DNA of 64,000 nt from contig NZ_JADIVZ010000003.1 of NCBI RefSeq assembly GCF_015319165.1, positions 1 through 64,000 of the forward strand. The letters are read 5' to 3'. A model generated the notes under the pieces. The model did no database searches and was not told the DNA's origin. It was given only the letters and a program-made list of their open reading frames with translations. This DNA comes from Nocardioides acrostichi. Lineage in GTDB: Bacteria; Actinomycetota; Actinomycetes; Propionibacteriales; Nocardioidaceae. Below are positions 1 through 64,000 of the stretch, piece after piece (position 1 is the first letter of the stretch; each line of letters begins with the position of its first letter). Both the position numbers and the translations under genes were made by a program.

Positions 1-30
1 TGGGACAAGGCCATCGGTGGTTCTCCTTCA

Positions 31-861
31 GTGCGTGACTTGGTCGTTTCACACCGAAGATTCCGCCGATGGCCGCCTACTTCACGCCACCACGCCGGTC
101 CTCAAACCCCACCACTCCACGGGACTCTCCTCCCGCGCACGCTCGAATCCCTCGGGGCGGTGGTCTTTGTTGCCACCCGGAGCGCCGAGGAGTTCGAACA
201 GGCTCGCAGGAGAACCGATGCGGTGACCGTCTGGGGTCTCGGCTGTCATCCCGGCGTTGCCGCAGCGCAACGCGCTTACGATGCCGATCGGTTCGCTTCG
301 CTTCTTGCGTCCACCGCGTATGTCGGCGAGGTCGGGCTGGACGGCACGTCACGCGCCCCAATGGAGGAGCAAGCTGCAGTCTTCGCGTCGGTCCTTGAAC
401 AGATGGCAAGGACGCCACGACTCGTATCCGTGCACAGTCGGCGCGCGGCGGCGCAGACCCTCGATCTCATCAAGGCATCGGGCGCACGAGGCGTGATCCT
501 GCATTGGTGGCTCGGGTCGGCTGGTGAGACGAGGCGGGCCCTCGAGCTCGGATGCCTGTTCTCCGTCAACCGCAGCATGGACGTGTCGAAGCTGAAGGCC
601 TCAGGGGTTCCGCTGAATTCGATTCTTCCGGAGACTGATCACCCAAGCGGCAATCGCGGCGGCGACCCGAGCCAGCCCGGCGCGACGTTGGACGTCGAAC
701 AGGCACTCGCTCGTCTGTACGGCACGACAGCCGAGGCTGTCCGACTGCAGTCCTGGAGGATCCTCGCTCATGAGGTCGATACCCACGGTGTGCGCGAACT
801 CCTGCCGCCTGTCGTGCAGGCCATGCTTGCGCACGCGAGATCGACGTCAGGGTGGGAATAG
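31..861 (+). CDS. TatD-family metal-dependent hydrolase (QatD-like), 5' end uncertain
   Basis: TatD enzymes are metal-dependent hydrolases, often DNases. Visible motifs are GLGCHPG, YVGEVGLDG, SVHSRRAA, ILHWWLGS, LGCLFSV and PETDHPSGNR, which match the C-terminal three quarters of the family and resemble QatD of QatABCD defence. The usual N-terminal HxH metal motif is not seen in this frame. The frame stays open to the window edge, while a neighbouring frame starts at ATG 69 and reads plausibly as far as NPTTPRDS, so the 5' end may be frame-disrupted. It heads a co-directional run of nuclease-type genes, 48 nt before the helicase. The family call is firm. Membership of a Qat system cannot be tested because anything upstream lies outside the window. 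Confidence 0.72.
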   Translation: MRDLVVSHRRFRRWPPTSRHHAGPQTPPLHGTLLPRTLESLGAVVFVATRSAEEFEQARRRTDAVTVWGLGCHPGVAAAQRAYDADRFASLLASTAYVGEVGLDGTSRAPMEEQAAVFASVLEQMARTPRLVSVHSRRAAAQTLDLIKASGARGVILHWWLGSAGETRRALELGCLFSVNRSMDVSKLKASGVPLNSILPETDHPSGNRGGDPSQPGATLDVEQALARLYGTTAEAVRLQSWRILAHEVDTHGVRELLPPVVQAMLAHARSTSGWE

Positions 862-909
862 GAACGGACTGGATGCACGCCAAGATGGCGGCAGAACGGG
901 GAAGCCAAC

Positions 910-3603
910 ATGAGCACGGTAGATCAGCAGATTCAGAGTGCTGCTGATGCGATCTCGGCCAACATCTCGGCACTCAATCACGACCGACCCCTCCTGGCAC
1001 AGAACATTCTGAGCCAGCTCCGCAACCTCATCGAAGGCGTCGCGGTCAGGCTTCACGTAGGTCGCGGCGACGGCGAGTTTCAATACTCGGCTGTAGGGGC
1101 GGCCATGGCCCACGTTGGGGGGAGGGGGCAGCTCAACTTCCTCTCGCGCTTCCACAAGCTGCTGCAAATCAGCGCATCGCACTACACGATGGGTGGCGAT
1201 CCGTCCGAGCGCCTGATGCTGAAGTACTTCGACTACCTGCTGCGCACCCGGGACGTGGTGAACACTCAGTTCGGGCTCACGATCCTGGACAACCTCGAAG
1301 ACTTTCCCGTCGACCTGGATCCGTCGCTCCGCGAGTACCACCAGAAGATCGCCGGGCGCCTCAAGGCAGCACAGGCAGGCCCGCCGAGCCAGAACCGCAA
1401 GGATCGGTACTACATCCACTCGGTGCGGCCGTTCTACGCCGACGGGCACGTCTACTACGAGGTGACCTTCTACAACGCGGTCAACAGGGTCAGCAAGTTC
1501 GATCGCATCATCGGGTTCACCGACATCGACATCACCGACAAGTACGCGGCGAACATGGTCCTGGAAAGCGACTCGATCAACGTCCTCGGTCAGACGATGC
1601 CGATCACGCTCATCCGGGAGTGGGAGGTGTCTATCCGCCCGTGCGAGTTCGACAACTTCGCGCGGATCCTCGACCAGCCGGTGAAAATGTCCACGGGTAG
1701 TTCCGAGTACCGCAACCTGATGCAGTATCTAACCCGCACATCCTCAAGCCTGCTCGACATCGTCGACATGCCGGATGCCGCCTACGGGGCTCTGAAGGCC
1801 TGGGCGACCAAGCGATCGAAGCAGCCGCAGATCTTCCCGATGCTTGACCAGGCGCGCCAGCTGAATCAGGCGAACGCTCCCGGGATCAACGTGCTGCGCT
1901 ACCTAATGCTTCGGATGAACAACCAACTCATCAAACTGCAATACGCGTTCGACGCCTGCACCGGCCTGTCGAATCTCCACCTGGAGCAGGGTTGCCGCCC
2001 TTTCGATCGGATGCCGTTCTGCACCTCCTTGTACCGGCATAATCCACGGTTCGCGGACGTCGCGGCCAGTCTCGACATCACGGGCCGAACCCACGAGCTG
2101 CTGGCGCGCCGCGTCAAGCGGAACGTAGAGGACCGCGGGCTGCTCTACACACCCGAGTCTGAGTTGATGGATCTGGGCGACGTCGACCAGCTGATCGCGA
2201 CCTACAACGGGAAGATCTACTACAAGCACACCGGCCGCAGGCTTGTGAAGGACAAGGGCCACGTCTTCATCCGGGACTATGAGGACGGCACGGTCTCGAT
2301 CATCGAGGAACTGCAGAAGCACGCGGCCACCGGTGTGGCTGGGCACGACAGTGCGGCCCGGCAGTGGCTGGCCCAGACGACTACGGCGACCGACGATCCG
2401 CTCAAGGCGCATGCCTTGGAGAAGCTGTTCGTCGACTCGCAGGTGGCACTGATCTACGGCGCGGCAGGTACCGGCAAGTCGACCATGGTCAGCCTGATCG
2501 CCCACTACTTCAACGCCAAGGACAAGCTCTTTCTCGCGCATACGAACCCAGCCGTCGACAACCTCAAGCGGCGAGTGAATGCGCAGAACGCAACCTTCAG
2601 CACGATCAGCAGCCACATCCGTCGAGGAGATGCGACCAACTACGACGTGCTGGTGATCGACGAGTGCAGCACGGTCAGCAACGCCGACCTACTGAAGGTG
2701 CTGGAGCGGACTTCCTTCAAGCTCCTCGTGCTGGTGGGCGATGTCTTCCAGATCGAGTCGATCCAGTTCGGCAACTGGTTCTCCCTTGCTCGCTCGTTCG
2801 TGCCGGCATCTGCCGTCTTCGAACTGACCACGCCCTTCCGGACGACGAACACGGATCTGCTTGACCTCTGGTCGACAGTGCGCGACCTGAAGCCCGATAT
2901 CGCCGAGACCTTGGCGCGCAACAGCTACTCGACGGTACTCGACCAGAGTCTGTTCACTCGGCGCCATAGTGACGAGATCGTGCTGTGTCTGAACTACGAC
3001 GGGCTCTACGGGATCAACAATGTCAACCGCTTCCTGCAGAGCAGCAATACAGGCGCCGCGACCATCTGGGGTGCGTCGACCTTCAAGGTCGGCGACCCGG
3101 TGCTCTTCAACGAGACCGACCGCTTCCGACCGACGATCTACAACAACCTCAAGGGCACGATCGTCGACATCCAGGCCTTCGCTGGGCGCATACAGTTCGA
3201 CGTCTCGCTCGACACGCCCGTGTCCGCTCTCGACGTCGATGGCATCAACCTGCGCTACGTAAAGGACTCAATCGTCCAGTTCGATGTCTACGAGCGCGGA
3301 ACCGGCGACGACGATGACGATTCGACGACCGGGACGGTGCCGTTCCAGGTCGCATACGCGGTGTCGATCCACAAGGCGCAGGGCCTGGAGTACGACTCTG
3401 TCAAGGTCGTGATCACCGACGCCAACGAGGACGACATCTCGCACAACATCTTCTACACAGCCATCACCAGAGCCCGCCGGAACCTGCAGATCTTCTGGAC
3501 TCCCGAGACCGAGCACTCGGTCCTGAGCAGCCTGAAGCGAGATGCCAACCGCAAGGACGTGGCGCTCCTGTCGAGTCGTCGTGGCCTGAAGGCGATGCCC
3601 TAG
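910..3603 (+). CDS. SF1 (RecD/UvrD-like) DNA helicase with large unknown N-terminal domain
   Basis: This 897-residue protein has a C-terminal superfamily 1 helicase core. Walker A GAAGTGKST lies near residue 520, Walker B VLVIDECS near 580, motif III LVGDVFQIES near 610, FRTTN near 640, SIHKAQGLEYD near 820 and YTAITRARRN near 850. The first 500 residues match nothing I recognise and contain no second P-loop, so they may sense DNA or bind a partner. An acidic linker (GDDDDD) sits before the last motifs. ATG 910 is preceded by a GGGGAAG ribosome site. It lies between the TatD-like and DUF6884/GIY-YIG genes. I infer that it unwinds or translocates on DNA for the neighbouring nucleases. The helicase call is strong; the biological role is inference. 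Confidence 0.85.
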   Translation: MSTVDQQIQSAADAISANISALNHDRPLLAQNILSQLRNLIEGVAVRLHVGRGDGEFQYSAVGAAMAHVGGRGQLNFLSRFHKLLQISASHYTMGGDPSERLMLKYFDYLLRTRDVVNTQFGLTILDNLEDFPVDLDPSLREYHQKIAGRLKAAQAGPPSQNRKDRYYIHSVRPFYADGHVYYEVTFYNAVNRVSKFDRIIGFTDIDITDKYAANMVLESDSINVLGQTMPITLIREWEVSIRPCEFDNFARILDQPVKMSTGSSEYRNLMQYLTRTSSSLLDIVDMPDAAYGALKAWATKRSKQPQIFPMLDQARQLNQANAPGINVLRYLMLRMNNQLIKLQYAFDACTGLSNLHLEQGCRPFDRMPFCTSLYRHNPRFADVAASLDITGRTHELLARRVKRNVEDRGLLYTPESELMDLGDVDQLIATYNGKIYYKHTGRRLVKDKGHVFIRDYEDGTVSIIEELQKHAATGVAGHDSAARQWLAQTTTATDDPLKAHALEKLFVDSQVALIYGAAGTGKSTMVSLIAHYFNAKDKLFLAHTNPAVDNLKRRVNAQNATFSTISSHIRRGDATNYDVLVIDECSTVSNADLLKVLERTSFKLLVLVGDVFQIESIQFGNWFSLARSFVPASAVFELTTPFRTTNTDLLDLWSTVRDLKPDIAETLARNSYSTVLDQSLFTRRHSDEIVLCLNYDGLYGINNVNRFLQSSNTGAATIWGASTFKVGDPVLFNETDRFRPTIYNNLKGTIVDIQAFAGRIQFDVSLDTPVSALDVDGINLRYVKDSIVQFDVYERGTGDDDDDSTTGTVPFQVAYAVSIHKAQGLEYDSVKVVITDANEDDISHNIFYTAITRARRNLQIFWTPETEHSVLSSLKRDANRKDVALLSSRRGLKAMP

Positions 3604-3646
3604 TCATGGCTGCAGTGACGGATCTGTGGGGTGTGAGGAGTGGCTG

Positions 3647-4969
3647 GTGGTAGCGATTTCGTTCACCCTGGCTGGCCGTCAGTTCGACCTTTCGAACGAT
3701 GACGTTCGGAGCCGGATCGCTCAGCACCACCCTGAACCGGTCGACACCTATTGGGTCGAGATCGACGGCGCCCGCTGGCCTGTCAAACAAGTCCTGGCTC
3801 TGGCGACCGGTCTCCCGAAGCGGGACTTCCAGTCGCAGAACAGCCGACGACTGTTGGCAAGGCTCGGCTTCACTATCGGGAGCGGCGCTGCGGCTATCGC
3901 CACTTCGGCCGTTGCAACTCGGTCCTCGGAATCGGCGAAGACTGAGCCCGGGACCTCTCCGCAGCAAACCGTCGCGGACGTCGTCCTCGTCGGCTGCGTC
4001 AAGACCAAGCTCGACCACGGGGCGCCGGCCAGAGATCTCTACGTCTCCGACTACTTCGCCAAGATGCGCAGCTACGCCGAAGCCACGGGCCTCCCGTGGT
4101 TCATTCTGTCGGCTGAGCACGGCCTCGTTGCCCCTGACGATTGGCTCGAGCCGTACGAGCGCTACCTGCCCGACACGACGCATGAGTACCGCCGGGGGTG
4201 GGGCGAGAAGGCCGCCGCGCAGCTGCAAGAGGCGATTGGGTCGCTCGACGGGTTGGTAGTCGACGTGCACGCTGGATCTACCTACGTGGCGTCTGCCGAG
4301 GGGCCGCTTCGCCGACGTGGCGCTGAGGTGCTCGACCAGCTGGCGGGGCTGTCCTTCGGGCGTCGCCTGTCGTGGTACCTCCAACATGAACCGGGTGCTC
4401 CCGTGGCTGCTTCGACGATCCTGACGCAGCTACGCGACCCAGATGCGGCCATGACGCTCGACCAGGTCCGCGCTAGCGGAGGAGCGGGGTTCCGCGTCCC
4501 GGGGCTCTACAGCTGGTGGGTGGATGACAGTGGGGCGCTCGACCTCACGAGCGGCCTCGGACACCAAGTCGATCCTGGGCTCATCTACGCCGGCCTGGCC
4601 GGAGCGACCAGGAGCGGTGGTTCGTCGTCCTCGAACACGCTCTGGGGTCGGATCGCCACGATGCATCTCGGCAAGAAGCACGAGTTCTCCACCCTTCGCC
4701 GTAGCCTGGGATCGGTTCTTGCGAGTGCGTATGGGCAGGCAGCCATCGACGAGGAACAGCTGACTCGGTGGATGCATGCGCACCTGCGCGTGGTTCTGGT
4801 GCCGTACCCCGATGTTGACTCCCTTGGTGACCTGGAGACCGAGGTTCTCCTCGAACTCGATCCGCCCCTCAACCTGGCCAAGGTCGAGAAGACCCCGCTG
4901 CGCCGGGAGCTGTCGGCGCTGCGGAAGCGCTACGCGGGGAGGTCCGCTGGGCTGGAAGGCGAGAAATGA
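3647..4969 (+). CDS. DUF6884 (YaaA-like) domain fused to a GIY-YIG-like nuclease domain
   Basis: Three parts are visible. Residues 1-75 form a small domain (ISFTLAGRQFDLS to LLARLGFTI). Residues about 105-255 carry a DUF6884-type domain: LVGCVKTKLDHGAPARDLY, ILSAEHGLV, DVHAGSTYV. The C-terminal 170 residues look like a GIY-YIG nuclease of the GLYSWW...GLIYAGLAG type, with later SSNTLWGRI and HEFSTLRRSL. DUF6884 and YaaA-like folds occur in systems that make or handle 7-deazaguanine bases in DNA or tRNA. GTG 3647 is chosen because AGGAG lies 6 nt upstream; GTG 3626 is an in-frame alternative without such a site. The stop overlaps the next start (ATGA). The domain reading is good, and a role in cutting or sensing modified DNA is inferred. 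Confidence 0.72.
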   Translation: MVAISFTLAGRQFDLSNDDVRSRIAQHHPEPVDTYWVEIDGARWPVKQVLALATGLPKRDFQSQNSRRLLARLGFTIGSGAAAIATSAVATRSSESAKTEPGTSPQQTVADVVLVGCVKTKLDHGAPARDLYVSDYFAKMRSYAEATGLPWFILSAEHGLVAPDDWLEPYERYLPDTTHEYRRGWGEKAAAQLQEAIGSLDGLVVDVHAGSTYVASAEGPLRRRGAEVLDQLAGLSFGRRLSWYLQHEPGAPVAASTILTQLRDPDAAMTLDQVRASGGAGFRVPGLYSWWVDDSGALDLTSGLGHQVDPGLIYAGLAGATRSGGSSSSNTLWGRIATMHLGKKHEFSTLRRSLGSVLASAYGQAAIDEEQLTRWMHAHLRVVLVPYPDVDSLGDLETEVLLELDPPLNLAKVEKTPLRRELSALRKRYAGRSAGLEGEK

Positions 4970-5991
4970 AGTTCAAACGACGCAACCTTGAGGCACTCGG
5001 CGATCTCGTCGTCGGAAACACTGGTCGCGACGACGCCGAGCACGAGGATGAGGCCAAGTACTTCCCGTACCGCTCCAGCAGCTACATCACGGAGTTCTTC
5101 CAAGAGCTGGATACGGAGTACCAGCACGACGGGTCGACTCGTCACCGCTGGGTTGCCGACGTGCTGGACGAGATGCTCGCCGAGCCGCACGACGGCCCGA
5201 CGCATCCACCCGAGACCTTCTGCCGCCTCGTCGACCAGCTCATGAGCCCAGCGGACCGGCTCAACGAAGGTCCGGATCGACCGCGCGCGCTCGCCCAGCT
5301 GAACGAGGTCCTCGGGCGTGAGGGCTTCGAGGCGTTCTACGGCGAGGACAACCACTGCTACCTGCGCCACGTCGGCACCCAGGCGGTCACGGTGCTGTCG
5401 GCGAACCCGCACCGCCCGTTCAGCAAGGTCGAGATGGAGCGCCGAGAACAGCTTTCTGCCTTCCTCGATGGCTGCAGCGAGGATGATCTGATCGAAGATG
5501 TCCTGCTTCCGCTATTTCGTCAGCTCGGCTTCCACCGGATCACGGCGGCTGGCCACAGGGACAAGGCGCTGGAGTACGGCAAGGACATTTGGATGCGCTA
5601 CACCCTGCCAACTCAGCACGTTCTGTACTTCGGCATCCAGGCCAAGAAGGGCAAGCTCGATGCCTCGGGAGTGACCAAGACCGGCAACGCCAATATGGCC
5701 GAGATTCACAACCAGGCGCTCATGATGCTCGCCCACGAGATCTTCGACCCCGAGGTGAATCGGCGGGTACTCGTCGATCACGCGTTCATCGTGGCTGGCG
5801 GTGAGATCACCAAGCAGGCGCGCAACTGGCTTGGCAACGCGCTCGACGCCGCCAAACGCAGCCAGATCCTGTTCATGGACCGCGAGGACATCCTCAATCT
5901 CTACGTGGTCACCAACCTGCCGCTCCCAGAGGGAGCCTTGCCGCCATCTGTCGCGTCGCCGTGGTCCACTTCCGACGAGCCCCCGTTCTGA
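4966..5991 (+). CDS. AbiJ-NTD-like protein with PD-(D/E)XK-type (QxK) endonuclease domain
   Basis: The N-terminal 110 residues (KYFPYRSSSYITEFF, QHDGSTRHRWVADVLDEM) resemble the AbiJ N-terminal domain 3 found on abortive-infection proteins. The C-terminal half looks like a restriction-endonuclease fold: an EDVLLPLFRQLGF helix, an acidic GKDIWM strand near residue 206, then YFGIQAKKGKLD near 225, where QxK replaces the usual ExK as in Mrr-like enzymes. It overlaps both neighbours by 4 and 1 nt, so translation is probably coupled. I infer an effector nuclease of the cassette. The fold assignment rests on motifs read by eye. Confidence 0.68.
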   Translation: MKFKRRNLEALGDLVVGNTGRDDAEHEDEAKYFPYRSSSYITEFFQELDTEYQHDGSTRHRWVADVLDEMLAEPHDGPTHPPETFCRLVDQLMSPADRLNEGPDRPRALAQLNEVLGREGFEAFYGEDNHCYLRHVGTQAVTVLSANPHRPFSKVEMERREQLSAFLDGCSEDDLIEDVLLPLFRQLGFHRITAAGHRDKALEYGKDIWMRYTLPTQHVLYFGIQAKKGKLDASGVTKTGNANMAEIHNQALMMLAHEIFDPEVNRRVLVDHAFIVAGGEITKQARNWLGNALDAAKRSQILFMDREDILNLYVVTNLPLPEGALPPSVASPWSTSDEPPF

Positions 5992-6695
5992 TGACTACAC
6001 CAGCAGCCAGCCCCATTCGCGTCTTCGGCGTGGACGTCGGCTCCGTTCGTCGTAAGGGCGGATTCTCCTGGTCGACGGCCGATGCCCAACAGCGCGGACA
6101 GGACGACCCGAGCCAACTTGGGGATGCCCTCGTCGCCGTACTCAATCGAGGTGACCGTGTGGCACTGGTGTTTGAGTGCCCGCTGTCGGTCCCCATCCCG
6201 GACGTCTCTGAAGCGGGCTGGACTGACCTCGGACGAGCGCGGACGGGCGAGGGCAATCGATCATGGAGCGCCGGTGCGGGCACCGGAGCGCTGGCGACGG
6301 GGCTGGTGCAACTGACCTGGGTGCTCCACTATCTGCAGCTACACGCCGACGGAGATGTCAGAGCCACTACGCAGATCTCCGTACTGTTGGCGGGAGCGGC
6401 CAATCTGCTGGTCGCGGAAGCCATGGTCACGAGCGACGGCAAGCCCGAACCAGTCGATGGCCTCCAGGATCACGCAGATGCGCTCGCGGCCGCGCGGCGG
6501 TTCGAGGAACTCTTGGAGGTGGCTGCTTGTGGCGAGGCCAGCTCCGACGTGGCGTGCGCACCGCAGCGGGCGCTCAACTTGGCCGCTACGGCAGCGCTGC
6601 ATGCGGGCGTCCTCATCGATCTCGCGGAGCTACAGCAGGAAGTCCTAGTCGCGAAGACTCGCCCGGCGCTCACGCAACCGGAGGGGGATGACTGA
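5991..6695 (+). CDS. predicted RNase H-like fold nuclease (DUF429-like)
   Basis: The protein has 234 residues. It opens with a strand-turn carrying an acidic residue (RVFGVDVGSVRRKGGFSW), followed by VALVFECPLSVPIP and then GRARTGEGNRSWSAGAG and TGLVQLTWVL. This layout, with Asp on strand 1 and Glu on strand 4, is that of RNase H-like nucleases of the DUF429 kind. The later segment DGLQDHADALAAA could supply further acidic residues. ATG 5991 overlaps the preceding TGA, and the 3' end overlaps the next gene by 8 nt, so it belongs to the same transcript. The fold is tentative. The conserved-looking GEGNRSWSAGAG stretch should identify its family. Confidence 0.5.
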   Translation: MTTPAASPIRVFGVDVGSVRRKGGFSWSTADAQQRGQDDPSQLGDALVAVLNRGDRVALVFECPLSVPIPDVSEAGWTDLGRARTGEGNRSWSAGAGTGALATGLVQLTWVLHYLQLHADGDVRATTQISVLLAGAANLLVAEAMVTSDGKPEPVDGLQDHADALAAARRFEELLEVAACGEASSDVACAPQRALNLAATAALHAGVLIDLAELQQEVLVAKTRPALTQPEGDD

Positions 6696-7974
6696 CGTGG
6701 CCGTCAACATCAAGGTCAAGGCGAAGTTCGACATCGATACGGCGACCGACTCGATGGGTCGCACCTGGGCGGGCTGGGACGAAGATGCCTCCGACCAGGA
6801 CAACTGGGACCACAACCGAGGCCGTCACACGTTCTCAGATCGTGTCGACGACGAGCGCTACGCCACTCTGTCGTACGACGGGCAGATACGGGTGGTCGCC
6901 GAGCTGACTGGCCGGCAGCGAGAGTCCAACCCGGGCAAGGCTGCGCAGAAGTGGTCGCTGCAGGGACGCGTACTGCCCCCAGGCGATCCAGTGCGAGAGG
7001 CCTTCCTCAGTCTGCCGGCGCCGGCTCACCGCACCCCGATTGAGTACATCGACGACCCCGAGGGCGCCGCGAGTGTGGACGCGTTCCTCCTCACCAACAA
7101 CCCGAAGAAGTGGGAGATCGATCCGGATCTCCTCGCTGAGTGGATCGACGCGACGGCCGACGGCCATCCCGTGGAGGGCCGGTGGTCGACCGGAGGCACC
7201 AAGAAGAAGATCGTCCCCGGTGACCGGGCCTTCCTGCTGCGGCAGGACGTTCCGGCGCGTGGCATCTTCGCGAGCGGCACGTTCACCTCGAGCGTTTTCC
7301 AGGCCGACCATTGGGATGGCGCGGGACGGTTGGCCAACTACGCCGACGTTCTGTGGGACACGGTGATCGATCCCGAGTATCCGCTGCCGACCACGGAGTT
7401 GCTTGAGCAGCTGCCCGCAGGTCAATGGGAGCCACAGGCCAGCGGGACTCAGGTCAAGCCTGCTGTCGTCGGGGAGCTGGAGAAGCTCTGGGCAGCGCAC
7501 GTCGCGTCGGTCGGGGGCGGAACCGTCGCGTCGCCAACGGTCACTGGTTCGGCCGGAGAGGGGCAGGGACGACGACTCGACGCCAAGCTCCGCAAACAGA
7601 TCGAAGACCTGGCCCAGGCACGCCTGACTGAGCGTTACGAGGACGAAGGCTGGACGGTCGAGGACCTCCGGTACGGCAATCCATTCGATGCCAAAGCCAC
7701 CAAAGGCGGTGACGTGCTCTACCTCGAAGCCAAGGGAACGACCACGGCGGGGGAGAGGGTGATCGTGACGCGCAACGAGGTCGCCTTCGCTCGCGAGCAC
7801 CCCGGAGAGTGCGTCATGGGCATCGTCTCGGGCATCACGTTGAACGCTGCCGGGGATGTCGACCCTGCGAGCGGCGAGCTGCGGCTCTATGCGTGGGAGC
7901 CAGATGATGACGATCTGGTGCCGCTCAGTTTCGACTTCTACCCGCCTGACGAGCAGTACATCGTTGGGGCGTGA
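6688..7974 (+). CDS. EVE/PUA-like domain plus DUF3883 nuclease-like domain protein
   Basis: There are three regions in 428 residues. An N-terminal unit (about 1-100, RHTFSDRVDDERYATLSYDG) is unknown to me. A middle unit (about 125-245: LLTNNPKKW, TKKKIVPGDRAFLLR, RGIFASGTF) resembles EVE/ASCH modified-base readers. The C-terminus (about 295-400) resembles DUF3883, a PD-(D/E)XK relative: RYEDEGWTVEDL, GGDVLYLEAKGT, TRNEVAFAREHP. The D...ExK pattern near residues 341-350 is intact. Families combining base readers with nuclease domains occur in type IV, modification-dependent restriction. It is the last gene of the cassette and is followed by a convergent gene. Substrate preference for modified DNA is inferred. 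Confidence 0.66.
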   Translation: MTDVAVNIKVKAKFDIDTATDSMGRTWAGWDEDASDQDNWDHNRGRHTFSDRVDDERYATLSYDGQIRVVAELTGRQRESNPGKAAQKWSLQGRVLPPGDPVREAFLSLPAPAHRTPIEYIDDPEGAASVDAFLLTNNPKKWEIDPDLLAEWIDATADGHPVEGRWSTGGTKKKIVPGDRAFLLRQDVPARGIFASGTFTSSVFQADHWDGAGRLANYADVLWDTVIDPEYPLPTTELLEQLPAGQWEPQASGTQVKPAVVGELEKLWAAHVASVGGGTVASPTVTGSAGEGQGRRLDAKLRKQIEDLAQARLTERYEDEGWTVEDLRYGNPFDAKATKGGDVLYLEAKGTTTAGERVIVTRNEVAFAREHPGECVMGIVSGITLNAAGDVDPASGELRLYAWEPDDDDLVPLSFDFYPPDEQYIVGA

Positions 7975-7994
7975 CCCTGCTGCCGGGCTTCGTC

Positions 7995-8513
7995 CTACTC
8001 AAGATCTCCTTCGGGCGCCCCTGTGGGTTCGGTGGCACCCGGATCCTCGGGATCGCGAGTGGCGGGGTGCGCCGACGCTTCGGGCTCAACTGAGTCCTTA
8101 CCGCGGACGTACCTGATGACTGGGGTGGCGACAGCGGCTGCTCCCAGGAGGCCAAGGACAATCCACTTACCCTTGCCGGACCCAGGGTTGTTGGCGGCGG
8201 CCTTCACACCGGCGACGGCCGAAGTGACGACCTCGGGCGGCGCCGCGGGCAGGATGCCATCCGGGTTCGCCTTGATGCTCGCCTTCAGCGCATCAACGAC
8301 GTCGTCGTTCCATGTGAGCCAGGACCAGGCTCGGTGCGCGTACCCGCCGTACCCGTTGTCCTTATCGACCCACTTCGCGAACTGCTGCCCGAGTTCGGTC
8401 GGACGCCACGCGCCGGGGCCGCCCTCGATGAACCCGTGCTCGTGTAGCAGCACGTTCATCGCAGCACCGCCGCGACCGAAGAACGACCCGAGTTGTGTCG
8501 CGCTCATTCCCAT
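7995..8513 (-). CDS. small membrane-anchored protein with winged-helix-like N-terminus
   Basis: The 172-residue protein begins MGMSATQLGSFFGRGGAAMN, with a helical segment and the block PTELGQQFAKWVD that resembles the C-terminal region of phage anti-repressor-type DNA-binding domains. A single hydrophobic helix (WIVLGLLGAAAVATPVI, about residues 120-137) is followed by an acidic, Pro-rich tail. It lies convergent to the EVE/DUF3883 gene (20 nt apart) and divergent from the two-HTH gene across a 154-nt gap. The ribosome site AAGGG precedes ATG 8513. No function can be assigned; it may be a membrane-linked regulator or sensor in the island. Confidence 0.55.
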   Translation of the reverse strand: MGMSATQLGSFFGRGGAAMNVLLHEHGFIEGGPGAWRPTELGQQFAKWVDKDNGYGGYAHRAWSWLTWNDDVVDALKASIKANPDGILPAAPPEVVTSAVAGVKAAANNPGSGKGKWIVLGLLGAAAVATPVIRYVRGKDSVEPEASAHPATRDPEDPGATEPTGAPEGDLE

Positions 8514-8667
8514 GCGGCAAGCCCTTTCCGGTGATTCGACGAGGCAGATCTTGTCGACGGCGTCCCCTCAACGACGTGCCTCATGGAGTCGCTCCCACCG
8601 CGAGCACAAGACGCCGCAAGGGTGCCGCAGTCTAGCTATTGCCTCTGCGCGTGATCGACTACGGCCC

Positions 8668-9462
8668 GTGTCTCGGGTCCTTAGGCTGACGGAACGTCAG
8701 TTCGACGTACTCAAGTGGATCGGGGCCAGGTGCCCGCCGCGCGACTGGCCCGACGAGACGCACAAGCACACAGCCCGGGCCCTGGCCAGCCGTGGCCTGG
8801 CGCACGTTGGCCGGAAGAACAAGGTCTGGACGGCCGAGATCACCGAGGCAGGGGAGTACTACCTGGCTCACGGTCAGCCCATGCCTCGCCCCGACGCTGA
8901 GATGGACGCAGCATCCGACGACGACCCAGCGCGGCCACGAGGACGCGGGCGTCCGCCCGCTGCGCCGCCGACTCCTGACGCGACGGCCCGCCAAATGCGT
9001 CGAGTCCCGGCCACCAAGAAGCCGCCTGCCGTCAAGCAAACGAAGCGCGAGATCAAGGAGACCTACATGCGCTACAAGGTCGTCGTCACCAGGGTGCAGG
9101 TCGCCGAGCGGTTCATCCGTGCCACCAGCGAGGAAGTTGCTGCCGAGAAGGTGCAGGCTGAGTTCGACCGTCCCTACGGCTACTTCGGATCGTGGAAGAC
9201 GACCATGTCGGAGATCGATGTCGTCGAGGCCGAGCAGACGACCGTGATTGGGCCGACGCATCTCTCAGCGGATGGCCCGATGCTCCTCAGCCTCAAGGAT
9301 GCCGCCAAGTCGCTCGGGATCAGCTACTCGACGCTATACCAGATGACCGTCCAGGGCGACATCGAGTGGGTCGCCATCGGGAACTGCAAGTACGTCTCCC
9401 GCGAGATCCTCCTGGAGTTCATCAAGGCCAACACCCACCGGGGGTACTACAACGCACGGTGA
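8668..9462 (+). CDS. DNA-binding protein with N-terminal winged helix and C-terminal excisionase-type HTH
   Basis: An upstream extension of this frame overlaps the opposite-strand gene and has no coding character, so GTG 8668 is taken as the start. The N-terminus (RLTERQFDVLKWI, RALASRGLAHV, AEITEAGEYYL) reads as a MarR/PadR-like winged helix. A Pro/Arg-rich linker follows (about residues 75-130). The C-terminus (LSLKDAAKSLGISYSTLYQ to REILLEFIKANTH) is a MerR/Xis-type HTH of the HTH_17 kind. It is transcribed toward the ABC-3C operon, so it could regulate it or act as an excision factor. No integrase gene is seen in the window. Confidence 0.6.
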   Translation: MSRVLRLTERQFDVLKWIGARCPPRDWPDETHKHTARALASRGLAHVGRKNKVWTAEITEAGEYYLAHGQPMPRPDAEMDAASDDDPARPRGRGRPPAAPPTPDATARQMRRVPATKKPPAVKQTKREIKETYMRYKVVVTRVQVAERFIRATSEEVAAEKVQAEFDRPYGYFGSWKTTMSEIDVVEAEQTTVIGPTHLSADGPMLLSLKDAAKSLGISYSTLYQMTVQGDIEWVAIGNCKYVSREILLEFIKANTHRGYYNAR

Positions 9463-9582
9463 CCTGGACGGGTGATTCATCACCGGTGCCGCCAGGATGC
9501 GTTGTACGCAACATCCCGCCGGATGGCGCCGATGCCCCATAGAGTTCTGACAGGACGCGCGGACGAAACGGGGGTGATTGAG

Positions 9583-10677
9583 ATGACGACGTCGACGCAG
9601 GATGTCCTGATCTCGGACATGCCCATTCCCTCGGTGGGCCCTCAGCCCACACACACGGGGCCTCCAGTGCCCCCAGCTCAACGAATCTTCTTCTACTCCA
9701 GCGGCGACTGGGAGGAGTTCATCAAAGAGTGGGCCCTGGGGCTTCACGAGTCGTACACCCAGGTTAAGCGGCTGGGCGGCTCGGGTGATCAGGGCATCGA
9801 CGTGGCCGGGTTCAAGTCAGACGCCGGACTGGAGGGACCGTGGGATTGCTTCCAGGGGAAGCACTATGCGGGCCCGATCGCCCCATCAGATGCCTGGCCC
9901 GAGATCCTCAAGATGTTTGTCCACGTGGACGCAGGCGACTACGTGCTTCCCGACTCGTACCGCTTCCTCGCGCCTCAGGGGTGTGGCACGAGCCTAAATA
10001 GATTGCTCAGTAAGCCAACGAAGCTTCGCGTGAAGTTCCTTGAGGCGATCGCCGACGGCACGAGCCTGACGAGCGGCATGGATGCGGCTCTGTTGAGTCG
10101 AGTGCGGAAGCTGGCTGAAGAGTCTGACTTCTCGATGTTCAAGTCCGTCGAGTTGCACGAGGCGCTAGCCGTGCACCAGACAACAGCGTACTACGTGGCG
10201 CGCTTTGGTGGCGCCCACTTGCCTGCTCCTTCGGCGTTCTCCGAACCCCCGAAAGAGCTGGGTGATCACGAGGTCAACTACGTCTCGGAGCTTCGAAAAG
10301 TCTATGCCGAGTCATGTTCAGACGATTTGACTGATGCGGCCACCTTCGGCTCGCATCCGCGTTTTGGGGACCATTTCAAGCGCCAGAGATACTCGTTCTA
10401 TGCCGCCGAGTCTTTGCGGATGGACGCTCGTGACGCGGTGCCGGAGGGCACGTTCGAGCGTCTCCAGGACGACGTCCACGACGGAGTGATCGAAACCTCG
10501 TCCGCGGAGCACGGGTCGGGGATGAAGCGTCTGACGGCGGTCCTGGAGCACTCGACGCTCGTGGATCTCACCTCCCATCCGCTGGTGTCTTGGGCCGGTC
10601 CGCAGGCGCGCAAAGGGATCTGTCATCAGCTTGCCAACGACGAGCGCCTTACTTGGACGCCAGGTGAGCAGTCGTGA
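9583..10677 (+). CDS. ABC-three-component system effector: QxK endonuclease domain plus ABC-3C C-terminal domain
   Basis: The N-terminal 100 residues look like a restriction-endonuclease fold: YTQVKRLGGSGDQGIDVAGF supplies Asp73, and WDCFQGKHY supplies the Q91-x-K93 variant of the active site. The C-terminal 280 residues match the adaptor domain of ABC-3C effectors (ELGDHEVNYVSELRKVY, FKRQRYSFYAAESLR). In the published ABC-3C classification such effectors operate with a middle component and an SMC/Rad50-like ATPase, and both follow here in that order. ATG 9583 is supported by an upstream G-rich ribosome site. The stop overlaps the next GTG by 4 nt. The system call is strong; the phage-defence role is the family expectation and is not shown here. 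Confidence 0.78.
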   Translation: MTTSTQDVLISDMPIPSVGPQPTHTGPPVPPAQRIFFYSSGDWEEFIKEWALGLHESYTQVKRLGGSGDQGIDVAGFKSDAGLEGPWDCFQGKHYAGPIAPSDAWPEILKMFVHVDAGDYVLPDSYRFLAPQGCGTSLNRLLSKPTKLRVKFLEAIADGTSLTSGMDAALLSRVRKLAEESDFSMFKSVELHEALAVHQTTAYYVARFGGAHLPAPSAFSEPPKELGDHEVNYVSELRKVYAESCSDDLTDAATFGSHPRFGDHFKRQRYSFYAAESLRMDARDAVPEGTFERLQDDVHDGVIETSSAEHGSGMKRLTAVLEHSTLVDLTSHPLVSWAGPQARKGICHQLANDERLTWTPGEQS

Positions 10678-11144
10678 AGCCACTAAACAGTCCTGTCGAG
10701 GTGGGTCTTCGAGTGCTGATGCTGCTGAAGGAGGCGTTCCCTCAGCGACTCGACCTCAACCAGCTGGTCCTCCTGGATCATTCGCTACTTCACAGCGCCG
10801 ATCTCGGTGGGCCTGAGAGCCTTCACCCTGCGGTGCCGATCCGAGCCGGCGAGTTGGGCATCAAGCGTGAGGCGATTGAGGCCGGCCTCGAAGTCATGGT
10901 TCGTGCTCAACTCGCACACGCTGGCGTCGGAGACGGAGGAATCGAGTTCTGGGCGGGCGAGTCTGCGGATGGGTTCACTGCGCTGCTTGTGACGGACTAC
11001 GCCCACGACCTGCACACGCGAGCGTCCTGGGTCGTGAATCACTTCGGCGACCTCGACCAAGGCGCGCTCCGCACTGCGCTGTCGTCCGTGGCGATGCATT
11101 GGTCCGAGGAGTTCGCGCACACCGCCGACGAGGAGCTGAACTAG
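10674..11144 (+). CDS. ABC-three-component system middle component
   Basis: This 156-residue helical protein carries hallmarks of ABC-3C middle component 2: LNSPVEVGLRVLMLLKEAFP, LDLNQLVLLDHSLLHSADLGGPESLHP, RAGELGIKREAIEAGLEVM and RASWVVNHFGDL. The middle component is thought to link the ATPase and the effector. It starts at GTG 10674, overlapping the effector stop, and is followed after 3 nt by the ATPase gene, so all three subunits should be co-translated. No catalytic motif is expected or seen. Confidence 0.82.
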   Translation: MKPLNSPVEVGLRVLMLLKEAFPQRLDLNQLVLLDHSLLHSADLGGPESLHPAVPIRAGELGIKREAIEAGLEVMVRAQLAHAGVGDGGIEFWAGESADGFTALLVTDYAHDLHTRASWVVNHFGDLDQGALRTALSSVAMHWSEEFAHTADEELN

Positions 11145-11147
11145 CCA

Positions 11148-13007
11148 ATGCTCCAGTTGAGACTTCTCCACTTGACCTTTGTCGGCAGCTCTGTCGAGCC
11201 GGCAACCGTCGAGTTTGGTCCGGCAGTGACCCTGGTTCGCGGGCCGTCTGACACTGGCAAGTCCTTCATTGTGGACGCGATCGACTTCATGCTGGGCGCG
11301 AATGCACTGAAGGAGATTCCCGAGCGAGAGGGTTACTCGACAGTGCTCCTCGGGATTCAGCTGCCGAATGCGAGCACCGTCACCCTGAGCCGGTCCGTTG
11401 ACGGCGGCAACTTCGGGGTGTTCTACGACGACGTCCGCAGCGGACCTTTGGGTGTTCCCGATGACACGTTGGCGGCGAAGCACAACCCCGCATCCCTTGC
11501 GAACCTCTCCAGATACTTGCTGGATGCGGTTGGGCTCGACGGCCGCAAGGTCCGCAGAAACGCACGTAACGAAACCGACAGCCTGAGCTTCAGGAACGTC
11601 GCGCACCTTTGTGTCGTAGACGAGACGCAGATGCAGGCCGAAGTGTCTCCGCCGCTCACAGGGAACTACGTCACCAAGACCAAGGAGATGTCTGTCCTGA
11701 AGGTCTTCCTTCAGAACGAGGATGATTCCGGTCTCGTCGCAGTCGAGTCCAAGTCCGACTTGGCGAAGCTCAGCAGCGCCAAGGTCGACGTCGTAGACAG
11801 GCTGCTCCAGGAGATCGAGGCCCAACTTTCCGACACTCCCGAGGCATCGGAACTCCGAGATCAACTGGCTCGACTCAACGCAACGATCGACCAGCAGAGC
11901 GGCTCGATCAGTCAGCTGGTGGATCGTCGTTCGAGCATCACGAAGGGCCTGGGTGACGAGCAGCGGCGTTTCGCGGCTTACGAGTCCGAGTGGGGTGACA
12001 CCACTGCGCTCAAGAACCGATTCAAGATTCTCGATCAGCGGTACTCGTCTGATCTCGCACGCTTAGCCACTGTGCGTGAGGCGGGCACGCTTCTCGGCTA
12101 CTTCACGGCCGGAACTTGCGCGTTCTGTGGTGCAGAGCCCGCCGATCAGCACAAGAACACCGAGTGCGAAGGCGACACCACGAGCTTCGGGGCTGCAGTC
12201 GATGAGCAGGCTAGCCGCACACGAGCGCTCGCCGAGGACCTGCGTGCGACCATCGAGGACGTCGATGGCCGTCGACAGGAACTCCGACGACTGGCCGGTC
12301 AATCGCAATCGACCCGGCAACAACTCGAGTCGGACTTGGCGCAACTAGAGGAAGCGCTTGCGTCGGACCACGGAGAGCTCAAGGAGTTGGTCAGTAAGCG
12401 CACCTCGATCGAGCGCTCGTTGAGCCTCTACGACCAAGTCGAGTCGCTGGAGAAGATGAAGCGCATCGTCGTCGATGAATCGACGGCCGAGACTGCTGCT
12501 GTTGCCGCCACGGTGAGCCTTCGCGCACAGCGTGAGTTCTCGGTTGAACTCTCAGAGCGGCTGGCGGCATGGGGATACCCAGACGCCGACCATGTTAGAT
12601 ACGACGCCCTCTCCCAGGACGTGGTGGCGGGTGACCAGCTACGGGCAGCCCACGGCAAGGGCGTGCGTGCGATCTTGCACGCAGCCTTCAGTCTCAGCCT
12701 CGCGAAGTATTGCTCGGATCGCGAGATCCCCCATCCCGGCTTCGTCGTCCTGGATACACCGGTTCTCACCTACAGACCGCCCGACCAAGACCCGTTGGCC
12801 GACGGGGAGCCGCCACGCCATGTGGTGGACGGGTTCTACCGCGACATCCAACGGAATGCCACGGGCCAGGTCATCGTCATGGAGAACACTGACCCGACGG
12901 AGCCTCTTGATGAGCAGACGGTAGATGTTGTCTTCACTGCTCGGGAGTATGGGCGCTACGGCTTCTTCCCTGTGCGCCCAAATGGCGATTCGGATGGATC
13001 TGCCTAA
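11148..13007 (+). CDS. ABC-three-component system ATPase (Rad50/SMC-like)
   Basis: The 619-residue protein has Walker A GPSDTGKSF at residues 32-40 and a late Walker B-like strand FVVLDTPVLTY near residue 530. Between them lie long heptad-rich stretches (about 190-310 and 350-450) flanking a possible zinc-hook-like CAFC near residue 324. This is the arrangement of Rad50/SMC-type ATPases. The ATP-driven coiled coil probably senses DNA structure and gates the nuclease effector encoded two genes upstream. Its TAA stop overlaps the stop of the convergent HTH gene. The ATPase identity is strong. Zinc binding is only suggested by the Cys pair and the nearby DQHKNTEC. Confidence 0.83.
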   Translation: MLQLRLLHLTFVGSSVEPATVEFGPAVTLVRGPSDTGKSFIVDAIDFMLGANALKEIPEREGYSTVLLGIQLPNASTVTLSRSVDGGNFGVFYDDVRSGPLGVPDDTLAAKHNPASLANLSRYLLDAVGLDGRKVRRNARNETDSLSFRNVAHLCVVDETQMQAEVSPPLTGNYVTKTKEMSVLKVFLQNEDDSGLVAVESKSDLAKLSSAKVDVVDRLLQEIEAQLSDTPEASELRDQLARLNATIDQQSGSISQLVDRRSSITKGLGDEQRRFAAYESEWGDTTALKNRFKILDQRYSSDLARLATVREAGTLLGYFTAGTCAFCGAEPADQHKNTECEGDTTSFGAAVDEQASRTRALAEDLRATIEDVDGRRQELRRLAGQSQSTRQQLESDLAQLEEALASDHGELKELVSKRTSIERSLSLYDQVESLEKMKRIVVDESTAETAAVAATVSLRAQREFSVELSERLAAWGYPDADHVRYDALSQDVVAGDQLRAAHGKGVRAILHAAFSLSLAKYCSDREIPHPGFVVLDTPVLTYRPPDQDPLADGEPPRHVVDGFYRDIQRNATGQVIVMENTDPTEPLDEQTVDVVFTAREYGRYGFFPVRPNGDSDGSA

Positions 13008-13276
13008 TTGCTGGATGTGCATCTGTTGGCACGGGTGATGATCGCGCGCACCGTCTCCACGTGGATTCCGTAGGCCCGCGCGAGCTCCTTCTTGAACGCG
13101 CCATCGCGGTGTCGCTGGACGAGCTCGGCCTGCAGACTGTCCGACAGGCGGACTTGGCGCTGCTTGCTCGGAGAGGGCACGCTTCCGGTAGATGCGCGGC
13201 TGACCTGGGATTTCTTGCCGTCGAGCATCCGCTGCAGGGCGACGGAGGGGTTCGATAGTTGTCCTGTTAGGTCCAC
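13004..13276 (-). CDS. small resolvase-type helix-turn-helix protein
   Basis: The 90-residue protein ends in a Hin/resolvase-like HTH: RLSDSLQAELVQRHRDGAFKKELARAYGIHVETVRAI. No serine-recombinase catalytic domain is present, so it is either a stand-alone HTH protein or the tail of a lost recombinase. It converges on the ABC-3C ATPase with a 4-nt overlap of the two stop regions. The basic N-terminus (KKSQVSRAS) is low complexity. It lies at the right part of the island, where recombination functions are common. Function unknown. Confidence 0.5.
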   Translation of the reverse strand: MDLTGQLSNPSVALQRMLDGKKSQVSRASTGSVPSPSKQRQVRLSDSLQAELVQRHRDGAFKKELARAYGIHVETVRAIITRANRCTSSN

Positions 13277-13552
13277 CGGTGGGAATCGGCCCGTAGCCAG
13301 CAGAAACGCAGGCTGCGGGCCTTGTTCGTTCTTGGGTCGAAGTGGCCCGGATGCAGTGGGGGTGCAGTTCGCTGGTGTTAACTGGCGTGCGCAAGCGCTC
13401 GTCTTGCCCCGTCTGCGAAGTGGTGAGGGTGTGACCGCCTACGCAGCGGCAGTTGGACGTCGGCACGCGGCACCTCAGGGTCTGCGGCCGAGCCGGATGG
13501 TGGTAGGACGATCATCGTCAGATCTTTCCGAACCGAGGTGGTTCGCCTACGT

Positions 13553-13687
13553 GTGCATGGACAGAGGGGCTCTGTCCTGACCGTCCCTGCTCCAGGCGTC
13601 CGAACCCGCCTGATCGTCTCAACCGATGAGTTCGACCCCACCGGGTTGAGTGCTGTCTGGGTGGACCTCGTCGCCGTCGAATACTGA
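13553..13687 (+). pseudogene. possible MazF/PemK-like toxin N-terminal fragment
   Basis: A 44-codon frame starting at GTG reads RGSVLTVPAPGVRTRLIVS then TDEFDPTGLSAVWV, reminiscent of the first two strands of MazF-type toxins (a PxPGxRP...VVS-like core). It stops before the rest of the domain and has no convincing ribosome site, so it is most likely a remnant. The preceding 276 bases, from the HTH gene to this fragment, show no gene I can support. The similarity is short and could be chance. Confidence 0.25.
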
Positions 13688-13787
13688 TGTCATCGGGTCG
13701 CCGGACGCAAGTACGTGCCTCGGAAAGCGTGTCACGCGGCTGCCCCGACCGGATGTCTGCCGCGATGGGCGCTGATCTGGGAGACTC

Positions 13788-14099
13788 GTGGTCGTGGACA
13801 CCACGCTTACTCTCGATCACGGCGCGATCATGCGCGCCTGCGAGCGGCATGGCGTGGCGCGGCTTCGGGCGTTCGGGTCCGTGGTCACGGGTGGGTTCGA
13901 TCCAGTTCGAAGCGATGTCGACTTCCTTGTCGACTTTCTCCCCGAGGTCCGCGATCTGCTGGGCAACTACCTTGCGCTCAGGGATGACCTGGAGCGAGTC
14001 ATGGGTCGGAAGGTCGACCTGGTGATGTCGGACGCGGTGGAGAACCCCTACTTCGCGGCCGAGGCTTTCCGATCTGCCGAAGACGTGTATGCAGCCTAG
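13788..14099 (+). CDS. mntA: MNT-domain nucleotidyltransferase antitoxin (MntA-type)
   Basis: The 103-residue protein has the minimal nucleotidyltransferase signature: AFGSVVTGGFDPVRSDVDFLVDF, with Gly30-Ser31 and Asp43/Asp45, plus MGRKVDLVM later. In MntA-HepT pairs the MNT protein AMPylates the HEPN toxin and silences it. The toxin gene follows with an 11-nt overlap, and the gene order is the usual one. The start is GTG/ATG-like at 13788; a slightly later start would not affect the domain. It lies near the end of the island, consistent with a mobile stabilising or defence module. Confidence 0.8.
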   Translation: MVVDTTLTLDHGAIMRACERHGVARLRAFGSVVTGGFDPVRSDVDFLVDFLPEVRDLLGNYLALRDDLERVMGRKVDLVMSDAVENPYFAAEAFRSAEDVYAA

Positions 14100-14448
14100 G
14101 TCCGCCGGGCTGTTGTGGGATCTGGCGACGGCCGGAAAGCGGATCCAGGGTTTCATCGCGGGCAAGACCTGGGGTGACTACGACAGTGACCTGCTCCTGC
14201 GATCTGGTGTGGAGCGGCAGCTCGAGATCGCTGGTGAGGCCATGAGTGTGCTGCGCAACCTCGACCCTGAGACGACGGAGCGCATTCCCAACGTGCACAA
14301 GCTCGTGGGCATGAGGAACATCCTGATCCACGGGTACGCGGAGGTGAACAACCTGACCGTCTGGCGGACCGTGACCGAGGATCTCGACGAGGTTGTCGCG
14401 GCGGCCACGGCGCTGTTGGTCGAAGCAGGCCCGCCAGCCATTAGCTGA
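14089..14448 (+). CDS. hepT: HEPN-domain RNase toxin (HepT-type, DUF86)
   Basis: The 119-residue all-helical protein carries the HEPN Rx4HxY motif as RNILIHGY (Arg76, His81, Tyr83), preceded by the family blocks RSGVERQLEIAGEA and IPNVHKLVGMRN. HepT toxins cleave RNA or tRNA when not modified by MntA, which is encoded just upstream and overlaps by 11 nt. The full catalytic motif suggests an active toxin. The downstream stretch to the MerR gene (about 370 nt) holds only the tRNA-like remnant described separately. Confidence 0.85.
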   Translation: MQPRSAGLLWDLATAGKRIQGFIAGKTWGDYDSDLLLRSGVERQLEIAGEAMSVLRNLDPETTERIPNVHKLVGMRNILIHGYAEVNNLTVWRTVTEDLDEVVAAATALLVEAGPPAIS

Positions 14449-14636
14449 CGAAAGTCGGCACAAACTCGGCACTTCAGCCGCGCCGAGACATTCCGACGGC
14501 ACCGCGGTCGCCACGACATGCGCAGTACTCTTCAAACGCGACAACCCAACCCTGCTTGGAGGTTGACGCCAGATCGACCGAGTTTGAGGGAGATTCTCCG
14601 AAGAACGTGGGAGTGCCTGAGCGCCCCTGCTGGGAA

Positions 14637-14669
14637 GAGAAGGTCCGGGGTTCGAATCCCCTCAGCTCC
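14637..14669 (+). other. tRNA 3'-half remnant, likely integration attachment site
   Basis: GGGGTTCGAATCCCC (14647-14661) is a canonical T-arm, followed by CTCAGCTCC, which looks like a 3' acceptor strand. No matching 5' acceptor strand (GGAGCTG), D-arm or anticodon arm can be assembled upstream, and the fifth T-stem pair is C-U. This is the 33-nt kind of tRNA tail duplicated when an element integrates into a tRNA gene. It coincides with the right edge of the defence island and with a change in base composition. The tRNA isotype cannot be named. Confidence 0.55.
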
Positions 14670-14822
14670 GGTGAGTTCCGGACGGTCGGCTTGGCGAAGG
14701 GCGAGGGAGAGGACACCTCGTTCATCCCGCCGCTGGAGATCGGGATGCCGATCGCGCACGCCGCCCAGCGGATCGTCGATTCCGACCGTTCGGCAGCAGC
14801 ATCCGCCGTCGACGAGAACCCA

Positions 14823-15636
14823 TCACCTCCTGCTGATGCGGAAGATCGGCCAGCCGATCTCGGTACGCCACGTTGTCTCGGCGTCGTTGTCGCGGGGGCC
14901 GACGAGGTACGTCTCGTGGACGGGGCCCGCGACGACCAGGGCGTGGTCGACGACCCACTGCCCGAGGCGTCCGTAGGTCTCGGTGATGTCGTCGTGGCTG
15001 CCGGAGTGTACGGCGACCGCGAGTTCGATTTCCGGTAGGGAGACCGTCTCGACCCGGCCGGTAGTGACGATCTCCTGGACCGGGTAGAAGACCATGACCT
15101 CACCGCTGCCCTCGGTGAACAGCTCGTTGGCATAGCGGCCGGCGGGTGTCCCGAGTCGGTCACCTGGAGCCACGGCCGCGTCCAGGTCTCGCATCGCGGC
15201 GTCGTACCAGGCGTTGACGTCGTCACGGCGAACCGTTCCGCTGACGGCTGCCACGGTGCGCTCTGGCACGAGCCGCAGCTCGATCGCCAGTGCCTCGGCG
15301 TCGGGGCGCAGGAGCCGCTGGAGCGCGACGACCGCGGCGCGAGTGCGGTCGAGCTCGCCTTCGAGCCTGCTCAGGTGCCCCGCCACGAGATCGGCACGGC
15401 GATCAGCGTCGTCGGTGGAGAGGATCGCCTTGATCTCGGGCAAACGGAAGGTTGAGCTGGCGCAGCCGGTGGATGACCTGAGCCGGTGGTATCTGATCCG
15501 GTGAATAGTGGCGATAGCCGGTGAAGGGGTCGACGCTGGCAGGTTGGAGTACTCCGGTCTCGTGGTAATGCCGCAGCGTGCGGATGCTCAGATGCGTCAG
15601 GGCGGCGAACTCCCCGATCGTCAGTCCGGAACTCAT
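14823..15636 (-). pseudogene. MerR-family regulator with GyrI-like effector domain, broken by a frameshift
   Basis: The N-terminal part from ATG 15636 reads MSSGLTIGEFAALTHLSIRT, HYHETGVLQPASVDPFTGYR and HRLRQLNLP, a standard MerR DNA-binding domain. The frame then leaves the family and the continuation LPEIKAILSTDDADRRADL is found one frame over. One extra T near 15446 in the CTTCCGTTTGCC context explains the shift. The rest (coiled linker, then AVVALQRLL to TEIGWPIFRISRR) is an effector-binding GyrI-like domain. If the base is real the gene is inactive; a sequencing error in a short T run is equally possible. Its operator-like sites and the divergent target gene are intact. Confidence 0.72.
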
Positions 15637-15654
15637 CCAGAGACGATGCACTCT

Positions 15655-15722
15655 CTCCCAGGGGGAGGGTCAAGCGACCTCGACATGCCCGCCCTCGACT
15701 TGACCCTCCCGCTACGTGAGGG
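15655..15722. promoter_or_regulatory. two divergent MerR-type promoter/operator sites
   Basis: Each strand carries TTGACCCTCCC as a -35 region with a dyad in the spacer, the layout MerR activators use to untwist long spacers. On the minus strand the dyad CTCCC-N3-GGGAG (15655-15667) precedes the MerR gene. On the plus strand TTGACC at 15700 is followed by CCCTC-N9-GAGGG (15704-15722), which precedes the SnoaL-like gene. Both divergent genes are therefore probably controlled by this regulator. Confidence 0.6.
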
Positions 15723-15737
15723 CCGAACCTCGCAGGC

Positions 15738-16109
15738 ATGACCACCATCGACTGGAACAACACGACCCCGATCGACCCCGCCGACCTGCCCGCGGTGATC
15801 ACGAGGCACATCGCCGCCCATCACGCCCACGACATCGATGCGGAGATGGCCTGCTTCGGGCAGGGGGCGACCGTCACCGACGACGGCCAGACATATACCG
15901 GAACCGCCGAGATCCGTGCCTGGCTGGGACGCGCGACCAGCGAGTACTCCTACACGATCGAGGTCGCCGGCGCCTCGAGGGCCGACGTGCTGCACTACGA
16001 CGTCGTCCAGCGTCTTGAGGGCGACTTTCCTGGCGGCACGGTTGATCTGCACTACCGGTTCACGCTCGCCGACGGCTCCACTGTCGTGGACCTCCAGATC
16101 GGTGTCTGA
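15738..16109 (+). CDS. SnoaL-like (NTF2-fold) polyketide cyclase-family protein
   Basis: The 123-residue protein has the cone-shaped NTF2/SnoaL pattern: an N-terminal helix (VITRHIAAHHAHDIDAEMACF), then ATVTDDGQTYTGTAEIRAWL, and alternating strands ending LHYRFTLADGSTVVDLQIGV. SnoaL-like proteins bind small hydrophobic molecules or act as isomerases/hydrolases; the substrate cannot be told. ATG 15738 lies 15 nt after the MerR-type operator, so it is the likely regulated target of the divergent MerR gene. About 100 nt without a recognisable gene follow. Confidence 0.7.
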   Translation: MTTIDWNNTTPIDPADLPAVITRHIAAHHAHDIDAEMACFGQGATVTDDGQTYTGTAEIRAWLGRATSEYSYTIEVAGASRADVLHYDVVQRLEGDFPGGTVDLHYRFTLADGSTVVDLQIGV

Positions 16110-16211
16110 TGCACGTGATCGACCGGCTCCCTGCGCCCCGGCCGAAAGGCCGGTGCCTCCGGCCGGGACGCTGCGTGCAGGCAGTGGGGCAGCGTTCCTG
16201 GTGCCGCCCAG

Positions 16212-16497
16212 CTACGGGCTGATGCTCACCACCGCACCGGAGGGGGCCCGGTGGTCGCTGAGCATCGTCTCGAGGGTGGTGGCGAAATCGGTCAGGTACT
16301 CAGCCGTCAGGGCCACGGTGCCGTAGAACGTCTCGATTCTCTGCTCGACCAGTCCGGCGTCTTCGCAGCGGTCGCAGAACAGCGGGCCCTTGGGGTGGGT
16401 CCAACGCCCTGGCTCTTTCAGCGTGCCGCTGGTCAGGGTGTGGGCCAGTTCGGTGACCCGGTTGTGGGCGGGTGGGGCGAAGGTCAGGTTCCAGAGA
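16212..16497 (-). pseudogene. C-terminal fragment of an unknown Cys-containing protein
   Basis: Reading the minus strand back from the TAG at 16212 gives about 95 open codons with good coding character: LWNLTFAPPAHNRVTELAHT, WTHPKGPLFCDRCEDAGL, FYGTVALTAEYLTDFATTLE. There is no usable ATG or GTG start, and the 5' side runs into the end of the MarR gene. It is either a remnant truncated by the MarR/oxidoreductase unit or a frameshifted extension. The CxxC pair (CDRC) could bind a metal. I do not recognise the family. Confidence 0.4.
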
Positions 16498-16503
16498 CGA
16501 CGA

Positions 16504-16974
16504 TCATGCCGACGGCCCGGTGCCGAGAGCGAAGGCAGCCGCTGGGCCGTCGACTAGATACTGGTGCTCGCCGAGCATGGCCGAGCGCAGCAGCGGGCGA
16601 AGGGACTGGTGTACCTCGTCTCGTACCTTGTCGGCGAGCTCGAGTCCGACATCGGTCATGGCGACGATGGTGGCGCGGGCATCATCGGGGTCAGTGCTTC
16701 GCTCAAGGAGTCCGCGCTGTTCGGCTCGGCTGATCAGTCCCGACATCGTTGACTTCTCCAGGCCGAGAAAGTCGGCTAGGACCGCGATCCGTGGAGTGCG
16801 ATCCCGCAGGATGCCGAGCGTGCGCAGCTGGGTCAAGGACAGATCGTGTTTCGCGGCGACGCGGTTCAGGACGGATGTCACCGTGAACGCGGTCTGCACC
16901 ACTGCGTCAAGCAGTTCCTCATCGTCGCCGAGGTCGAGCGGGGCGTCTGTCGTGGTGCTTGGTGAGGTCGTCAT
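16504..16974 (-). CDS. MarR-family transcriptional regulator
   Basis: The 156-residue protein has a clear MarR winged helix: VLNRVAAKHDLSLTQLRTL, IAVLADFLGLEKSTMSGLI, AEQRGLLERSTDPDDARATI. It lies downstream of the oxidoreductase gene and overlaps it by 3 nt (ATGA), so the two are co-transcribed. The operator-like inverted repeat upstream of the oxidoreductase is the likely autoregulatory site. No redox-sensing Cys is visible, so the ligand may be a small organic compound. Confidence 0.85.
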   Translation of the reverse strand: MTTSPSTTTDAPLDLGDDEELLDAVVQTAFTVTSVLNRVAAKHDLSLTQLRTLGILRDRTPRIAVLADFLGLEKSTMSGLISRAEQRGLLERSTDPDDARATIVAMTDVGLELADKVRDEVHQSLRPLLRSAMLGEHQYLVDGPAAAFALGTGPSA

Positions 16975-17933
16975 GGGTTCACGATGACCAGACGCTTGGT
17001 GCTACTGGTGTCGGCCCAAGCAGTCTCAACATCTTTGAGGGCGACTTCTTCTGCTTTGCCGGAGTCATCGAAGGTGCCTTTGAGGATTTCCTTGGCGAGG
17101 ACACCGATCTCGCGACGGTATCTGTGGTGGGGGACCGATCCTTGGCCTGAGCCGATGATCTGCAGGTTGACCGCGCGGAGGGCTGCTGAGGGGATCGGTG
17201 ATTCGAGTCCTGCTACGGAGCCGATCTGGATCCAGGTGAGCTCCTGCTCGTCACTGGCGCGGTTCGGGATGATGGCATGGAGCGCGTCTCTCGTCGGCTC
17301 ACCCCACACAAGGTCGACGACCACGTCGACCGACTCTCCGGCGCCGGCGAGATTGCGCTTCACCTCGCCAGGGTCACCGGCCAGTTCGATCACGCGAGTC
17401 GCTCCCAACCGGGTCAGGTCGTTCATGCTGTCGGCGCCCCGGCCGACCGCGACGATCTGGCTGGCCCCCAGTCGCTTGGCGACTTGGATGGCGGCACGCC
17501 CGGCGTTGCCGGTGGCGCCGAGGATGAGCACACTTTGACCCCGACGGAACGTGATGCGCTGACGCAGCGCCACCCATGAGGCCATGGCCGGGTTCATCAG
17601 CGCAGCGATCTTGACCGCGTCGGCGCCCCTGGGCAACGGTACGGTGCGGCGCATGTCGACGGCAGTCCGCTCTGCCATGGCGCCCTTGTTCGTGTCGGGC
17701 AGCAGGAAGTAGATCAGCTTGCCGTTGGCGAGCTTGCCCACACCATCGATACCGGGGATGAGTGGCAACTCGTCCGTGCTCGTGTAGTGGCTGCCCGCTG
17801 CCTGCGAGCGGACCCTCGGCGAGACAGCGGAGGCGAGTACCTCGACGACCTCCTCGCCCCTGCCGGCCACCGGCTCGGCTGCGTCTGTGTGACGGGGCGC
17901 TTCTCCCCAGGTGGTGACGACTGCTGCTTTCAT
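16971..17933 (-). CDS. zinc-independent medium-chain dehydrogenase / quinone oxidoreductase
   Basis: The 320-residue protein starts MKAAVVTTWGEAP and has the MDR Rossmann motif ILGATGNAGRAAIQVAKRLGA with downstream VDVVVDLVWG. The catalytic zinc ligands of alcohol dehydrogenases are absent (SAVSPRVRSQAAG), as in quinone oxidoreductase-like members. ATG 17933 is chosen: the upstream frame extension is low quality and the -10 and operator lie there. It is the first gene of a two-gene unit with MarR, suggesting a response to quinones or other electrophiles. The substrate is inferred. Confidence 0.8.
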   Translation of the reverse strand: MKAAVVTTWGEAPRHTDAAEPVAGRGEEVVEVLASAVSPRVRSQAAGSHYTSTDELPLIPGIDGVGKLANGKLIYFLLPDTNKGAMAERTAVDMRRTVPLPRGADAVKIAALMNPAMASWVALRQRITFRRGQSVLILGATGNAGRAAIQVAKRLGASQIVAVGRGADSMNDLTRLGATRVIELAGDPGEVKRNLAGAGESVDVVVDLVWGEPTRDALHAIIPNRASDEQELTWIQIGSVAGLESPIPSAALRAVNLQIIGSGQGSVPHHRYRREIGVLAKEILKGTFDDSGKAEEVALKDVETAWADTSSTKRLVIVNP

Positions 17934-17950
17934 GGCGAGGCTCCCTTTTG

Positions 17951-17996
17951 GTTCGTAGTACCACCTATTATGGATGGCAATACGAACTAATGCAAG
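17951..17996 (-). promoter_or_regulatory. promoter with overlapping inverted-repeat operator
   Basis: On the minus strand TTGCAT, a 17-nt spacer and CATAAT form a good sigma-70-type promoter upstream of the oxidoreductase. A perfect 7-bp inverted repeat, GTTCGTA (17951-17957) and TACGAAC (17981-17987), 30 bp centre to centre, brackets the -10. This fits repression by the MarR protein encoded in the same operon. Confidence 0.6.
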
Positions 17997-18174
17997 GCGG
18001 TCTCGGTCCTGGTCGAAGCGGCCCGGCGGTCTTCGGTGCTCGAGAGCGGATCGACGTGTCGTGGGACGCCAAGAAGCCAGACCGGGGGCCCAAGCCTGCG
18101 CGTGCGAGATGGGCCTCTGCCCCAGGCGGTTCGGGGTGATCCGCCGGAGCGCATCTCGCCCTTGACTGGGTGTC

Positions 18175-18579
18175 ATGCGCCACCGCGTCGCCTTCGCGGC
18201 GTCCTATCGTCTGGCCGCCTTGCCGTTCGGCATCACCCCGCAGCGGTGCTGGGTCGAGGTCACCACCGCCGCGATGCGGGTGCGGTACGGGCTCTGGAGC
18301 CTGGAGACGCCGCTGACCAACATCACCGGCACCGTGCGCAGCGGCGGGTTCTCGTTCGTGAAGACGGCCGGCCCGCCTCATCTGTCGTTCGCAGACCGCG
18401 GCGTGTCGTTCACCCCGAACGGCGACGACGCCCTGTGTGTCTCGTTTCGCGACGCGGTGCCGGGCATCGATCCGACCGGTCTGCTGCGGCGGGTGCTGAG
18501 GCACCCCGGCGTCACGCTCGGCGTCGAGGATCCCGAGCGGTTGCGCACGGATCTGCGCGATCAGGGCGCCACCGTCTAG
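18175..18579 (+). CDS. conserved hypothetical protein, possible PH-like fold
   Basis: The 134-residue protein has strand-rich alternation (RCWVEVTTAAMRVRYGLWSLETPL, HLSFADRGVSFTPN) and a C-terminal segment GVEDPERLRTDLRDQGA. It resembles actinobacterial proteins with a bacterial pleckstrin-homology-like barrel, but I cannot name a family with confidence. It stands alone, converging on the broken PPOX gene with its TAG overlapping that gene's stop. No signal peptide or membrane helix is seen. Confidence 0.55.
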   Translation: MRHRVAFAASYRLAALPFGITPQRCWVEVTTAAMRVRYGLWSLETPLTNITGTVRSGGFSFVKTAGPPHLSFADRGVSFTPNGDDALCVSFRDAVPGIDPTGLLRRVLRHPGVTLGVEDPERLRTDLRDQGATV

Positions 18580-18899
18580 GAAGCAGGGCACAGCGCGTCG
18601 CAGGCGGCATCGTCGGGCGACGCAACGACGTCGCTGAGCCCGACGGTGCCTGAGAAGGAGACGTAGGACCACGAACTCGGCTCGCTCACGTGCAGCCCGA
18701 TTCGGGGGTCACGGCGCATGGTGGCCGTCTTGGCCCGATCGTGGGTGACCGAGACGTGGAGGGCCCCGTCGTAGACGGCTTACACGATGTCGTTGGACTG
18801 CGGGCTACCGTCCGCCTTCGTCGTGACGAGCACGGCGTGCTTGCGCGAGGACGGCCAGTCGAGCGCGTCGGCCAGGTCCAGGCTCCTGGCATCGAGCGT
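18576..18899 (-). pseudogene. decayed PPOX (pyridoxamine-oxidase-like, F420/FMN) protein
   Basis: The reading DLADALDWPSSRKHAVLVTT, ADGSPQSNDIV is the start of a PPOX-class split-barrel protein. A TAA near 18782 interrupts it, and the family resumes at once in the same frame as AVYDGALHVSVTHDRAKTAT and RRDPRIGLHVSEPSSWSYV. A TAC-to-TAA change would explain the stop. The C-terminal 30 or so residues expected for the family are missing, and there is no clear start codon. An intact PPOX gene is present at 44515-44931. Confidence 0.7.
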
Positions 18900-18936
18900 G
18901 CCACGGGCGCGGTGCCCACCGTGGGCGCGGCTCGCG

Positions 18937-19311
18937 TCAGGCGAACGACGCGACGGCCAACGCCGCGGCCAGGACAGCGGTGCCGAGCCCCGCGACGACA
19001 CTGACGCCGGCGTTGGTCGCGGCGAAGCGGCGCGAGCCCGTCTCGGCCAGACGCAGGGTCTCGAACGAGAAGGTCGAGTAGGTGCTCAGGGCGCCGGCCA
19101 GGCCGACGCCGACGAGGGCCTGCAGCGATTCCGGCACCGCGGTGACCGTGGTGGCGCCAACCAGAAAGCCGAGGATCGCGCAGCCGAGCATGTTGGCGCT
19201 GAACGTGCCCCACGGGAATCCGGTGTCGTGGCGCGACTGCACGACGCGGTCGACGGTGTAGCGCAGCGGTGCACCGACCATGGCACCGACGATCACCATC
19301 GCCCAGGTCAC
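18937..19311 (-). CDS. crcB: fluoride channel protein CrcB/FluC (second subunit)
   Basis: The 124-residue protein has four hydrophobic helices and Fluc hallmarks: GAPLRYTVDRVV, FPWGTFSANMLGCAILGFLVG and GALSTYSTFSFETLRL, with the Asn of the pore (SANMLG) and the STYSTFSFE break-in-helix segment. Fluc channels export fluoride as dual-topology dimers; paired genes encode oppositely oriented subunits. GTG 19311 overlaps the TGA of the upstream crcB copy by 3 nt, so both are translated together below the riboswitch-like leader. Confidence 0.88.
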   Translation of the reverse strand: MTWAMVIVGAMVGAPLRYTVDRVVQSRHDTGFPWGTFSANMLGCAILGFLVGATTVTAVPESLQALVGVGLAGALSTYSTFSFETLRLAETGSRRFAATNAGVSVVAGLGTAVLAAALAVASFA

Positions 19312-19817
19312 GATGCAGCCTCGGTTCGGTCGAAGACCGCGAACCGGGTCAGCGTGACGCCGACCCACACCGCGGCCACCGCGGCGAGCACCGTGCCCGC
19401 GGCGTAGAGCAGCGCCGTCCCGGAGGTCTGTGGGGTCAGCAGCCTCTGCAGGTCGACGGTGGCGCTCGAGAAGGTCGTGAAACCACCCAGCACACCCGTG
19501 CCGAGAAACGGGCGCACCAGATGATGGGTGGTGAACCGCTCGCTCACCAGCACCATCAGCACGCCCATCAGGCCGCACCCGACGACGTTGATCCAGAACG
19601 TGGTCCAGGGGAAGTGGCCAGTGGGGGTCGGCCAGAGGAGGCCGGCCCCGTACCGCGCGCACGCGCCGACGGCACCGCCGAGGGAGATGGCAACCAGGAT
19701 CTGGGCCTGCTCGCGACGGACGACGCCGGGGCTGGAGTCGTCCCAGGCGACGTCCGCGGTGTCCGGATCGGTGGGTTCGGACTGCCAGCCGCCCTGGGGC
19801 CGGGGCTTCGAGGACAC
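19308..19817 (-). CDS. crcB: fluoride channel protein CrcB/FluC (first subunit)
   Basis: The 169-residue protein has a hydrophilic N-terminal extension of about 45 residues, then the Fluc core: GGAVGACARYGAGLLW, HFPWTTFWINVVGCGLMGVLM, GGFTTFSSATVDLQRLL. GTG 19817 is chosen because an AGGAG site lies 5 nt upstream and that site takes part in a hairpin of the leader; a GTG at 19886 would lie inside the aptamer. With the downstream copy it probably forms a heterodimeric fluoride exporter in the cytoplasmic membrane. Confidence 0.88.
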   Translation of the reverse strand: MSSKPRPQGGWQSEPTDPDTADVAWDDSSPGVVRREQAQILVAISLGGAVGACARYGAGLLWPTPTGHFPWTTFWINVVGCGLMGVLMVLVSERFTTHHLVRPFLGTGVLGGFTTFSSATVDLQRLLTPQTSGTALLYAAGTVLAAVAAVWVGVTLTRFAVFDRTEAAS

Positions 19818-19821
19818 AGCT

Positions 19822-19890
19822 CTCCTACCGTCGATGTCAGGTAGGGACTGTTGGCGGCCGTGGCCGCGGTTGTCGGCGAGCCCCACCGCC
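19822..19890 (-). promoter_or_regulatory. fluoride (crcB-motif) riboswitch-like leader with SD-sequestering hairpin
   Basis: The leader of the crcB pair reads, on the minus strand, GGCGGTGGGGCTCGCC, then ACAACC, then the helix GCGGCC-AC-GGCCGC, then CAACAGTCCCTACC. This order of short helices, the GGGGC loop and the pyrimidine-rich CCCTAC 3' end follows the crcB-motif aptamer. The 3' end CTACC can also pair with GGTAG of the GGTAGGAG ribosome site (19822-19829), giving a translational switch. Proximity to crcB strongly supports the call. Confidence 0.7.
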
Positions 19891-19927
19891 GTCCGGCTCA
19901 GCCTAACCGACGAGCCCGGACACGGCC

Positions 19928-19956
19928 GTGGCCCGGCCTCCCTCGAGCCGGGCCAC
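19928..19956 (-). terminator. hairpin terminator, perfect 10-bp stem
   Basis: GTGGCCCGGC (19928-19937) and GCCGGGCCAC (19947-19956) form an uninterrupted 10-bp stem with a 9-nt loop. It lies 18 nt past the stop of the 27-residue peptide gene and before the crcB leader, so it should insulate the two minus-strand transcripts. There is no T-run, as is common in high-GC actinobacteria. Confidence 0.6.
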
Positions 19957-19973
19957 GATCGCGCACCGAGCGC

Positions 19974-20057
19974 TCAGAGCCGGTTGCCGCGCACGCGACC
20001 CAGGATGAACAGCACCAGCGCGATGATGGCCAGCACGATCAGAATGGTCCAGAGCAT
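19974..20057 (-). CDS. 27-residue single-pass membrane peptide
   Basis: A short gene begins at ATG 20057, preceded at ideal distance by GGAGGAA. The product is a hydrophobic helix (MLWTILIVLAIIALVLFILG) with a positively charged tail RVRGNRL, typical of small membrane peptides that modulate larger membrane proteins or stress responses. It ends just before the strong hairpin and lies about 105 nt from the divergent amidohydrolase start. The strong ribosome site, the clean hydrophobic pattern and the terminator support it as a real gene. Confidence 0.62.
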   Translation of the reverse strand: MLWTILIVLAIIALVLFILGRVRGNRL

Positions 20058-20161
20058 TGCTTCCTCCTTGATTGGTTCTGCTCACGGTGCCCCGCCGACC
20101 GGTGATCGATGTCACCCCTTCGGTGAGCGGTGTGCTCAACCACTCGCGGCATGCTGGTCCG

Positions 20162-21049
20162 GTGACCGAGCCGGACGAGGAGTGCGCGGAGCTGCGGGCG
20201 ACGTACGACGCGCTGGGCATCTCGGGCATCGTCGACGTGCACACCCACTTCATGCCCGAGCCGGTGCTGGCGAAGGTGTGGGCCTACTTCGACGCCGTCG
20301 GTCCGTTGCTCGGGCGGCCGTGGCCGATCACCTACCGAGCCGACGAGCCGACCCGGGTGCGGATGCTGCGCGACCTGGGCGTGCGCACCTGGACCTCGCT
20401 GAACTACCCGCACAAGCCCGACATGGCGGCCTGGCTCAACGAATGGTCGGCCACGTTCGCGGCCGGTCACCCCGACTGCCTGCACTCGGCGACCTTCTAC
20501 CCCGAGCCCGGCGCGGAGGCCTACGTGCGCCGTGCACTCGATGCGGGTGCCCGGGTCTTCAAGGCGCACGTGCAGGTGGGCGACTACGACCCCAACGACG
20601 CGCTGCTCGACGGCGTGTGGCGGGTGCTGTCCGAGGCTGGAACACCGATCGTGATCCACGGCGGGCACGGCCCCGCACCCGGCACGCACACCGGCCCGGC
20701 CGGCATGGTGCGGCTCGCCCGACGGTTCCCCGACCTGGTGCTCGTCGTCGCACATATGGGGCTCCCCGACTACGCCGCCTTCCTCGACCTCGTCGAGACC
20801 TCGCGCTCGGTGCACCTCGACACCACCATGGCCTTCACCGCGTTCACCGAAGAAACAGCACCCTTCCCGGCCTCGGAGCTCGCGCGGCTACGCGACCTCG
20901 GGGAGCGCGTGCTGTTCGGCAGCGACTACCCGAACATCCCCTACCCCTACCTGCACGCCGTGGAGTCCGTCACCGGGCTGGGGCTCGGCGACGACTGGAA
21001 CCGGGCCGTGCTACACGACAACGCGGTGCGGCTCTTCGGGCTGGAGTAG
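20162..21049 (+). CDS. amidohydrolase-family (TIM-barrel) metal-dependent hydrolase
   Basis: The 295-residue protein has amidohydrolase-2 motifs in order: IVDVHTHFMP, FKAHVQVGDYDPND, IVIHGGHGPAP, LVVAHMGLPDY and VLFGSDYPNIPYPY. These supply His and Asp metal ligands of the aminocarboxymuconate decarboxylase-like group of hydrolases and decarboxylases. GTG 20162 is chosen; an upstream in-frame start at 20072 would add 30 residues without family character. It stands alone, divergent from the membrane peptide gene. The substrate is unknown. Confidence 0.8.
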   Translation: MTEPDEECAELRATYDALGISGIVDVHTHFMPEPVLAKVWAYFDAVGPLLGRPWPITYRADEPTRVRMLRDLGVRTWTSLNYPHKPDMAAWLNEWSATFAAGHPDCLHSATFYPEPGAEAYVRRALDAGARVFKAHVQVGDYDPNDALLDGVWRVLSEAGTPIVIHGGHGPAPGTHTGPAGMVRLARRFPDLVLVVAHMGLPDYAAFLDLVETSRSVHLDTTMAFTAFTEETAPFPASELARLRDLGERVLFGSDYPNIPYPYLHAVESVTGLGLGDDWNRAVLHDNAVRLFGLE

Positions 21050-21156
21050 AGAGTCGTGGTCTGGGTCGTGTGCCTGAGCACGCGCCATAACGCCGCCAGG
21101 CCACGACCCGAACCACGACCGTTGACGGGTTCCCGAGCCTGCGGTGGGCTGGCGCG

Positions 21157-21449
21157 GTGACGACGACGCGGGTGCGGTTCGTGCCCCGCAGCGGGGAGAG
21201 CTGGGCCGATCCGTGGCCGATGTACGCGGCACTGCGCGACCACGACCCGGTGCACCACGGGCGTCAGATCCTCACCTTCGCCCACGGCGCCCACCACTGG
21301 GTGCCGCCGCCGCGCGGATGATGGGCCGGGTCGCGCTGACCGAACTGATGGTTCGGATGCCCGACTTCGCCGTCGACCAGGACGCCGTGACCCGGGCGCC
21401 GTGCAACTACGTGCGGCGTCCGCTCAGCGTGCCGCTCGAGGTGCGCTGA
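21157..21449 (+). pseudogene. cytochrome P450 ghost with internal deletion and lost heme cysteine
   Basis: From GTG 21157 the reading FVPRSGESWADPWPMYAALR is a P450 N-terminus. It jumps straight to the heme-loop block ILTFAHGAHH, skipping about 300 codons. The expected Cys-Leu-Gly after HH is missing: a loss of about 4 nt turns it into HHWVPPPRG and a stop. The family C-terminus (RMMGRVALTELMVRMPDF, RPLSVPLEVR) continues in another frame to the TGA at 21449. No function is possible. Confidence 0.78.
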
Positions 21450-21468
21450 CGCGCACCCATGGGGTGGG

Positions 21469-21810
21469 TCAGGCGGGCAGTCGCCCGTCGTTCTCCAGAC
21501 ACGCCATGAGTAGGGCGGCGGCGTCCTTGACGCCCTTGCCGTCGGGCAGCAGCGTGCCGACGGTGCGACCCCACGCCGGCGCCACGTTGAACGTCTCGCC
21601 GCCGACGAGGAGCGTGATGTTCTGCTTGCGCGTGAACCGGGTGAAGGTGGGGTTGCACCCGGAGATCGGCCCCGTGGCCACCTGCTGCTCCTTGCTGTCG
21701 AGCAGCGTGACGTGGCCGGGGGTGAGCACCACGAACCCGTGCTGAGCCACGGGCTTGAGGCCACGGCCGATCTGTACCTGGTCGAAGACGATCGAGTCTG
21801 CGTCGTTCAT
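21469..21810 (-). CDS. hypothetical protein
   Basis: This 113-residue soluble protein has a strand-rich centre (FVVLTPGHVTLLDSKEQQ, NITLLVGGETFNV) and a C-terminal helix (GVKDAAALLMACLENDG). The layout could be a small beta-barrel of PH type, but I do not recognise a family. ATG 21810 is 137 nt from the divergent MmpL gene. It follows the P450 ghost on the opposite strand and has no obvious partner. Confidence 0.5.
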   Translation of the reverse strand: MNDADSIVFDQVQIGRGLKPVAQHGFVVLTPGHVTLLDSKEQQVATGPISGCNPTFTRFTRKQNITLLVGGETFNVAPAWGRTVGTLLPDGKGVKDAAALLMACLENDGRLPA

Positions 21811-21947
21811 GGCTTGCCTCTACCCAGACGGGCGGCCCCTCAGTCGGGCGCCGTCGCCCTGCCCGCGATGAGTCCTGCGGCGGCCGCGGGTCCAGACCAG
21901 GGACAACCCTGATGCGCGCAAGCGCCCCGACCTGCTGAGGTGTACCC

Positions 21948-24080
21948 ATGCATCGACAGATCGCCGGCCGGCTGACCGGCCGCGTCACCAAGTGGCTCGT
22001 GCTCGTCGCCTGGCTCGTGGCCGCAGGCGGTCTCGGAACGTTGAACGCGAAGCTCGCCGACGTGCAGAACAACGAGGCCTCCTCCTGGCTGCCCGGATCG
22101 GCGGAGTCGACCCAGGTGATCGACGCCCTCGCGAGCCAGATGGACCCCAATCAGATCCCGACCCTGGTGGTCTACGAGGCCGACGACGGCACGCTCACGG
22201 CGTCCGAGAAGCAGGCGATCGGCGAGCAGGCTCAGCAGATGGCCGGTCTGGACGGCGTGATCGATGCCGGTGTCGTGCCGCCCGAGATCGCCGCGAAGGC
22301 CGGCATGGGCGGCTACTCCGACGACGGTGCCGTCGCCGTCACGCTGGTCACCTTCGACTTCGGCGCGAACGGCTGGAACGACATGCCGGACGCGGCCAAG
22401 GGTCTGCGCGACATCGCGCAGATCGATGGCGTCACCGTGCACCTGGCCGGAGCCGGCGGCCAGGCGGCCGACTCGGCCGAGGCCTTCGAGGGCATCGACA
22501 CCACCCTGGTGCTCATCACCCTGGGCGTGGTGATCTTGATCCTGCTCCTCACCTATCGCTCGCCCATGCTGTGGATCCTGCCGATCGTGTCGGCGGTCGT
22601 CGCTTTGTCGTGCGCGGGCGGCATCGTGTACCTGCTGGCCAAGTACGCCGACGTCACGGTCAACGGTCAGAGTCAGTCCATCCTCTCGATCCTGGTCATC
22701 GGCGCCGGCACCGACTACGCCCTCCTGCTGACCGCCCGCTATCGCGAGGAGCTGCGCAAGCACGAGGATCGGCACGAGGCCATGGCGGTCGCGTTGCACC
22801 GCGCTGCTCCGGCGATCCTCGCCTCGGCGGGCACCGTGGTGCTCGGCATGCTGTGCCTGCTGCTCGCCGAGCTCAACTCGACCGCCGGTCTCGGCCCGGT
22901 CAACGCCGTCGGCGTCGCCGTCACGTTCCTGGTCATGGTCACGCTGCTGCCCGCGCTGCTGGTGATCTGCGGACGCTGGGTGTTCTGGCCCAAGCGACCG
23001 GCGTTCGGTTCGCGCGAGCCCAACGAGTCCGGACTGTGGGCGAAGGTCGGGGCGCTGGTGCAACCGCACCCGCGCCGCGTGTGGATCCTCACCAGCGGGC
23101 TGCTCGCACTCGCCTGCCTCGGACTCTTCACCCTCAACACCGCAGGACTCTCCACCGAGGACACCTTCACCCACGAGACCGACTCGGTGAAGGGCCAGAA
23201 AGTGCTGCTCGAGCACGGGCTGCTCGACACCTCCAACACACTCCAGGTCGTCGCCGCCGCCGACGACATCGACGAGGTCGCGGCCGCGGTCGCCGGGCAA
23301 CCAGGCGTGGGCACGCCGTCCGCCGCTCGACCCATCGGGGGAGGTCGGTCGTTCTTCGAGGCACCGATCGCCGGCGACGTCGCCAGCGCCGCCACGCAGG
23401 ACGTCGTGAAGCAGGCGCGGGTGGTGGCTCACCGGGTGGACGACGCCACCCTCGTGGGCGGCTGGCCGGCGGTGTACTACGACACCAAGGTCGCCTCCGA
23501 CCGCGACACGGAAGTGATCATCCCCGTGGTGCTCTCGCTCGTGATGCTCGTCCTGGTCGTGCTGCTGCGCAGCGTGTTGGCGCCGGTGCTGCTGATCGGC
23601 ACCGTGGTGTTGAGCTTCGGCGCCGCCCTGGGCATCTCGGCGCTCCTCTTCGAGTACGTCTTCGGCTTCGCCGGCTCCGACCCCGGGTTCCCGCTGTTCG
23701 CCTTCGTGTTCCTGGTCGCGCTGGGCATCGACTACAACATCTTCTTGATGACACGGGTGCGCGAAGAGGCCGCACAGATCGGCACCCGGGCCGGGGCCCT
23801 GGTGGCCCTGCGCTCGACCGGCGGCGTCATCACCTCGGCCGGTCTCGTGCTCGCGGCCACGTTCCTCACCCTCGCCTCGATCCCGTTCGTGTTCCTCGTC
23901 GAGCTCGGCGTGGCGGTGGCCCTCGGTGTGCTGCTCGACACCTTCATCGTGCGCTCCGTCCTCGTCACTGCCCTGGCCCTCGACCTCGGCGACCGCATCT
24001 GGTGGCCCGGGCGGGCGTCGACCCCGCCCGCACCCGCGGCCAACGACGCGGGGGAGCCCGCTGGCACGATGCCCGCATGA
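21948..24080 (+). CDS. MmpL-family RND transporter
   Basis: The 710-residue membrane protein has the MMPL layout: an N-terminal helix, a large extracytoplasmic domain (about residues 40-185), a five-helix bundle (about 185-345), a second loop domain (about 390-520) and a second bundle (about 525-680). Typical blocks are VIGAGTDYALLLTARYREEL and FVFLVALGIDYNIFLMTRVREE, which carry the Asp-Tyr pairs used in proton relay. MmpL proteins export lipids, siderophores or drugs in actinobacteria. Its stop overlaps the start of an enoyl-CoA hydratase gene (ATGA), linking it to acyl metabolism. Confidence 0.9.
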   Translation: MHRQIAGRLTGRVTKWLVLVAWLVAAGGLGTLNAKLADVQNNEASSWLPGSAESTQVIDALASQMDPNQIPTLVVYEADDGTLTASEKQAIGEQAQQMAGLDGVIDAGVVPPEIAAKAGMGGYSDDGAVAVTLVTFDFGANGWNDMPDAAKGLRDIAQIDGVTVHLAGAGGQAADSAEAFEGIDTTLVLITLGVVILILLLTYRSPMLWILPIVSAVVALSCAGGIVYLLAKYADVTVNGQSQSILSILVIGAGTDYALLLTARYREELRKHEDRHEAMAVALHRAAPAILASAGTVVLGMLCLLLAELNSTAGLGPVNAVGVAVTFLVMVTLLPALLVICGRWVFWPKRPAFGSREPNESGLWAKVGALVQPHPRRVWILTSGLLALACLGLFTLNTAGLSTEDTFTHETDSVKGQKVLLEHGLLDTSNTLQVVAAADDIDEVAAAVAGQPGVGTPSAARPIGGGRSFFEAPIAGDVASAATQDVVKQARVVAHRVDDATLVGGWPAVYYDTKVASDRDTEVIIPVVLSLVMLVLVVLLRSVLAPVLLIGTVVLSFGAALGISALLFEYVFGFAGSDPGFPLFAFVFLVALGIDYNIFLMTRVREEAAQIGTRAGALVALRSTGGVITSAGLVLAATFLTLASIPFVFLVELGVAVALGVLLDTFIVRSVLVTALALDLGDRIWWPGRASTPPAPAANDAGEPAGTMPA

Positions 24081-24841
24081 CCTTCGTCGACTACACCTCC
24101 TCCGAGGGCTGCGCCCGCATCACGCTGGTCGACGGCCAGCGCGGCAACCCGCTCCACCTCGAGTCGGTGGCCGAGCTGCTCGCGGCCGTGCGCCAGGCCC
24201 ACGCCGACGCCGCTCGGGTCATCGTGCTCGCCGCCGAGGGCCGGTTCTTCTCGGTCGGTGGCGACCTCGGCGCCTTCGCGGGTGCCGAGAGCATGCCGGA
24301 CTTCATCGACGACCTGGCCGACCAGCTGCACCGGCTGGTCAGCGAGCTGATGCGCTCGCCGGCCATCGTGGTCTCGGTCGTGCAGGGCGGTGCCGCCGGT
24401 GCCGGCTTCCCGTTCGCTGCCGCCGCCGACGTCGTGCTCGCCGCCGAGTCGGCCTCGTTCACCCTGGCCTACACCAAGGTCGGCCTCTCCAACGACGGCG
24501 GCAGCAGCCTGCTCGTGCACACCCTCGGCCTGCACACCACGCTGCGGCTCGCGCTGCTCAACGACTCGATCACCGCCACCGAAGCAGCCGCGGCCGGGCT
24601 CGTCGCGCGCGTCGTGCCGGACGACGAGCTGTCGAGCGCCGTCGAGAAGGTCGTGGCGACGCTGCTGGCCGGCCCACCCGAGGCTTTCGCCACGGCGAAG
24701 CGTCTCATCCGTACCGCCGCCGACGACGCGCCCGAGACCACGATGCGGCGCGAGCTGCTGGGCATCCGTACCCAGGCGGCCGGCCCCGAGGCACCCGAGG
24801 GCGTCGCCGCGTTCGTCGAGAAGCGGCGTCCGAGCTTCTGA
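24077..24841 (+). CDS. enoyl-CoA hydratase/isomerase (crotonase family, PaaG-like active site)
   Basis: The 254-residue crotonase-fold protein has oxyanion-hole blocks FFSVGGDLGAF and VQGGAAGAGF. At the second catalytic position it shows VGLSNDGGSS rather than the PEVxLG Glu of hydratases; Asp there is seen in PaaG-type and enoyl-CoA isomerases, so isomerase activity is likely. It is translationally coupled to the MmpL gene upstream. A convergent reductase gene follows after 190 nt containing a hairpin. Confidence 0.85.
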   Translation: MTFVDYTSSEGCARITLVDGQRGNPLHLESVAELLAAVRQAHADAARVIVLAAEGRFFSVGGDLGAFAGAESMPDFIDDLADQLHRLVSELMRSPAIVVSVVQGGAAGAGFPFAAAADVVLAAESASFTLAYTKVGLSNDGGSSLLVHTLGLHTTLRLALLNDSITATEAAAAGLVARVVPDDELSSAVEKVVATLLAGPPEAFATAKRLIRTAADDAPETTMRRELLGIRTQAAGPEAPEGVAAFVEKRRPSF

Positions 24842-24955
24842 ATGCGGGTGGTCTAGCGCACCGAGGGGCACGCGTAACCGCGGTGGCCACTGTGCGTTGT
24901 CCAGGCATCGGCAGGTGCGGCGCTGCGGCCGGCCACCACCCGCGCGGGGGCGCGG

Positions 24956-24973
24956 TCCACACGGGGGTGTGGA
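24956..24973. terminator. short hairpin between convergent genes
   Basis: TCCACAC and GTGTGGA form a 7-bp stem with a GGGG loop in the 190-nt gap between the convergent crotonase and reductase genes. It could end transcription from either side. The rest of the gap is GC-rich with no gene seen. Confidence 0.45.
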
Positions 24974-25030
24974 GGTGGCCACAGGGGGCCGCAGCCGCAC
25001 CCGCCCTGGTTCCCGGACCTCGTCGGCGGG

Positions 25031-26134
25031 TCAGCGGGCGACGAGGCCGCGGCCGGTGATCATCGGCAGATCCTTCGCCACGACCAACCCGCCCGGGTGC
25101 GCGCACACCGCGTGCGCGGCGTTGACCAGGCGCATCGCGGTGGTGAGCATGCCGGAGTCGTTGTGGTCGCCGTCCTCGCCCTCGTGGGTGAACTCGACCT
25201 TCATGTTCGGGTCGCCGAACACCTCGACCCGGTAGCTGCCTCCACCCTCGGCCGGCGTCGGCCAGTGCGGCGCCTGGTCGACGTGGGTGCGGGTGACGTG
25301 CTCGAGCACCACGCGCGGCTCGCCGTCGACCGTGCCGGTCACGGTGAAGCGGACGGCGGCCATGGTGCCGGCCGGGATCTCGCAGGAGGCGATGGCGAAG
25401 TCGCTCTCGGCAGCGATCCGGTCGACGTGCTCGACGAGCGGCTCGTCGAGGGTCAGATCGAGGCCGGCCGCGATGTGCTTGACGACCGGACCCCACGCGG
25501 TGGTGAGGATGCCCGGCTGCCACAGCACGGCCTCGTAGTCGAGCGGTCGACCGAAGCCGAACAGATCGTGCATGACCACCGGCTGGTAGTAGGTGGAGTA
25601 GTCGGCGATCTCGCTGACTCGTACGAGGTCGATGCGCTTGCTGAGGCTGGTGACGGTCAGCGGCAGCACGTCGTTGGCCCACCCGGGGTCGATGCCGTTG
25701 ACATGCAGGCTGGCGCCCGACTCCTCGCCCGCGGCGGCGATGCGGTCGGTGTAGACGTCGAGGCCGAGCCCGTCGGGAAAGGTGAGCAGCACCGGGCCCG
25801 ACGACACGACGTTGAGACCGTTCTCGACCATGTCGACGAGATCCTCCAGCCCCTCGAAGACCCGGTCGTCGGTCATCGCGCTGTGGATGACCACGTCGGC
25901 GCCGAGGTCGTAGAGCTCGGACTTGTCGTTGGTCGCGAGCACACCGAGGTCGCGGTCGAGCCCGGCCAGGCGGCCGGCGTCCTGGCCCACCTTGTCGGGG
26001 TGGGAGACCCACAGTCCGACCAGCTCCATGTCGGGGCGAGCGTCGATGCCGGCGATGACCAGGCGGCCGACCGTGCCGGTCGACCAGCCGATCACGCGTA
26101 GGGGACGGGCGGGAGTGCTGCCGGTGCTGGTCAT
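25031..26134 (-). CDS. dihydrodipicolinate-reductase-like NAD(P)-binding protein
   Basis: The 367-residue protein has an N-terminal Rossmann fold (RVIGWSTGTVGRLVIAGID, LVGLWVSHPDKVGQDAG) and a C-terminal alpha/beta catalytic part (NGIDPGWANDVLPLTV, MHDLFGFG). It belongs to the DapB-like group abundant in mycobacteria and relatives, separate from lysine biosynthesis. ATG 26134 lies 36 nt from a KstR-like palindrome, suggesting sterol or lipid-linked control. Its C-terminus has PMITGRGLVAR. The physiological substrate is unknown. Confidence 0.75.
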   Translation of the reverse strand: MTSTGSTPARPLRVIGWSTGTVGRLVIAGIDARPDMELVGLWVSHPDKVGQDAGRLAGLDRDLGVLATNDKSELYDLGADVVIHSAMTDDRVFEGLEDLVDMVENGLNVVSSGPVLLTFPDGLGLDVYTDRIAAAGEESGASLHVNGIDPGWANDVLPLTVTSLSKRIDLVRVSEIADYSTYYQPVVMHDLFGFGRPLDYEAVLWQPGILTTAWGPVVKHIAAGLDLTLDEPLVEHVDRIAAESDFAIASCEIPAGTMAAVRFTVTGTVDGEPRVVLEHVTRTHVDQAPHWPTPAEGGGSYRVEVFGDPNMKVEFTHEGEDGDHNDSGMLTTAMRLVNAAHAVCAHPGGLVVAKDLPMITGRGLVAR

Positions 26135-26170
26135 GACGGCTCCTCTGCGTGGGTGACTGCCGTCACAGAC

Positions 26171-26184
26171 TAGAACACGTTCTC
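26171..26184. promoter_or_regulatory. KstR-like operator
   Basis: TAGAACACGTTCTC matches 13 of 14 positions of the palindrome TAGAACACGTTCTA, the type bound by the TetR repressor KstR of cholesterol catabolism. It lies in the divergent promoter region of the DapB-like reductase and the beta-hydroxyacid dehydrogenase. No kstR gene is in the window, so the regulator would act from elsewhere. Confidence 0.55.
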
Positions 26185-26202
26185 GTTTTGCGGCAGAGTG
26201 TG

Positions 26203-26245
26203 TGGCGGGCGTGCTTGGCGGGCGTGCTTTGGCGGGCGTGCTTGG
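26203..26245 (+). repeat. three tandem copies of a 13-14-bp unit
   Basis: TGGCGGGCGTGCTT occurs three times with one-base length variation immediately before the start of the dehydrogenase gene, covering the usual ribosome-site area. It may arise from slippage and could alter promoter spacing. Confidence 0.7.
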
Positions 26246-26253
26246 CTCGGAGC

Positions 26254-27105
26254 ATGACCAGCGCCAGCGAACCCGTCGTCGCCCTCCTCGGAACCGGCAC
26301 GATGGGCCTCGGCATGGCCGGCAACATCGCCGCCGCGGGCTTGAGGCTGCGCGTGTGGAACCGCAGTGTGGAGCGCGCCGAGCCGCTGCGCGACGTCGCG
26401 ACGATCGCGCGCACCGCGCAGGAGGCGGTGGCCGGCGCCGACATCGTGGTCACGATGCTCTACGACGCCGACTCCGTGCTCGAGGTGGTCGGCGGACTCG
26501 ATCTCGGCGACGCCGTGTGGTTGCAGACCTCGACCGTGGGCGTCGAGGGCAGCGACCGGATCGTCGCCTTCGCCGAACGCGCGGGGGTCGCGCTCGTCGA
26601 CGCGCCCGTGCTCGGCACCCGCAAGCCGGCCGAGGACGGCGCCCTCGTCGTGCTCGCCTCAGGGGAGGAGGCCCTGCGCCAGCGGGTCGCCCCCGTGCTC
26701 GACGCCATCGGCTCGCGAACCATGTGGGTCGGCGCCGCCGGCGCCGGGAGCCGGCTCAAGCTCGCCGCCAACGCCTGGGTGCTCACCGTGCTCGAGGGGG
26801 TGGCCGAGTCGCTGGCGCTCACGCGCGAACTGGGTCTGGACCCGCGGCTGTTCCTCGAGGCCGTCGGCGGTGGCGCCCTCGACGCGCCGTACGTGCAGGT
26901 CAAGGGCGGGGCGATGCTCGACGGCTCCTTCGACCCGTCCTTCGCGCTCTCGGGCGCCGCAAAGGACGCCTCCCTCATCGCCGCCGCGGCGGCCGGTGTC
27001 GACCTCGAGCTCGCCCTGATGCCCGGCATCCTCGCCCATCTCCAGCGGGCCGTCGACGCCGGTCACGGCGACGCCGACATGGCCGCCACCTACCTGGAGC
27101 ACTGA
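26254..27105 (+). CDS. beta-hydroxyacid dehydrogenase (3-hydroxyisobutyrate dehydrogenase-like)
   Basis: The 283-residue protein has the NAD-binding motif LLGTGTMGLGMAGNIAAAG, a DAPVLGTRKPAEDGAL block in the substrate-binding position, and GSRLKLAANAWV containing the catalytic Lys. The middle block differs from the classical DAPVSGG of 3-hydroxyisobutyrate dehydrogenase, so the substrate may differ. ATG 26254 follows the triple repeat. It is divergent from the DapB-like gene across the KstR-like box and is followed by the repeat array. Confidence 0.82.
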   Translation: MTSASEPVVALLGTGTMGLGMAGNIAAAGLRLRVWNRSVERAEPLRDVATIARTAQEAVAGADIVVTMLYDADSVLEVVGGLDLGDAVWLQTSTVGVEGSDRIVAFAERAGVALVDAPVLGTRKPAEDGALVVLASGEEALRQRVAPVLDAIGSRTMWVGAAGAGSRLKLAANAWVLTVLEGVAESLALTRELGLDPRLFLEAVGGGALDAPYVQVKGGAMLDGSFDPSFALSGAAKDASLIAAAAAGVDLELALMPGILAHLQRAVDAGHGDADMAATYLEH

Positions 27106-27122
27106 CCACCCGCGGTGGCCCC

Positions 27123-27789
27123 GGTGGTTGAGCCGTGAGGAGCGCTAGCGACGAGCGCGCCGGGCGGTGGTTGAGCCGTGAGGAGCGCTAGCGACGAGCG
27201 CGTCGAAACCCGGCGACTGTGAAGGCGACGCTGCTTTCCGTCTCGCTGGGTTTCGACGCGGGTCTCAGCTAGCGCCTCGCCCGGCTCAACCACCGTGAGG
27301 GCGGGTCTCGGCTAGCGCCTCGCCCGGCTCAACCACCGTGATGGCCCCGGTGGTTGAGCCGTGAGGAGCGCTAGCGACGAGCGCGTCCGCCGGTGGTTGA
27401 GCCGTGAGGAGCGCTAGCGACGAGCGCGTCGAAACCCGGCGACTGTGAAGGCGACGCTGCTTGTCGCCTCACCAGGTTTCGACACGGGACTCGGCTAGCG
27501 CCTCGCCCGGCTCAACCACCGTGAGGGCGGGTCTCGGCTAGCGCCTCGCCCGGCTCAACCACCCGCGGTGGGGCGGTGGTTGAGCCGTGAGGAGCGCTAG
27601 CGACGAGCGCGTCGAAACCCGGCGACTGTGAAGGCGACGCTGCTTTCCGCCTCACTGGGTTTCGACACGGTCTCGGCTAGCGCCTCGCCCGGCTCAACCA
27701 CCGGTGGGCACGGGACTCGGCTAGCGCCTCGCCCGGCTCAACCACCGTGATGGCAGGACTCGGCTAGCGCCTCGCCCGGCTCAACCACC
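27123..27789. repeat. dense array of inverted REP-like repeats
   Basis: Two arm types recur: GGTTGAGCCGTGAGGAGCGC (extended by TAGCGACGAGCGCG) five times on the plus strand, and its partner CTAGCGCCTCGCCCGGCTCA (ending ACCACC) seven times in inverted sense. Between some arm pairs lie near-identical cores running from GTCGAAACCCGGCGACTGTG to a GGTTTCGAC partner, giving long hairpins of about 130 nt. At least three full hairpin units and several half units fill this 670-nt gap. A single related unit is at 44396-44523. There is no coding sequence. Confidence 0.9.
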
Positions 27790-28395
27790 CGCGGTGGGGC
27801 GGTGCTCGACCACCGACGCGGATTGGAGGGTCTCGATGGCCCAGCCGACCGCCTCGGCCGCGTGGTCGGCGTCCATGCCCCAGGCGCGGGCCAGACGCTC
27901 GTAGCTCTCGACACTCCACAGCACGTCGAGGACCGCGGCGAGGCGTCGATCGCCATCGCTCGCGGCGAGGAGTCCCTCGCGGCGGGTGCGGTCGACGGCG
28001 ACCAGGGTGGGGCTGTGCTCGGTCGCGTCGACCGGGTGCGGGGTGTAGCGGTCGAGGGAGCGGAACATCCGGCGCGCCATCTCGGCGACTCCGGAGGCGT
28101 CAAGACCCTCGAACGAGACGTCCGCCTCGGCGCGCAGTCGGTCCATCAAGGCGTCGTGCAGGGCGGCCTGGGTGGGGAAGTGCCGGTACACGGTGCGCTC
28201 GCTGACGCCCGCTTCGTCGGCCACGGCGCGGAAGGTGATGTCCTGCCAGGTCCAGCGTGACTGCGCCTTGGCCAGCCGTGCTGCGGCGGCGAGCACCCGC
28301 TCGTGACCCTGCTCTCGTCGACGTGAGCCGTCGTAGGAGCGCGTTGACGGACCCGCCGTTTCGGTGTCAGTCTTCTGACGCGAATCACCCGACAT
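27781..28395 (-). CDS. TetR-family transcriptional regulator
   Basis: The 204-residue protein has a TetR HTH near residues 28-75: HERVLAAAARLAKAQSRWTW, ITFRAVADEAGVSERTVYRHF. The ligand domain is diverged. Its ATG at 28395 is only 17 nt from the start of the divergent P450 gene, so it probably controls that gene and itself. The final codons GGT GGT TGA come from the neighbouring repeat, which has evidently supplied the stop codon. Confidence 0.85.
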   Translation of the reverse strand: MSGDSRQKTDTETAGPSTRSYDGSRRREQGHERVLAAAARLAKAQSRWTWQDITFRAVADEAGVSERTVYRHFPTQAALHDALMDRLRAEADVSFEGLDASGVAEMARRMFRSLDRYTPHPVDATEHSPTLVAVDRTRREGLLAASDGDRRLAAVLDVLWSVESYERLARAWGMDADHAAEAVGWAIETLQSASVVEHRPTAGG

Positions 28396-28412
28396 GCACC
28401 GAAGGATGGCAG

Positions 28413-29573
28413 ATGAGCCTCGTGCCCGTGTACGACCCGAGTGACTCCGAGCTCGACGCGAGCCCGTACGAGACGTGGAAGTGGCTGCGTGACGAGCGAC
28501 CGGTGTACTTCAACGACGAGCGCGGTTTCTATGCACTCTCGCGCTACGACGACGTCGCCGCGGCCCTCAAGGACACCGAGGCCTTCTCCTCCGCCTACGG
28601 CACCGTGCTGGAGCTGCTCACCCCCGAGAGGCAGCAGACCGGGATGATGATCAACTCCGACCCACCGAGCCACACGCGTCTGCGCAAGCTGGTCTCCCGC
28701 GTGTTCACCACCCGCCGGGTCTCCGACCTCGAGCCGAAGATCCGCGAGATCGCGGAGTCGCTGCTCGCGGCCTGGACGCCGGGCGAGGAGTTCGACTTCG
28801 TGCAGCAGTTCGCGGCGCAGATCCCCTCGCGCGTCATCGCCGAGCTGCTCGGTGTGCCCTCGGAGGAACGTGAGGAGGTGCGACTGATCATCGACACCGC
28901 CTTCCACCTCGAGGGCGACGAGGGCTTCACCAACCCCACGGCCGTGAACGCCATCCTCGAACTGGCCGGCTACCTGCAGAACCTGCTCGAACGGCGCCGC
29001 ACCGAGCCGATCGGCGACCTCTTCTCCGACCTCGCCGCGACCGACCTCACCGCCCAGGAGTGCGTCGAGTTCGGACTGCTGCTGGTGATCGCCGGCACCG
29101 AGACCGTCGGCCGGCTGCTCGGCTGGGCCTGCATCTTGCTCGACGCCCACCCCGACCAGCGCGCCTGGCTGGTGGAGAACCCCGACAAGATCGGCCAGGC
29201 CGTCGAGGAGGTGCTCCGCTACGAAGGCCCCTCCCCGGTGCAGGCCCGCCGCGCCACCCGCGACCTCGAGCTGCACGGCGTCACGATCCCCCAGGGCTCA
29301 CCGGTGCTGCTGCTCAACACCGCCGCCGGCCGCGACGAGCGCAAGTACGGGCCGGACGCCGAGGAGTTCGACGTCCGCCGCGAACCCGAGCACCACCTCT
29401 CGTTCGGGTACGGCGTGCACTTCTGCCTGGGTGCCTCGCTGGCCCGACTGGAGTCGAGGATCGCGCTCGAGACCGTCCTGCGCACCCACCCCACCTGGAC
29501 CGTCGACCACGACCGGTCCCAGCGGGCTCACACCTCCACGGTGCGGGGCTGGGAGCACGTCTGGGTGCGCTGA
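28413..29573 (+). CDS. cytochrome P450 monooxygenase
   Basis: The 386-residue soluble P450 has the I-helix motif AGTET (residues 227-231), the K-helix EEVLRYE and the heme loop FGYGVHFCLG with the proximal Cys338. The N-terminus DASPYETWKWLRDERPVYF is standard for actinobacterial enzymes. GAAGGA, 6 nt before ATG 28413, is the ribosome site. No ferredoxin or ferredoxin reductase gene is adjacent, so electrons come from proteins encoded elsewhere. The divergent TetR gene is the likely regulator. The nearby KstR-like box hints at steroid or lipid substrates, but this is inference. Confidence 0.93.
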   Translation: MSLVPVYDPSDSELDASPYETWKWLRDERPVYFNDERGFYALSRYDDVAAALKDTEAFSSAYGTVLELLTPERQQTGMMINSDPPSHTRLRKLVSRVFTTRRVSDLEPKIREIAESLLAAWTPGEEFDFVQQFAAQIPSRVIAELLGVPSEEREEVRLIIDTAFHLEGDEGFTNPTAVNAILELAGYLQNLLERRRTEPIGDLFSDLAATDLTAQECVEFGLLLVIAGTETVGRLLGWACILLDAHPDQRAWLVENPDKIGQAVEEVLRYEGPSPVQARRATRDLELHGVTIPQGSPVLLLNTAAGRDERKYGPDAEEFDVRREPEHHLSFGYGVHFCLGASLARLESRIALETVLRTHPTWTVDHDRSQRAHTSTVRGWEHVWVR

Positions 29574-29641
29574 ACCCGTGACTTCCGGGCGCGGATGCCG
29601 TTACCTTCCCTATGGGCCACATCACTCAGGGAGTTCTCAGC

Positions 29642-31543
29642 ATGCGCCGAGTCGTCCAGCTGTTCCTGACCGTCGGTCTCGCGATCGGCCTCGGCGTCGG
29701 CGGCCTCGCCCTGGCGCCGTCCGCGGGGGCTCACGAGGAGAGGCCGGCCGAGTTCCCGGACGGAACGGGAGCCGTGCCGCACTTCCTCGGCTACGACAAC
29801 GCCCGCGCCCGCGTGGTGTGCAAGAAGAGCTCGCGCGCACGCATCGCCGCTATGCCGGCCGGCCGCCTCAAGCGGGTCAACACCCGGCTGCTGCGGCGCT
29901 GTGACTTCCACTCCATCCAGGACGCCGTCAACACGATCCGCCACCGGCGCACCTCGATCTACGTGCTGCCCGGCCGCTACACCGAGAGCAAATGGGCCAA
30001 GGCCGGGCGCAGTGACTACTGCTCCCACCTCGCCACCGAGTCCGACGACCCGCTCGGCGCCACGGCGCAGTACATCGGCTCCCTCTCCGGTGACGCCGTG
30101 GCCCCCGAGGCCGACGGCCTGGCTGCCGAGGCCGAGGAGACCTCCGACCCGATCGCTTTGTCGTACGCCGACCAGCGGCGCTGCGCGCACAACCTCAACC
30201 TGATCGCGCTCTTCGGTGACGCCACGCCGCACGATGACTCGATCGCCTGCGACAGCCGGTTCTGCGGCACCCAGATCGTGGGTACCGGCCGCCACCAGGG
30301 CGACGTGCTCATCGACAACCAGTTCAGCAAGCTCAACGCGATCCGGCTCGACCGGATGGGCGGCGTCTACCTGGCGAACATGACGTTCCAGCAGGCCGAG
30401 TTCAACAGCGTCTACGTGCTCGAGACCGACGGCTTCGTGCTCGACCGGCTCGTCACCCGGGCCAACGACGAGTACGGCATCCTCGCGTTCGCCAGCGACC
30501 ACGGGCTCATCGAGCGCACGAACAACTACTACAACGGCGACTCCGGCATCTACCCCGGCTCCGGCAGCGACCTCAACGCCGACAACCCCGAGTTCGAGGT
30601 CACCCGGTATGCCATCGAGATCCGCAACAACCGCAGCCACCACAACACGCTGGGCTACTCAGGCACGGCCGGCAACTCGATCTGGGCGCACCACAACCGG
30701 TTCTACGACAACGCCACCGGCATCGCCACGGACTCGCTGTTCCCCGGCCACCCCGGTCTGCCGCAGGACCACGCCCGTTGGAGCAACAACCGCATCTACT
30801 CCAACAACACGAACTTCTACACCGAGTACGTCGACAACGACGTGTGCGACCGGCCGATGCCCGAGCGTGGCTACATGGAGGGCGCCGTCTGCCCCGTCGT
30901 CCCCACGCCCGTGGGCACCGGCGTGCTGATCGCGGGCGGCAACTTCAACTCCACCGACCACAACTGGATCTACGACAACTGGCGCAACGGCACCATGCAG
31001 TTCTGGGTGCCGGCGCCACTGCGTGACGAGATGGACCCCCAGAAGCTCTACGACACCTCGCACGACAACCGCACCTTCGCCAACACGATGGGCATCAGCC
31101 CGGCCGGTGCGGTGCGGCCCAACGGTCTCGACCACTGGTGGGACGACGAGGGCCACGGCAACTGCTGGGAGGACAACACGTCGTCCTACGGCGAGGCGAC
31201 CAACAACTTCACCTTGCCGGTCGCCGGTTGCGACCAGGGTGGCTCCGTCTTCGAGCCCGGGCTCGCGGTCAAGGACGCCGGCTTCCTCTCGTGCAGCCAG
31301 TACGACCGCAGCGACCCCACGCTGCGACACCCGCCCGGGTGCGGGTGGTTCGACAGCCCGTCGCAGCCGTCCGCCGACGGCGCCTCGGCGACCGGAGCCG
31401 GGGCGGTGGCAGACGACTCCGACGTGCAGCAGTCGGCCGTCGTCGCGACCGAGGATCTGGCCGACGAGGGGCCGCTCGGGCTGTTGGTGCTCACCGCCTT
31501 CCTGGCGGCCGGTGGCGCCATCGTGCTGCGCCGCCGTGCCTAG
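29642..31543 (+). CDS. secreted right-handed beta-helix protein with C-terminal membrane anchor
   Basis: The protein starts MRRVVQLFLTVGLAIGLGVG and ends its signal peptide near APSAGAHE. The body has repeated parallel beta-helix rungs rich in Asn (RLDRMGGVYLANMTFQQAEF, LIERTNNYYNGDSGIY, NRFYDNATGIATDSLF). After a Ser/Ala-rich linker it closes with LGLLVLTAFLAAGGAIVL and RRRA, a membrane anchor with a positive stop. No LPxTG motif is seen. GGGAG lies before ATG 29642; ATG 29612 is a weaker alternative. It overlaps the next gene by 8 nt. A surface carbohydrate-binding or lyase role is possible, but no catalytic residues are evident. Confidence 0.78.
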   Translation: MRRVVQLFLTVGLAIGLGVGGLALAPSAGAHEERPAEFPDGTGAVPHFLGYDNARARVVCKKSSRARIAAMPAGRLKRVNTRLLRRCDFHSIQDAVNTIRHRRTSIYVLPGRYTESKWAKAGRSDYCSHLATESDDPLGATAQYIGSLSGDAVAPEADGLAAEAEETSDPIALSYADQRRCAHNLNLIALFGDATPHDDSIACDSRFCGTQIVGTGRHQGDVLIDNQFSKLNAIRLDRMGGVYLANMTFQQAEFNSVYVLETDGFVLDRLVTRANDEYGILAFASDHGLIERTNNYYNGDSGIYPGSGSDLNADNPEFEVTRYAIEIRNNRSHHNTLGYSGTAGNSIWAHHNRFYDNATGIATDSLFPGHPGLPQDHARWSNNRIYSNNTNFYTEYVDNDVCDRPMPERGYMEGAVCPVVPTPVGTGVLIAGGNFNSTDHNWIYDNWRNGTMQFWVPAPLRDEMDPQKLYDTSHDNRTFANTMGISPAGAVRPNGLDHWWDDEGHGNCWEDNTSSYGEATNNFTLPVAGCDQGGSVFEPGLAVKDAGFLSCSQYDRSDPTLRHPPGCGWFDSPSQPSADGASATGAGAVADDSDVQQSAVVATEDLADEGPLGLLVLTAFLAAGGAIVLRRRA

Positions 31544-32087
31544 GGTGCGAACCAGGCCAGTGCTGCTGGTCGCTGTGCTGGCCGCCTCGACCGTGATCGC
31601 GGTGGGCGCCCTCGTCGTGCGCCAGAACGCCCCGCACCTGACCACCTCGACGCCGGCGTCCGTCGAGGGCACCGAGGCCACGGCCACGTTCCAGATCGCC
31701 GAGCGCACGATCCGCCAGGTGCGCTACGCCGATCAGGGCACGTTGCGCTACACCTTCGCCGTGCACAACCCGGGGCGGCTGCCCCTCACGGTCACCGGTC
31801 TGACGCCGGGGCAGCCCGACTCCAGGTTGCTCCAGCTCGAGTCGATCTCCTCGCGAACCATCGGGCCCGACAGCACCGAGGAGCTCACCCTCGTGATGCA
31901 CATGAGCGGCTGCGAGACGCTGGCGGCGCGCTCGGGGTCGTTCGTCACCAGCGTCTCGGTGCACGTGAGGTATCTGCGGGTGCTCTCCGATGATCTGGTG
32001 CTGACCCTGCCCGAGGAGTTGCACACCGGCTCGCCGCGTGAGGCGTTCTGCCCGGACGCGACCGCCTCGTCGCGACCACCAGGCTGA
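31536..32087 (+). CDS. membrane-anchored extracytoplasmic protein, partner of the beta-helix gene
   Basis: The 183-residue protein opens with an uncleaved-looking helix (VLLVAVLAASTVIAVGALVV) and continues as a beta-rich domain (LRYTFAVHNPGRLPLTVTGL, SISSRTIGPDSTEELTLVMH) resembling an immunoglobulin-like or DUF11-type sandwich. Cys residues in MSGCETL and EAFCPD could form a disulfide. GTG 31536 overlaps the end of the beta-helix gene, so the two are coupled. It ends 7 nt before the 22-bp tandem repeats. Confidence 0.6.
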   Translation: MPRVRTRPVLLVAVLAASTVIAVGALVVRQNAPHLTTSTPASVEGTEATATFQIAERTIRQVRYADQGTLRYTFAVHNPGRLPLTVTGLTPGQPDSRLLQLESISSRTIGPDSTEELTLVMHMSGCETLAARSGSFVTSVSVHVRYLRVLSDDLVLTLPEELHTGSPREAFCPDATASSRPPG

Positions 32088-32094
32088 CCCTCGG

Positions 32095-32204
32095 GGGACG
32101 ATTCGCGACCCCTCGAGGGACGATTCGCGACCCCTCGCGGGACGATTCGCGACCCCTCGCGGGACGATTCGCGACCCCTCGCGGGACGATTCGCGACCCC
32201 TCGC
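32095..32204 (+). repeat. five tandem copies of a 22-bp unit between convergent genes
   Basis: The unit begins GGGACGATTCGCGACCCCTC and recurs with a period of exactly 22 bp at 32095, 32117, 32139, 32161 and 32183; the first copy differs by one base near its end. The array fills nearly the whole gap between two convergent genes, ending 3 nt before the stop of the Old Yellow Enzyme gene. Each unit has a weak dyad (GGG..CCC). Confidence 0.92.
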
Positions 32205-32207
32205 GGG

Positions 32208-33287
32208 TCAGGCGGAGGCGAGGGTGGGGTAGTCGGTGTACCCCTCGGCGCCGCCTCCGTAGAAGGTGTCGGGGTTCGGGGAGTTGAGGCCCGCCCCGGT
32301 GCGCCACCGCTCGGCGAGGTCGGGGTTGGCGAGGAACGGGCGCCCCACGGCCACGAGATCGGTGAGATCCTCGGCGAGCAACTGCTCGACGTCGGCCAGG
32401 GTGGTGACCGAGGCGAAGCCGTCGTTGACGATGACCGGACCGCCGAAGCGGCGCCGCAGATCCTGGGTGAGCTCGGCGCGCGGGTCGGCCAGGATCGAGA
32501 GGTAGGCCAGGCCGAGGTCGGCGATGCCGTCGACGAGCGCCTCGTAGGTGGCGCGGGTCTCGGCCGCATCCTCCTCGAGCACACCTTGGATGTTGTGGGC
32601 CGGGCTGATCCGGATGCCCACCTTGTCGGCGCCGATCGCGTCGGCGACGGCTCGGGTGACCTCGATGGTCAGGCGGGCCCGGTCGATGGGCGAGCCGCCG
32701 TAGGAGTCGGTGCGGGTGTTGCTGACCGGTGAGAGGAACTGGTGCAGCAGGTAGCCGTTGGCCGAGTGCACCTCGACCCCGTCGACGCCGGCGTCGACCG
32801 CGTTGCGGGCGGCGATGACGTACTCCTCGACGATGCCCGGGATCTCGGCGGTCTCGAGCGCCCGCGGCTCGGGGTGCTCGCGCGGCCCGTCGGCGGTCAC
32901 CATCTGTCCGGGCGCGGCGATCGCGCTCGGCGCCACCGACTCCAGGCCGCCCTTGTTGTCGGGGTGGGCGATGCGTCCGGCGTGCATGAGCTGGACGACG
33001 ATCCGCCCGCCGGCGGCGTGCACGGCGTCGGCGGTACGGCGCCACCCGGCGACCTGCTCGTCGCTGTGCAGCCCGGGGGTGCCGAGGTAGCCCTGCCCGA
33101 CGGCGCTGGGCTGGGTGCCCTCGCTGATGATCAGGCCTGCGCCGGCGCGCTGGCCGTAGTAGGCGGCGTTGAGCTCGGTCGGCACGGTCTGGGGAGAGCG
33201 GTTGCGGGTGAGCGGAGCCATCACGAAGCGCTGGGGCAGCTCCCAGGCACCGATCTTCACGGACTCGAAAGCGGTGTGTGCAGTCAT
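32208..33287 (-). CDS. NADH:flavin oxidoreductase (Old Yellow Enzyme family)
   Basis: The 359-residue FMN protein shows PQRFVMAPLTRNRS at the N-terminus, VQLMHAGRIAHP, VEVHSANGYLLHQFLSP followed by RTDSYGGS, and LVAVGRPFLANPDLAERW near the C-terminus. These define the OYE group that reduces activated alkenes. ATG 33287 gives the standard length. A strong terminator hairpin separates it from the upstream alcohol dehydrogenase. Likely substrates are enones from steroid-like or xenobiotic compounds (inference). Confidence 0.92.
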   Translation of the reverse strand: MTAHTAFESVKIGAWELPQRFVMAPLTRNRSPQTVPTELNAAYYGQRAGAGLIISEGTQPSAVGQGYLGTPGLHSDEQVAGWRRTADAVHAAGGRIVVQLMHAGRIAHPDNKGGLESVAPSAIAAPGQMVTADGPREHPEPRALETAEIPGIVEEYVIAARNAVDAGVDGVEVHSANGYLLHQFLSPVSNTRTDSYGGSPIDRARLTIEVTRAVADAIGADKVGIRISPAHNIQGVLEEDAAETRATYEALVDGIADLGLAYLSILADPRAELTQDLRRRFGGPVIVNDGFASVTTLADVEQLLAEDLTDLVAVGRPFLANPDLAERWRTGAGLNSPNPDTFYGGGAEGYTDYPTLASA

Positions 33288-33301
33288 GCTCGGTACAACA
33301 G

Positions 33302-33337
33302 CCACGCCCGCTCCGGGACTTCCCGGAGCGGGCGTGG
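33302..33337 (-). terminator. terminator hairpin, perfect 16-bp stem
   Basis: CCACGCCCGCTCCGGG and CCCGGAGCGGGCGTGG pair perfectly around an ACTT loop, between the alcohol dehydrogenase stop and the OYE start on the minus strand. This is one of the strongest hairpins in the window. Confidence 0.8.
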
Positions 33338-33348
33338 GATGCGTCTCA

Positions 33349-33366
33349 ACCGGACCGCGGTCCGGT
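33349..33366. promoter_or_regulatory. 18-bp perfect palindrome ACCGGACCGCGGTCCGGT
   Basis: This palindrome lies 7 nt past the stop of the alcohol dehydrogenase gene and directly before the terminator hairpin in transcription order. It may be a second terminator stem or a protein-binding site. Confidence 0.45.
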
Positions 33367-33373
33367 GGTGCGG

Positions 33374-34423
33374 TCAGGCGAGGGAGGCCACGTCGATGAC
33401 GGCGCGATAGCGCACGTCGCCGGAGACGACCTTCTCGTAGTAGTCGTCGACCTGGTCGGCATCGATCACCTCGACGGTGGCGGTGATGCCGTGTTCGGCA
33501 CAGAAGTCGAGCATCTCCTGGGTCTCGGGCAGGCCGCCGACCATCGAGCCCGACAGGGAGCGACGGTTCGGCAGCAGCGAGAACGCCGCGACCTCCAGGT
33601 TGTCCTCGGGGGCGCCCAGGTTGTGCATCACCCCGCCGCGGCCGAGGGTGCCCATGTAGGAGTCGAGCGGGATGCCCGAGCCGACGGTGTTGAGGATGAC
33701 GTCGAAGTGGCCGGCGAGCTCGTCGAACACCGAGCCGTCCTCGGTGGCGTAGTAGTGCTTCGCGCCGAAGGCCAAACCGTCGTCCTTCTTGGCGTCGGTG
33801 CGGGAGAGCACGCTGACCTCGGCACCCATGGCGGCCGCGATCTTGACGGCGACGTGGCCCAGGCCGCCCATGCCGATGACGCCGACCTTGCTGCCCTGCC
33901 CGACGCCGAGCGCCTTGAGCGGGTGATAGGTCGTGATGCCGGCGCAGAGCAGGGGAGTGGTGGCGGCGAGGTCCATGCCGTCGGGGATCTTCACCACGAA
34001 GTGGTCGCGCACGACGACCTGCTGACTGTAGCCACCCTTGGTGACCTCGCCGTGGTAGTCCTCCATGCCGTAGGTCTGCACGACGCCGGGGTCGGTGCAG
34101 TACTGCTCCTCGCCGTCCTTGCAGGCCTCGCACTGAAGACAGGAGTCGACGAAGCAGCCGACGCCGACGACGTCGCCGACGGAGTGGGTGGTGACCTCGT
34201 CGCCGACCTCGGCGACGGTGCCGATGATCTCGTGACCCGGAGTGAGCGGGTAGGTGGTGCCACCCCACTCCTCGCGGGCGGTGTGGATGTCGGAGTGGCA
34301 GATGCCGGCGTGGCTGATCTCGATGCGCACGTCGTCGGGCCGTAGATCCCGGCGCTCGATCGTGGCTCGCTCGAAGGAGGCCTTCGGGCCGGTCACCTGA
34401 AGGGCGTTGACTGTGGTGGTCAT
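33374..34423 (-). CDS. NADP-dependent zinc alcohol dehydrogenase (YahK/cinnamyl type)
   Basis: The 349-residue MDR enzyme has catalytic zinc ligands in AGICHSDIH and PGHEIIG, and the structural zinc site CLQCEACKDGEEQYC. The cofactor motif VGVIGMGGLGHVAVKIAAAMGA follows. The arrangement matches the cinnamyl/YahK branch, broad aldehyde reductases. ATG 34423 is the core start; an in-frame ATG at 34429 lies 6 nt upstream, and no ribosome site is visible, so the transcript may be leaderless. A terminator follows. Confidence 0.92.
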   Translation of the reverse strand: MTTTVNALQVTGPKASFERATIERRDLRPDDVRIEISHAGICHSDIHTAREEWGGTTYPLTPGHEIIGTVAEVGDEVTTHSVGDVVGVGCFVDSCLQCEACKDGEEQYCTDPGVVQTYGMEDYHGEVTKGGYSQQVVVRDHFVVKIPDGMDLAATTPLLCAGITTYHPLKALGVGQGSKVGVIGMGGLGHVAVKIAAAMGAEVSVLSRTDAKKDDGLAFGAKHYYATEDGSVFDELAGHFDVILNTVGSGIPLDSYMGTLGRGGVMHNLGAPEDNLEVAAFSLLPNRRSLSGSMVGGLPETQEMLDFCAEHGITATVEVIDADQVDDYYEKVVSGDVRYRAVIDVASLA

Positions 34424-34475
34424 ACCCATAGGGTGGGCACGTCGCGCCGGACTACCAACCCCCCGGCCGGGTGGC

Positions 34476-36182
34476 TCAGTCGAGCGTGGTCGACTCCACG
34501 TGCAGCGGCACGTCGAAGTCGGTGGGTTGACGCGACACCAGGTCGGCGACCTCGACGTACCCGCGCTCGAGCTCGCCGACGGCGGGATCGAAGAGCCGGT
34601 ACTGCTGACGCGGCGTGAGCATCGGCTGGGACTCCAAGAACACCACGCGCACGTCACCGGGGCGGAAGTCGCAGCGCTTGTGCAGCGCCGCCGCGATCTG
34701 CTCGTGCTGCATGTGGCCGTCGCCGAAGTTCCAGCCGACGGCGGTGCCGGTGACCAGCTCGCCGTCGAGCAGCAGGTAGGGGTCGTCCGGAGCCTCGGGC
34801 AGACAGACCCGCTCGGCGAGCGTGTAGAGCGCTCGGCCGTGGGTGTGGAAGCCGCGGAAGGCGTAGCCCAGGTGCAGCGGGATCATCGCCTCCTCCTTGC
34901 TGCCGTACAGCTCCTCGAGCTGCACGTGCGGCATCTTGGACGCCTTGACGACGGAGGACTCGAAGCGGTCGAGCGCATCACCGCGAAAGCACCACGCGGT
35001 GGCGGCCCAGTTGCCCGCGTAGTAGCGCATCGAGGGTAGGAACGAGACCTTGTCGGGCCGGACGTTGCCGAACACGACGAAGAACAGCGAGACGGCGAAG
35101 AGGCCGATCACCAGAAGCGGCTGCTCGAGCGAGCCGAAGCCGGCGTCGGCCTGACCGACGAACATCACCCAGACGCCGATGATCATGAACACGTTCCACT
35201 CCAGCGGCACGCCCATGGGCAGGCTGGTGATGATGTTGAGGTGGAACAGCGACACGCACACCGCTGCCACGAGCACCAGCCAGTGCGGGCCGTAGAGCCC
35301 GGCGAACAGCAGCACGAGCGGGACGCCGAACTCGACGACGCTGCCCACGTGCGCCAGCCGGTGTGCGATCGGCGAGGGGCGCAGGTCGTCAGGGAAGTGT
35401 GTGTGCAGCCGCTTCTTGAGGCCCGGCGCGAGGCGGAAGACCGGTGAGTTGCTGAACATCGCCGACACCACGAACGCGAAGTGCTGGTTGACCTTCGAGA
35501 TCGCCGCGCCGAACCAGATGAGCAGCAGGGTCAGCTTCACCGAGGCGACGCCGTCGATCGGCGCGAACAGCATCGCCACCAGCATCGGGGCGTAGACCTC
35601 GCTCCGTGCGGCCAGGAAGATCGCCTTGTCGCGCAGCCCGATCAACGCCAGGAACACCAGCGCGGAGACGACCTGCCAGTCGTGGATCTGCCCGACCATC
35701 GCGATCACCATCGAGACCAGGAACCCGGCGTAGAGCACGCAGTCGACCGGGGTCCGCTCGTCACCGGCCGTCAGGGGCACCCAGCGGGGAAACGGGGGTA
35801 GCCGGATGGTCCGCGGGCGCAGCCAGTAGAGGAAGGTGCCCAGCGGCGGGTTGATGCGCAGGTTGAGCGGGCCGAACCCGCCGCCCAGGCCGAGCACCTC
35901 GAAGAGCATCGTCCACAGCGCGAAGGTGTAGAGCACCTGTGGTGCCGAGCCCCAGCCCAGCACGTCGAAGGGCCCGTCGATGCCGGGTTTGGTCATCACC
36001 AGGCCCCAGCCGACGGCGAGGTAGGCCACGATCTTGAGCGCATAGACGACGATCAGCACGTCGGGGGAGCCGAAGCCGTACTGCGCGAAGTGCCGCGCCA
36101 TCGGTTTCATCCGCTCCGAGCGGGAGAGGCGGCTCCAGGTCGGGTAGTCGACGCTCGGGAGGTTCGGTTCGAGGAATCCCAT
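34476..36182 (-). CDS. DUF3556 multi-pass membrane protein
   Basis: The 568-residue protein begins MGFLEPNLPSVDYPTWSRLS and carries about ten hydrophobic helices (for example LIVVYALKIVAYLAVGWGLV, SVVEFGVPLVLLFAGLYG) before a soluble C-terminal domain of about 180 residues (YTLAERVCLPEAPDDPYLLL, RQQYRLFDPAVGELERGYVE). This layout is that of DUF3556 proteins of mycobacteria and relatives, often beside oxidoreductases. It starts in a TGATG overlap with the upstream alcohol dehydrogenase, so both belong to one transcript. Function unknown. Confidence 0.8.
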   Translation of the reverse strand: MGFLEPNLPSVDYPTWSRLSRSERMKPMARHFAQYGFGSPDVLIVVYALKIVAYLAVGWGLVMTKPGIDGPFDVLGWGSAPQVLYTFALWTMLFEVLGLGGGFGPLNLRINPPLGTFLYWLRPRTIRLPPFPRWVPLTAGDERTPVDCVLYAGFLVSMVIAMVGQIHDWQVVSALVFLALIGLRDKAIFLAARSEVYAPMLVAMLFAPIDGVASVKLTLLLIWFGAAISKVNQHFAFVVSAMFSNSPVFRLAPGLKKRLHTHFPDDLRPSPIAHRLAHVGSVVEFGVPLVLLFAGLYGPHWLVLVAAVCVSLFHLNIITSLPMGVPLEWNVFMIIGVWVMFVGQADAGFGSLEQPLLVIGLFAVSLFFVVFGNVRPDKVSFLPSMRYYAGNWAATAWCFRGDALDRFESSVVKASKMPHVQLEELYGSKEEAMIPLHLGYAFRGFHTHGRALYTLAERVCLPEAPDDPYLLLDGELVTGTAVGWNFGDGHMQHEQIAAALHKRCDFRPGDVRVVFLESQPMLTPRQQYRLFDPAVGELERGYVEVADLVSRQPTDFDVPLHVESTTLD

Positions 36183-37213
36183 CAGTGGTTCCCCACCGTG
36201 AGCACGACCTTCATGGTGTCGGCCGTGCGAGCCGCGACGGCCGCGTAGGCCTCGGCCGCCTGCTCGAGGTCGAAGCGCTGGGTGATGATGCCGGAGACGT
36301 CGAGCCGGCCGCTGGTGAGCATCGGCACGAGGTCCGGCCAGGTCTGCTGCACCGGCGCGGTGTTCATGGTCATCGTGACGCTGCGGAACACGCCCATCGT
36401 CGCGCCGAGCGGGTAGGGCTCCATGTCGTGGATGCCGAGCACCGAGACCGTGCCGCCGGCGCGCACGCTCGCGAAGGCGGTGTCGAGGGAAGCGTTGTTC
36501 GCCACGGCGTCGATCACCACGTCGGCACCCACGCCGTCGGTCTCCTCGAGCACCCGGGCCGGCGTCTCTCCGGCCAGCGGGACGGCGCCGGCGGCGGCCG
36601 CCCGCTCGCGGCGCCCTTCGACGGGGTCGACCGCGAGAACCCTGGCCGCCCCGTGGGCCAGCGCAGCGCGCGCGGCGCACTGCCCGACCGCGCCGAGACC
36701 GAGCACGACCACGGTGTCGCCGGGGACGACCCGGCCGCGGCTCGCGCCGACCCAGCCGGTGGCCAGGTTGTCGGTGAGCAGGAGGGCGGCGTCGTCGTCG
36801 ATCCCCTCGGGCACGGCCAGCAGCTGGAAGTCCGCGGCGGGTACCGCCAGCAGGCTGCTCTGCGCTCCCGGCAGCAGCCCGGAGCCGAACACCTGGGCGC
36901 CGGCGTGGCAGCGGATCGGGTCGAGCGTGGCGCAGCCCGGGCAGCGACCGCAGCCGGCCACCGACGACACGAGCACCCGGTCGCCGACCCTGAACCGCTG
37001 TACCTGAGGCCCGATCTCGACGATGCGGCCGATCGCCTCGTGGCCGAGCGCGACTGGGAAGAACGGCAGGTCGCCGTCGTAGAAGTGCAGGTCCGAGCCG
37101 CAGATGGCGGTGGCCTCGACAGCGACGATCGCCCCGTCGGGGCCGGAGATCTCGGGGTCGGGGGCGTCGTCGACCCGGACGTCGCCGGGCCCGTGGGCGA
37201 TCACGGAGCGCAT
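36182..37213 (-). CDS. zinc-dependent alcohol dehydrogenase (MDR superfamily)
   Basis: The 343-residue enzyme has ATAICGSDLHFYDG and LGHEAIGRIV at the catalytic zinc, CGRCPGCATLDPIRC at the structural zinc, and VVLGLGAVGQCAARAALAHGA at the cofactor site. The C-terminus (QRFDLEQAAEAYAAVAARTA) is typical. ATG 37213 sits about 7 nt after a TAGGTT -10 box, so the message may be leaderless. It is the first gene of a unit with the DUF3556 protein and is divergent from the Baeyer-Villiger monooxygenase, pointing to an alcohol-ketone-ester route. Confidence 0.9.
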   Translation of the reverse strand: MRSVIAHGPGDVRVDDAPDPEISGPDGAIVAVEATAICGSDLHFYDGDLPFFPVALGHEAIGRIVEIGPQVQRFRVGDRVLVSSVAGCGRCPGCATLDPIRCHAGAQVFGSGLLPGAQSSLLAVPAADFQLLAVPEGIDDDAALLLTDNLATGWVGASRGRVVPGDTVVVLGLGAVGQCAARAALAHGAARVLAVDPVEGRRERAAAAGAVPLAGETPARVLEETDGVGADVVIDAVANNASLDTAFASVRAGGTVSVLGIHDMEPYPLGATMGVFRSVTMTMNTAPVQQTWPDLVPMLTSGRLDVSGIITQRFDLEQAAEAYAAVAARTADTMKVVLTVGNH

Positions 37214-37268
37214 GGGCTGGAACCTAGGCGAGTAGACAGATTCTGACAAGTGTGTACCCTCGCCATTT
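37214..37268. promoter_or_regulatory. overlapping divergent promoters, probably leaderless
   Basis: On the minus strand TTGTCA, a 17-nt spacer and TAGGTT precede the alcohol dehydrogenase. On the plus strand TAGACA, a 16-nt spacer and TACCCT precede the monooxygenase. The two -35 regions interlock, so one bound repressor (for example the TetR protein downstream of the monooxygenase) could control both genes. Both -10 boxes lie within about 12 nt of the start codons. Confidence 0.5.
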
Positions 37269-39191
37269 GTGACGAGTACCACGCATCCTGACACCGCTCC
37301 GGCCTCGCCGGCAGAGCTCGACGACGTACGGCTGCGGGCGCTGTTCGACGACCTCTCCGTCCCGGCCCTGCTGGCCACCTGCGTGCACCTGCTGCCCGCG
37401 GGGCGCCGACGCGAGATCCTGGACGGTCCGCTGCGGCCCGCGGGCGTCCTGCTCAACGAGTGGCAGGGCTTCATGGCGCCGGAGGACCAGGCGGCCGCGC
37501 GCGACCTCGCGGCGGACGTCGTCCGTGATTGGTGCCAGAGGGGCTGCCCCGGCCCCGAGCCGCTCGACGGAGCGGAGCTGCACGAGCTGATGAGCTTCGT
37601 GACCGGCGCCGAGGTGGCGCCCGAGTACGTGCCGATGATGGCCGAGGAGCTCGCGCTCGACGGGTCCGACGCCGGTGCTCCCGCTCCGGTCGACGGTGCG
37701 CAGGACTACCCCGTCGTCGTCATCGGGTGCGGCATGTCGGGACTGTTGGCCGCGCTGCGGCTGCGCCAGGCCGGTCACCCGGTCACGGTGGTCGAGAAGA
37801 ACGACGGCCCGGGCGGCACGTGGCGCGAGAACACCTACCCGGGGGCTCGTGTCGACGTCGCCAACCACTACTACTGCTACTCCTTCGCGCCGAACGAGGA
37901 GTGGAGCCAGTTCTTCGCGACCCAGCCCGAGCTGCTCGCCTACTTCGAGCGCGTCGCCGAGGAGCACGACGTGCCTGCCATGACCCGATTCGGCGTCGAG
38001 GTCACCGACTGCACCTGGCATGAGGAGCAGGGCCGCTGGCAGGTCACTCTCGACGACGGCTCCACGCTGCAGGCTGCGATCGTCGTCAGCGCCGTCGGTC
38101 AGCTGAACCGACCCTCGATCCCCGACGTGCCCGGCACCTTCGACGGGCCCGCCTTCCACACCTCGCGCTGGCGTGACGACGTCGAGCTGACCGGCCAGGA
38201 CGTCGTCATGATCGGCGCCGGCGCCACCGGCTTCCAGCTCGCGCCCGCCATCGCCGACCGCGTCGGCTCCCTCACCGTCATCCAGCGCAGCGCGCAGTGG
38301 ATGTTCCCGAACCCCGGCTACCACGACGAGGTCGGTCCGGGTGTCGGCTGGGCGATGAGGCACCTGCCCGCCTACGGCCGGTGGTTCCGGTTCCTCATCG
38401 CCTGGGGTGGCCTCGATCAGGGACTGGCGGCCGCCGAGGTCGATCCGGACTGGGCCGACCAGGAGCACTCGGTGAGCGAGATCAGCGACCTGGTGCGGGT
38501 GATGTTCACCGAGTGGATCGAGAGCCAGGTCGAGGATCCCGAGCTGCGCGCCAAGGTCGTGCCCACCTACCCGCCGACCGGCAAGAGGACGCTCCAGGAC
38601 AACGGCTCGTGGCTCCAGACGCTCCAACGCGACAACGTCGAACTGGTGCGCGCCGGCGTCGAGCGGCTCGAGGCGGATGCCGTCGTCGACACCGAGGGCG
38701 GACGGCACCGGGCCGACGTGATCGTGTGGGCCACCGGTTTCAAGCCGTTGGAGTTCCTCACGCCCCTGACCGTGCACGGGGTGGCCGGCGTGGAGGTCAA
38801 CGAGCGCTGGGCCGGCCACCCGCGAGCCCATCTGGGGCTCACCGTGCCCGGGTTCCCGAACTTCTTCTGCCTCTACGGCCCCGGCACCAACCTGGCCAGC
38901 GGGGGCAGCATCGTCGCCGGCAGCGAGTATCAGGTCGCCTACCTCCTCGAGGCGACGAGGATGCTCGTGGAGCGGCGGGCTCGGGCCGTGGAGATCACGC
39001 CGGAGGCCTTCGACGGTTTCGTGGAGCGGCAGTCGCGGGAGATGAGCACGAAGGTGTGGGCCTCCCCCCACATCGAGCACAACTACTACCGCGACGAACA
39101 CGGGGAAGTGCCCGGGCTCAACCCGTTCCGTCTCGTGGACTACTGGGCGTGGACCCGGCAACTCGAGTCGGGCGACTTCACGCTGCGGTGA
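37269..39191 (+). CDS. Baeyer-Villiger-type flavin monooxygenase
   Basis: The 640-residue protein has an N-terminal helical extension of about 130 residues, then the FAD motif VVIGCGMSGLLAALRLRQAG, GGTWRENTYPGARVD, the BVMO fingerprint FDGPAFHTSRWRD, the NADP motif VVMIGAGATGFQLAPAIA and the late ATGFKPLEFL. These enzymes insert oxygen next to a ketone. It is divergent from an alcohol dehydrogenase that could supply the ketone and overlaps a TetR gene (GTGA). The substrate is not determinable; steroid or cyclic ketone is plausible. Confidence 0.92.
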   Translation: MTSTTHPDTAPASPAELDDVRLRALFDDLSVPALLATCVHLLPAGRRREILDGPLRPAGVLLNEWQGFMAPEDQAAARDLAADVVRDWCQRGCPGPEPLDGAELHELMSFVTGAEVAPEYVPMMAEELALDGSDAGAPAPVDGAQDYPVVVIGCGMSGLLAALRLRQAGHPVTVVEKNDGPGGTWRENTYPGARVDVANHYYCYSFAPNEEWSQFFATQPELLAYFERVAEEHDVPAMTRFGVEVTDCTWHEEQGRWQVTLDDGSTLQAAIVVSAVGQLNRPSIPDVPGTFDGPAFHTSRWRDDVELTGQDVVMIGAGATGFQLAPAIADRVGSLTVIQRSAQWMFPNPGYHDEVGPGVGWAMRHLPAYGRWFRFLIAWGGLDQGLAAAEVDPDWADQEHSVSEISDLVRVMFTEWIESQVEDPELRAKVVPTYPPTGKRTLQDNGSWLQTLQRDNVELVRAGVERLEADAVVDTEGGRHRADVIVWATGFKPLEFLTPLTVHGVAGVEVNERWAGHPRAHLGLTVPGFPNFFCLYGPGTNLASGGSIVAGSEYQVAYLLEATRMLVERRARAVEITPEAFDGFVERQSREMSTKVWASPHIEHNYYRDEHGEVPGLNPFRLVDYWAWTRQLESGDFTLR

Positions 39192-39778
39192 GTACCCGCG
39201 AGCGCATCCTGGCTGCGGCCGAGGCCTGCCTGCGCCGCGACGGCATCCGCCGGACGACGGTGCAGGGCGTCGCCGACGAGGCCGGGCTCTCCCGCGCCTA
39301 CCTCTACCGGTTCTTCCCCGACAAGGCCGGACTGGTCTCGGCTGTGCTGATCCACCGCGACCAGGCGTTCTGGGACGACGCCGGGCACCGCATCTCCTCT
39401 GCCGCCGACGAGGCAGGGGTGGCGGGCATGGTGGCCGAAGCGGTGCTCATCGCGCGTGGTTCGGCGCTGCCGCCGTTGGGGCTGCACCTCTTCGAGACCG
39501 AGCCCGTGGAGTACGCGCGGGTGATGGGGCGCTTCGCCACAGAGGTGGTGCCAGGTCTCGCCGGCTACTGGGAGGACTGGCTCGCCGACGGGGTCCGCCG
39601 GGGGCTGATTCGACCCGGTCTCGACCTCGCCGCCACGGCGGAATGGGTGCTGCGCCAGGTGATCTCCTTGGTGGTGCTCCCCGGCACCGCGGTCGACGTC
39701 GATGATCGCGAATCGTTGCGGCGATACCTGGGGCCGTTCCTCGAGCCTGCGCTCGGGACGCGTGCCTTGCGTGGGTGA
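39188..39778 (+). CDS. TetR-family transcriptional regulator
   Basis: The 196-residue protein starts STRERILAAAEACLRRDGIR and has the HTH VQGVADEAGLSRAYLYRFFP, then a ligand domain with an LHLFETEP segment. GTG 39188 overlaps the monooxygenase stop, so the regulator is made from the same transcript, consistent with autoregulation of the monooxygenase unit through the shared divergent promoter region. Confidence 0.88.
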   Translation: MSTRERILAAAEACLRRDGIRRTTVQGVADEAGLSRAYLYRFFPDKAGLVSAVLIHRDQAFWDDAGHRISSAADEAGVAGMVAEAVLIARGSALPPLGLHLFETEPVEYARVMGRFATEVVPGLAGYWEDWLADGVRRGLIRPGLDLAATAEWVLRQVISLVVLPGTAVDVDDRESLRRYLGPFLEPALGTRALRG

Positions 39779-39849
39779 TAGGTGGATAAGTCGTAGAGAG
39801 ATTGTCAAGAACCTGGGTTTTTTGTCCTGCGTGGACGCACACTGTCCGT

Positions 39850-40083
39850 ATGGCAGGTCACCTCGCAGCGTCGGCGCCTCTCGCGGGTGCCGCTCCTGCG
39901 CCCGCCCCCGTCGACGGAGTGCGCGTCGCCGTGCGACGTGGACACCTCAGCCTGCTGGTGACCGAGACCGCCGCGCAGACGCCCGAGCACGTCTCGCGCT
40001 GGCGTACCCGTCGTGAGACCGGCCGCGACCTGGTGCGCGACGTCCGCTTCGCCGTCACGGCGCTGTTCGGCCGCGCCGCCTGA
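39850..40083 (+). CDS. small Arg-rich protein of unknown function
   Basis: The 77-residue frame has an Ala/Pro-rich start (ASAPLAGAAPAPAPVDGVRV) and a basic amphipathic end (RWRTRRETGRDLVRDVRFAV). ATG 39850 is preceded by T-rich DNA with TTGTCA near 39807, suggesting its own promoter, and the gene is followed 17 nt later by a strong terminator hairpin. Promoter plus terminator support a real gene. No family is recognised. Confidence 0.45.
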   Translation: MAGHLAASAPLAGAAPAPAPVDGVRVAVRRGHLSLLVTETAAQTPEHVSRWRTRRETGRDLVRDVRFAVTALFGRAA

Positions 40084-40100
40084 CCCCCGACACGAAGGTG

Positions 40101-40135
40101 CCGCGGCCGGAAGGGATTCTGGCTTCCGGCCGCGG
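40101..40135 (+). terminator. terminator hairpin, 13-bp stem
   Basis: CCGCGGCCGGAAG and CTTCCGGCCGCGG pair perfectly around a 9-nt loop, 17 nt after the small Arg-rich gene. The following 320 nt up to the SNF2 gene hold no other gene I can support, only its likely promoter and leader. Confidence 0.78.
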
Positions 40136-40455
40136 CGGTCCCGTCCGGGCCCACCCCTGCGGGTGGAACACCACCCGAGCGTGGTGAGTCCTGGTCGGAA
40201 CACCTCCATCGTGCGTCGCCGAAGCCGCTCGCAGGTCACCCCCTCGGTTGTGGTCCAGACCCCGTCCCGCGCAAACCCGGCGTGAACGATGCGACAGCCT
40301 CAGGTGAGGTATGGCACGATGGGGACGCGTCCATCGGGAGCGGCCGGGCCATCGGCCCCCGCCATCGGCGCAGCACGTTCCTCGAGTTCTCGTGTCTCGC
40401 GTGCGAGGGCCGAGAAGTCGGCACCCCCGGGCGGCCGGGGTCGGAGGAGGAGTTC

Positions 40456-42606
40456 GTGGCTCGACGAGCCCAGCGCCGTGGCGGCGCCCAGCGTTCCCAG
40501 CGACGGGTTCGCGACCTCGACAACGAGGGCATCATCCCGATCCTGGCGCGTGCCGTGCGCGAGGTCGAGGGTTCCGCCCAGCGAGGCAGCCTGCCGGGCT
40601 CGGCTCGCACGAAGTTCCAGGTCGTCGGCCTGTTGGTGCGCGAGGAGCGGGCCCGGGTCAAGGCCGACACCGACAGCACCGAGTCGCACCGCGCCGAGCA
40701 GCTCAAGCGCCTCGACGGCATCGCCACCATCCTGGCCAAGACGGCCACCCGCGACACGACGCTGCTCTACCTGCTCGGCGAGGACGCCGAGATCGGTGAC
40801 GAGGCCCGCGACCTGCGCCTGGACATGCTGCGTCGCGGTGGCGTCGAGCCCGAGCCGGCCGAGATCGAGGACGACGCCGCCGAGGTCGTACCCGATCGCG
40901 GTGTGCTCCCGACGTCCGTGGTCTCCCGACGCCTCTCGAACCCCTTCCTCCAGCCGGACTTCTCGGGTGTCGACCTGCGCCAGCGTCCCCGCCGACTGGC
41001 CGGGTGGGAGCTGCTCGGCCCGCTGTTCCGGTCCTTCGAGTACGGCGGCGCCTCGGCCTGCATGCCGCTGCCCGAGCACGCCTCGACCGCGGCCGGCGGC
41101 GGGCGGGTGCTCATGCACCACCAGGCCCAGGTCGTGGCCGCCGCCTCGGAGGGGCATCGCACCTACCTGCTGGCCGACGAGCCGGGACTCGGCAAGACCG
41201 CGCAGGCTCTGCTCGCCGCCGAGGCTGCCGGCGCCTTCCCGCTGCTGGTGGTCGTGCCCAACGTCGTCAAGACCTCCTGGGCTCGCGAGGCCGCGCACTG
41301 GGTGCCCGACCGCACCGTCACCGTGATCCACGGCGACGGCGAGGCCGTCGACGGGTTCGCCGACATCTTCGTGGTCAACTACGAGATCCTCGACCGCCAC
41401 GTCGGCTGGCTCGGTGGCCTCGGGTTCCGCGGCATGGTCGTCGACGAGGCGCACTTCATCAAGAACAAGGCCTCACAGCGCTCCCAGCACGTGCTGCACC
41501 TCTCCGAGCGGATCCGCGCGCGCTACGCACGCCCGCTGCTCATGGCGCTCACGGGCACGCCGCTCATCAACGACATCGAGGACTTCCGCGCCATCTGGCA
41601 GTTCCTGGGCTGGATCGACGACAAGGTTCCGCTCGGGCCGCTCGTCGCGGCGCTCGAGGAGACCGGCCTGACGCCGGCCGACGGACCGTCGTTCTACGGC
41701 GCGGCCCGCACCTGCGTCGTCAACCAGGGCATCGTCCGGCGCCGCAAGGTCGACGTCGCCTCCGACATCCCGGCCCGCCGTGTCGCCGACCTGCCCGTCG
41801 AGCTCGACGGTGCCGTGGGCCGCTCGATCCGCGAGGCCGAACGCGAGCTCGCTGCGCGGCTGGTCTCGCGCTACCACACGGCCATGGCGACCCGGACCTC
41901 CGGACGCACCGTCGAGGGCATCGACCACGAGCTGGTGCGTCGTGTCGCCGGTTGGGAGCTCGAGGACTCCTCATCGGCCAAGGACGGCGAGAACGTGTTC
42001 ACCATGGTGCGCCGCATCGGCCAGGCCAAGGCCGGGCTGGCCGCCGACTACGCCGCCCAGCTGGCCCGCAACGTGGGCAAGGTCGTGTTCTTCGCCAAGC
42101 ACGTCGACGTCATGGACGCCGCCGAGAAGGTCTTCGCCGAGCGCGGCCTGCGCTACACCTCCGTGCGAGGAGACCAGAGCGCCAAGGCGCGCACCGAGGC
42201 CATCGACGGGTTCGTCAACGACCCCGAGGTCTCGGTCATCGTGTGCTCGCTCATGGCGGCCGGCGTCGGCCTGAACCTCCAGGTCGCCTCGAACCTCGTG
42301 CTGGCCGAGCTGTCGTGGACCGACGCCGAGCAGACCCAGGCGATCGACCGGATCCACCGCATCGGTCAGGACGAGCCGGTCACCGCGTGGCGCGTCATCG
42401 CCTCGCAGACCATCGACACCCGCATCGCGGAGCTCATCGACTCCAAGGCCGGGCTCGCCGCCCGCGCACTGGACGGCTCCGACGAGGAGGTCGGCGGCTC
42501 TGCCGACGTGCAGCTCGAGGCACTGGTCACCCTGCTCACCGACGCGTTGCGAGCCGAGGAGGCCGCGGGGGTGCCGCGCGTGAACACGGTCACCTCCATC
42601 GCCTGA
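40456..42606 (+). CDS. SNF2-family DEAD/DEAH ATPase (RapA-like helicase)
   Basis: The 716-residue protein has the SNF2 motor: motif I LADEPGLGKTAQALLAAEA, DEAH in MVVDEAHFIKNKASQ, LTGTPLIND, and in lobe 2 VVFFAKHVDVMDAAEKVF, SLMAAGVGLNLQVASNLV and QAIDRIHRIGQDEPVTAWR. An N-terminal 200-residue helical region is unassigned. GTG 40456 is chosen because GGAGGAG lies just upstream; the longer frame to 40282 lacks such a site. SNF2 proteins remodel protein-DNA or RNA polymerase complexes. It appears to be a stand-alone chromosomal gene. Confidence 0.9.
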   Translation: MARRAQRRGGAQRSQRRVRDLDNEGIIPILARAVREVEGSAQRGSLPGSARTKFQVVGLLVREERARVKADTDSTESHRAEQLKRLDGIATILAKTATRDTTLLYLLGEDAEIGDEARDLRLDMLRRGGVEPEPAEIEDDAAEVVPDRGVLPTSVVSRRLSNPFLQPDFSGVDLRQRPRRLAGWELLGPLFRSFEYGGASACMPLPEHASTAAGGGRVLMHHQAQVVAAASEGHRTYLLADEPGLGKTAQALLAAEAAGAFPLLVVVPNVVKTSWAREAAHWVPDRTVTVIHGDGEAVDGFADIFVVNYEILDRHVGWLGGLGFRGMVVDEAHFIKNKASQRSQHVLHLSERIRARYARPLLMALTGTPLINDIEDFRAIWQFLGWIDDKVPLGPLVAALEETGLTPADGPSFYGAARTCVVNQGIVRRRKVDVASDIPARRVADLPVELDGAVGRSIREAERELAARLVSRYHTAMATRTSGRTVEGIDHELVRRVAGWELEDSSSAKDGENVFTMVRRIGQAKAGLAADYAAQLARNVGKVVFFAKHVDVMDAAEKVFAERGLRYTSVRGDQSAKARTEAIDGFVNDPEVSVIVCSLMAAGVGLNLQVASNLVLAELSWTDAEQTQAIDRIHRIGQDEPVTAWRVIASQTIDTRIAELIDSKAGLAARALDGSDEEVGGSADVQLEALVTLLTDALRAEEAAGVPRVNTVTSIA

Positions 42607-42631
42607 TCGGCCATCGCGTAGGTTCTTCGCC

Positions 42632-43495
42632 GTGAGCCAGCACACGGTGGACCTCTCCGGCCAGACCTACGTCGTCACCGGCGCCAACTCCGGTCTCGGG
42701 CTCGAGACGGCGCGCAAGATCGCGGCTGGGGGCGGGCACGTCGTCCTGGCAGTGCGCGACGTCGCCAAGGGCGAGCAGGCGGCCGCCCGCGTCGAGGGCT
42801 CCACCGAGGTGCTCCGGCTCGACCTCTCCGACCTCTCCTCGGTGCGGGCGTTCGCCGAGGCCTGGGATCGCCCCATCGCGGGGCTGGTCAACAACGCCGG
42901 CATCATGATGGTGGCCGAGGGCCGCACCGTCGACGGCTTCGAGCGCCAGATCGGCACCAACCACTTCGGGCACTTCGCGCTGACGAACCTGCTGCTGCCT
43001 CACGTGACCGGTCGCGTGGTCACGGTCTCCTCGGCTCTGCACCGTGGTCCGCAGCTGGACTTCGACGACCTCGAGCTCTCGCACTCCTACCACCCGACCC
43101 GGGCCTACCAGTCCTCCAAGCTGGCCAACTTGCTCTTCACCGCCGGTCTCACCTCGCGGCTGGCGGCCGCCGGCTCCGCGGTGACGGCGCACGCCGCGCA
43201 CCCGGGCTACTCCGCCACCAATCTCCAAAGCCACCACGCCAACCCGCTGGTCGCCAAGGTGATGACGGTGGGCAACAAGCTGATCGCGACCTCCCCGGAG
43301 TTCGGTGCCCGGCCCACCTTCCACGCGCTGACCGCCGACGTGCCGGCCGGCTCGTTCGTCGGCCCCACCAAGCTCGGCGGCATGCGCGGGGCCCCGGGCG
43401 TCGTCACGCCGACCGCCCAGGCCCGGGACGCCGAGGCCGCCGAGCGGCTGTGGGCGATCTCCGAGGAGCGCACCGGGGCCACCTGGCCCCTCTGA
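42632..43495 (+). CDS. short-chain dehydrogenase/reductase
   Basis: The 287-residue SDR has TYVVTGANSGLGLETARKIA (cofactor glycines), LVNNAGIMM (NNAG), VVTVSSALH (catalytic Ser) and YQSSKLANLLF (YxxxK). The layout resembles retinol dehydrogenase/WW-oxidoreductase-like SDRs, which act on retinoids, sterols and other lipids. GTG 42632 lies 26 nt after the SNF2 stop. Together with the nearby dehydrogenases it fits a lipid-oxidation neighbourhood. Confidence 0.9.
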   Translation: MSQHTVDLSGQTYVVTGANSGLGLETARKIAAGGGHVVLAVRDVAKGEQAAARVEGSTEVLRLDLSDLSSVRAFAEAWDRPIAGLVNNAGIMMVAEGRTVDGFERQIGTNHFGHFALTNLLLPHVTGRVVTVSSALHRGPQLDFDDLELSHSYHPTRAYQSSKLANLLFTAGLTSRLAAAGSAVTAHAAHPGYSATNLQSHHANPLVAKVMTVGNKLIATSPEFGARPTFHALTADVPAGSFVGPTKLGGMRGAPGVVTPTAQARDAEAAERLWAISEERTGATWPL

Positions 43496-43505
43496 TACCC
43501 CTCGG

Positions 43506-43565
43506 TTGGGCAGAAGCCTCCGCGACCGTCATAATCGGGCACGTCGCAGCGGCGGATCGCCGCTG
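43506..43565 (+). promoter_or_regulatory. promoter and leader hairpin of the secreted hydrolase gene
   Basis: TTGGGC (43506-43511), an 18-nt spacer and CATAAT (43530-43535) form a recognisable promoter. In the leader, CAGCGGCG (43547-43554) and CGCCGCTG (43558-43565) form an 8-bp hairpin just before the GAGGGGA ribosome site, which might affect translation. Confidence 0.5.
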
Positions 43566-43581
43566 ATGAGGGGAATGAGAC

Positions 43582-44388
43582 GTGGTCAAGCGAGTCTTCC
43601 AGGTGGCTGCCGCCGCCGTCCTTGCCATGCTCCTGGTCTTCGTGACCACGGGCGCGAGCGGTGAGCACCCGGCGGAGAAGGTCGAGACGACGCTTGGCGA
43701 CCAGAAGGCTCGGGTCAACCTGCCGCCGACCAACCGCCCCAAGGGCGTGGCCATCTTCTTCCACGGCCAGGGCGGCAACGTCAACGACAAGATGGAGGGC
43801 CCCTGGCTCGACGCGTTGCGGCGCGACGGCTGGGTCGTGGCCTCCTCGATGTTCCACCGCGAGGCCTGGGGCAACCCGGCTTCCACCGACGACACCAACC
43901 GGCTCTGGGACTGGGCCACCCGTCAGGGCGGCGCCCCGGTCAAGCTCTACATCGGTACCTCGATGGGCGGCTCGACCTCGCTCGACGCGATGGTCTACGG
44001 CAAGCACCACCCGGAGTGCTACTACGGCGTCAAGGTCGCCGTCGACATGTCCACGATGGGCAACGTGCCCGGCGCCAACGGCTACATCCGCAAGGCCTAC
44101 GGTGGTCAGCCCTTCCCGCACGACCGCAACCCGATCAACCTGGCGAACAAGCTCGCCAAGACCGGCGCCACCTTCCGCTTCGTCGCCTCGCCGTACGACC
44201 CGTACGTGCCGTACGAGCTGAACACCGAGGCGATGGCCAACCGACTCAAGGCCCTCGGCGCGGACGTCAGCGTGCGCCCGGTCCAGGGCCCCCACGACGA
44301 CCCCTCGCACTACAGCGCCTACGACCTCGTGAAGTTCGCCAACGAGTGCGCCGGTACGCAGTCCAACGACCCGAGCGATCAGGGCTGA
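43582..44388 (+). CDS. secreted alpha/beta hydrolase
   Basis: The 268-residue protein has a signal peptide (VKRVFQVAAAAVLAMLLVFV ending near GASGEHP). The hydrolase core shows GVAIFFHGQGGNV (oxyanion strand), the nucleophile elbow YIGTSMGGSTS, and late Asp and His in ASPYDPYVPY and QGPHDDPSHY. It may be a secreted esterase or lipase. The start is GTG 43582. A REP-like repeat begins 7 nt after its stop. Confidence 0.8.
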   Translation: MVKRVFQVAAAAVLAMLLVFVTTGASGEHPAEKVETTLGDQKARVNLPPTNRPKGVAIFFHGQGGNVNDKMEGPWLDALRRDGWVVASSMFHREAWGNPASTDDTNRLWDWATRQGGAPVKLYIGTSMGGSTSLDAMVYGKHHPECYYGVKVAVDMSTMGNVPGANGYIRKAYGGQPFPHDRNPINLANKLAKTGATFRFVASPYDPYVPYELNTEAMANRLKALGADVSVRPVQGPHDDPSHYSAYDLVKFANECAGTQSNDPSDQG

Positions 44389-44395
44389 CGCCTCG

Positions 44396-44523
44396 GTGGT
44401 TGAGCCGGGCGAGGCGCTAGCCGAGTCCCGTGTCGAAACCCGGTGAGGCGAAAGTCGGCCCTGTCTTGAGAGTTGCCGGGTTTCGACACGCCTTCGCCTT
44501 CGGCATCCGGCGGCTCAACCACC
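44396..44523. repeat. single REP-like hairpin unit
   Basis: GGTGGTTGAGCCGGGCGAGG opens the unit and CCGGCGGCTCAACCACC closes it, with inner GTCGAAACCCGG and CCGGGTTTCGAC arms, so the 128-nt element can fold end to end. It is the same family as the array at 27123-27789 and again lies between convergent genes. Confidence 0.88.
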
Positions 44524-44931
44524 GCCGACCAGGCGAGGGCCGAAGAGGAAGCGGTCGACCGTGATGCGCAGCGCCACGCGGGCGGGATTCTCCCTCGGCT
44601 GGCGGTAGCGCAGGGCGTACCGCTCGACGGCCCGGGCGACGTCGTCCGGGTCACTCGTGACCACCGCGGTGCCCTCGAGCGTGCTCCAGCGGGCGCCGTC
44701 GACGCAGCACGCGGCCACGCGGCCGGGGGAGCGCAGGTGACGCGCCTTGACCGACGTGCCACCGGTGATCACCCAGGCGCACTCGCGCTCGAGATCGAGA
44801 GCGACGCCGACCGGCACCACGTGCGGGCGCCCGTCGTCGCGCAGGGTGGTGAGCGTGCAGAGGTGCCGCTCGGCCCAGAAGGCGGCCAGCGGCTCGGGCA
44901 GGTCGGCCCAGTCGGGGCGCAGGCTCGGCAT
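44515..44931 (-). CDS. PPOX-class F420-dependent oxidoreductase
   Basis: The 138-residue split-barrel protein has LCTLTTLRDDGRPHVVPVGV, ECAWVITGGTSVKARHL and RVAACCVDGARWSTLEGTAV, typical of F420- or FMN-binding PPOX proteins of actinobacteria. ATG 44931 overlaps the stop of the mannosyltransferase gene (TGATG). Its last codons GGT GGT TGA lie in the neighbouring repeat, which supplies the stop. The substrate is unknown. Confidence 0.88.
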   Translation of the reverse strand: MPSLRPDWADLPEPLAAFWAERHLCTLTTLRDDGRPHVVPVGVALDLERECAWVITGGTSVKARHLRSPGRVAACCVDGARWSTLEGTAVVTSDPDDVARAVERYALRYRQPRENPARVALRITVDRFLFGPRLVGGG

Positions 44932-46619
44932 CAGATCCACCGGCTGAACCAGATGCGGTCCAGCCAGGCGCCGTGGGTGAGCAACCCGTTGGTGAAGATG
45001 GGCCAGAACCACGCGAAGTTCATCACCACGAGCACCACGAAGGTGCCGCTGACGATCACCCCGGCGGTGCGTCGCGCGGTGAGCTCGCGGCTGGGTCCGA
45101 TCAGCCAGCCGATGGCCAGCGTGAGTGCGAGCACCACGAAGGGCAGCATCGCGACCGCGTAGAACAAGAAGATGGGTCGGGTGTCGTACTGAAGCCACGG
45201 CAGCCAGGTCGAGGCCGTGCCCACGACGGCCACCCCGAAGCGCCAGTCGCGTGCGCCCACCCACATCGCCACGGCGAACAGCAGGGCCACGATGCCGCCC
45301 CACCACAGGGTGGGGGTGCCGATCAGCAGCACCTGCCGCAGGCAGTCCGAACCGGCCGGGGCCGTGCAGCCGCGGGTGCCGGGCTGGATGCCGGTGTCGG
45401 CGGCCACGCCGACCGGCCGGTTCAGCAGCAGCCACCCCGAGGGCTGGCTCTGGTAGGTGTGCGTCGAGCAGTTGAGGAAGTGCGTGTGGAACACGTAGAC
45501 GTCGCGGTGGTAGTCCCACAGCGACTCCAGCGCCTGCGGGATGGCGGACAGGCCGTGCTGGTCGGGCTCTGTCGCCGTCGACCAGCGGGCGTCCTTGTCC
45601 GGGTCGTCGGAGACGAACGTCTCGCCGTCGCAGTGCCCCGACCCGGTGAACTGCGTGTACTGCGTGCTGGAGAGGTGGTCCTCGTACTCGCGGTGGTGCA
45701 CCAGGAACCCGGTCCACGAGGTCACATAGACCACGAATGCGACGAGCACGAGGTAGCCGAACGCCGGCAGCGCGTCGCCGACCGCTGCCTTCGGGATCGC
45801 CCACCGCACCCCGAAGCTGCGGCGCGCCCCCGCACTCCAGAACCACACCAGCACGCCGAACGCGGCCAGCGGGTAGACGGCCGTCCACTTGGTGCCGCAG
45901 GCCAGGCCCCAGCACAGACCGCTGACCAGCAGCCACGGGCGCCACAGCGTGGCGCGCACCGGGCCCCAGCCCGAGCGCACGGGTTGACCGTCGGGCACGA
46001 GGCGGGCGAGCCGTGCTCGGTACCAGTCGCGGTCGCAGACGAGCGCGGTGACGGCGCAGAGGATGAAGAAGGCCAGGAAGATGTCGAGCAGGGCGAGCCG
46101 CGAGAGCACGAACTCCAGGCCGTCGAACATGAGGAGGACGCCGGCGACCAGGCCGAGCAGCGTGGAGCCGGTCATGCGGCGGGCGAGCCGGACCATCACC
46201 ACGACCATGAGCGAGCCGACGACGGCCGAGGCGACTCGCCAGCCGAACGGGTCCATGCCGAAGACCCTCTCGCCCGCGCCGATCAGGTACTTGCCGACCT
46301 CGGGGTGCACGATCATCGACGGCCCGTCGGTCCAGAGGCCCTTGGTGGTGCCGTCGAGGATCTTGTCGTTGGCGTCGTCGACGTAGCCCCGCACGAATCC
46401 GTTGTTGACCAGAGACCACGCGTCCTTGGCGTAGTAGGTCTCGTCGAACTCGAACTCGCGTGGCGAGCCGAGGTTCCACAGCCGCAGGAACAGCGCGAGC
46501 AGCCCGAGCCCGATGGTGGCGCTCCAGGAGATGAACGGATCCTCCACCTGGAGGCGACACCGAGCCCGCTGCCAGGCGGACGGCGCGCCGGTCACCGGCT
46601 GCCCCACGCGCTCGCTCAC
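44931..46619 (-). CDS. pmt: protein O-mannosyltransferase (PMT family)
   Basis: The 562-residue membrane enzyme has GT-C features: the first loop FEFDETYYAKDAWSLVNNGF with the catalytic Asp-Glu pair, DGPSMIVHPEVGKYLIG, and about eleven hydrophobic helices ending NFAWFWPIFTNGLLTHGAWL. It transfers mannose from polyprenyl-phosphate mannose to secreted proteins, as Rv1002c does in M. tuberculosis. The start GTG 46619 (VSERVGQP) fits the family length. As in mycobacteria it lies beside rsmI, here with the carboxylate-amine ligase gene in between. Confidence 0.92.
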   Translation of the reverse strand: MSERVGQPVTGAPSAWQRARCRLQVEDPFISWSATIGLGLLALFLRLWNLGSPREFEFDETYYAKDAWSLVNNGFVRGYVDDANDKILDGTTKGLWTDGPSMIVHPEVGKYLIGAGERVFGMDPFGWRVASAVVGSLMVVVMVRLARRMTGSTLLGLVAGVLLMFDGLEFVLSRLALLDIFLAFFILCAVTALVCDRDWYRARLARLVPDGQPVRSGWGPVRATLWRPWLLVSGLCWGLACGTKWTAVYPLAAFGVLVWFWSAGARRSFGVRWAIPKAAVGDALPAFGYLVLVAFVVYVTSWTGFLVHHREYEDHLSSTQYTQFTGSGHCDGETFVSDDPDKDARWSTATEPDQHGLSAIPQALESLWDYHRDVYVFHTHFLNCSTHTYQSQPSGWLLLNRPVGVAADTGIQPGTRGCTAPAGSDCLRQVLLIGTPTLWWGGIVALLFAVAMWVGARDWRFGVAVVGTASTWLPWLQYDTRPIFLFYAVAMLPFVVLALTLAIGWLIGPSRELTARRTAGVIVSGTFVVLVVMNFAWFWPIFTNGLLTHGAWLDRIWFSRWI

Positions 46620-46666
46620 GGTGCGCAACTGTACGGGCGCGCACCCATCGCAGCCCGCATCCGAGC

Positions 46667-47800
46667 TCAGAGACTGGCGCGCAGTTCGCGGACGACGGAC
46701 TCCACCACCGCGGGCAGGTCGCCGCGGGTGCGCTCGGCCACGGCGCGCTGGCGCTGGTAGGAGGCGCCGTCGCGCACGATCGACTCGACTCCGGACAGCT
46801 CGTCGGTGCACCCGAGCCGCTCGGCCACCGGCGCGAGCCGGTGCAGCAGGTCGACCAGGTCGTCGGTGACCAGTCTCTCGGTCGAGGCCGCGTCGAGGAT
46901 CACGATCGCGTCGAGTCCGTAGCGGGCGGCCCGCCACTTGTTCTCCTGCACGTGCCAGGGCGGCAGCACCTCGACGTGCTCGCCGCGGGCGACCCGCTCG
47001 TCGAGATCGACGACCAGGCAGTGGCACAGCGCCACCAGCGCGGCCAGCTCCGGCAGCGTGGAGACGCCGTCGCAGACCCGGTTCTCGAGGGTGCCCAGGT
47101 GCGGGGCGGGGCGCAGATCCCAGCGGATCTCGTCGACGCCGTCGACGACCCCGGTCGTCAACTGGTCGCCGGCGAAGGCCTCGAACTCCGACCAGTGCTG
47201 GAACGTGAACGGCAGGCCGGCCGTGGGCAGCTGCTGGAACATCAGCGCCCGGTTCGAGGCGTACCCGGTGTCGACGCCGGCCCAGATCGGCGAGGAGGCC
47301 GAGAGCGCCTGGAGGTGCGGGTAGTGGGTGAGGAGTCCGGCCAGCACCGGCATGACCCGCTCGACCCGCGGCATGCCGACGTGCACGTGCACGCCCCAGA
47401 TGAGCATCTGCCGGCCCCACCATTGGGTGCGGTTGATGAGCTCCTCGTAGCGGTGACCGGCCGTGAGCTGCTGCGTCGTCCACGAGGCGAACGGGTGGGT
47501 GCCGCCGCCGTAGAGGTCCAGACCGAGCCCGTCGGCCACGGGCACCAGCTCGCCGAGGGTGCGGCGCAGCTCCGCGACGGCAGCGCCGACGGTGTGGTGC
47601 ACGCCGGTCACGAGCTCGACGGTGTTGCGGAGCAGCTCGCGGTGCACCCGCTCGGGCGTGGTGAGCGTGCCGTGGGCGGCCGCGAGGAGGTCGTCGGCAT
47701 CGTTGCGCAGGTCGCGGGAGGAGGCGTCGACCAGCGCCAGCTCCCATTCGACGCCCAGCGTCGGCTCGGGTGACGCGTGGAAGTCGATGTGCACGAGCAC
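46667..47800 (-). CDS. carboxylate-amine ligase (glutamate-cysteine ligase type 2, YbdK-like)
   Basis: The protein of about 377 residues shows TLGVEWELALVD, INRTQWWGRQMLIWGVHVHV, ASNRALMFQQLPTAG and WHVQENKWRAARYGLDA, the GCS2/YbdK blocks. Such enzymes ligate amino acids such as Glu and Cys with ATP; in actinobacteria the exact product is often not glutathione. GTG 47800 is preferred (GTG 47794 is equally possible). It is divergent from rsmI with only 42 nt between the starts, so their promoters overlap. Confidence 0.88.
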   Translation of the reverse strand: MLVHIDFHASPEPTLGVEWELALVDASSRDLRNDADDLLAAAHGTLTTPERVHRELLRNTVELVTGVHHTVGAAVAELRRTLGELVPVADGLGLDLYGGGTHPFASWTTQQLTAGHRYEELINRTQWWGRQMLIWGVHVHVGMPRVERVMPVLAGLLTHYPHLQALSASSPIWAGVDTGYASNRALMFQQLPTAGLPFTFQHWSEFEAFAGDQLTTGVVDGVDEIRWDLRPAPHLGTLENRVCDGVSTLPELAALVALCHCLVVDLDERVARGEHVEVLPPWHVQENKWRAARYGLDAIVILDAASTERLVTDDLVDLLHRLAPVAERLGCTDELSGVESIVRDGASYQRQRAVAERTRGDLPAVVESVVRELRASL

Positions 47801-47842
47801 CAGCGTTCCACACCACCTCGGCCATGGGTGAGGATGAGGTGC

Positions 47843-48730
47843 ATGGCTCAGGATTCCGACGAGGGCGTGCTGGTGCTGGCGGGCACCCCGATCGGTCGGC
47901 CCGACGACGCCCCGCCCCGGCTGGCGGCCGAGCTCGCCGCCGCCGACGTCGTGGCCGCCGAAGACACCCGGCGCCTGCACCGGTTGGTCTCCGACCTCGG
48001 CATCGAGCTCTCGGGCGCCGTCGTGTCGTACTTCGAGGGCAACGAGGCCGCCCGCACCCCGGGGCTCGTGGAGCGGCTGCTCGACGGCGACCGCGTGGTG
48101 CTCGCCACCGACGCCGGCATGCCGAGCGTCTCCGATCCGGGCTACCGGTTGGTGGCCGCCGCGGTCGAGGCCGGCGTCCGCGTGACCGCGGTTCCGGGGC
48201 CGAGCGCGGTGCTCACGGCGCTGGCGTTGAGCGGGCTGCCGGTCGACCGGTTCTGCTTCGAGGGCTTCTTACCCCGGAAGGCCGGTGAGCGGGGCCGCCG
48301 GCTGGCCGACCTGGCAGGAGAGCAGCGCACGCTGGTGTTCTTCGAGGCACCCCACCGCACCGAGGCGACGCTGCGGGCCTTGGCCGAAGCGTTCGGCGAC
48401 GACCGTCCGGCGGCAGTGTGCCGTGAGCTCACCAAGACCTACGAGGAGGTCGTGCGCGGTCCGCTCGCCGAGCTGGCCGACTGGGCGGGCGGGGGCGTGC
48501 GCGGCGAGGTGACGCTGGTGGTGAGCGGGGCGGTGCCGACTGCGAGCGTCGCCGACGACCCGGCGTCGCTGCGCGCGGCCGTCGCCGCCCGCGAGCAGGC
48601 CGGTGAGCGCCGCAAGGACGCCATCCTCGCCGTCGCCCGAGCAGCCGGGCTGCCCAAACGGGTCGTCTACGACGCCGTGCACAAGTCCGCCGGGGCTGAT
48701 GAGCCCGGCGAGGCCGAGGGGGACGCATGA
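47843..48730 (+). CDS. rsmI: 16S rRNA (cytidine-1402 2'-O)-methyltransferase
   Basis: The 295-residue tetrapyrrole-methylase-fold protein has LVLAGTPIGRPDDAPPRLAA, VVAAEDTRRLHRL, VLATDAGMPSVSDPGYRLV, VTAVPGPSAVLTALALSGLP and FFEAPHRTEATLRAL. These are RsmI signatures, although the usual GNLGD turn is replaced by GRPDD. ATG 47843 follows a GAGG site; ATG 47834 is an alternative. It starts a run with the hydrolase and tatD genes that overlap by 4 nt each. Confidence 0.93.
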   Translation: MAQDSDEGVLVLAGTPIGRPDDAPPRLAAELAAADVVAAEDTRRLHRLVSDLGIELSGAVVSYFEGNEAARTPGLVERLLDGDRVVLATDAGMPSVSDPGYRLVAAAVEAGVRVTAVPGPSAVLTALALSGLPVDRFCFEGFLPRKAGERGRRLADLAGEQRTLVFFEAPHRTEATLRALAEAFGDDRPAAVCRELTKTYEEVVRGPLAELADWAGGGVRGEVTLVVSGAVPTASVADDPASLRAAVAAREQAGERRKDAILAVARAAGLPKRVVYDAVHKSAGADEPGEAEGDA

Positions 48731-49593
48731 TCAGCCGGATCGCCGAGGTGGCCCGCGACGGCCTGGTGCTCGACGTGCTCGACGAGGGACCGCTCGTCGC
48801 CGACGACCCGGGTGACGCCGTGGTGCTGCTGCACGGCTTTCCCGAACGTGCCACGAGCTGGCGCGACGTGGCGCCCCTGCTGCACGCCGCCGGGATGCGC
48901 ACCCTGGCGGTCGACCAGCGTGGCTACGCGCCCCGCGCGCGACCGCCGAGGCGGCGCGACTACGTCGCCACGGAACTGGCCGCCGACGCGCTCGCCGTCG
49001 TCGAGGCGGTGCGGGCGCAGGGCGTGCGCCGGGTGCACCTGGCCGGCCACGACTGGGGAGCAGCGGTGGCCTGGGCCGCGGCCGTCCTCGCGCCGCACCT
49101 CGTGACGAGCCTGACCGCCCTCTCCGTGCCACACCCGGGTGCCTTCGCCCGCAGCTGGTTCACCTCGCGCCAGGGCCTGGCCAGCTGGTACATGCTGCTG
49201 TTCAACGTGCCGGGCCTGGCCGAGCGACTCGCCCGGGAGCCGGGTGGTCGCTTCGACCGGCAACTGCTGGCCGCCGGCATGACGCCGGCGGAGGTCGACC
49301 GGTTTCGCCGCGAGATCGTGGACGCCGGGGCGCTGCCGGGCGGGCTGGCCTGGTACCGCGCGATAGCCCTGACGCCTCCGGCGCTGCTGAATCGGCACGT
49401 GAAGGTGCCGACCACGATGGTGTGGGGCCGTCACGACGCCGCCGTCACGTGGGCGCCGGTCAAGCGAACCCGCCGCTACGTCGACGCCGACTACGACCTC
49501 CAGGTGATCCTCGACGCCGGCCACTGGATCCCGACCCAGGCTGCGGGGTTCGTGGCCGATCGGATCATCGAACGCGTCAGGAGCGTCACGTGA
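48727..49593 (+). CDS. alpha/beta hydrolase (epoxide-hydrolase-like)
   Basis: The 288-residue protein has VVLLHGFPERATSWRDV (oxyanion HGFP), the nucleophile elbow LAGHDWGAAVAW (Asp nucleophile, as in epoxide hydrolases), a cap region with Tyr in WYMLLFNVPG, and a late His in DAGHWIPTQA. The Asp nucleophile and HGFP favour an epoxide hydrolase or dehalogenase over an esterase. It overlaps rsmI and tatD by 4 nt at each end. Confidence 0.87.
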   Translation: MISRIAEVARDGLVLDVLDEGPLVADDPGDAVVLLHGFPERATSWRDVAPLLHAAGMRTLAVDQRGYAPRARPPRRRDYVATELAADALAVVEAVRAQGVRRVHLAGHDWGAAVAWAAAVLAPHLVTSLTALSVPHPGAFARSWFTSRQGLASWYMLLFNVPGLAERLAREPGGRFDRQLLAAGMTPAEVDRFRREIVDAGALPGGLAWYRAIALTPPALLNRHVKVPTTMVWGRHDAAVTWAPVKRTRRYVDADYDLQVILDAGHWIPTQAAGFVADRIIERVRSVT

Positions 49594-50498
49594 GCGGGTC
49601 GAACGAAGGGCCGACCCGCAGCCGGGCGGCCGTCGACGAGCGCGGCAGCCGCCGCAACCGGGAGCGGCCGCCGGCGCCCGAGCCGTTGCCGCACCCCGTG
49701 GTCGACAACCACTGCCACCTCGACATCGACGACGGCGAGGGGGAGTGGTTCAGCACCGAGCAGGCACTCGCCGCCTCGCGAGCGGTGGGCGTGCCTCGTA
49801 TCGTGCAGATCGGGTGCGACCTGCCCGGCGCCCGGTGGGCGGTCGAGACCGCCCGTGAGCACGAGGCGATCGTCGCGGGAGTCGCGCTGCACCCGAACGA
49901 GGCGCCGCGCCTCGCCACGTCGTCTCGTCGTGAGTTGGAGGACGCCTGGGCCGAGATCGAGGCGCTGGCGCGGACGCACGAGAAGGTGCGCGCGGTCGGG
50001 GAGACCGGGCTCGACCACTTCCGCACCGGTGAGGAGGGCCGCGCGGTGCAGCAGGAGTCGTTCCGGTGGCACATCGACCTGGCCAAGCGTCTCGACAAGA
50101 CGCTGGTGATCCACGACCGCGACGCCCACGACGACGTGCTCGCCGTGCTCGACAGCGAGGGCGCACCCGACCGCTGGGTGATGCACTGCTTCTCCGGCGA
50201 CGCCACGTTCGCGCGCGGCTGCCTCGACCGTGGCGCCTACCTCTCCTTCGCCGGCACGGTGACGTTCAAGAACGCCCAGCCGCTGCGCGATGCGCTCGCC
50301 ATCGCCCCGCAGGAACGGCTGCTGGTCGAGACCGACGCGCCCTACTTGACGCCCACGCCGTTCCGCGGTCGACCCAACGCCTCCTACCTGGTGCCGCTCA
50401 CCGTGCGCACCATGGCTCAGGTGCGCGGGGACGATCTCGAGGAGCTGTGCCGGGCCATCGACGCCACCACGGAGGAGGCCTTCGGAGGGTCGTGGTGA
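49590..50498 (+). CDS. tatD: TatD-family DNase/hydrolase
   Basis: The 302-residue protein has a basic N-terminal extension of about 35 residues, then VVDNHCHLDIDDGEG (HxH metal ligands), VALHPNEAPR, VGETGLDHFRTGEEG, LVIHDRDAHDDV, MHCFSGDATFARGC and LVETDAPYLTPTPFRG. All metal ligands of TatD are present. GTG 49590 overlaps the hydrolase stop. The order tatD-rpfB-rsmA-ispE is conserved across actinobacteria. Unlike the island TatD-like gene at the left edge, this is the housekeeping copy. Confidence 0.93.
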   Translation: MSGSNEGPTRSRAAVDERGSRRNRERPPAPEPLPHPVVDNHCHLDIDDGEGEWFSTEQALAASRAVGVPRIVQIGCDLPGARWAVETAREHEAIVAGVALHPNEAPRLATSSRRELEDAWAEIEALARTHEKVRAVGETGLDHFRTGEEGRAVQQESFRWHIDLAKRLDKTLVIHDRDAHDDVLAVLDSEGAPDRWVMHCFSGDATFARGCLDRGAYLSFAGTVTFKNAQPLRDALAIAPQERLLVETDAPYLTPTPFRGRPNASYLVPLTVRTMAQVRGDDLEELCRAIDATTEEAFGGSW

Positions 50499-51925
<1,427 letters not shown>

Positions 51926-51954
51926 GCACGACCCACGGCACTACCCTGACGGGC

Positions 51955-52839
51955 ATGCCCGACACCTCCGCCGGTCCGAGACTCCTCGGACCGGCGGCGG
52001 TGCGTCGGCTCGCCGCGGAGCTCGACCTGCGTCCGACCAAGCAGCGCGGGCAGAACTTCGTGATCGACGCCAACACCGTGCGCCGCATCGTGCGGGAGTC
52101 CGGGGTGGGTGCCGACGACGTCGTGGTCGAGGTCGGCCCTGGGCTCGGTTCGCTCACCCTGGCGCTGCTCGAGGTCGTGCGGCGGGTGGTGGCGATCGAG
52201 GTCGACGACCTGCTCGCGGGGCGGTTGCCCGCCACGGTGGGCGAGTTCGCACCGCAGCGCGCCGACCGGCTCGAGGTCGTGCTCGCCGACGCGCTGCGCG
52301 TGACCGACGTGCCCGGCCCTGGGCCGACCGCCCTGGTGGCGAACCTGCCCTACAACGTGTCGGTGCCGGTGCTGCTGCACCTGATGGCCCTGCTGCCGAG
52401 CCTGGAGCGGGGGCTGGTGATGGTGCAGGCCGAGGTGGCCGACCGGCTCGCCGCCGGCCCGGGTTCGAGAACCTACGGCGTGCCGTCGGTGAAGGCGGCC
52501 TGGTTCGCCGACGTGCGCCGGGCCGGCTCCGTGGGCCGCACCGTCTTCTGGCCGGCGCCCAACGTCGACTCCGGCCTGGTGGCCTGGGTGCGCCGCGAAC
52601 CACCGTCGACCACGGCCACGCGTGAGCAGGTCTTCGCGGTCGTCGACGCGGCCTTCGCCCAGCGGCGCAAGGCGTTGCGAGGAGCGTTGCGTACGGTGGC
52701 TCCCGCTGAGCGGGTCGACGCGGCGCTGGCCGCGGCCGGCGTGGATCCGCTGGCCCGGGGGGAGTCCCTGGGCATCGAGGACTTCGTGCGCATCACGGAG
52801 TCGCTGGAGTCCCTGGAGCATGGAGGAGACGCGCGATGA
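51955..52839 (+). CDS. rsmA: 16S rRNA (adenine-1518/1519-N6) dimethyltransferase
   Basis: The 294-residue enzyme has [20 protein letters not shown], the SAM motif [17 protein letters not shown] and the catalytic [14 protein letters not shown]. These are RsmA/KsgA signatures, and the C-terminal [12 protein letters not shown] is typical. ATG 51955 is 29 nt after rpfB. It overlaps ispE by 4 nt (ATGA), the standard actinobacterial arrangement. Confidence 0.96.
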
Positions 52840-53783
52840 GCCTGGCCTACGAGCCCGAGCCGCCGTCGGTGACCGTGCGCGCGCCCGCCAAGATCAACCT
52901 GCACCTCGGCGTCGGTGCTCGCCGCGACGACGGCTTCCACCCGCTGGCGACCGTCTACCAGGCGGTGGGGCTCTACGACGACGTCACGCTCACCCTCGAC
53001 GAGGAGTGGGGCGTGAGCGTGCGGCACGATGCCGGCCGGCCCGCGGCCATCGTGCCGTTGGACGAGCAGAACCTCGCGGTCCGCGCTGCCCAGATGCTGC
53101 TGGCGCACCACGGCGTCGACGGCGCGGCGGCGGTGCACATCCGCAAGTCCATCCCGGTGGCCGGGGGGATGGCCGGCGGCTCGGCCGATGCCGCCGCCGC
53201 CCTCGTGGCCACCGACCGGCTCTTCGACCTCGAGACCTCCGACGACGACCTGCTGGCGGTCGCGGCGCGGCTCGGCAGCGACGTGCCGTTCGCTCTCCTG
53301 GGCGGCACCGCGATCGGCACCGGACGCGGCGAGCTGGTCGAGCCGATCACCGACGCCGGCTCCTGGTGGTGGGTGGTCGTGGGCAGTGACGACGCACTGA
53401 GCACCCCGCAGGTCTACCGCTCGTTCGACGACCTGGTGGGTGCCGGTGCACCCACGGAGCCCGTGCTGCCGCCGGCCCTCCTGCTCGCGCTGGAGACCGG
53501 CGACGTCGGTGCCCTCGCCGACCACCTGGGCAACGACCTCGCCGAGCCCGCGCTGCGGCTGCTGCCCACGTTGCGCGACACCTTCGACGACGCCGCGGCC
53601 GCCGGCGCGCGGGCCACGCTGCTCTCCGGCTCCGGTCCAACCGTGTTGCTGCTGTGCTCCGACGGCTCGCACGCCCGCGAGGTCACCGCCGCGATGGCCG
53701 AGCGGGGTCACGAGCACGTCGTGGCCGTGCCGGCTCCGGTCTCGGGCACGCACGTGCTCGACGTCCTCGACACGCTGAGCTGA
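52836..53783 (+). CDS. ispE: 4-diphosphocytidyl-2-C-methyl-D-erythritol kinase
   Basis: The 315-residue GHMP kinase has [20 protein letters not shown], the ATP loop [36 protein letters not shown] and the late [12 protein letters not shown]. It phosphorylates CDP-methylerythritol in the MEP isoprenoid pathway. It is coupled to rsmA by a 4-nt overlap and is followed 16 nt later by an ABC-F gene. Confidence 0.96.
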
Positions 53784-53799
53784 CGGCGCCCCTTCGACC

Positions 53800-55575
<1,776 letters not shown>

Positions 55576-55705
55576 GCCCGCGGCCGACCTGCTCAGGTCG
55601 TGGTGCCCGGTGCCGATGGGTCGCTCGAACGGCCGGCCGGGGGGCTGGTCGGACCCACGGGGTCGGCATCCGGAGCACGGAACCCGGTGCCGACCCCACG
55701 GGCGC

Positions 55706-55777
55706 GGCTCCGTGGACGGCTCCGTGGACGGCTCCGTGGACGGCTCCGTGGACGGCTCTGCGGACGGCTCAGTGGCT
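55706..55777 (+). repeat. five copies of a 12-bp tandem repeat plus one degenerate copy
   Basis: GGCTCCGTGGAC recurs with a 12-bp period from 55706; the fifth copy is GGCTCTGCGGAC and a sixth is partial. It lies between the convergent ABC-F and MarR genes and runs into the MarR stop codon. Confidence 0.85.
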
Positions 55778-56260
55778 GGAGAACGGCACCAGCAGTGAGC
55801 GCAGCAATGCGGCGAGCCGGTCGCGCTCGGCGTCCGGCAGGTCCGCGAGCAGGTCGTGCTCGGCTGTGACCAGGGCGGTGAACGCGTCGTCGACCGCCTG
55901 CTTGCCCCCGGCGGTGAGCCGCACGAGCACCCCGCGCCGGTCGCTCGGGTCGGGGTTGCGCTCGACGTAGCCGCGGGCCACCAGTCGGTCGACCCGGTTG
56001 GTCATGGTGCCGCTGGTCACCAGAGTCTCGCGCAGGAGCCGACCGGGGGAGAGCTCGTAGGGGTCGCCGGCGCGGCGCAGGGCCGCGAGCACATCGAACT
56101 CCCAGGACTCGATGCCGTGGCTGCTGAATGCCTCTCGCCTCGCCAGGTCGAGGTGGCGGGCGAGCCGGCTGATCCGGCTGAACACGGCGACGGCGCCGAG
56201 GTCGAGGTCGCTGCGCTCACGCGCCCACGCCTCGACCAGCTCGTCGACCTCGTCCCGCAT
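55769..56260 (-). CDS. tamR: MarR-family regulator, TamR-like
   Basis: The 163-residue protein has the MarR wing: ESWEFDVLAALRRAGDPYEL, GRLLRETLVTSGTMTNRVDR, VERNPDPSDRRGVLVRL. It is divergent from the trans-aconitate methyltransferase gene, the arrangement described for TamR of Streptomyces coelicolor, where trans-aconitate, cis-aconitate and citrate release the repressor. ATG 56260 is chosen; the longer frame to 56323 would place one palindrome inside the coding sequence. Two palindromes in the shared promoter region are the likely binding sites. Confidence 0.78.
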   Translation of the reverse strand: MRDEVDELVEAWARERSDLDLGAVAVFSRISRLARHLDLARREAFSSHGIESWEFDVLAALRRAGDPYELSPGRLLRETLVTSGTMTNRVDRLVARGYVERNPDPSDRRGVLVRLTAGGKQAVDDAFTALVTAEHDLLADLPDAERDRLAALLRSLLVPFSSH

Positions 56261-56295
56261 GGCGACAGGGTACGGCACCCGCGTTCCGTCGAGAT

Positions 56296-56349
56296 TCTTG
56301 ACATCAAGACAAAGCGCGCGCACCCTGGATATATCTTGACGTCAAGATA
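56296..56349. promoter_or_regulatory. two TamR-type palindromic operators
   Basis: TCTTGACATCAAGA (56296-56309) and the perfect 18-mer TATCTTGACGTCAAGATA (56332-56349) share the half-site TCTTGA and lie 36-38 bp apart in the 101-nt divergent region. The second ends 13 nt before the methyltransferase start and would block initiation when bound. Confidence 0.8.
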
Positions 56350-56361
56350 AATGGAGAGCCG

Positions 56362-57162
56362 ATGAGCGCAGCTGTCTGGGATCCCGCCCACTACCTCACC
56401 TACGCCGACGAACGCGGTCGGCCCTTCGTCGAGCTCCTCACCCGTGTGCGTGCGGAGAGCCCCGTCGATGTCGTCGACCTCGGCTGCGGCCCCGGCAACC
56501 TGACGGCGCTGCTCGCGCAGCGCTGGCCGGCGGCGCGCGTGCGAGGGCTCGATGCGAGCCCGGAGATGATCGCCGCGGCCCACGCCTCGTCGTCGGCCGC
56601 CCCTCAGGACGTGGAGTACGAGGTGGCCGACCTGCGTGCGTGGCTGACCCGGGGTGAGGAGGTCGACGTGCTGGTCTCGAACGCCACGCTCCAATGGGTG
56701 CCCGACCACCTCGACCTGCTGCCCGACCTCGTGGCGCGGGTGCGCCCGGGTGGCTGGATCGCGGTGCAGGTGCCGGGCAACTTCGAGGAGCCCAGCCACA
56801 CCCTGCGCGACGAGATCGCCGCGCGTGCGCCCTACGCCGGGTTCACCCGCGACATCGCGGTGCCCGATGCCCACGACGCGCGCACCTACGCCGAAGCCCT
56901 GGCGTCGCTCGGCTGCGAGGTCGACGCCTGGGAGACCACCTACCTGCACGTGCTGCACGGGCCGGACCCCGTGTTCGCCTGGGTCTCGGGCACCGGTGCC
57001 CGCCCCACCCTCGCGGCGCTGCCCGGCGGCGTCCGCGAAGCCTACGAGGCCGAGTTCAAGGCCGCGCTGCGAGAGGCCTACCCCGAAGGTCCGGCCGGCG
57101 TGCTGCTGCCCTTCCGGCGGGTCTTCGTCGTCGCCCGCGTCTGCGAGGCGGGGTCTCGATGA
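56362..57162 (+). CDS. tam: trans-aconitate 2-methyltransferase
   Basis: The 266-residue SAM enzyme begins VWDPAHYLTYADERGRPF, typical of Tam, then has SAM motif I VVDLGCGPGNLTALLAQRWP, RGLDASPEMIAAA and SNATLQWVPDHLDLLPDLV. It esterifies trans-aconitate, which inhibits aconitase. ATG 56362 follows GGAGAG. It overlaps the VOC gene by 4 nt and is divergent from the TamR-like repressor. Confidence 0.92.
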   Translation: MSAAVWDPAHYLTYADERGRPFVELLTRVRAESPVDVVDLGCGPGNLTALLAQRWPAARVRGLDASPEMIAAAHASSSAAPQDVEYEVADLRAWLTRGEEVDVLVSNATLQWVPDHLDLLPDLVARVRPGGWIAVQVPGNFEEPSHTLRDEIAARAPYAGFTRDIAVPDAHDARTYAEALASLGCEVDAWETTYLHVLHGPDPVFAWVSGTGARPTLAALPGGVREAYEAEFKAALREAYPEGPAGVLLPFRRVFVVARVCEAGSR

Positions 57163-57530
57163 GCGTCACTGCCCTGCACCACGTCCAGATCTCGTGCCCG
57201 CGCGGCGGGGAGGGCGCTGCCCGCCGCTTCTGGGTCGAGGGCCTCGGCATGGCCGAGGTGCCCAAGCCCCCCGACCTCGCCGTGCGAGGCGGCGCTTGGT
57301 TCCGCTCCGGTGGCGCCGAGGTGCACGTCGGCGTGGAGGAGCCGTTCTCGCCGGCGCGCAAGGCGCACCCGGCGCTGCTGCTGGTGGGGGTCGAGGCCCT
57401 CGAGCACGCCGTCGAGCGACTCGCCGACCTGGGGTTCGTGACCGACTGGTCCGAGCGGCACACGTTTCCGGGCCACGAGCGCTGCCACGTGCGCGACGGT
57501 CATGGCAACCGGGTCGAGTTGTTGGCGTGA
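57159..57530 (+). CDS. VOC-superfamily (glyoxalase-like) protein
   Basis: The 123-residue protein has paired beta-alpha-beta units: LHHVQISCPRGGEGAARRFW, GAWFRSGGAEVHVGVEEPF, HPALLLVGVEALEHAVERL and RCHVRDGHGNRVELLA. His in LHHVQI, His in EVHVGV and Glu in RVELL could bind a metal. It overlaps tam by 4 nt and would be induced together with it. The reaction is not known. Confidence 0.85.
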   Translation: MSVTALHHVQISCPRGGEGAARRFWVEGLGMAEVPKPPDLAVRGGAWFRSGGAEVHVGVEEPFSPARKAHPALLLVGVEALEHAVERLADLGFVTDWSERHTFPGHERCHVRDGHGNRVELLA

Positions 57531-57615
57531 GAGAAGGCGAGCCGGTCCAGACATCCCGTAACCCGTAGGGGCATCTGCCGTTGACACCTCGGGAGGGCGC
57601 TTCGGGGTGCCCGAT

Positions 57616-57627
57616 CCACACGTGTGG
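57616..57627. promoter_or_regulatory. 12-bp palindrome CCACACGTGTGG
   Basis: This perfect palindrome lies 47 nt before the CsoR-family gene in the 144-nt gap after the VOC gene. CsoR-type repressors usually bind GC-rich dyads near their own promoters, so this is a candidate operator. Confidence 0.35.
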
Positions 57628-57674
57628 CCAGGGGGGCTGGTCAGCAACTCATTCCCACACGGAAGGTTCTTGCC

Positions 57675-58031
57675 ATGAGCGAGACGTCGCACCAGTTCGC
57701 CCCCCGCCGCCCCGCAGCGCCCCGACCCGTCGCGGTCGAGCACCTGCCCCCCTCCGAGCCGGAGCCGAGCCCGGCGTCCGGCACCGACCTCACGTCGTTC
57801 CTCAACCGTGTGCGTCGTGCTCAAGGCCAGCTCGGCGGCATCCTGCGCATGGTCGAGGAGAAGCGTGACCTCGACGAGATCATCCACCAGCTCAAGGCCG
57901 TGAGCCGCGCGCTCGACCGCGCGGGGTTCACCCTGGTGGCCGGAGACGTGCGCCAGCGTGCCGCGGCCGGCGAGCAGGTGACCGAGGCCGACCTCGCCCA
58001 GCTCGAGAAGCGGTTCCTCACCCTGCGCTGA
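57675..58031 (+). CDS. CsoR/FrmR-family transcriptional repressor lacking the usual metal ligands
   Basis: The 118-residue protein has a disordered N-terminal extension of about 38 residues, then the CsoR fold: FLNRVRRAQGQLGGILRMVE, DEIIHQLKAVSRALDRAGFT, ADLAQLEKRFLTL. The copper ligands Cys-x(n)-His-x3-Cys are not there: RDLDE stands at the first Cys and LVAGDVRQR at the His/Cys pair, and the protein has no Cys. It may sense another signal or be an apo-type DNA-binding protein. ATG 57675 follows GGAAGG. Confidence 0.8.
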   Translation: MSETSHQFAPRRPAAPRPVAVEHLPPSEPEPSPASGTDLTSFLNRVRRAQGQLGGILRMVEEKRDLDEIIHQLKAVSRALDRAGFTLVAGDVRQRAAAGEQVTEADLAQLEKRFLTLR

Positions 58032-58063
58032 GCCAGTGGTTACTCAGCGGTAGCATCTGACCC

Positions 58064-58540
58064 ATGAGCCAGGTCTACTCGCTGTGGCGCGGTCTGACCC
58101 GCGTACCGGTCGTCGGGACGTCGGTGGGGGCGAGGATCTTCAGCCTCGCCTTCGCCCAGAAGGCGCCCTACTTCGCCACGATCCGCCCGCGCTTCACCGT
58201 GCTCGAGCCGAACCACGCGGAGTTGGTGATCCCCAAGCGACGCGGGGTGCACAACCACATCGGCACCGTGCACGCCATCGCGCTGTGCAACGGGCTCGAG
58301 GCGGCCATGGGCGCCCTGGCCGAGGCCACGGTCCCGGCCGACAAGCGCTGGATCCCCAAGGGGATGGACGTCGACTACACCGCGAAGGCCACCAGCGACA
58401 TCACCTGCATCGCCGAGACCGACCCCGAGCAGTGGACCGGTGAGAACCCCGACCTGCCGGTGCGGGTCAAGGGCGTGCGCGACGACGGCACCGTGGTGGT
58501 GCAGGGCGTGATCCGCCTCTGGGTCACGCCGAAGCGCTGA
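58064..58540 (+). CDS. DUF4442 hotdog-fold thioesterase-like protein
   Basis: The 158-residue protein has AQKAPYFATIRPRFTVLEPN, IPKRRGVHNHIGTVHAIALC and NGLEAAMGALAEATVPADKR, the DUF4442/PaaI-type hotdog pattern with HNHIGTVH at the likely active site. Such proteins hydrolyse acyl-CoA thioesters. Its 3' end overlaps the convergent gluD gene by 17 nt. Confidence 0.85.
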   Translation: MSQVYSLWRGLTRVPVVGTSVGARIFSLAFAQKAPYFATIRPRFTVLEPNHAELVIPKRRGVHNHIGTVHAIALCNGLEAAMGALAEATVPADKRWIPKGMDVDYTAKATSDITCIAETDPEQWTGENPDLPVRVKGVRDDGTVVVQGVIRLWVTPKR

Positions 58541-59345
58541 CCTTCCGCTCGCCCAGGAGGCGGCGCTGCACCAGCGTCGCCACCCACGTGAGGATCAGGT
58601 TGACCACGATGTAGATCGCGGCGATGACGAGCGCCGCGGGCACCTGGTTGCCGAACTCCTGGTAGATCGGCCGGTAGACCGCCGTGAGCCCCGGCGCGAG
58701 GATGTAGAAGCCGAGGCTGGTGTCCTTGAGGGCCACCACCATCTGGCTGATGATCGCGGGCAGCATCGTCTTGACCGCCTGCGGCAGCTGGATCTGCACC
58801 ATCACCTGGGACTTGCGCAGACCCAGGGCGTAGGCCGCCTCGACCTGGCCGCTCGGCACGGCGTTGATCCCGGCCCGGAACACCTCGGCGAGCACGGCCC
58901 CGTTGTAGAGCATCAGCGCGAGCACAACGCACCAGAACGGGCTGAGGGGACCGTCGCCGATGGCGAACTGCAGGAAGAGGAAGGTCATCAGGAGCAGGAC
59001 CGGCACGGCGCGGAAGAACTCCACGACCGCGAACGACAGCCAGCGCAGCCACCCGTGGTCCGAGAGCTTGCCGACACCGAACACGAGTCCGAAGACGATG
59101 GCGGCGATGATGGCGAACACCGCCATGCCCAGGGTGTTCAGCAGGCCGTCGACCAGGATGAAGCGGATGTACCGGGGGGTCAGGAACACCTCCCACTTGT
59201 CGTACTCGAACTGACGCGTCACGAGCATCCGGTAGGCGAAGAACGCCAGGATGCCGAGCAGACCGACGATGGTGAGCAGCGTGTAGAGGCGGTGCCGGGC
59301 GACGGTCTTCGGACCCGGGGCGTCGAAGAGGACGGAGCTGCTCAT
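58524..59345 (-). CDS. gluD: glutamate ABC transporter permease
   Basis: The 273-residue membrane protein has an N-terminal helix (LYTLLTIVGLLGILAFFAYR), further helices, and the polar-amino-acid permease EAA loop AEVFRAGINAVPSGQVEAAY with ALGLRKSQVMVQIQLPQAV. It pairs with gluC to form the channel. It is the last gene of the gluABCD order on the minus strand, overlapping gluC by 4 nt, and converges on the DUF4442 gene. Confidence 0.93.
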   Translation of the reverse strand: MSSSVLFDAPGPKTVARHRLYTLLTIVGLLGILAFFAYRMLVTRQFEYDKWEVFLTPRYIRFILVDGLLNTLGMAVFAIIAAIVFGLVFGVGKLSDHGWLRWLSFAVVEFFRAVPVLLLMTFLFLQFAIGDGPLSPFWCVVLALMLYNGAVLAEVFRAGINAVPSGQVEAAYALGLRKSQVMVQIQLPQAVKTMLPAIISQMVVALKDTSLGFYILAPGLTAVYRPIYQEFGNQVPAALVIAAIYIVVNLILTWVATLVQRRLLGERKVSASA

Positions 59346-60034
59346 CGTGCGGCCACCTTCACCTTGCGCTCCAAACCGTAGGAGGCGAGCGAGACCACCT
59401 CGACGATGATGATGTAGCCGACGGCGACGAGCAGGAAGATCATCGCGGTCTGGCTGGTGTTCTCGTTCGAGAGGGCGCGCATGTTGGCGACCGCCTCGGT
59501 GATGCCGAACGCGGCTGCCACCGAGGTGTTCTTGAGGAGCGCGATCTGCACGCTGGTCAGCGGTGGGATGACGGCGCGCAGTGCCTGGGGCATGACCACC
59601 TGGGTCATGGACTGCCCGAAGGTCAGCCCGATGGCCCGGGCCGCCTCGGCCTGGCCGAGAGGCACCGTGTTGATGCCCGAGCGGAACGCTTCGCACACGA
59701 AGGCCGAGGTGTAGAGCGTCAGGGCCAGGCAGGCCCGGAAGAAGAAGGGGGAGGCGCTGACGCCGCCGACCTCGACATCGCCGATGAAGCGGAAGTTGTA
59801 GCCGAGCTTCGGCAGCGCCACCGCGATGAAGATGAAGATCATCAGCAAAGGCGTGTTGCGGAAGATCGAGACGTAGACCAGGGCGGCCCGGCGCATGATC
59901 GCGACCGGGCCGACCCGGAAGACCGCCAACAGCGCACCGAACACCAACGACCCGATGCCGGAGACGACGAAGAGCCCGATGGTCAGCCCGAAGGCCTTGA
60001 GAACCTCGTCGAAGTTGGAGAACACCGCTTCCAT
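59342..60034 (-). CDS. gluC: glutamate ABC transporter permease
   Basis: The 230-residue permease has about five helices and the EAA loop CEAFRSGINTVPLGQAEAAR with AIGLTFGQSMTQVVMPQAL. FRNTPLLMIFIFIAVALPKL is typical of the His/Glu/Arg permease family. It lies between gluB (64-nt gap) and gluD (4-nt overlap). Confidence 0.93.
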   Translation of the reverse strand: MEAVFSNFDEVLKAFGLTIGLFVVSGIGSLVFGALLAVFRVGPVAIMRRAALVYVSIFRNTPLLMIFIFIAVALPKLGYNFRFIGDVEVGGVSASPFFFRACLALTLYTSAFVCEAFRSGINTVPLGQAEAARAIGLTFGQSMTQVVMPQALRAVIPPLTSVQIALLKNTSVAAAFGITEAVANMRALSNENTSQTAMIFLLVAVGYIIIVEVVSLASYGLERKVKVAAR

Positions 60035-60098
60035 CGCGGGCCTGCCTCCTGTCGGGATGGGTGGTGCGCTGCTGGGATCGGTCGTGGGTGGCCGCCGG

Positions 60099-60989
60099 TC
60101 AGGCGGCGGGGCAGTCGTTCATCGCCGGCGGCTTGGGCGTGTCGACGCCCGACTTGCCCAGGGTGGCGTCGAACGCCTCGCCCCAGGTGCCGTCGTCCTC
60201 GGCGCTTTGGAGGGTGTCTTGGATCCACGCGCACATCTCGGGCAGATCCTTGCTGTAGCCCACGCCGTAGTTCTCCTCCGAGAACGGGTCGACGACGACC
60301 TTGAGCTCGTCGGGGTGCTCCGCGGCGTAGCCGAGCAGGATCGCGCCGTCGGTCGTCATGGCGTCGACGGTGCCGTCGAGCACCTGGTCGACGCACTCGG
60401 AGTAGGTGTCGAAGCCGCGCGGGGTGGCGCCCTCGTTCTTGATGTTGTCGAGCGAGGTCGAGCCCGTCACCGAGCAGACCTCGGTGCCCTTGACGTCGTC
60501 GAGGGTCTCGATGTCGCTGTCGGAGGGCACCAGCAGCTGCTGGCCGGTGACGTAGTACGGGCCGGCCTGGCCCACGACCTTCTGGCGATCGTCGGTGATG
60601 GAGTAGGAGGCGATGACGAGGTCGACCTCGCCCTCCTGGAGGAACGGCTCGCGGTTGTCGGAGATCGTCTCCTTCCAGGTGATGTCCTCCGGTGCGATGC
60701 CCAGCGAGGCGGCCAGGATCTTGCCGATCTCGGGGTCGAAGCCCACCGGGGCGTCGGCGCCGGCGGGCATGAAGCCGATGCCCGGCTGGTCGTACTTGAC
60801 GCCGATGGTGATCTCGCCGGAGTCGGCGAGCTCCTTCATGCGGGTGCCGTCGTCGAAGCTGCTGGCGGCGTCCTCGGACACCTCGACGTCGATGGTGTCG
60901 CTGGTCTCGCTGCCGGCGTTGCCGCAGCCGGCCACGCTGAGCGCCAGCCCGATGCCGGCGAGGCCCATGATGGCCCGGTTCGTACGCAT
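60099..60989 (-). CDS. gluB: glutamate-binding lipoprotein
   Basis: The 296-residue periplasmic-type solute-binding protein has a lipobox LSVAGC with Cys22 as the lipid anchor. Its body shows GEITIGVKYDQPGIGFMPAG, GFDPEIGKILAASLG, VDLVIASYSITDDRQKVVG and the QQLLVPSDSDIETLDDVKG hinge, typical of family 3 binding proteins for Glu and related amino acids. It is second in the gluABCD operon. Confidence 0.94.
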   Translation of the reverse strand: MRTNRAIMGLAGIGLALSVAGCGNAGSETSDTIDVEVSEDAASSFDDGTRMKELADSGEITIGVKYDQPGIGFMPAGADAPVGFDPEIGKILAASLGIAPEDITWKETISDNREPFLQEGEVDLVIASYSITDDRQKVVGQAGPYYVTGQQLLVPSDSDIETLDDVKGTEVCSVTGSTSLDNIKNEGATPRGFDTYSECVDQVLDGTVDAMTTDGAILLGYAAEHPDELKVVVDPFSEENYGVGYSKDLPEMCAWIQDTLQSAEDDGTWGEAFDATLGKSGVDTPKPPAMNDCPAA

Positions 60990-61034
60990 GCCTGTCTCCT
61001 TCGTCGGTGTTTCCGGGGTTCGGTGTGGAGGGCG

Positions 61035-61817
<783 letters not shown>

Positions 61818-61989
61818 GCGACCCGACCTTAACCAATGCTGAAACCCTCAGGCCACGCTCAGGTCGCGTCGGCGGGTCACGATCGGGTGACGGACGGGTC
61901 GCGGGTCGAGGCAGCGAATTTCCAGCGAGCGCAGCATCCAGACCTCGCGAGCCCGCACGGCAACACCTGCTCCACAGATCTCCGCGATC

Positions 61990-62591
61990 CGCGGTGTGAT
62001 GTCTCAGGACATGGGTGACAGGAGGGGTTGAGGGCGAGCCCGTTGTCGGTGAGTCGTCGGTGAGTAGCCGTTGAGGCACACCGTGGAGCGCCACGGCCCT
62101 TGTCGAGGACCACGATGGCGTCTTTGGCTGTCTCGCTCCACGCGACGTGGGAGGCCACCGCGAGTCGGGAGTGGTCGTCTTCGAGTTGGAAGATCACGCA
62201 CTTGCGGCCGCCGGTCAGCACGTACTCGGTGGCGTCGAGCTGCCAGCATGCATTGGGGGCGGGATAGACGAACCGGCGCCAGGCTGAGCGAGGCTTCTTC
62301 TTCGGCTCCAACCGTGCGACGGCCGGCCGCGCGGAGGATCCTCGCCAACGACGCCGTCGAGGGCACCACCGGCAGGCCCATCGAGTGCATCTTGTCGTGC
62401 ACGCTGATCGGGCCGTGGTCCAGCCCGGATGCCTCAAGTGCTGCTCGAACGTCCAGCGCGTGCTGCTTGTCCTCCTCGCTCAGCTTCGTCGGGCTCGTCG
62501 TGGGGCGCCGTGTCCGTGGTTCGAGCACCGCCGCTGGGTTCACGGGAATCGATGGGTTCATGGGCAGGCACCGCGGCAGCCTGGACCCCAC
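61990..62591 (-). pseudogene. IS481-type transposase remnant with frameshifts
   Basis: On the minus strand the N-terminal part reads LSEEDKQHALDVRAALEASG and HDKMHSMGLPVVPSTASLAR in one frame, then KKKPRSAWRRFVYPAPNACW and QLDATEYVLTGGRKCVIFQL in another, with RLLTDNGLALNPS further on. The first Asp (QLDATEY) and second Asp (LLTDNG) of the DDE integrase core are recognisable, but the C-terminal third with the Glu is missing and at least two frameshifts are present. No inverted ends were found. It is a dead insertion-sequence relic between gluA and the DUF222 gene. Confidence 0.78.
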
Positions 62592-62697
62592 CGAAGTGTC
62601 GCCACCAAAACCCTCACAGTGTCACCGATGTCGTCATGCAGAACTGTCACCGAGGTCCTGCGAGATGACATCTCCACAGTCCGCTGTCAGACCTTCC

Positions 62698-62728
62698 GAT
62701 AGAACAGGTGTTCGATTATAATCGGGTC
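62698..62728 (+). promoter_or_regulatory. LexA (SOS) box overlapping a consensus promoter of a leaderless gene
   Basis: AGAACAGGTGTTCG (62701-62714) fits the Gram-positive SOS box CGAAC-N4-GTTCG with one mismatch. A perfect TATAAT follows at 62717-62722. The start ATG at 62729 is 6 nt past the -10, so transcription probably begins at or next to it and there is no ribosome site. DNA-damage control of the downstream gene is predicted. Confidence 0.68.
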
Positions 62729-64000
62729 ATGAACTCCGATGCGCTGGCTGACCTGAGCGAGGACGAGCTCCTCGACCTGGCCGGCGAACGCGCCGAGGAA
62801 GCACGCCGGGCCGAGACCGATCTGCTGCATCTGGCCTACCAGTGGGCGGTCATCAACCACCCGAACCGCAGACGGGAGAAGCAGATCCCCGGCGCCGAAC
62901 GCGATCGGGCCTACGGCGGTGCGGGTAGCCCGGAGGTCGCGGAGTTCGCCGCCGCCTCGCTGGGTGCGCGGATCCGGCGCACGACGTGGGCCGCTCGTGC
63001 CTTGATGGCCGACGCGCTCGACCTGCAGCACCGGCTCCCCAACCTCTGGTCGCGAGTCCAAACAGGCGAGGTCCGCGCCTCCTACGCCCGCCACGTCGCC
63101 ACCCGCACCCGTGACCTCGAACCCGACCAGGCCGGCTACGTCGACGACCGCGTCGCCGAATCCGCCGACGGACGGATTCCCTGGACCCGGTTCGAGACCC
63201 TCGTGGCCGGTGCCATCGTCTCAGCGGCCCCCGCATTGGCGGCTGAGAAGCAGGAGAGGGCCCGCCGGGCCCGGTTCGCTCGCCGTGTCGGCACCCCCGA
63301 GCTCGGGATGGCCTCGTTCATGGTCCGCGCCGACGCGGCGACCATCGAACAGATCGATGCCGCCGTCACCGCCGCCACCGAGACCGTCACTGCGGCTGAC
63401 CCGGACCTGCCCGCGGATGAGGCTGCGGTCCAAGCCGTCCTGCGCCTGGTCACCGGCACCGCCCTGGGCGCGGCGTCGCCGGCGGCGAAGGTCGACCTGT
63501 GGGTCCATCTGCCTCACGACCCCCGCCCCACCGCCGCCGATCCCGAATCCGGGGCCATGACCCGGCAACCCCGCACCGTCCGGGCCGGCGGAAGGGCGAC
63601 CGGGGAACAGCCCGTCACCGAAGGCTGGGTCCGCGACGTCCTCGGACCCCACGCATCGTTCACGATCCGCCCAGTGTTCTACCCCCGCGAGCAAGCGGCG
63701 GTGGATGCCTACGAGATCCCCGAGCGCCACCGCCGTGCCGTGCAGATCCTGAGCCCGGCCGACTGCTTCCCCTACGGCTCCGCGACCACCACGACCGCCC
63801 CCACGATGCAGCTCGATCACACCGAGGCCTACGACCACGGACCCCCCGGTCGGGCGGCTCCGCCGGGGCAGACGAGGGTAGAGAATCTCGGACACCTCAC
63901 CACGACCCACCACCGCATCAAGACCCACGGCGGCTGGCATGTCGTCCAACCCGTCCCCGGCATCTATCTGTGGACCGACCCCCACGACCACCACTACCTG
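62729..64000 (+). CDS. DUF222 / HNH endonuclease-like (13E12 repeat family) protein, 3' partial
   Basis: The frame runs 424 codons from ATG 62729 to the window end without a stop. It has the DUF222 region (LSEDELLDLAGERAEEARRA, RTTWAARALMADALDLQHRL, GEVRASYARHVATRTRDLEP) and then an HNH-type block, MQLDHTEAYDHG, with NLGHLTTTHHRIKTHGGWHV. The protein should end soon after the window. 13E12-family genes are multi-copy in actinobacteria, and in M. tuberculosis several are LexA-regulated. The SOS-like box and the adjacent transposase relic suit a mobile, damage-induced endonuclease. Confidence 0.88.
   Translation, partial: MNSDALADLSEDELLDLAGERAEEARRAETDLLHLAYQWAVINHPNRRREKQIPGAERDRAYGGAGSPEVAEFAAASLGARIRRTTWAARALMADALDLQHRLPNLWSRVQTGEVRASYARHVATRTRDLEPDQAGYVDDRVAESADGRIPWTRFETLVAGAIVSAAPALAAEKQERARRARFARRVGTPELGMASFMVRADAATIEQIDAAVTAATETVTAADPDLPADEAAVQAVLRLVTGTALGAASPAAKVDLWVHLPHDPRPTAADPESGAMTRQPRTVRAGGRATGEQPVTEGWVRDVLGPHASFTIRPVFYPREQAAVDAYEIPERHRRAVQILSPADCFPYGSATTTTAPTMQLDHTEAYDHGPPGRAAPPGQTRVENLGHLTTTHHRIKTHGGWHVVQPVPGIYLWTDPHDHHYL

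Follow-up and report, generated by a model that had tools for sequence, protein, structure and literature searches.

The locus

In the window, the whole stretch of 64,000 nucleotides of Nocardioides acrostichi DNA that was analysed, a leader that begins at position 19,900 of the minus strand lies upstream of two overlapping crcB genes (Table 1), bearing out the gene pair placed behind it in a preliminary description of this DNA as a fluoride riboswitch. The two genes overlap by four bases, GTGA, and both encoded proteins scored far above the Pfam CRCB cut-off, as expected of Fluc/CrcB channels such as PDB 5a40, which crcB1 matched at E = 4e-7. Unlike that channel, the window carries two divergent proteins (32% identical in a pairwise alignment), and both narrowly missed the TIGR00494 cut-off of 80.45 (74.6 and 79.8). 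For the putative two-gene Fluc channel of the preliminary description, the pairing of the genes is what was observed. No consensus sigma-70 promoter was found by scanning at the leader, which carries a −10-like box only; 40 of the 76 distinct leaders of the variant had a TANNNT hexamer starting between −24 and −13 of P1, against a mean of 2.9 and a maximum of 7 after shuffling. Just upstream, a 27-codon open reading frame (19974–20057, minus strand) with its own ribosome site (MLWTILIVLAIIALVLFILGRVRGNRL) had no Pfam or NCBIfam match, and is followed by a strong GC hairpin (19956–19928) without a T run. An MMPL family transporter gene (21948–24080, plus strand) lies near the fluoride operon, with no sign of membership in it.

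Table 1. Features of the leader and the crcB genes, all on the minus strand. R1 is the covariance model described in the text; residue numbers follow the Thermotoga petrophila scheme.
Feature	Position	Strand	Details and basis
Likely −10 box TAGGCT	19900..19905	-	9 bases before P1; TANNNT recurrence in variant leaders
Variant fluoride aptamer	19835..19899	-	Full RF01734 alignment, 23.4 bits, model 1–64; 82 bits with R1, whose training sequences include this one
P1 helix	19890-19887/19878-19875	-	Letters verified
P1 stem-loop GGCG-GUGGGGCU-CGCC	19875..19890	-	Letters verified, R1 alignments, pair counts
G6 and U7	19886 and 19885	-	Letters verified, alignments
5' pseudoknot strand	19884-19879	-	Pairs with 19849-19844
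P2 helix and hairpin	19867-19863/19858-19854; hairpin 19854..19867	-	Two-sided changes in all five pairs, n = 99 sequences; 4 cells unpaired
C38, A39, A40, C41	19853, 19852, 19851, 19850	-	Letters and alignments
3' pseudoknot strand AGUCCC, then U48	19849-19844, then 19843	-	Letters and alignments
Anti-Shine-Dalgarno arm CCUACC	19840..19845	-	Overlaps pseudoknot bases 46–47 and U48
GGUAGGAG: partner arm and Shine-Dalgarno AGGAG	19822..19829; arm 19829-19824, AGGAG 19826-19822	-	Letters, arm covariation
crcB1	19308..19817	-	GTG start (19817-19815), 169 aa, N-terminal extension of ~40 residues; Pfam CRCB 88.8 bits, residues 43–154
crcB2	18937..19311	-	GTG start overlapping crcB1 stop, 124 aa; Pfam CRCB 83.8 bits

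A probable fluoride aptamer below the Rfam cut-off

At the gathering threshold, cmscan found neither RF01734 (Fluoride) nor any other Rfam family in the window. When 401 bases were searched at an E-value threshold, RF01734 aligned from end to end at 19899–19835 of the minus strand (E = 2.3e-4), so that the covariance-model check named in the preliminary description gave a full-length match, but one of 23.4 bits against a curated gathering score of 34. Across the 4.33 Mb genome the leader was the best of 14 weak RF01734 matches (E = 5.9e-4) and alone spanned model positions 1–64. A chance match is ruled out because this weak match is full-length, is the best in the genome and recurs upstream of crcB; its score falls below the Rfam cut-off because it belongs to a recurrent sequence variant. 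The window leader is genuine: it represents a recurrent variant of a known riboswitch class that scores below the threshold.

The coordinates of each structural element were verified letter by letter. Every pair of P1, P2 and the interleaved pseudoknot can form in the window, including the G11–U44 wobble among the six pseudoknot pairs, and A40 and U48 are both present, which would preserve the bases of the reversed Hoogsteen pair. The crcB-motif helix order originally proposed for the leader thus stands, and the variant shares with RF01734 both these elements and its position before crcB or, in relatives, DUF190 and enolase genes. It differs from RF01734 in usually having A39 and in having G–C at 6–38 and C41; the changes at the conserved positions 6, 38 and 41 had been overlooked in the preliminary description, which likened the leader to the crcB motif.

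Residue numbers refer to a Thermotoga petrophila sequence that we take to be the reference, reached by alignment through the Rfam model. Pair names follow the available part of PMC11586693 and, like all published statements given here, come from excerpts of the cited articles. In the published aptamer A6–U38 is a reversed Watson–Crick pair and A40–U48 a reversed Hoogsteen pair (excerpts of PMC11586693 and PMC10687018). The window reads G6, U7, G8, C38, A39, A40, C41 and U48; the A6–U38 pair is therefore absent, with G and C in its place and pairing potential kept, and the conserved U41 is replaced by C. We infer that G6–C38 is a trans pair, and a precedent for such an exchange exists in the 15–48 trans pair of tRNA, which occurs naturally as both G–C and A–U (excerpt of PMC7566577), although that is a tertiary pair of tRNA and not part of a ligand pocket. 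The change at position 41 is surprising given the published mutational data: a U41A mutant of the Bacillus cereus switch does not respond to ligand (PMC11077080, in the part available), and a uridine numbered U38 in the excerpt of PMC8004769 forms imino hydrogen bonds that are stabilised by fluoride. We equate this uridine with U41. Residue 41 is functionally sensitive by these data, and C41 could not form the same imino bond.

Covariation of the fold

A structural scan in which P1, the pseudoknot, G8, A40, U48 and P2 were obligatory, and which was blind to positions 6, 7, 38, 39 and 41, returned 105 distinct matches in 234 loci (680 kb, searched on both strands), a non-random sample gathered mainly by RF01734, R1 and CrcB searches. 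A shuffled control gave five matches in one strand of 338 kb, equivalent to ~20 chance matches in both strands of 680 kb; 11 unrelated matches were dropped, leaving 94 that were counted. Separately, 99 distinct aptamers from 100 loci were aligned to R1, a covariance model built on 14 sequences taken from the genus and from one other family. Over 17 pairs, 99.8% of cells were paired and 11 pairs showed two-sided changes, in an alignment fitted to R1, whose own structure holds P1 and P2 only. None of 500 shuffles reached this level, and slid controls were at most 57.3% paired. Two-sided changes were found in P1, P2 and the pseudoknot, whereas the P1 stem-loop GGCGGTGGGGCTCGCC is identical across the 14 model sequences.

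In the same 99 aptamers, positions 6 and 38 were G–C in 88, A–U in ten and G–U in one, with no mismatch; positions 40 and 48 were A–U in 98 and G–U in one; and position 41 was C in 86, with U in the other 13. Three G–C copies in this set keep U41 (L189, L194 and L140), and two A–U copies outside it have C41 (L196 and L220 at 9496–9541), so position 41 can be separated from the 6–38 pair. U7 is changed to A in five of the 99. Departures from the common pattern were also seen: G–C variants with U7 changed to A (GGCGGAGGG) at L099, L194, L197, L211, L215 and L220; a fourth P1 pair of U–A instead of G–C (GGCT...AGCC) at L181 (846–904) and L213, a two-sided P1 change within the G–C variants; and G40 in place of A40 at L198, the sole such change, where the linchpin would be G–U.

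The ribosome-site helix and the proposed switch

The arm CCUACC is complementary to GGUAGG of the ribosome site, which overlaps the Shine-Dalgarno sequence AGGAG. It had been proposed that CUACC (19844–19840) pairs either within the aptamer or with the ribosome site, thereby hiding the latter. The ribosome-site helix covaries, but the canonical fold uses C46 and C47 (pseudoknot) and U48 (40–48 pair) only, the next three bases lying outside the pseudoknot. Leaders followed by crcB and a recognisable Shine-Dalgarno sequence were compared at 68 loci (67 G–C and one G–U; one further leader had no Shine-Dalgarno sequence). Their arms change together, as in CCUACCUG/CAGGUAGG, CCUACUUGC/GCGAGUAGG, UCCCUGCGUG/CACGCAGGGA and CCUAUCUCG/CGAGAUAGG. 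The longest helix averaged 7.77 bp over 61 distinct pairs, with plainly wrong ribosome sites at L097, L106, L200 and L176 retained, compared with 6.45 bp when arms were re-paired between loci (maximum 6.87 bp; none of 200 re-pairings as high). In a fixed register (columns 49–54, 32 distinct pairs; 12 of the 68 rows left out, as their best helix was truncated or at another place), the counts were 159 pairs and 21 two-sided changes, against 137 and 7.3 in shuffles, with neither value reached in 1,000; this register was chosen from the best helix and so favours pairing, a bias of which the helix-length test is free. The suggestion of a hidden ribosome site and a translational switch is thus upheld, as far as compensating changes in relatives can indicate it.

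The anti-Shine-Dalgarno hairpin is present in the minimum free energy fold computed for the window leader. When the holo fold was constrained, modelled accessibility of the Shine-Dalgarno sequence in the window increased from 0.31 to 0.64, and the median over 61 of the 68 leaders (seven with helices below 6 bp omitted) from 0.22 to 0.55; the constraint itself accounts for part of this gain. Of the 61, 46 rose and three fell by more than 0.1. No terminator-like site was found within 19700–20100, and an intrinsic terminator was rejected as the platform on that ground.

Because the ribosome-site helix is kept by compensating changes, the best reading is a fluoride-responsive translational ON switch built from a variant fluoride aptamer, which we regard as probable with good confidence. 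With fluoride and Mg2+, P1, P2 and the six-pair pseudoknot would fold and be locked by A40–U48; occupation of C46, C47 and U48 by this holo fold would leave the ribosome site free, and both CrcB proteins would be made. Without fluoride, CCUACC would pair with GGUAGG and translation would be blocked. The standard architecture would be retained throughout, with G–C for A–U in the long-range reversed Watson–Crick pair 6–38 and C for U at residue 41. Sequence comparison speaks for both the folds and the alternative helix; fluoride binding and the direction of regulation we infer. The same aptamer could instead act mainly on transcription, by termination or pausing, with the Shine-Dalgarno complementarity secondary, as the B. 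cereus and T. petrophila switches work on transcription (PMC11077080, available part) and Rho-dependent control is compatible with the sequence. We consider this unlikely, given the lack of a terminator-like site and a covarying anti-Shine-Dalgarno helix that overlaps the pseudoknot.

Translational control has been described for the fluoride riboswitches of Pseudomonas syringae and Burkholderia pseudomallei (excerpt of PMC13273304), and the switch proposed here would resemble them in acting without transcription termination. It may differ in that the 3' arm of the aptamer itself, CCUACC, is here the anti-Shine-Dalgarno sequence. Such an arm would make a compact translational platform, with possible use in high-GC hosts.

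Distribution among relatives

Genomes were searched in draws from the genus, order, class and phylum (Actinomycetota). Within the genus, crcB was present in 55 of 59 genomes and the G–C form was read upstream of it in nine of the 59 (RF01734 matches at E up to 0.1); for most crcB genes there, no switch was detected. R1 had matches at E up to 1e-6 in 36 of 196 order genomes, in 62 of 394 class genomes (the other 332 having none) and in 16 of 396 phylum genomes; looser tallies at E up to 1e-3 (65 for the order, 60 for the phylum) include weak matches. Reading of all 68 class matches gave 64 with G6/C38, one with G6/U38 (L152), one with A6/U38 and C41 (L196) and two that could not be parsed (L219, with P1 disrupted, and L221, probably false). 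The G–C form thus occurred in 59 of 394 class genomes (R1 matches, each read), compared with 11 of 394 with RF01734 over its cut-off in a draw of equal size, where 19 of 21 matches were read and all 19 were A–U. Five genomes were on both lists and 65 on either. At 20 loci spanning the variant (19 G–C, one G–U), RF01734 was detected in 11 at E up to 0.5, with 19.9–32.5 bits; none reached 34 bits, and nine had no match at that E-value.

The phylum matches that were read divided by lineage: class members (L109–L115) were G–C and non-class members (L116–L124) A–U. This split suggests, from the sequences read, one or a few 6–38 changes near the base of the class, and the exchange may have originated in one or a few inherited events. 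Among weaker phylum matches, L126, L127 and L132 were A–U-like, and no readable aptamer was found at L125, L128–L131 or L133–L137, nor at L233 and L234 among 11 further order matches. A crcB1 protein search for related loci gave two only. Actinacidiphila L068, the better protein match, had no match in the structural scan, and L069, from a MAG, carries the A–U form with a weak R1 match. A pattern scan of viral contigs returned no matches. On plasmids, four of 126 matching records cover at least 80% of the aptamer, all four from actinomycetes and all four G–C; a fifth candidate, from Kitasatospora, proved on reading not to be an aptamer. Searches of open-access PMC articles, most of them on fluoride switches, turned up no description of an actinobacterial G–C variant, although an earlier one may exist.

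This distribution bears on whether the leader is a decayed, non-functional fluoride riboswitch, in which 23.4 bits and altered conserved positions would signify lost constraint. Identical changes recur in the 59 class genomes, compensating changes are found in P1, P2, the pseudoknot and the anti-Shine-Dalgarno helix, and the P1 stem-loop is invariant in the model sequences. Decay was rejected on the recurrence and the compensating changes, and we hold it to be extremely improbable.

Downstream genes and the ligand

A CrcB-like frame, recognised by phmmer at E up to 1e-3 with both window proteins as queries, starts within 150 bases downstream of 68 of 76 distinct G–C variants. The other eight precede enolase (L108 by Pfam, L226 by eye), DUF190 (L073), an MFS transporter (L209) and a dynamin-like GTPase (L150), run into contig ends (L177, L188) or are ambiguous (L220); A–U copies stand upstream of crcB in three of 17 cases. 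Enolase is a target of fluoride. L208 has two variants upstream of crcB frames, with DUF190 following in the second case, and an A–U copy upstream of a NUDIX gene. A–U and G–C copies lie back to back, within ~250 bases, in three divergent intergenic regions of two genomes (L140/L220 and L211 in G644, L181 in G642), where only the G–C copy of L211 is followed by crcB. On plasmid pFRL5 of Streptomyces sp. F8 the variant lies upstream of crcB-DUF190-crcB as annotated. In the window, the fluoride-resistance genes downstream are the two crcB genes, an association by position only. From these neighbourhoods fluoride is likely the ligand of the G–C variant, being by far the simplest common one.

A changed ligand, for instance a metal or a different small anion, with the variant still controlling transporters, would account for the joint alteration of positions 6, 38 and 41 (often with 39) in most copies, 85 of the 99 aptamers having G6/C38/C41. 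The associated genes are nevertheless fluoride genes (crcB for 68 of the 76 copies, with enolase and DUF190 among the rest), including those on pFRL5, and the two forms share the three back-to-back regions, though crcB stands behind the G–C copy of L211 alone; we therefore judge a change of ligand very unlikely.

With fluoride retained as the ligand, we tentatively raise the possibility, on which we remain more doubtful than convinced, that actinomycetes mostly use a second form of the fluoride aptamer. Its G–C trans pair and C41 would rebuild the ion pocket and alter fluoride affinity, Mg2+ coordination or switching kinetics relative to the A–U form, which in some of these genomes still serves other genes; the variant would be a structural subclass, tuned in its own way, that is lost when the Rfam cut-off is applied. 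If the main reading of the variant as a fluoride switch is right, actinomycete fluoride riboswitches would be several-fold commoner than that cut-off shows (in the 394-genome draws, 59 with the G–C form and 65 on either list, against 11 over the cut-off), and annotation that relies on it would show no switch for crcB genes that follow the variant. The variant would also amount to a double mutation made by nature in a non-canonical pair next to an ion pocket, A–U to G–C, mostly accompanied by U41 to C. One could then test whether fluoride affinity is set by the bases at 6, 38 and 41, and why U41A inactivates the B. cereus switch, as given in the excerpt cited above, when C41 is common in the variant.

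Two further arrangements were seen. In one relative, at L016 (2615–2671, the place also covered by L073 at 461–517), a second G–C aptamer lies ~1.1 kb after the first, upstream of DUF190, and each of these tandem aptamers has its own ribosome-site arm (GGTGGG and GGTAGG). On plasmid pJCM12687 of Mycobacterium branderi (L236), a variant aptamer precedes a hypothetical gene, with neighbouring universal stress, NUDIX and NADH-quinone oxidoreductase subunit H genes of the kind found beside A–U aptamers elsewhere.
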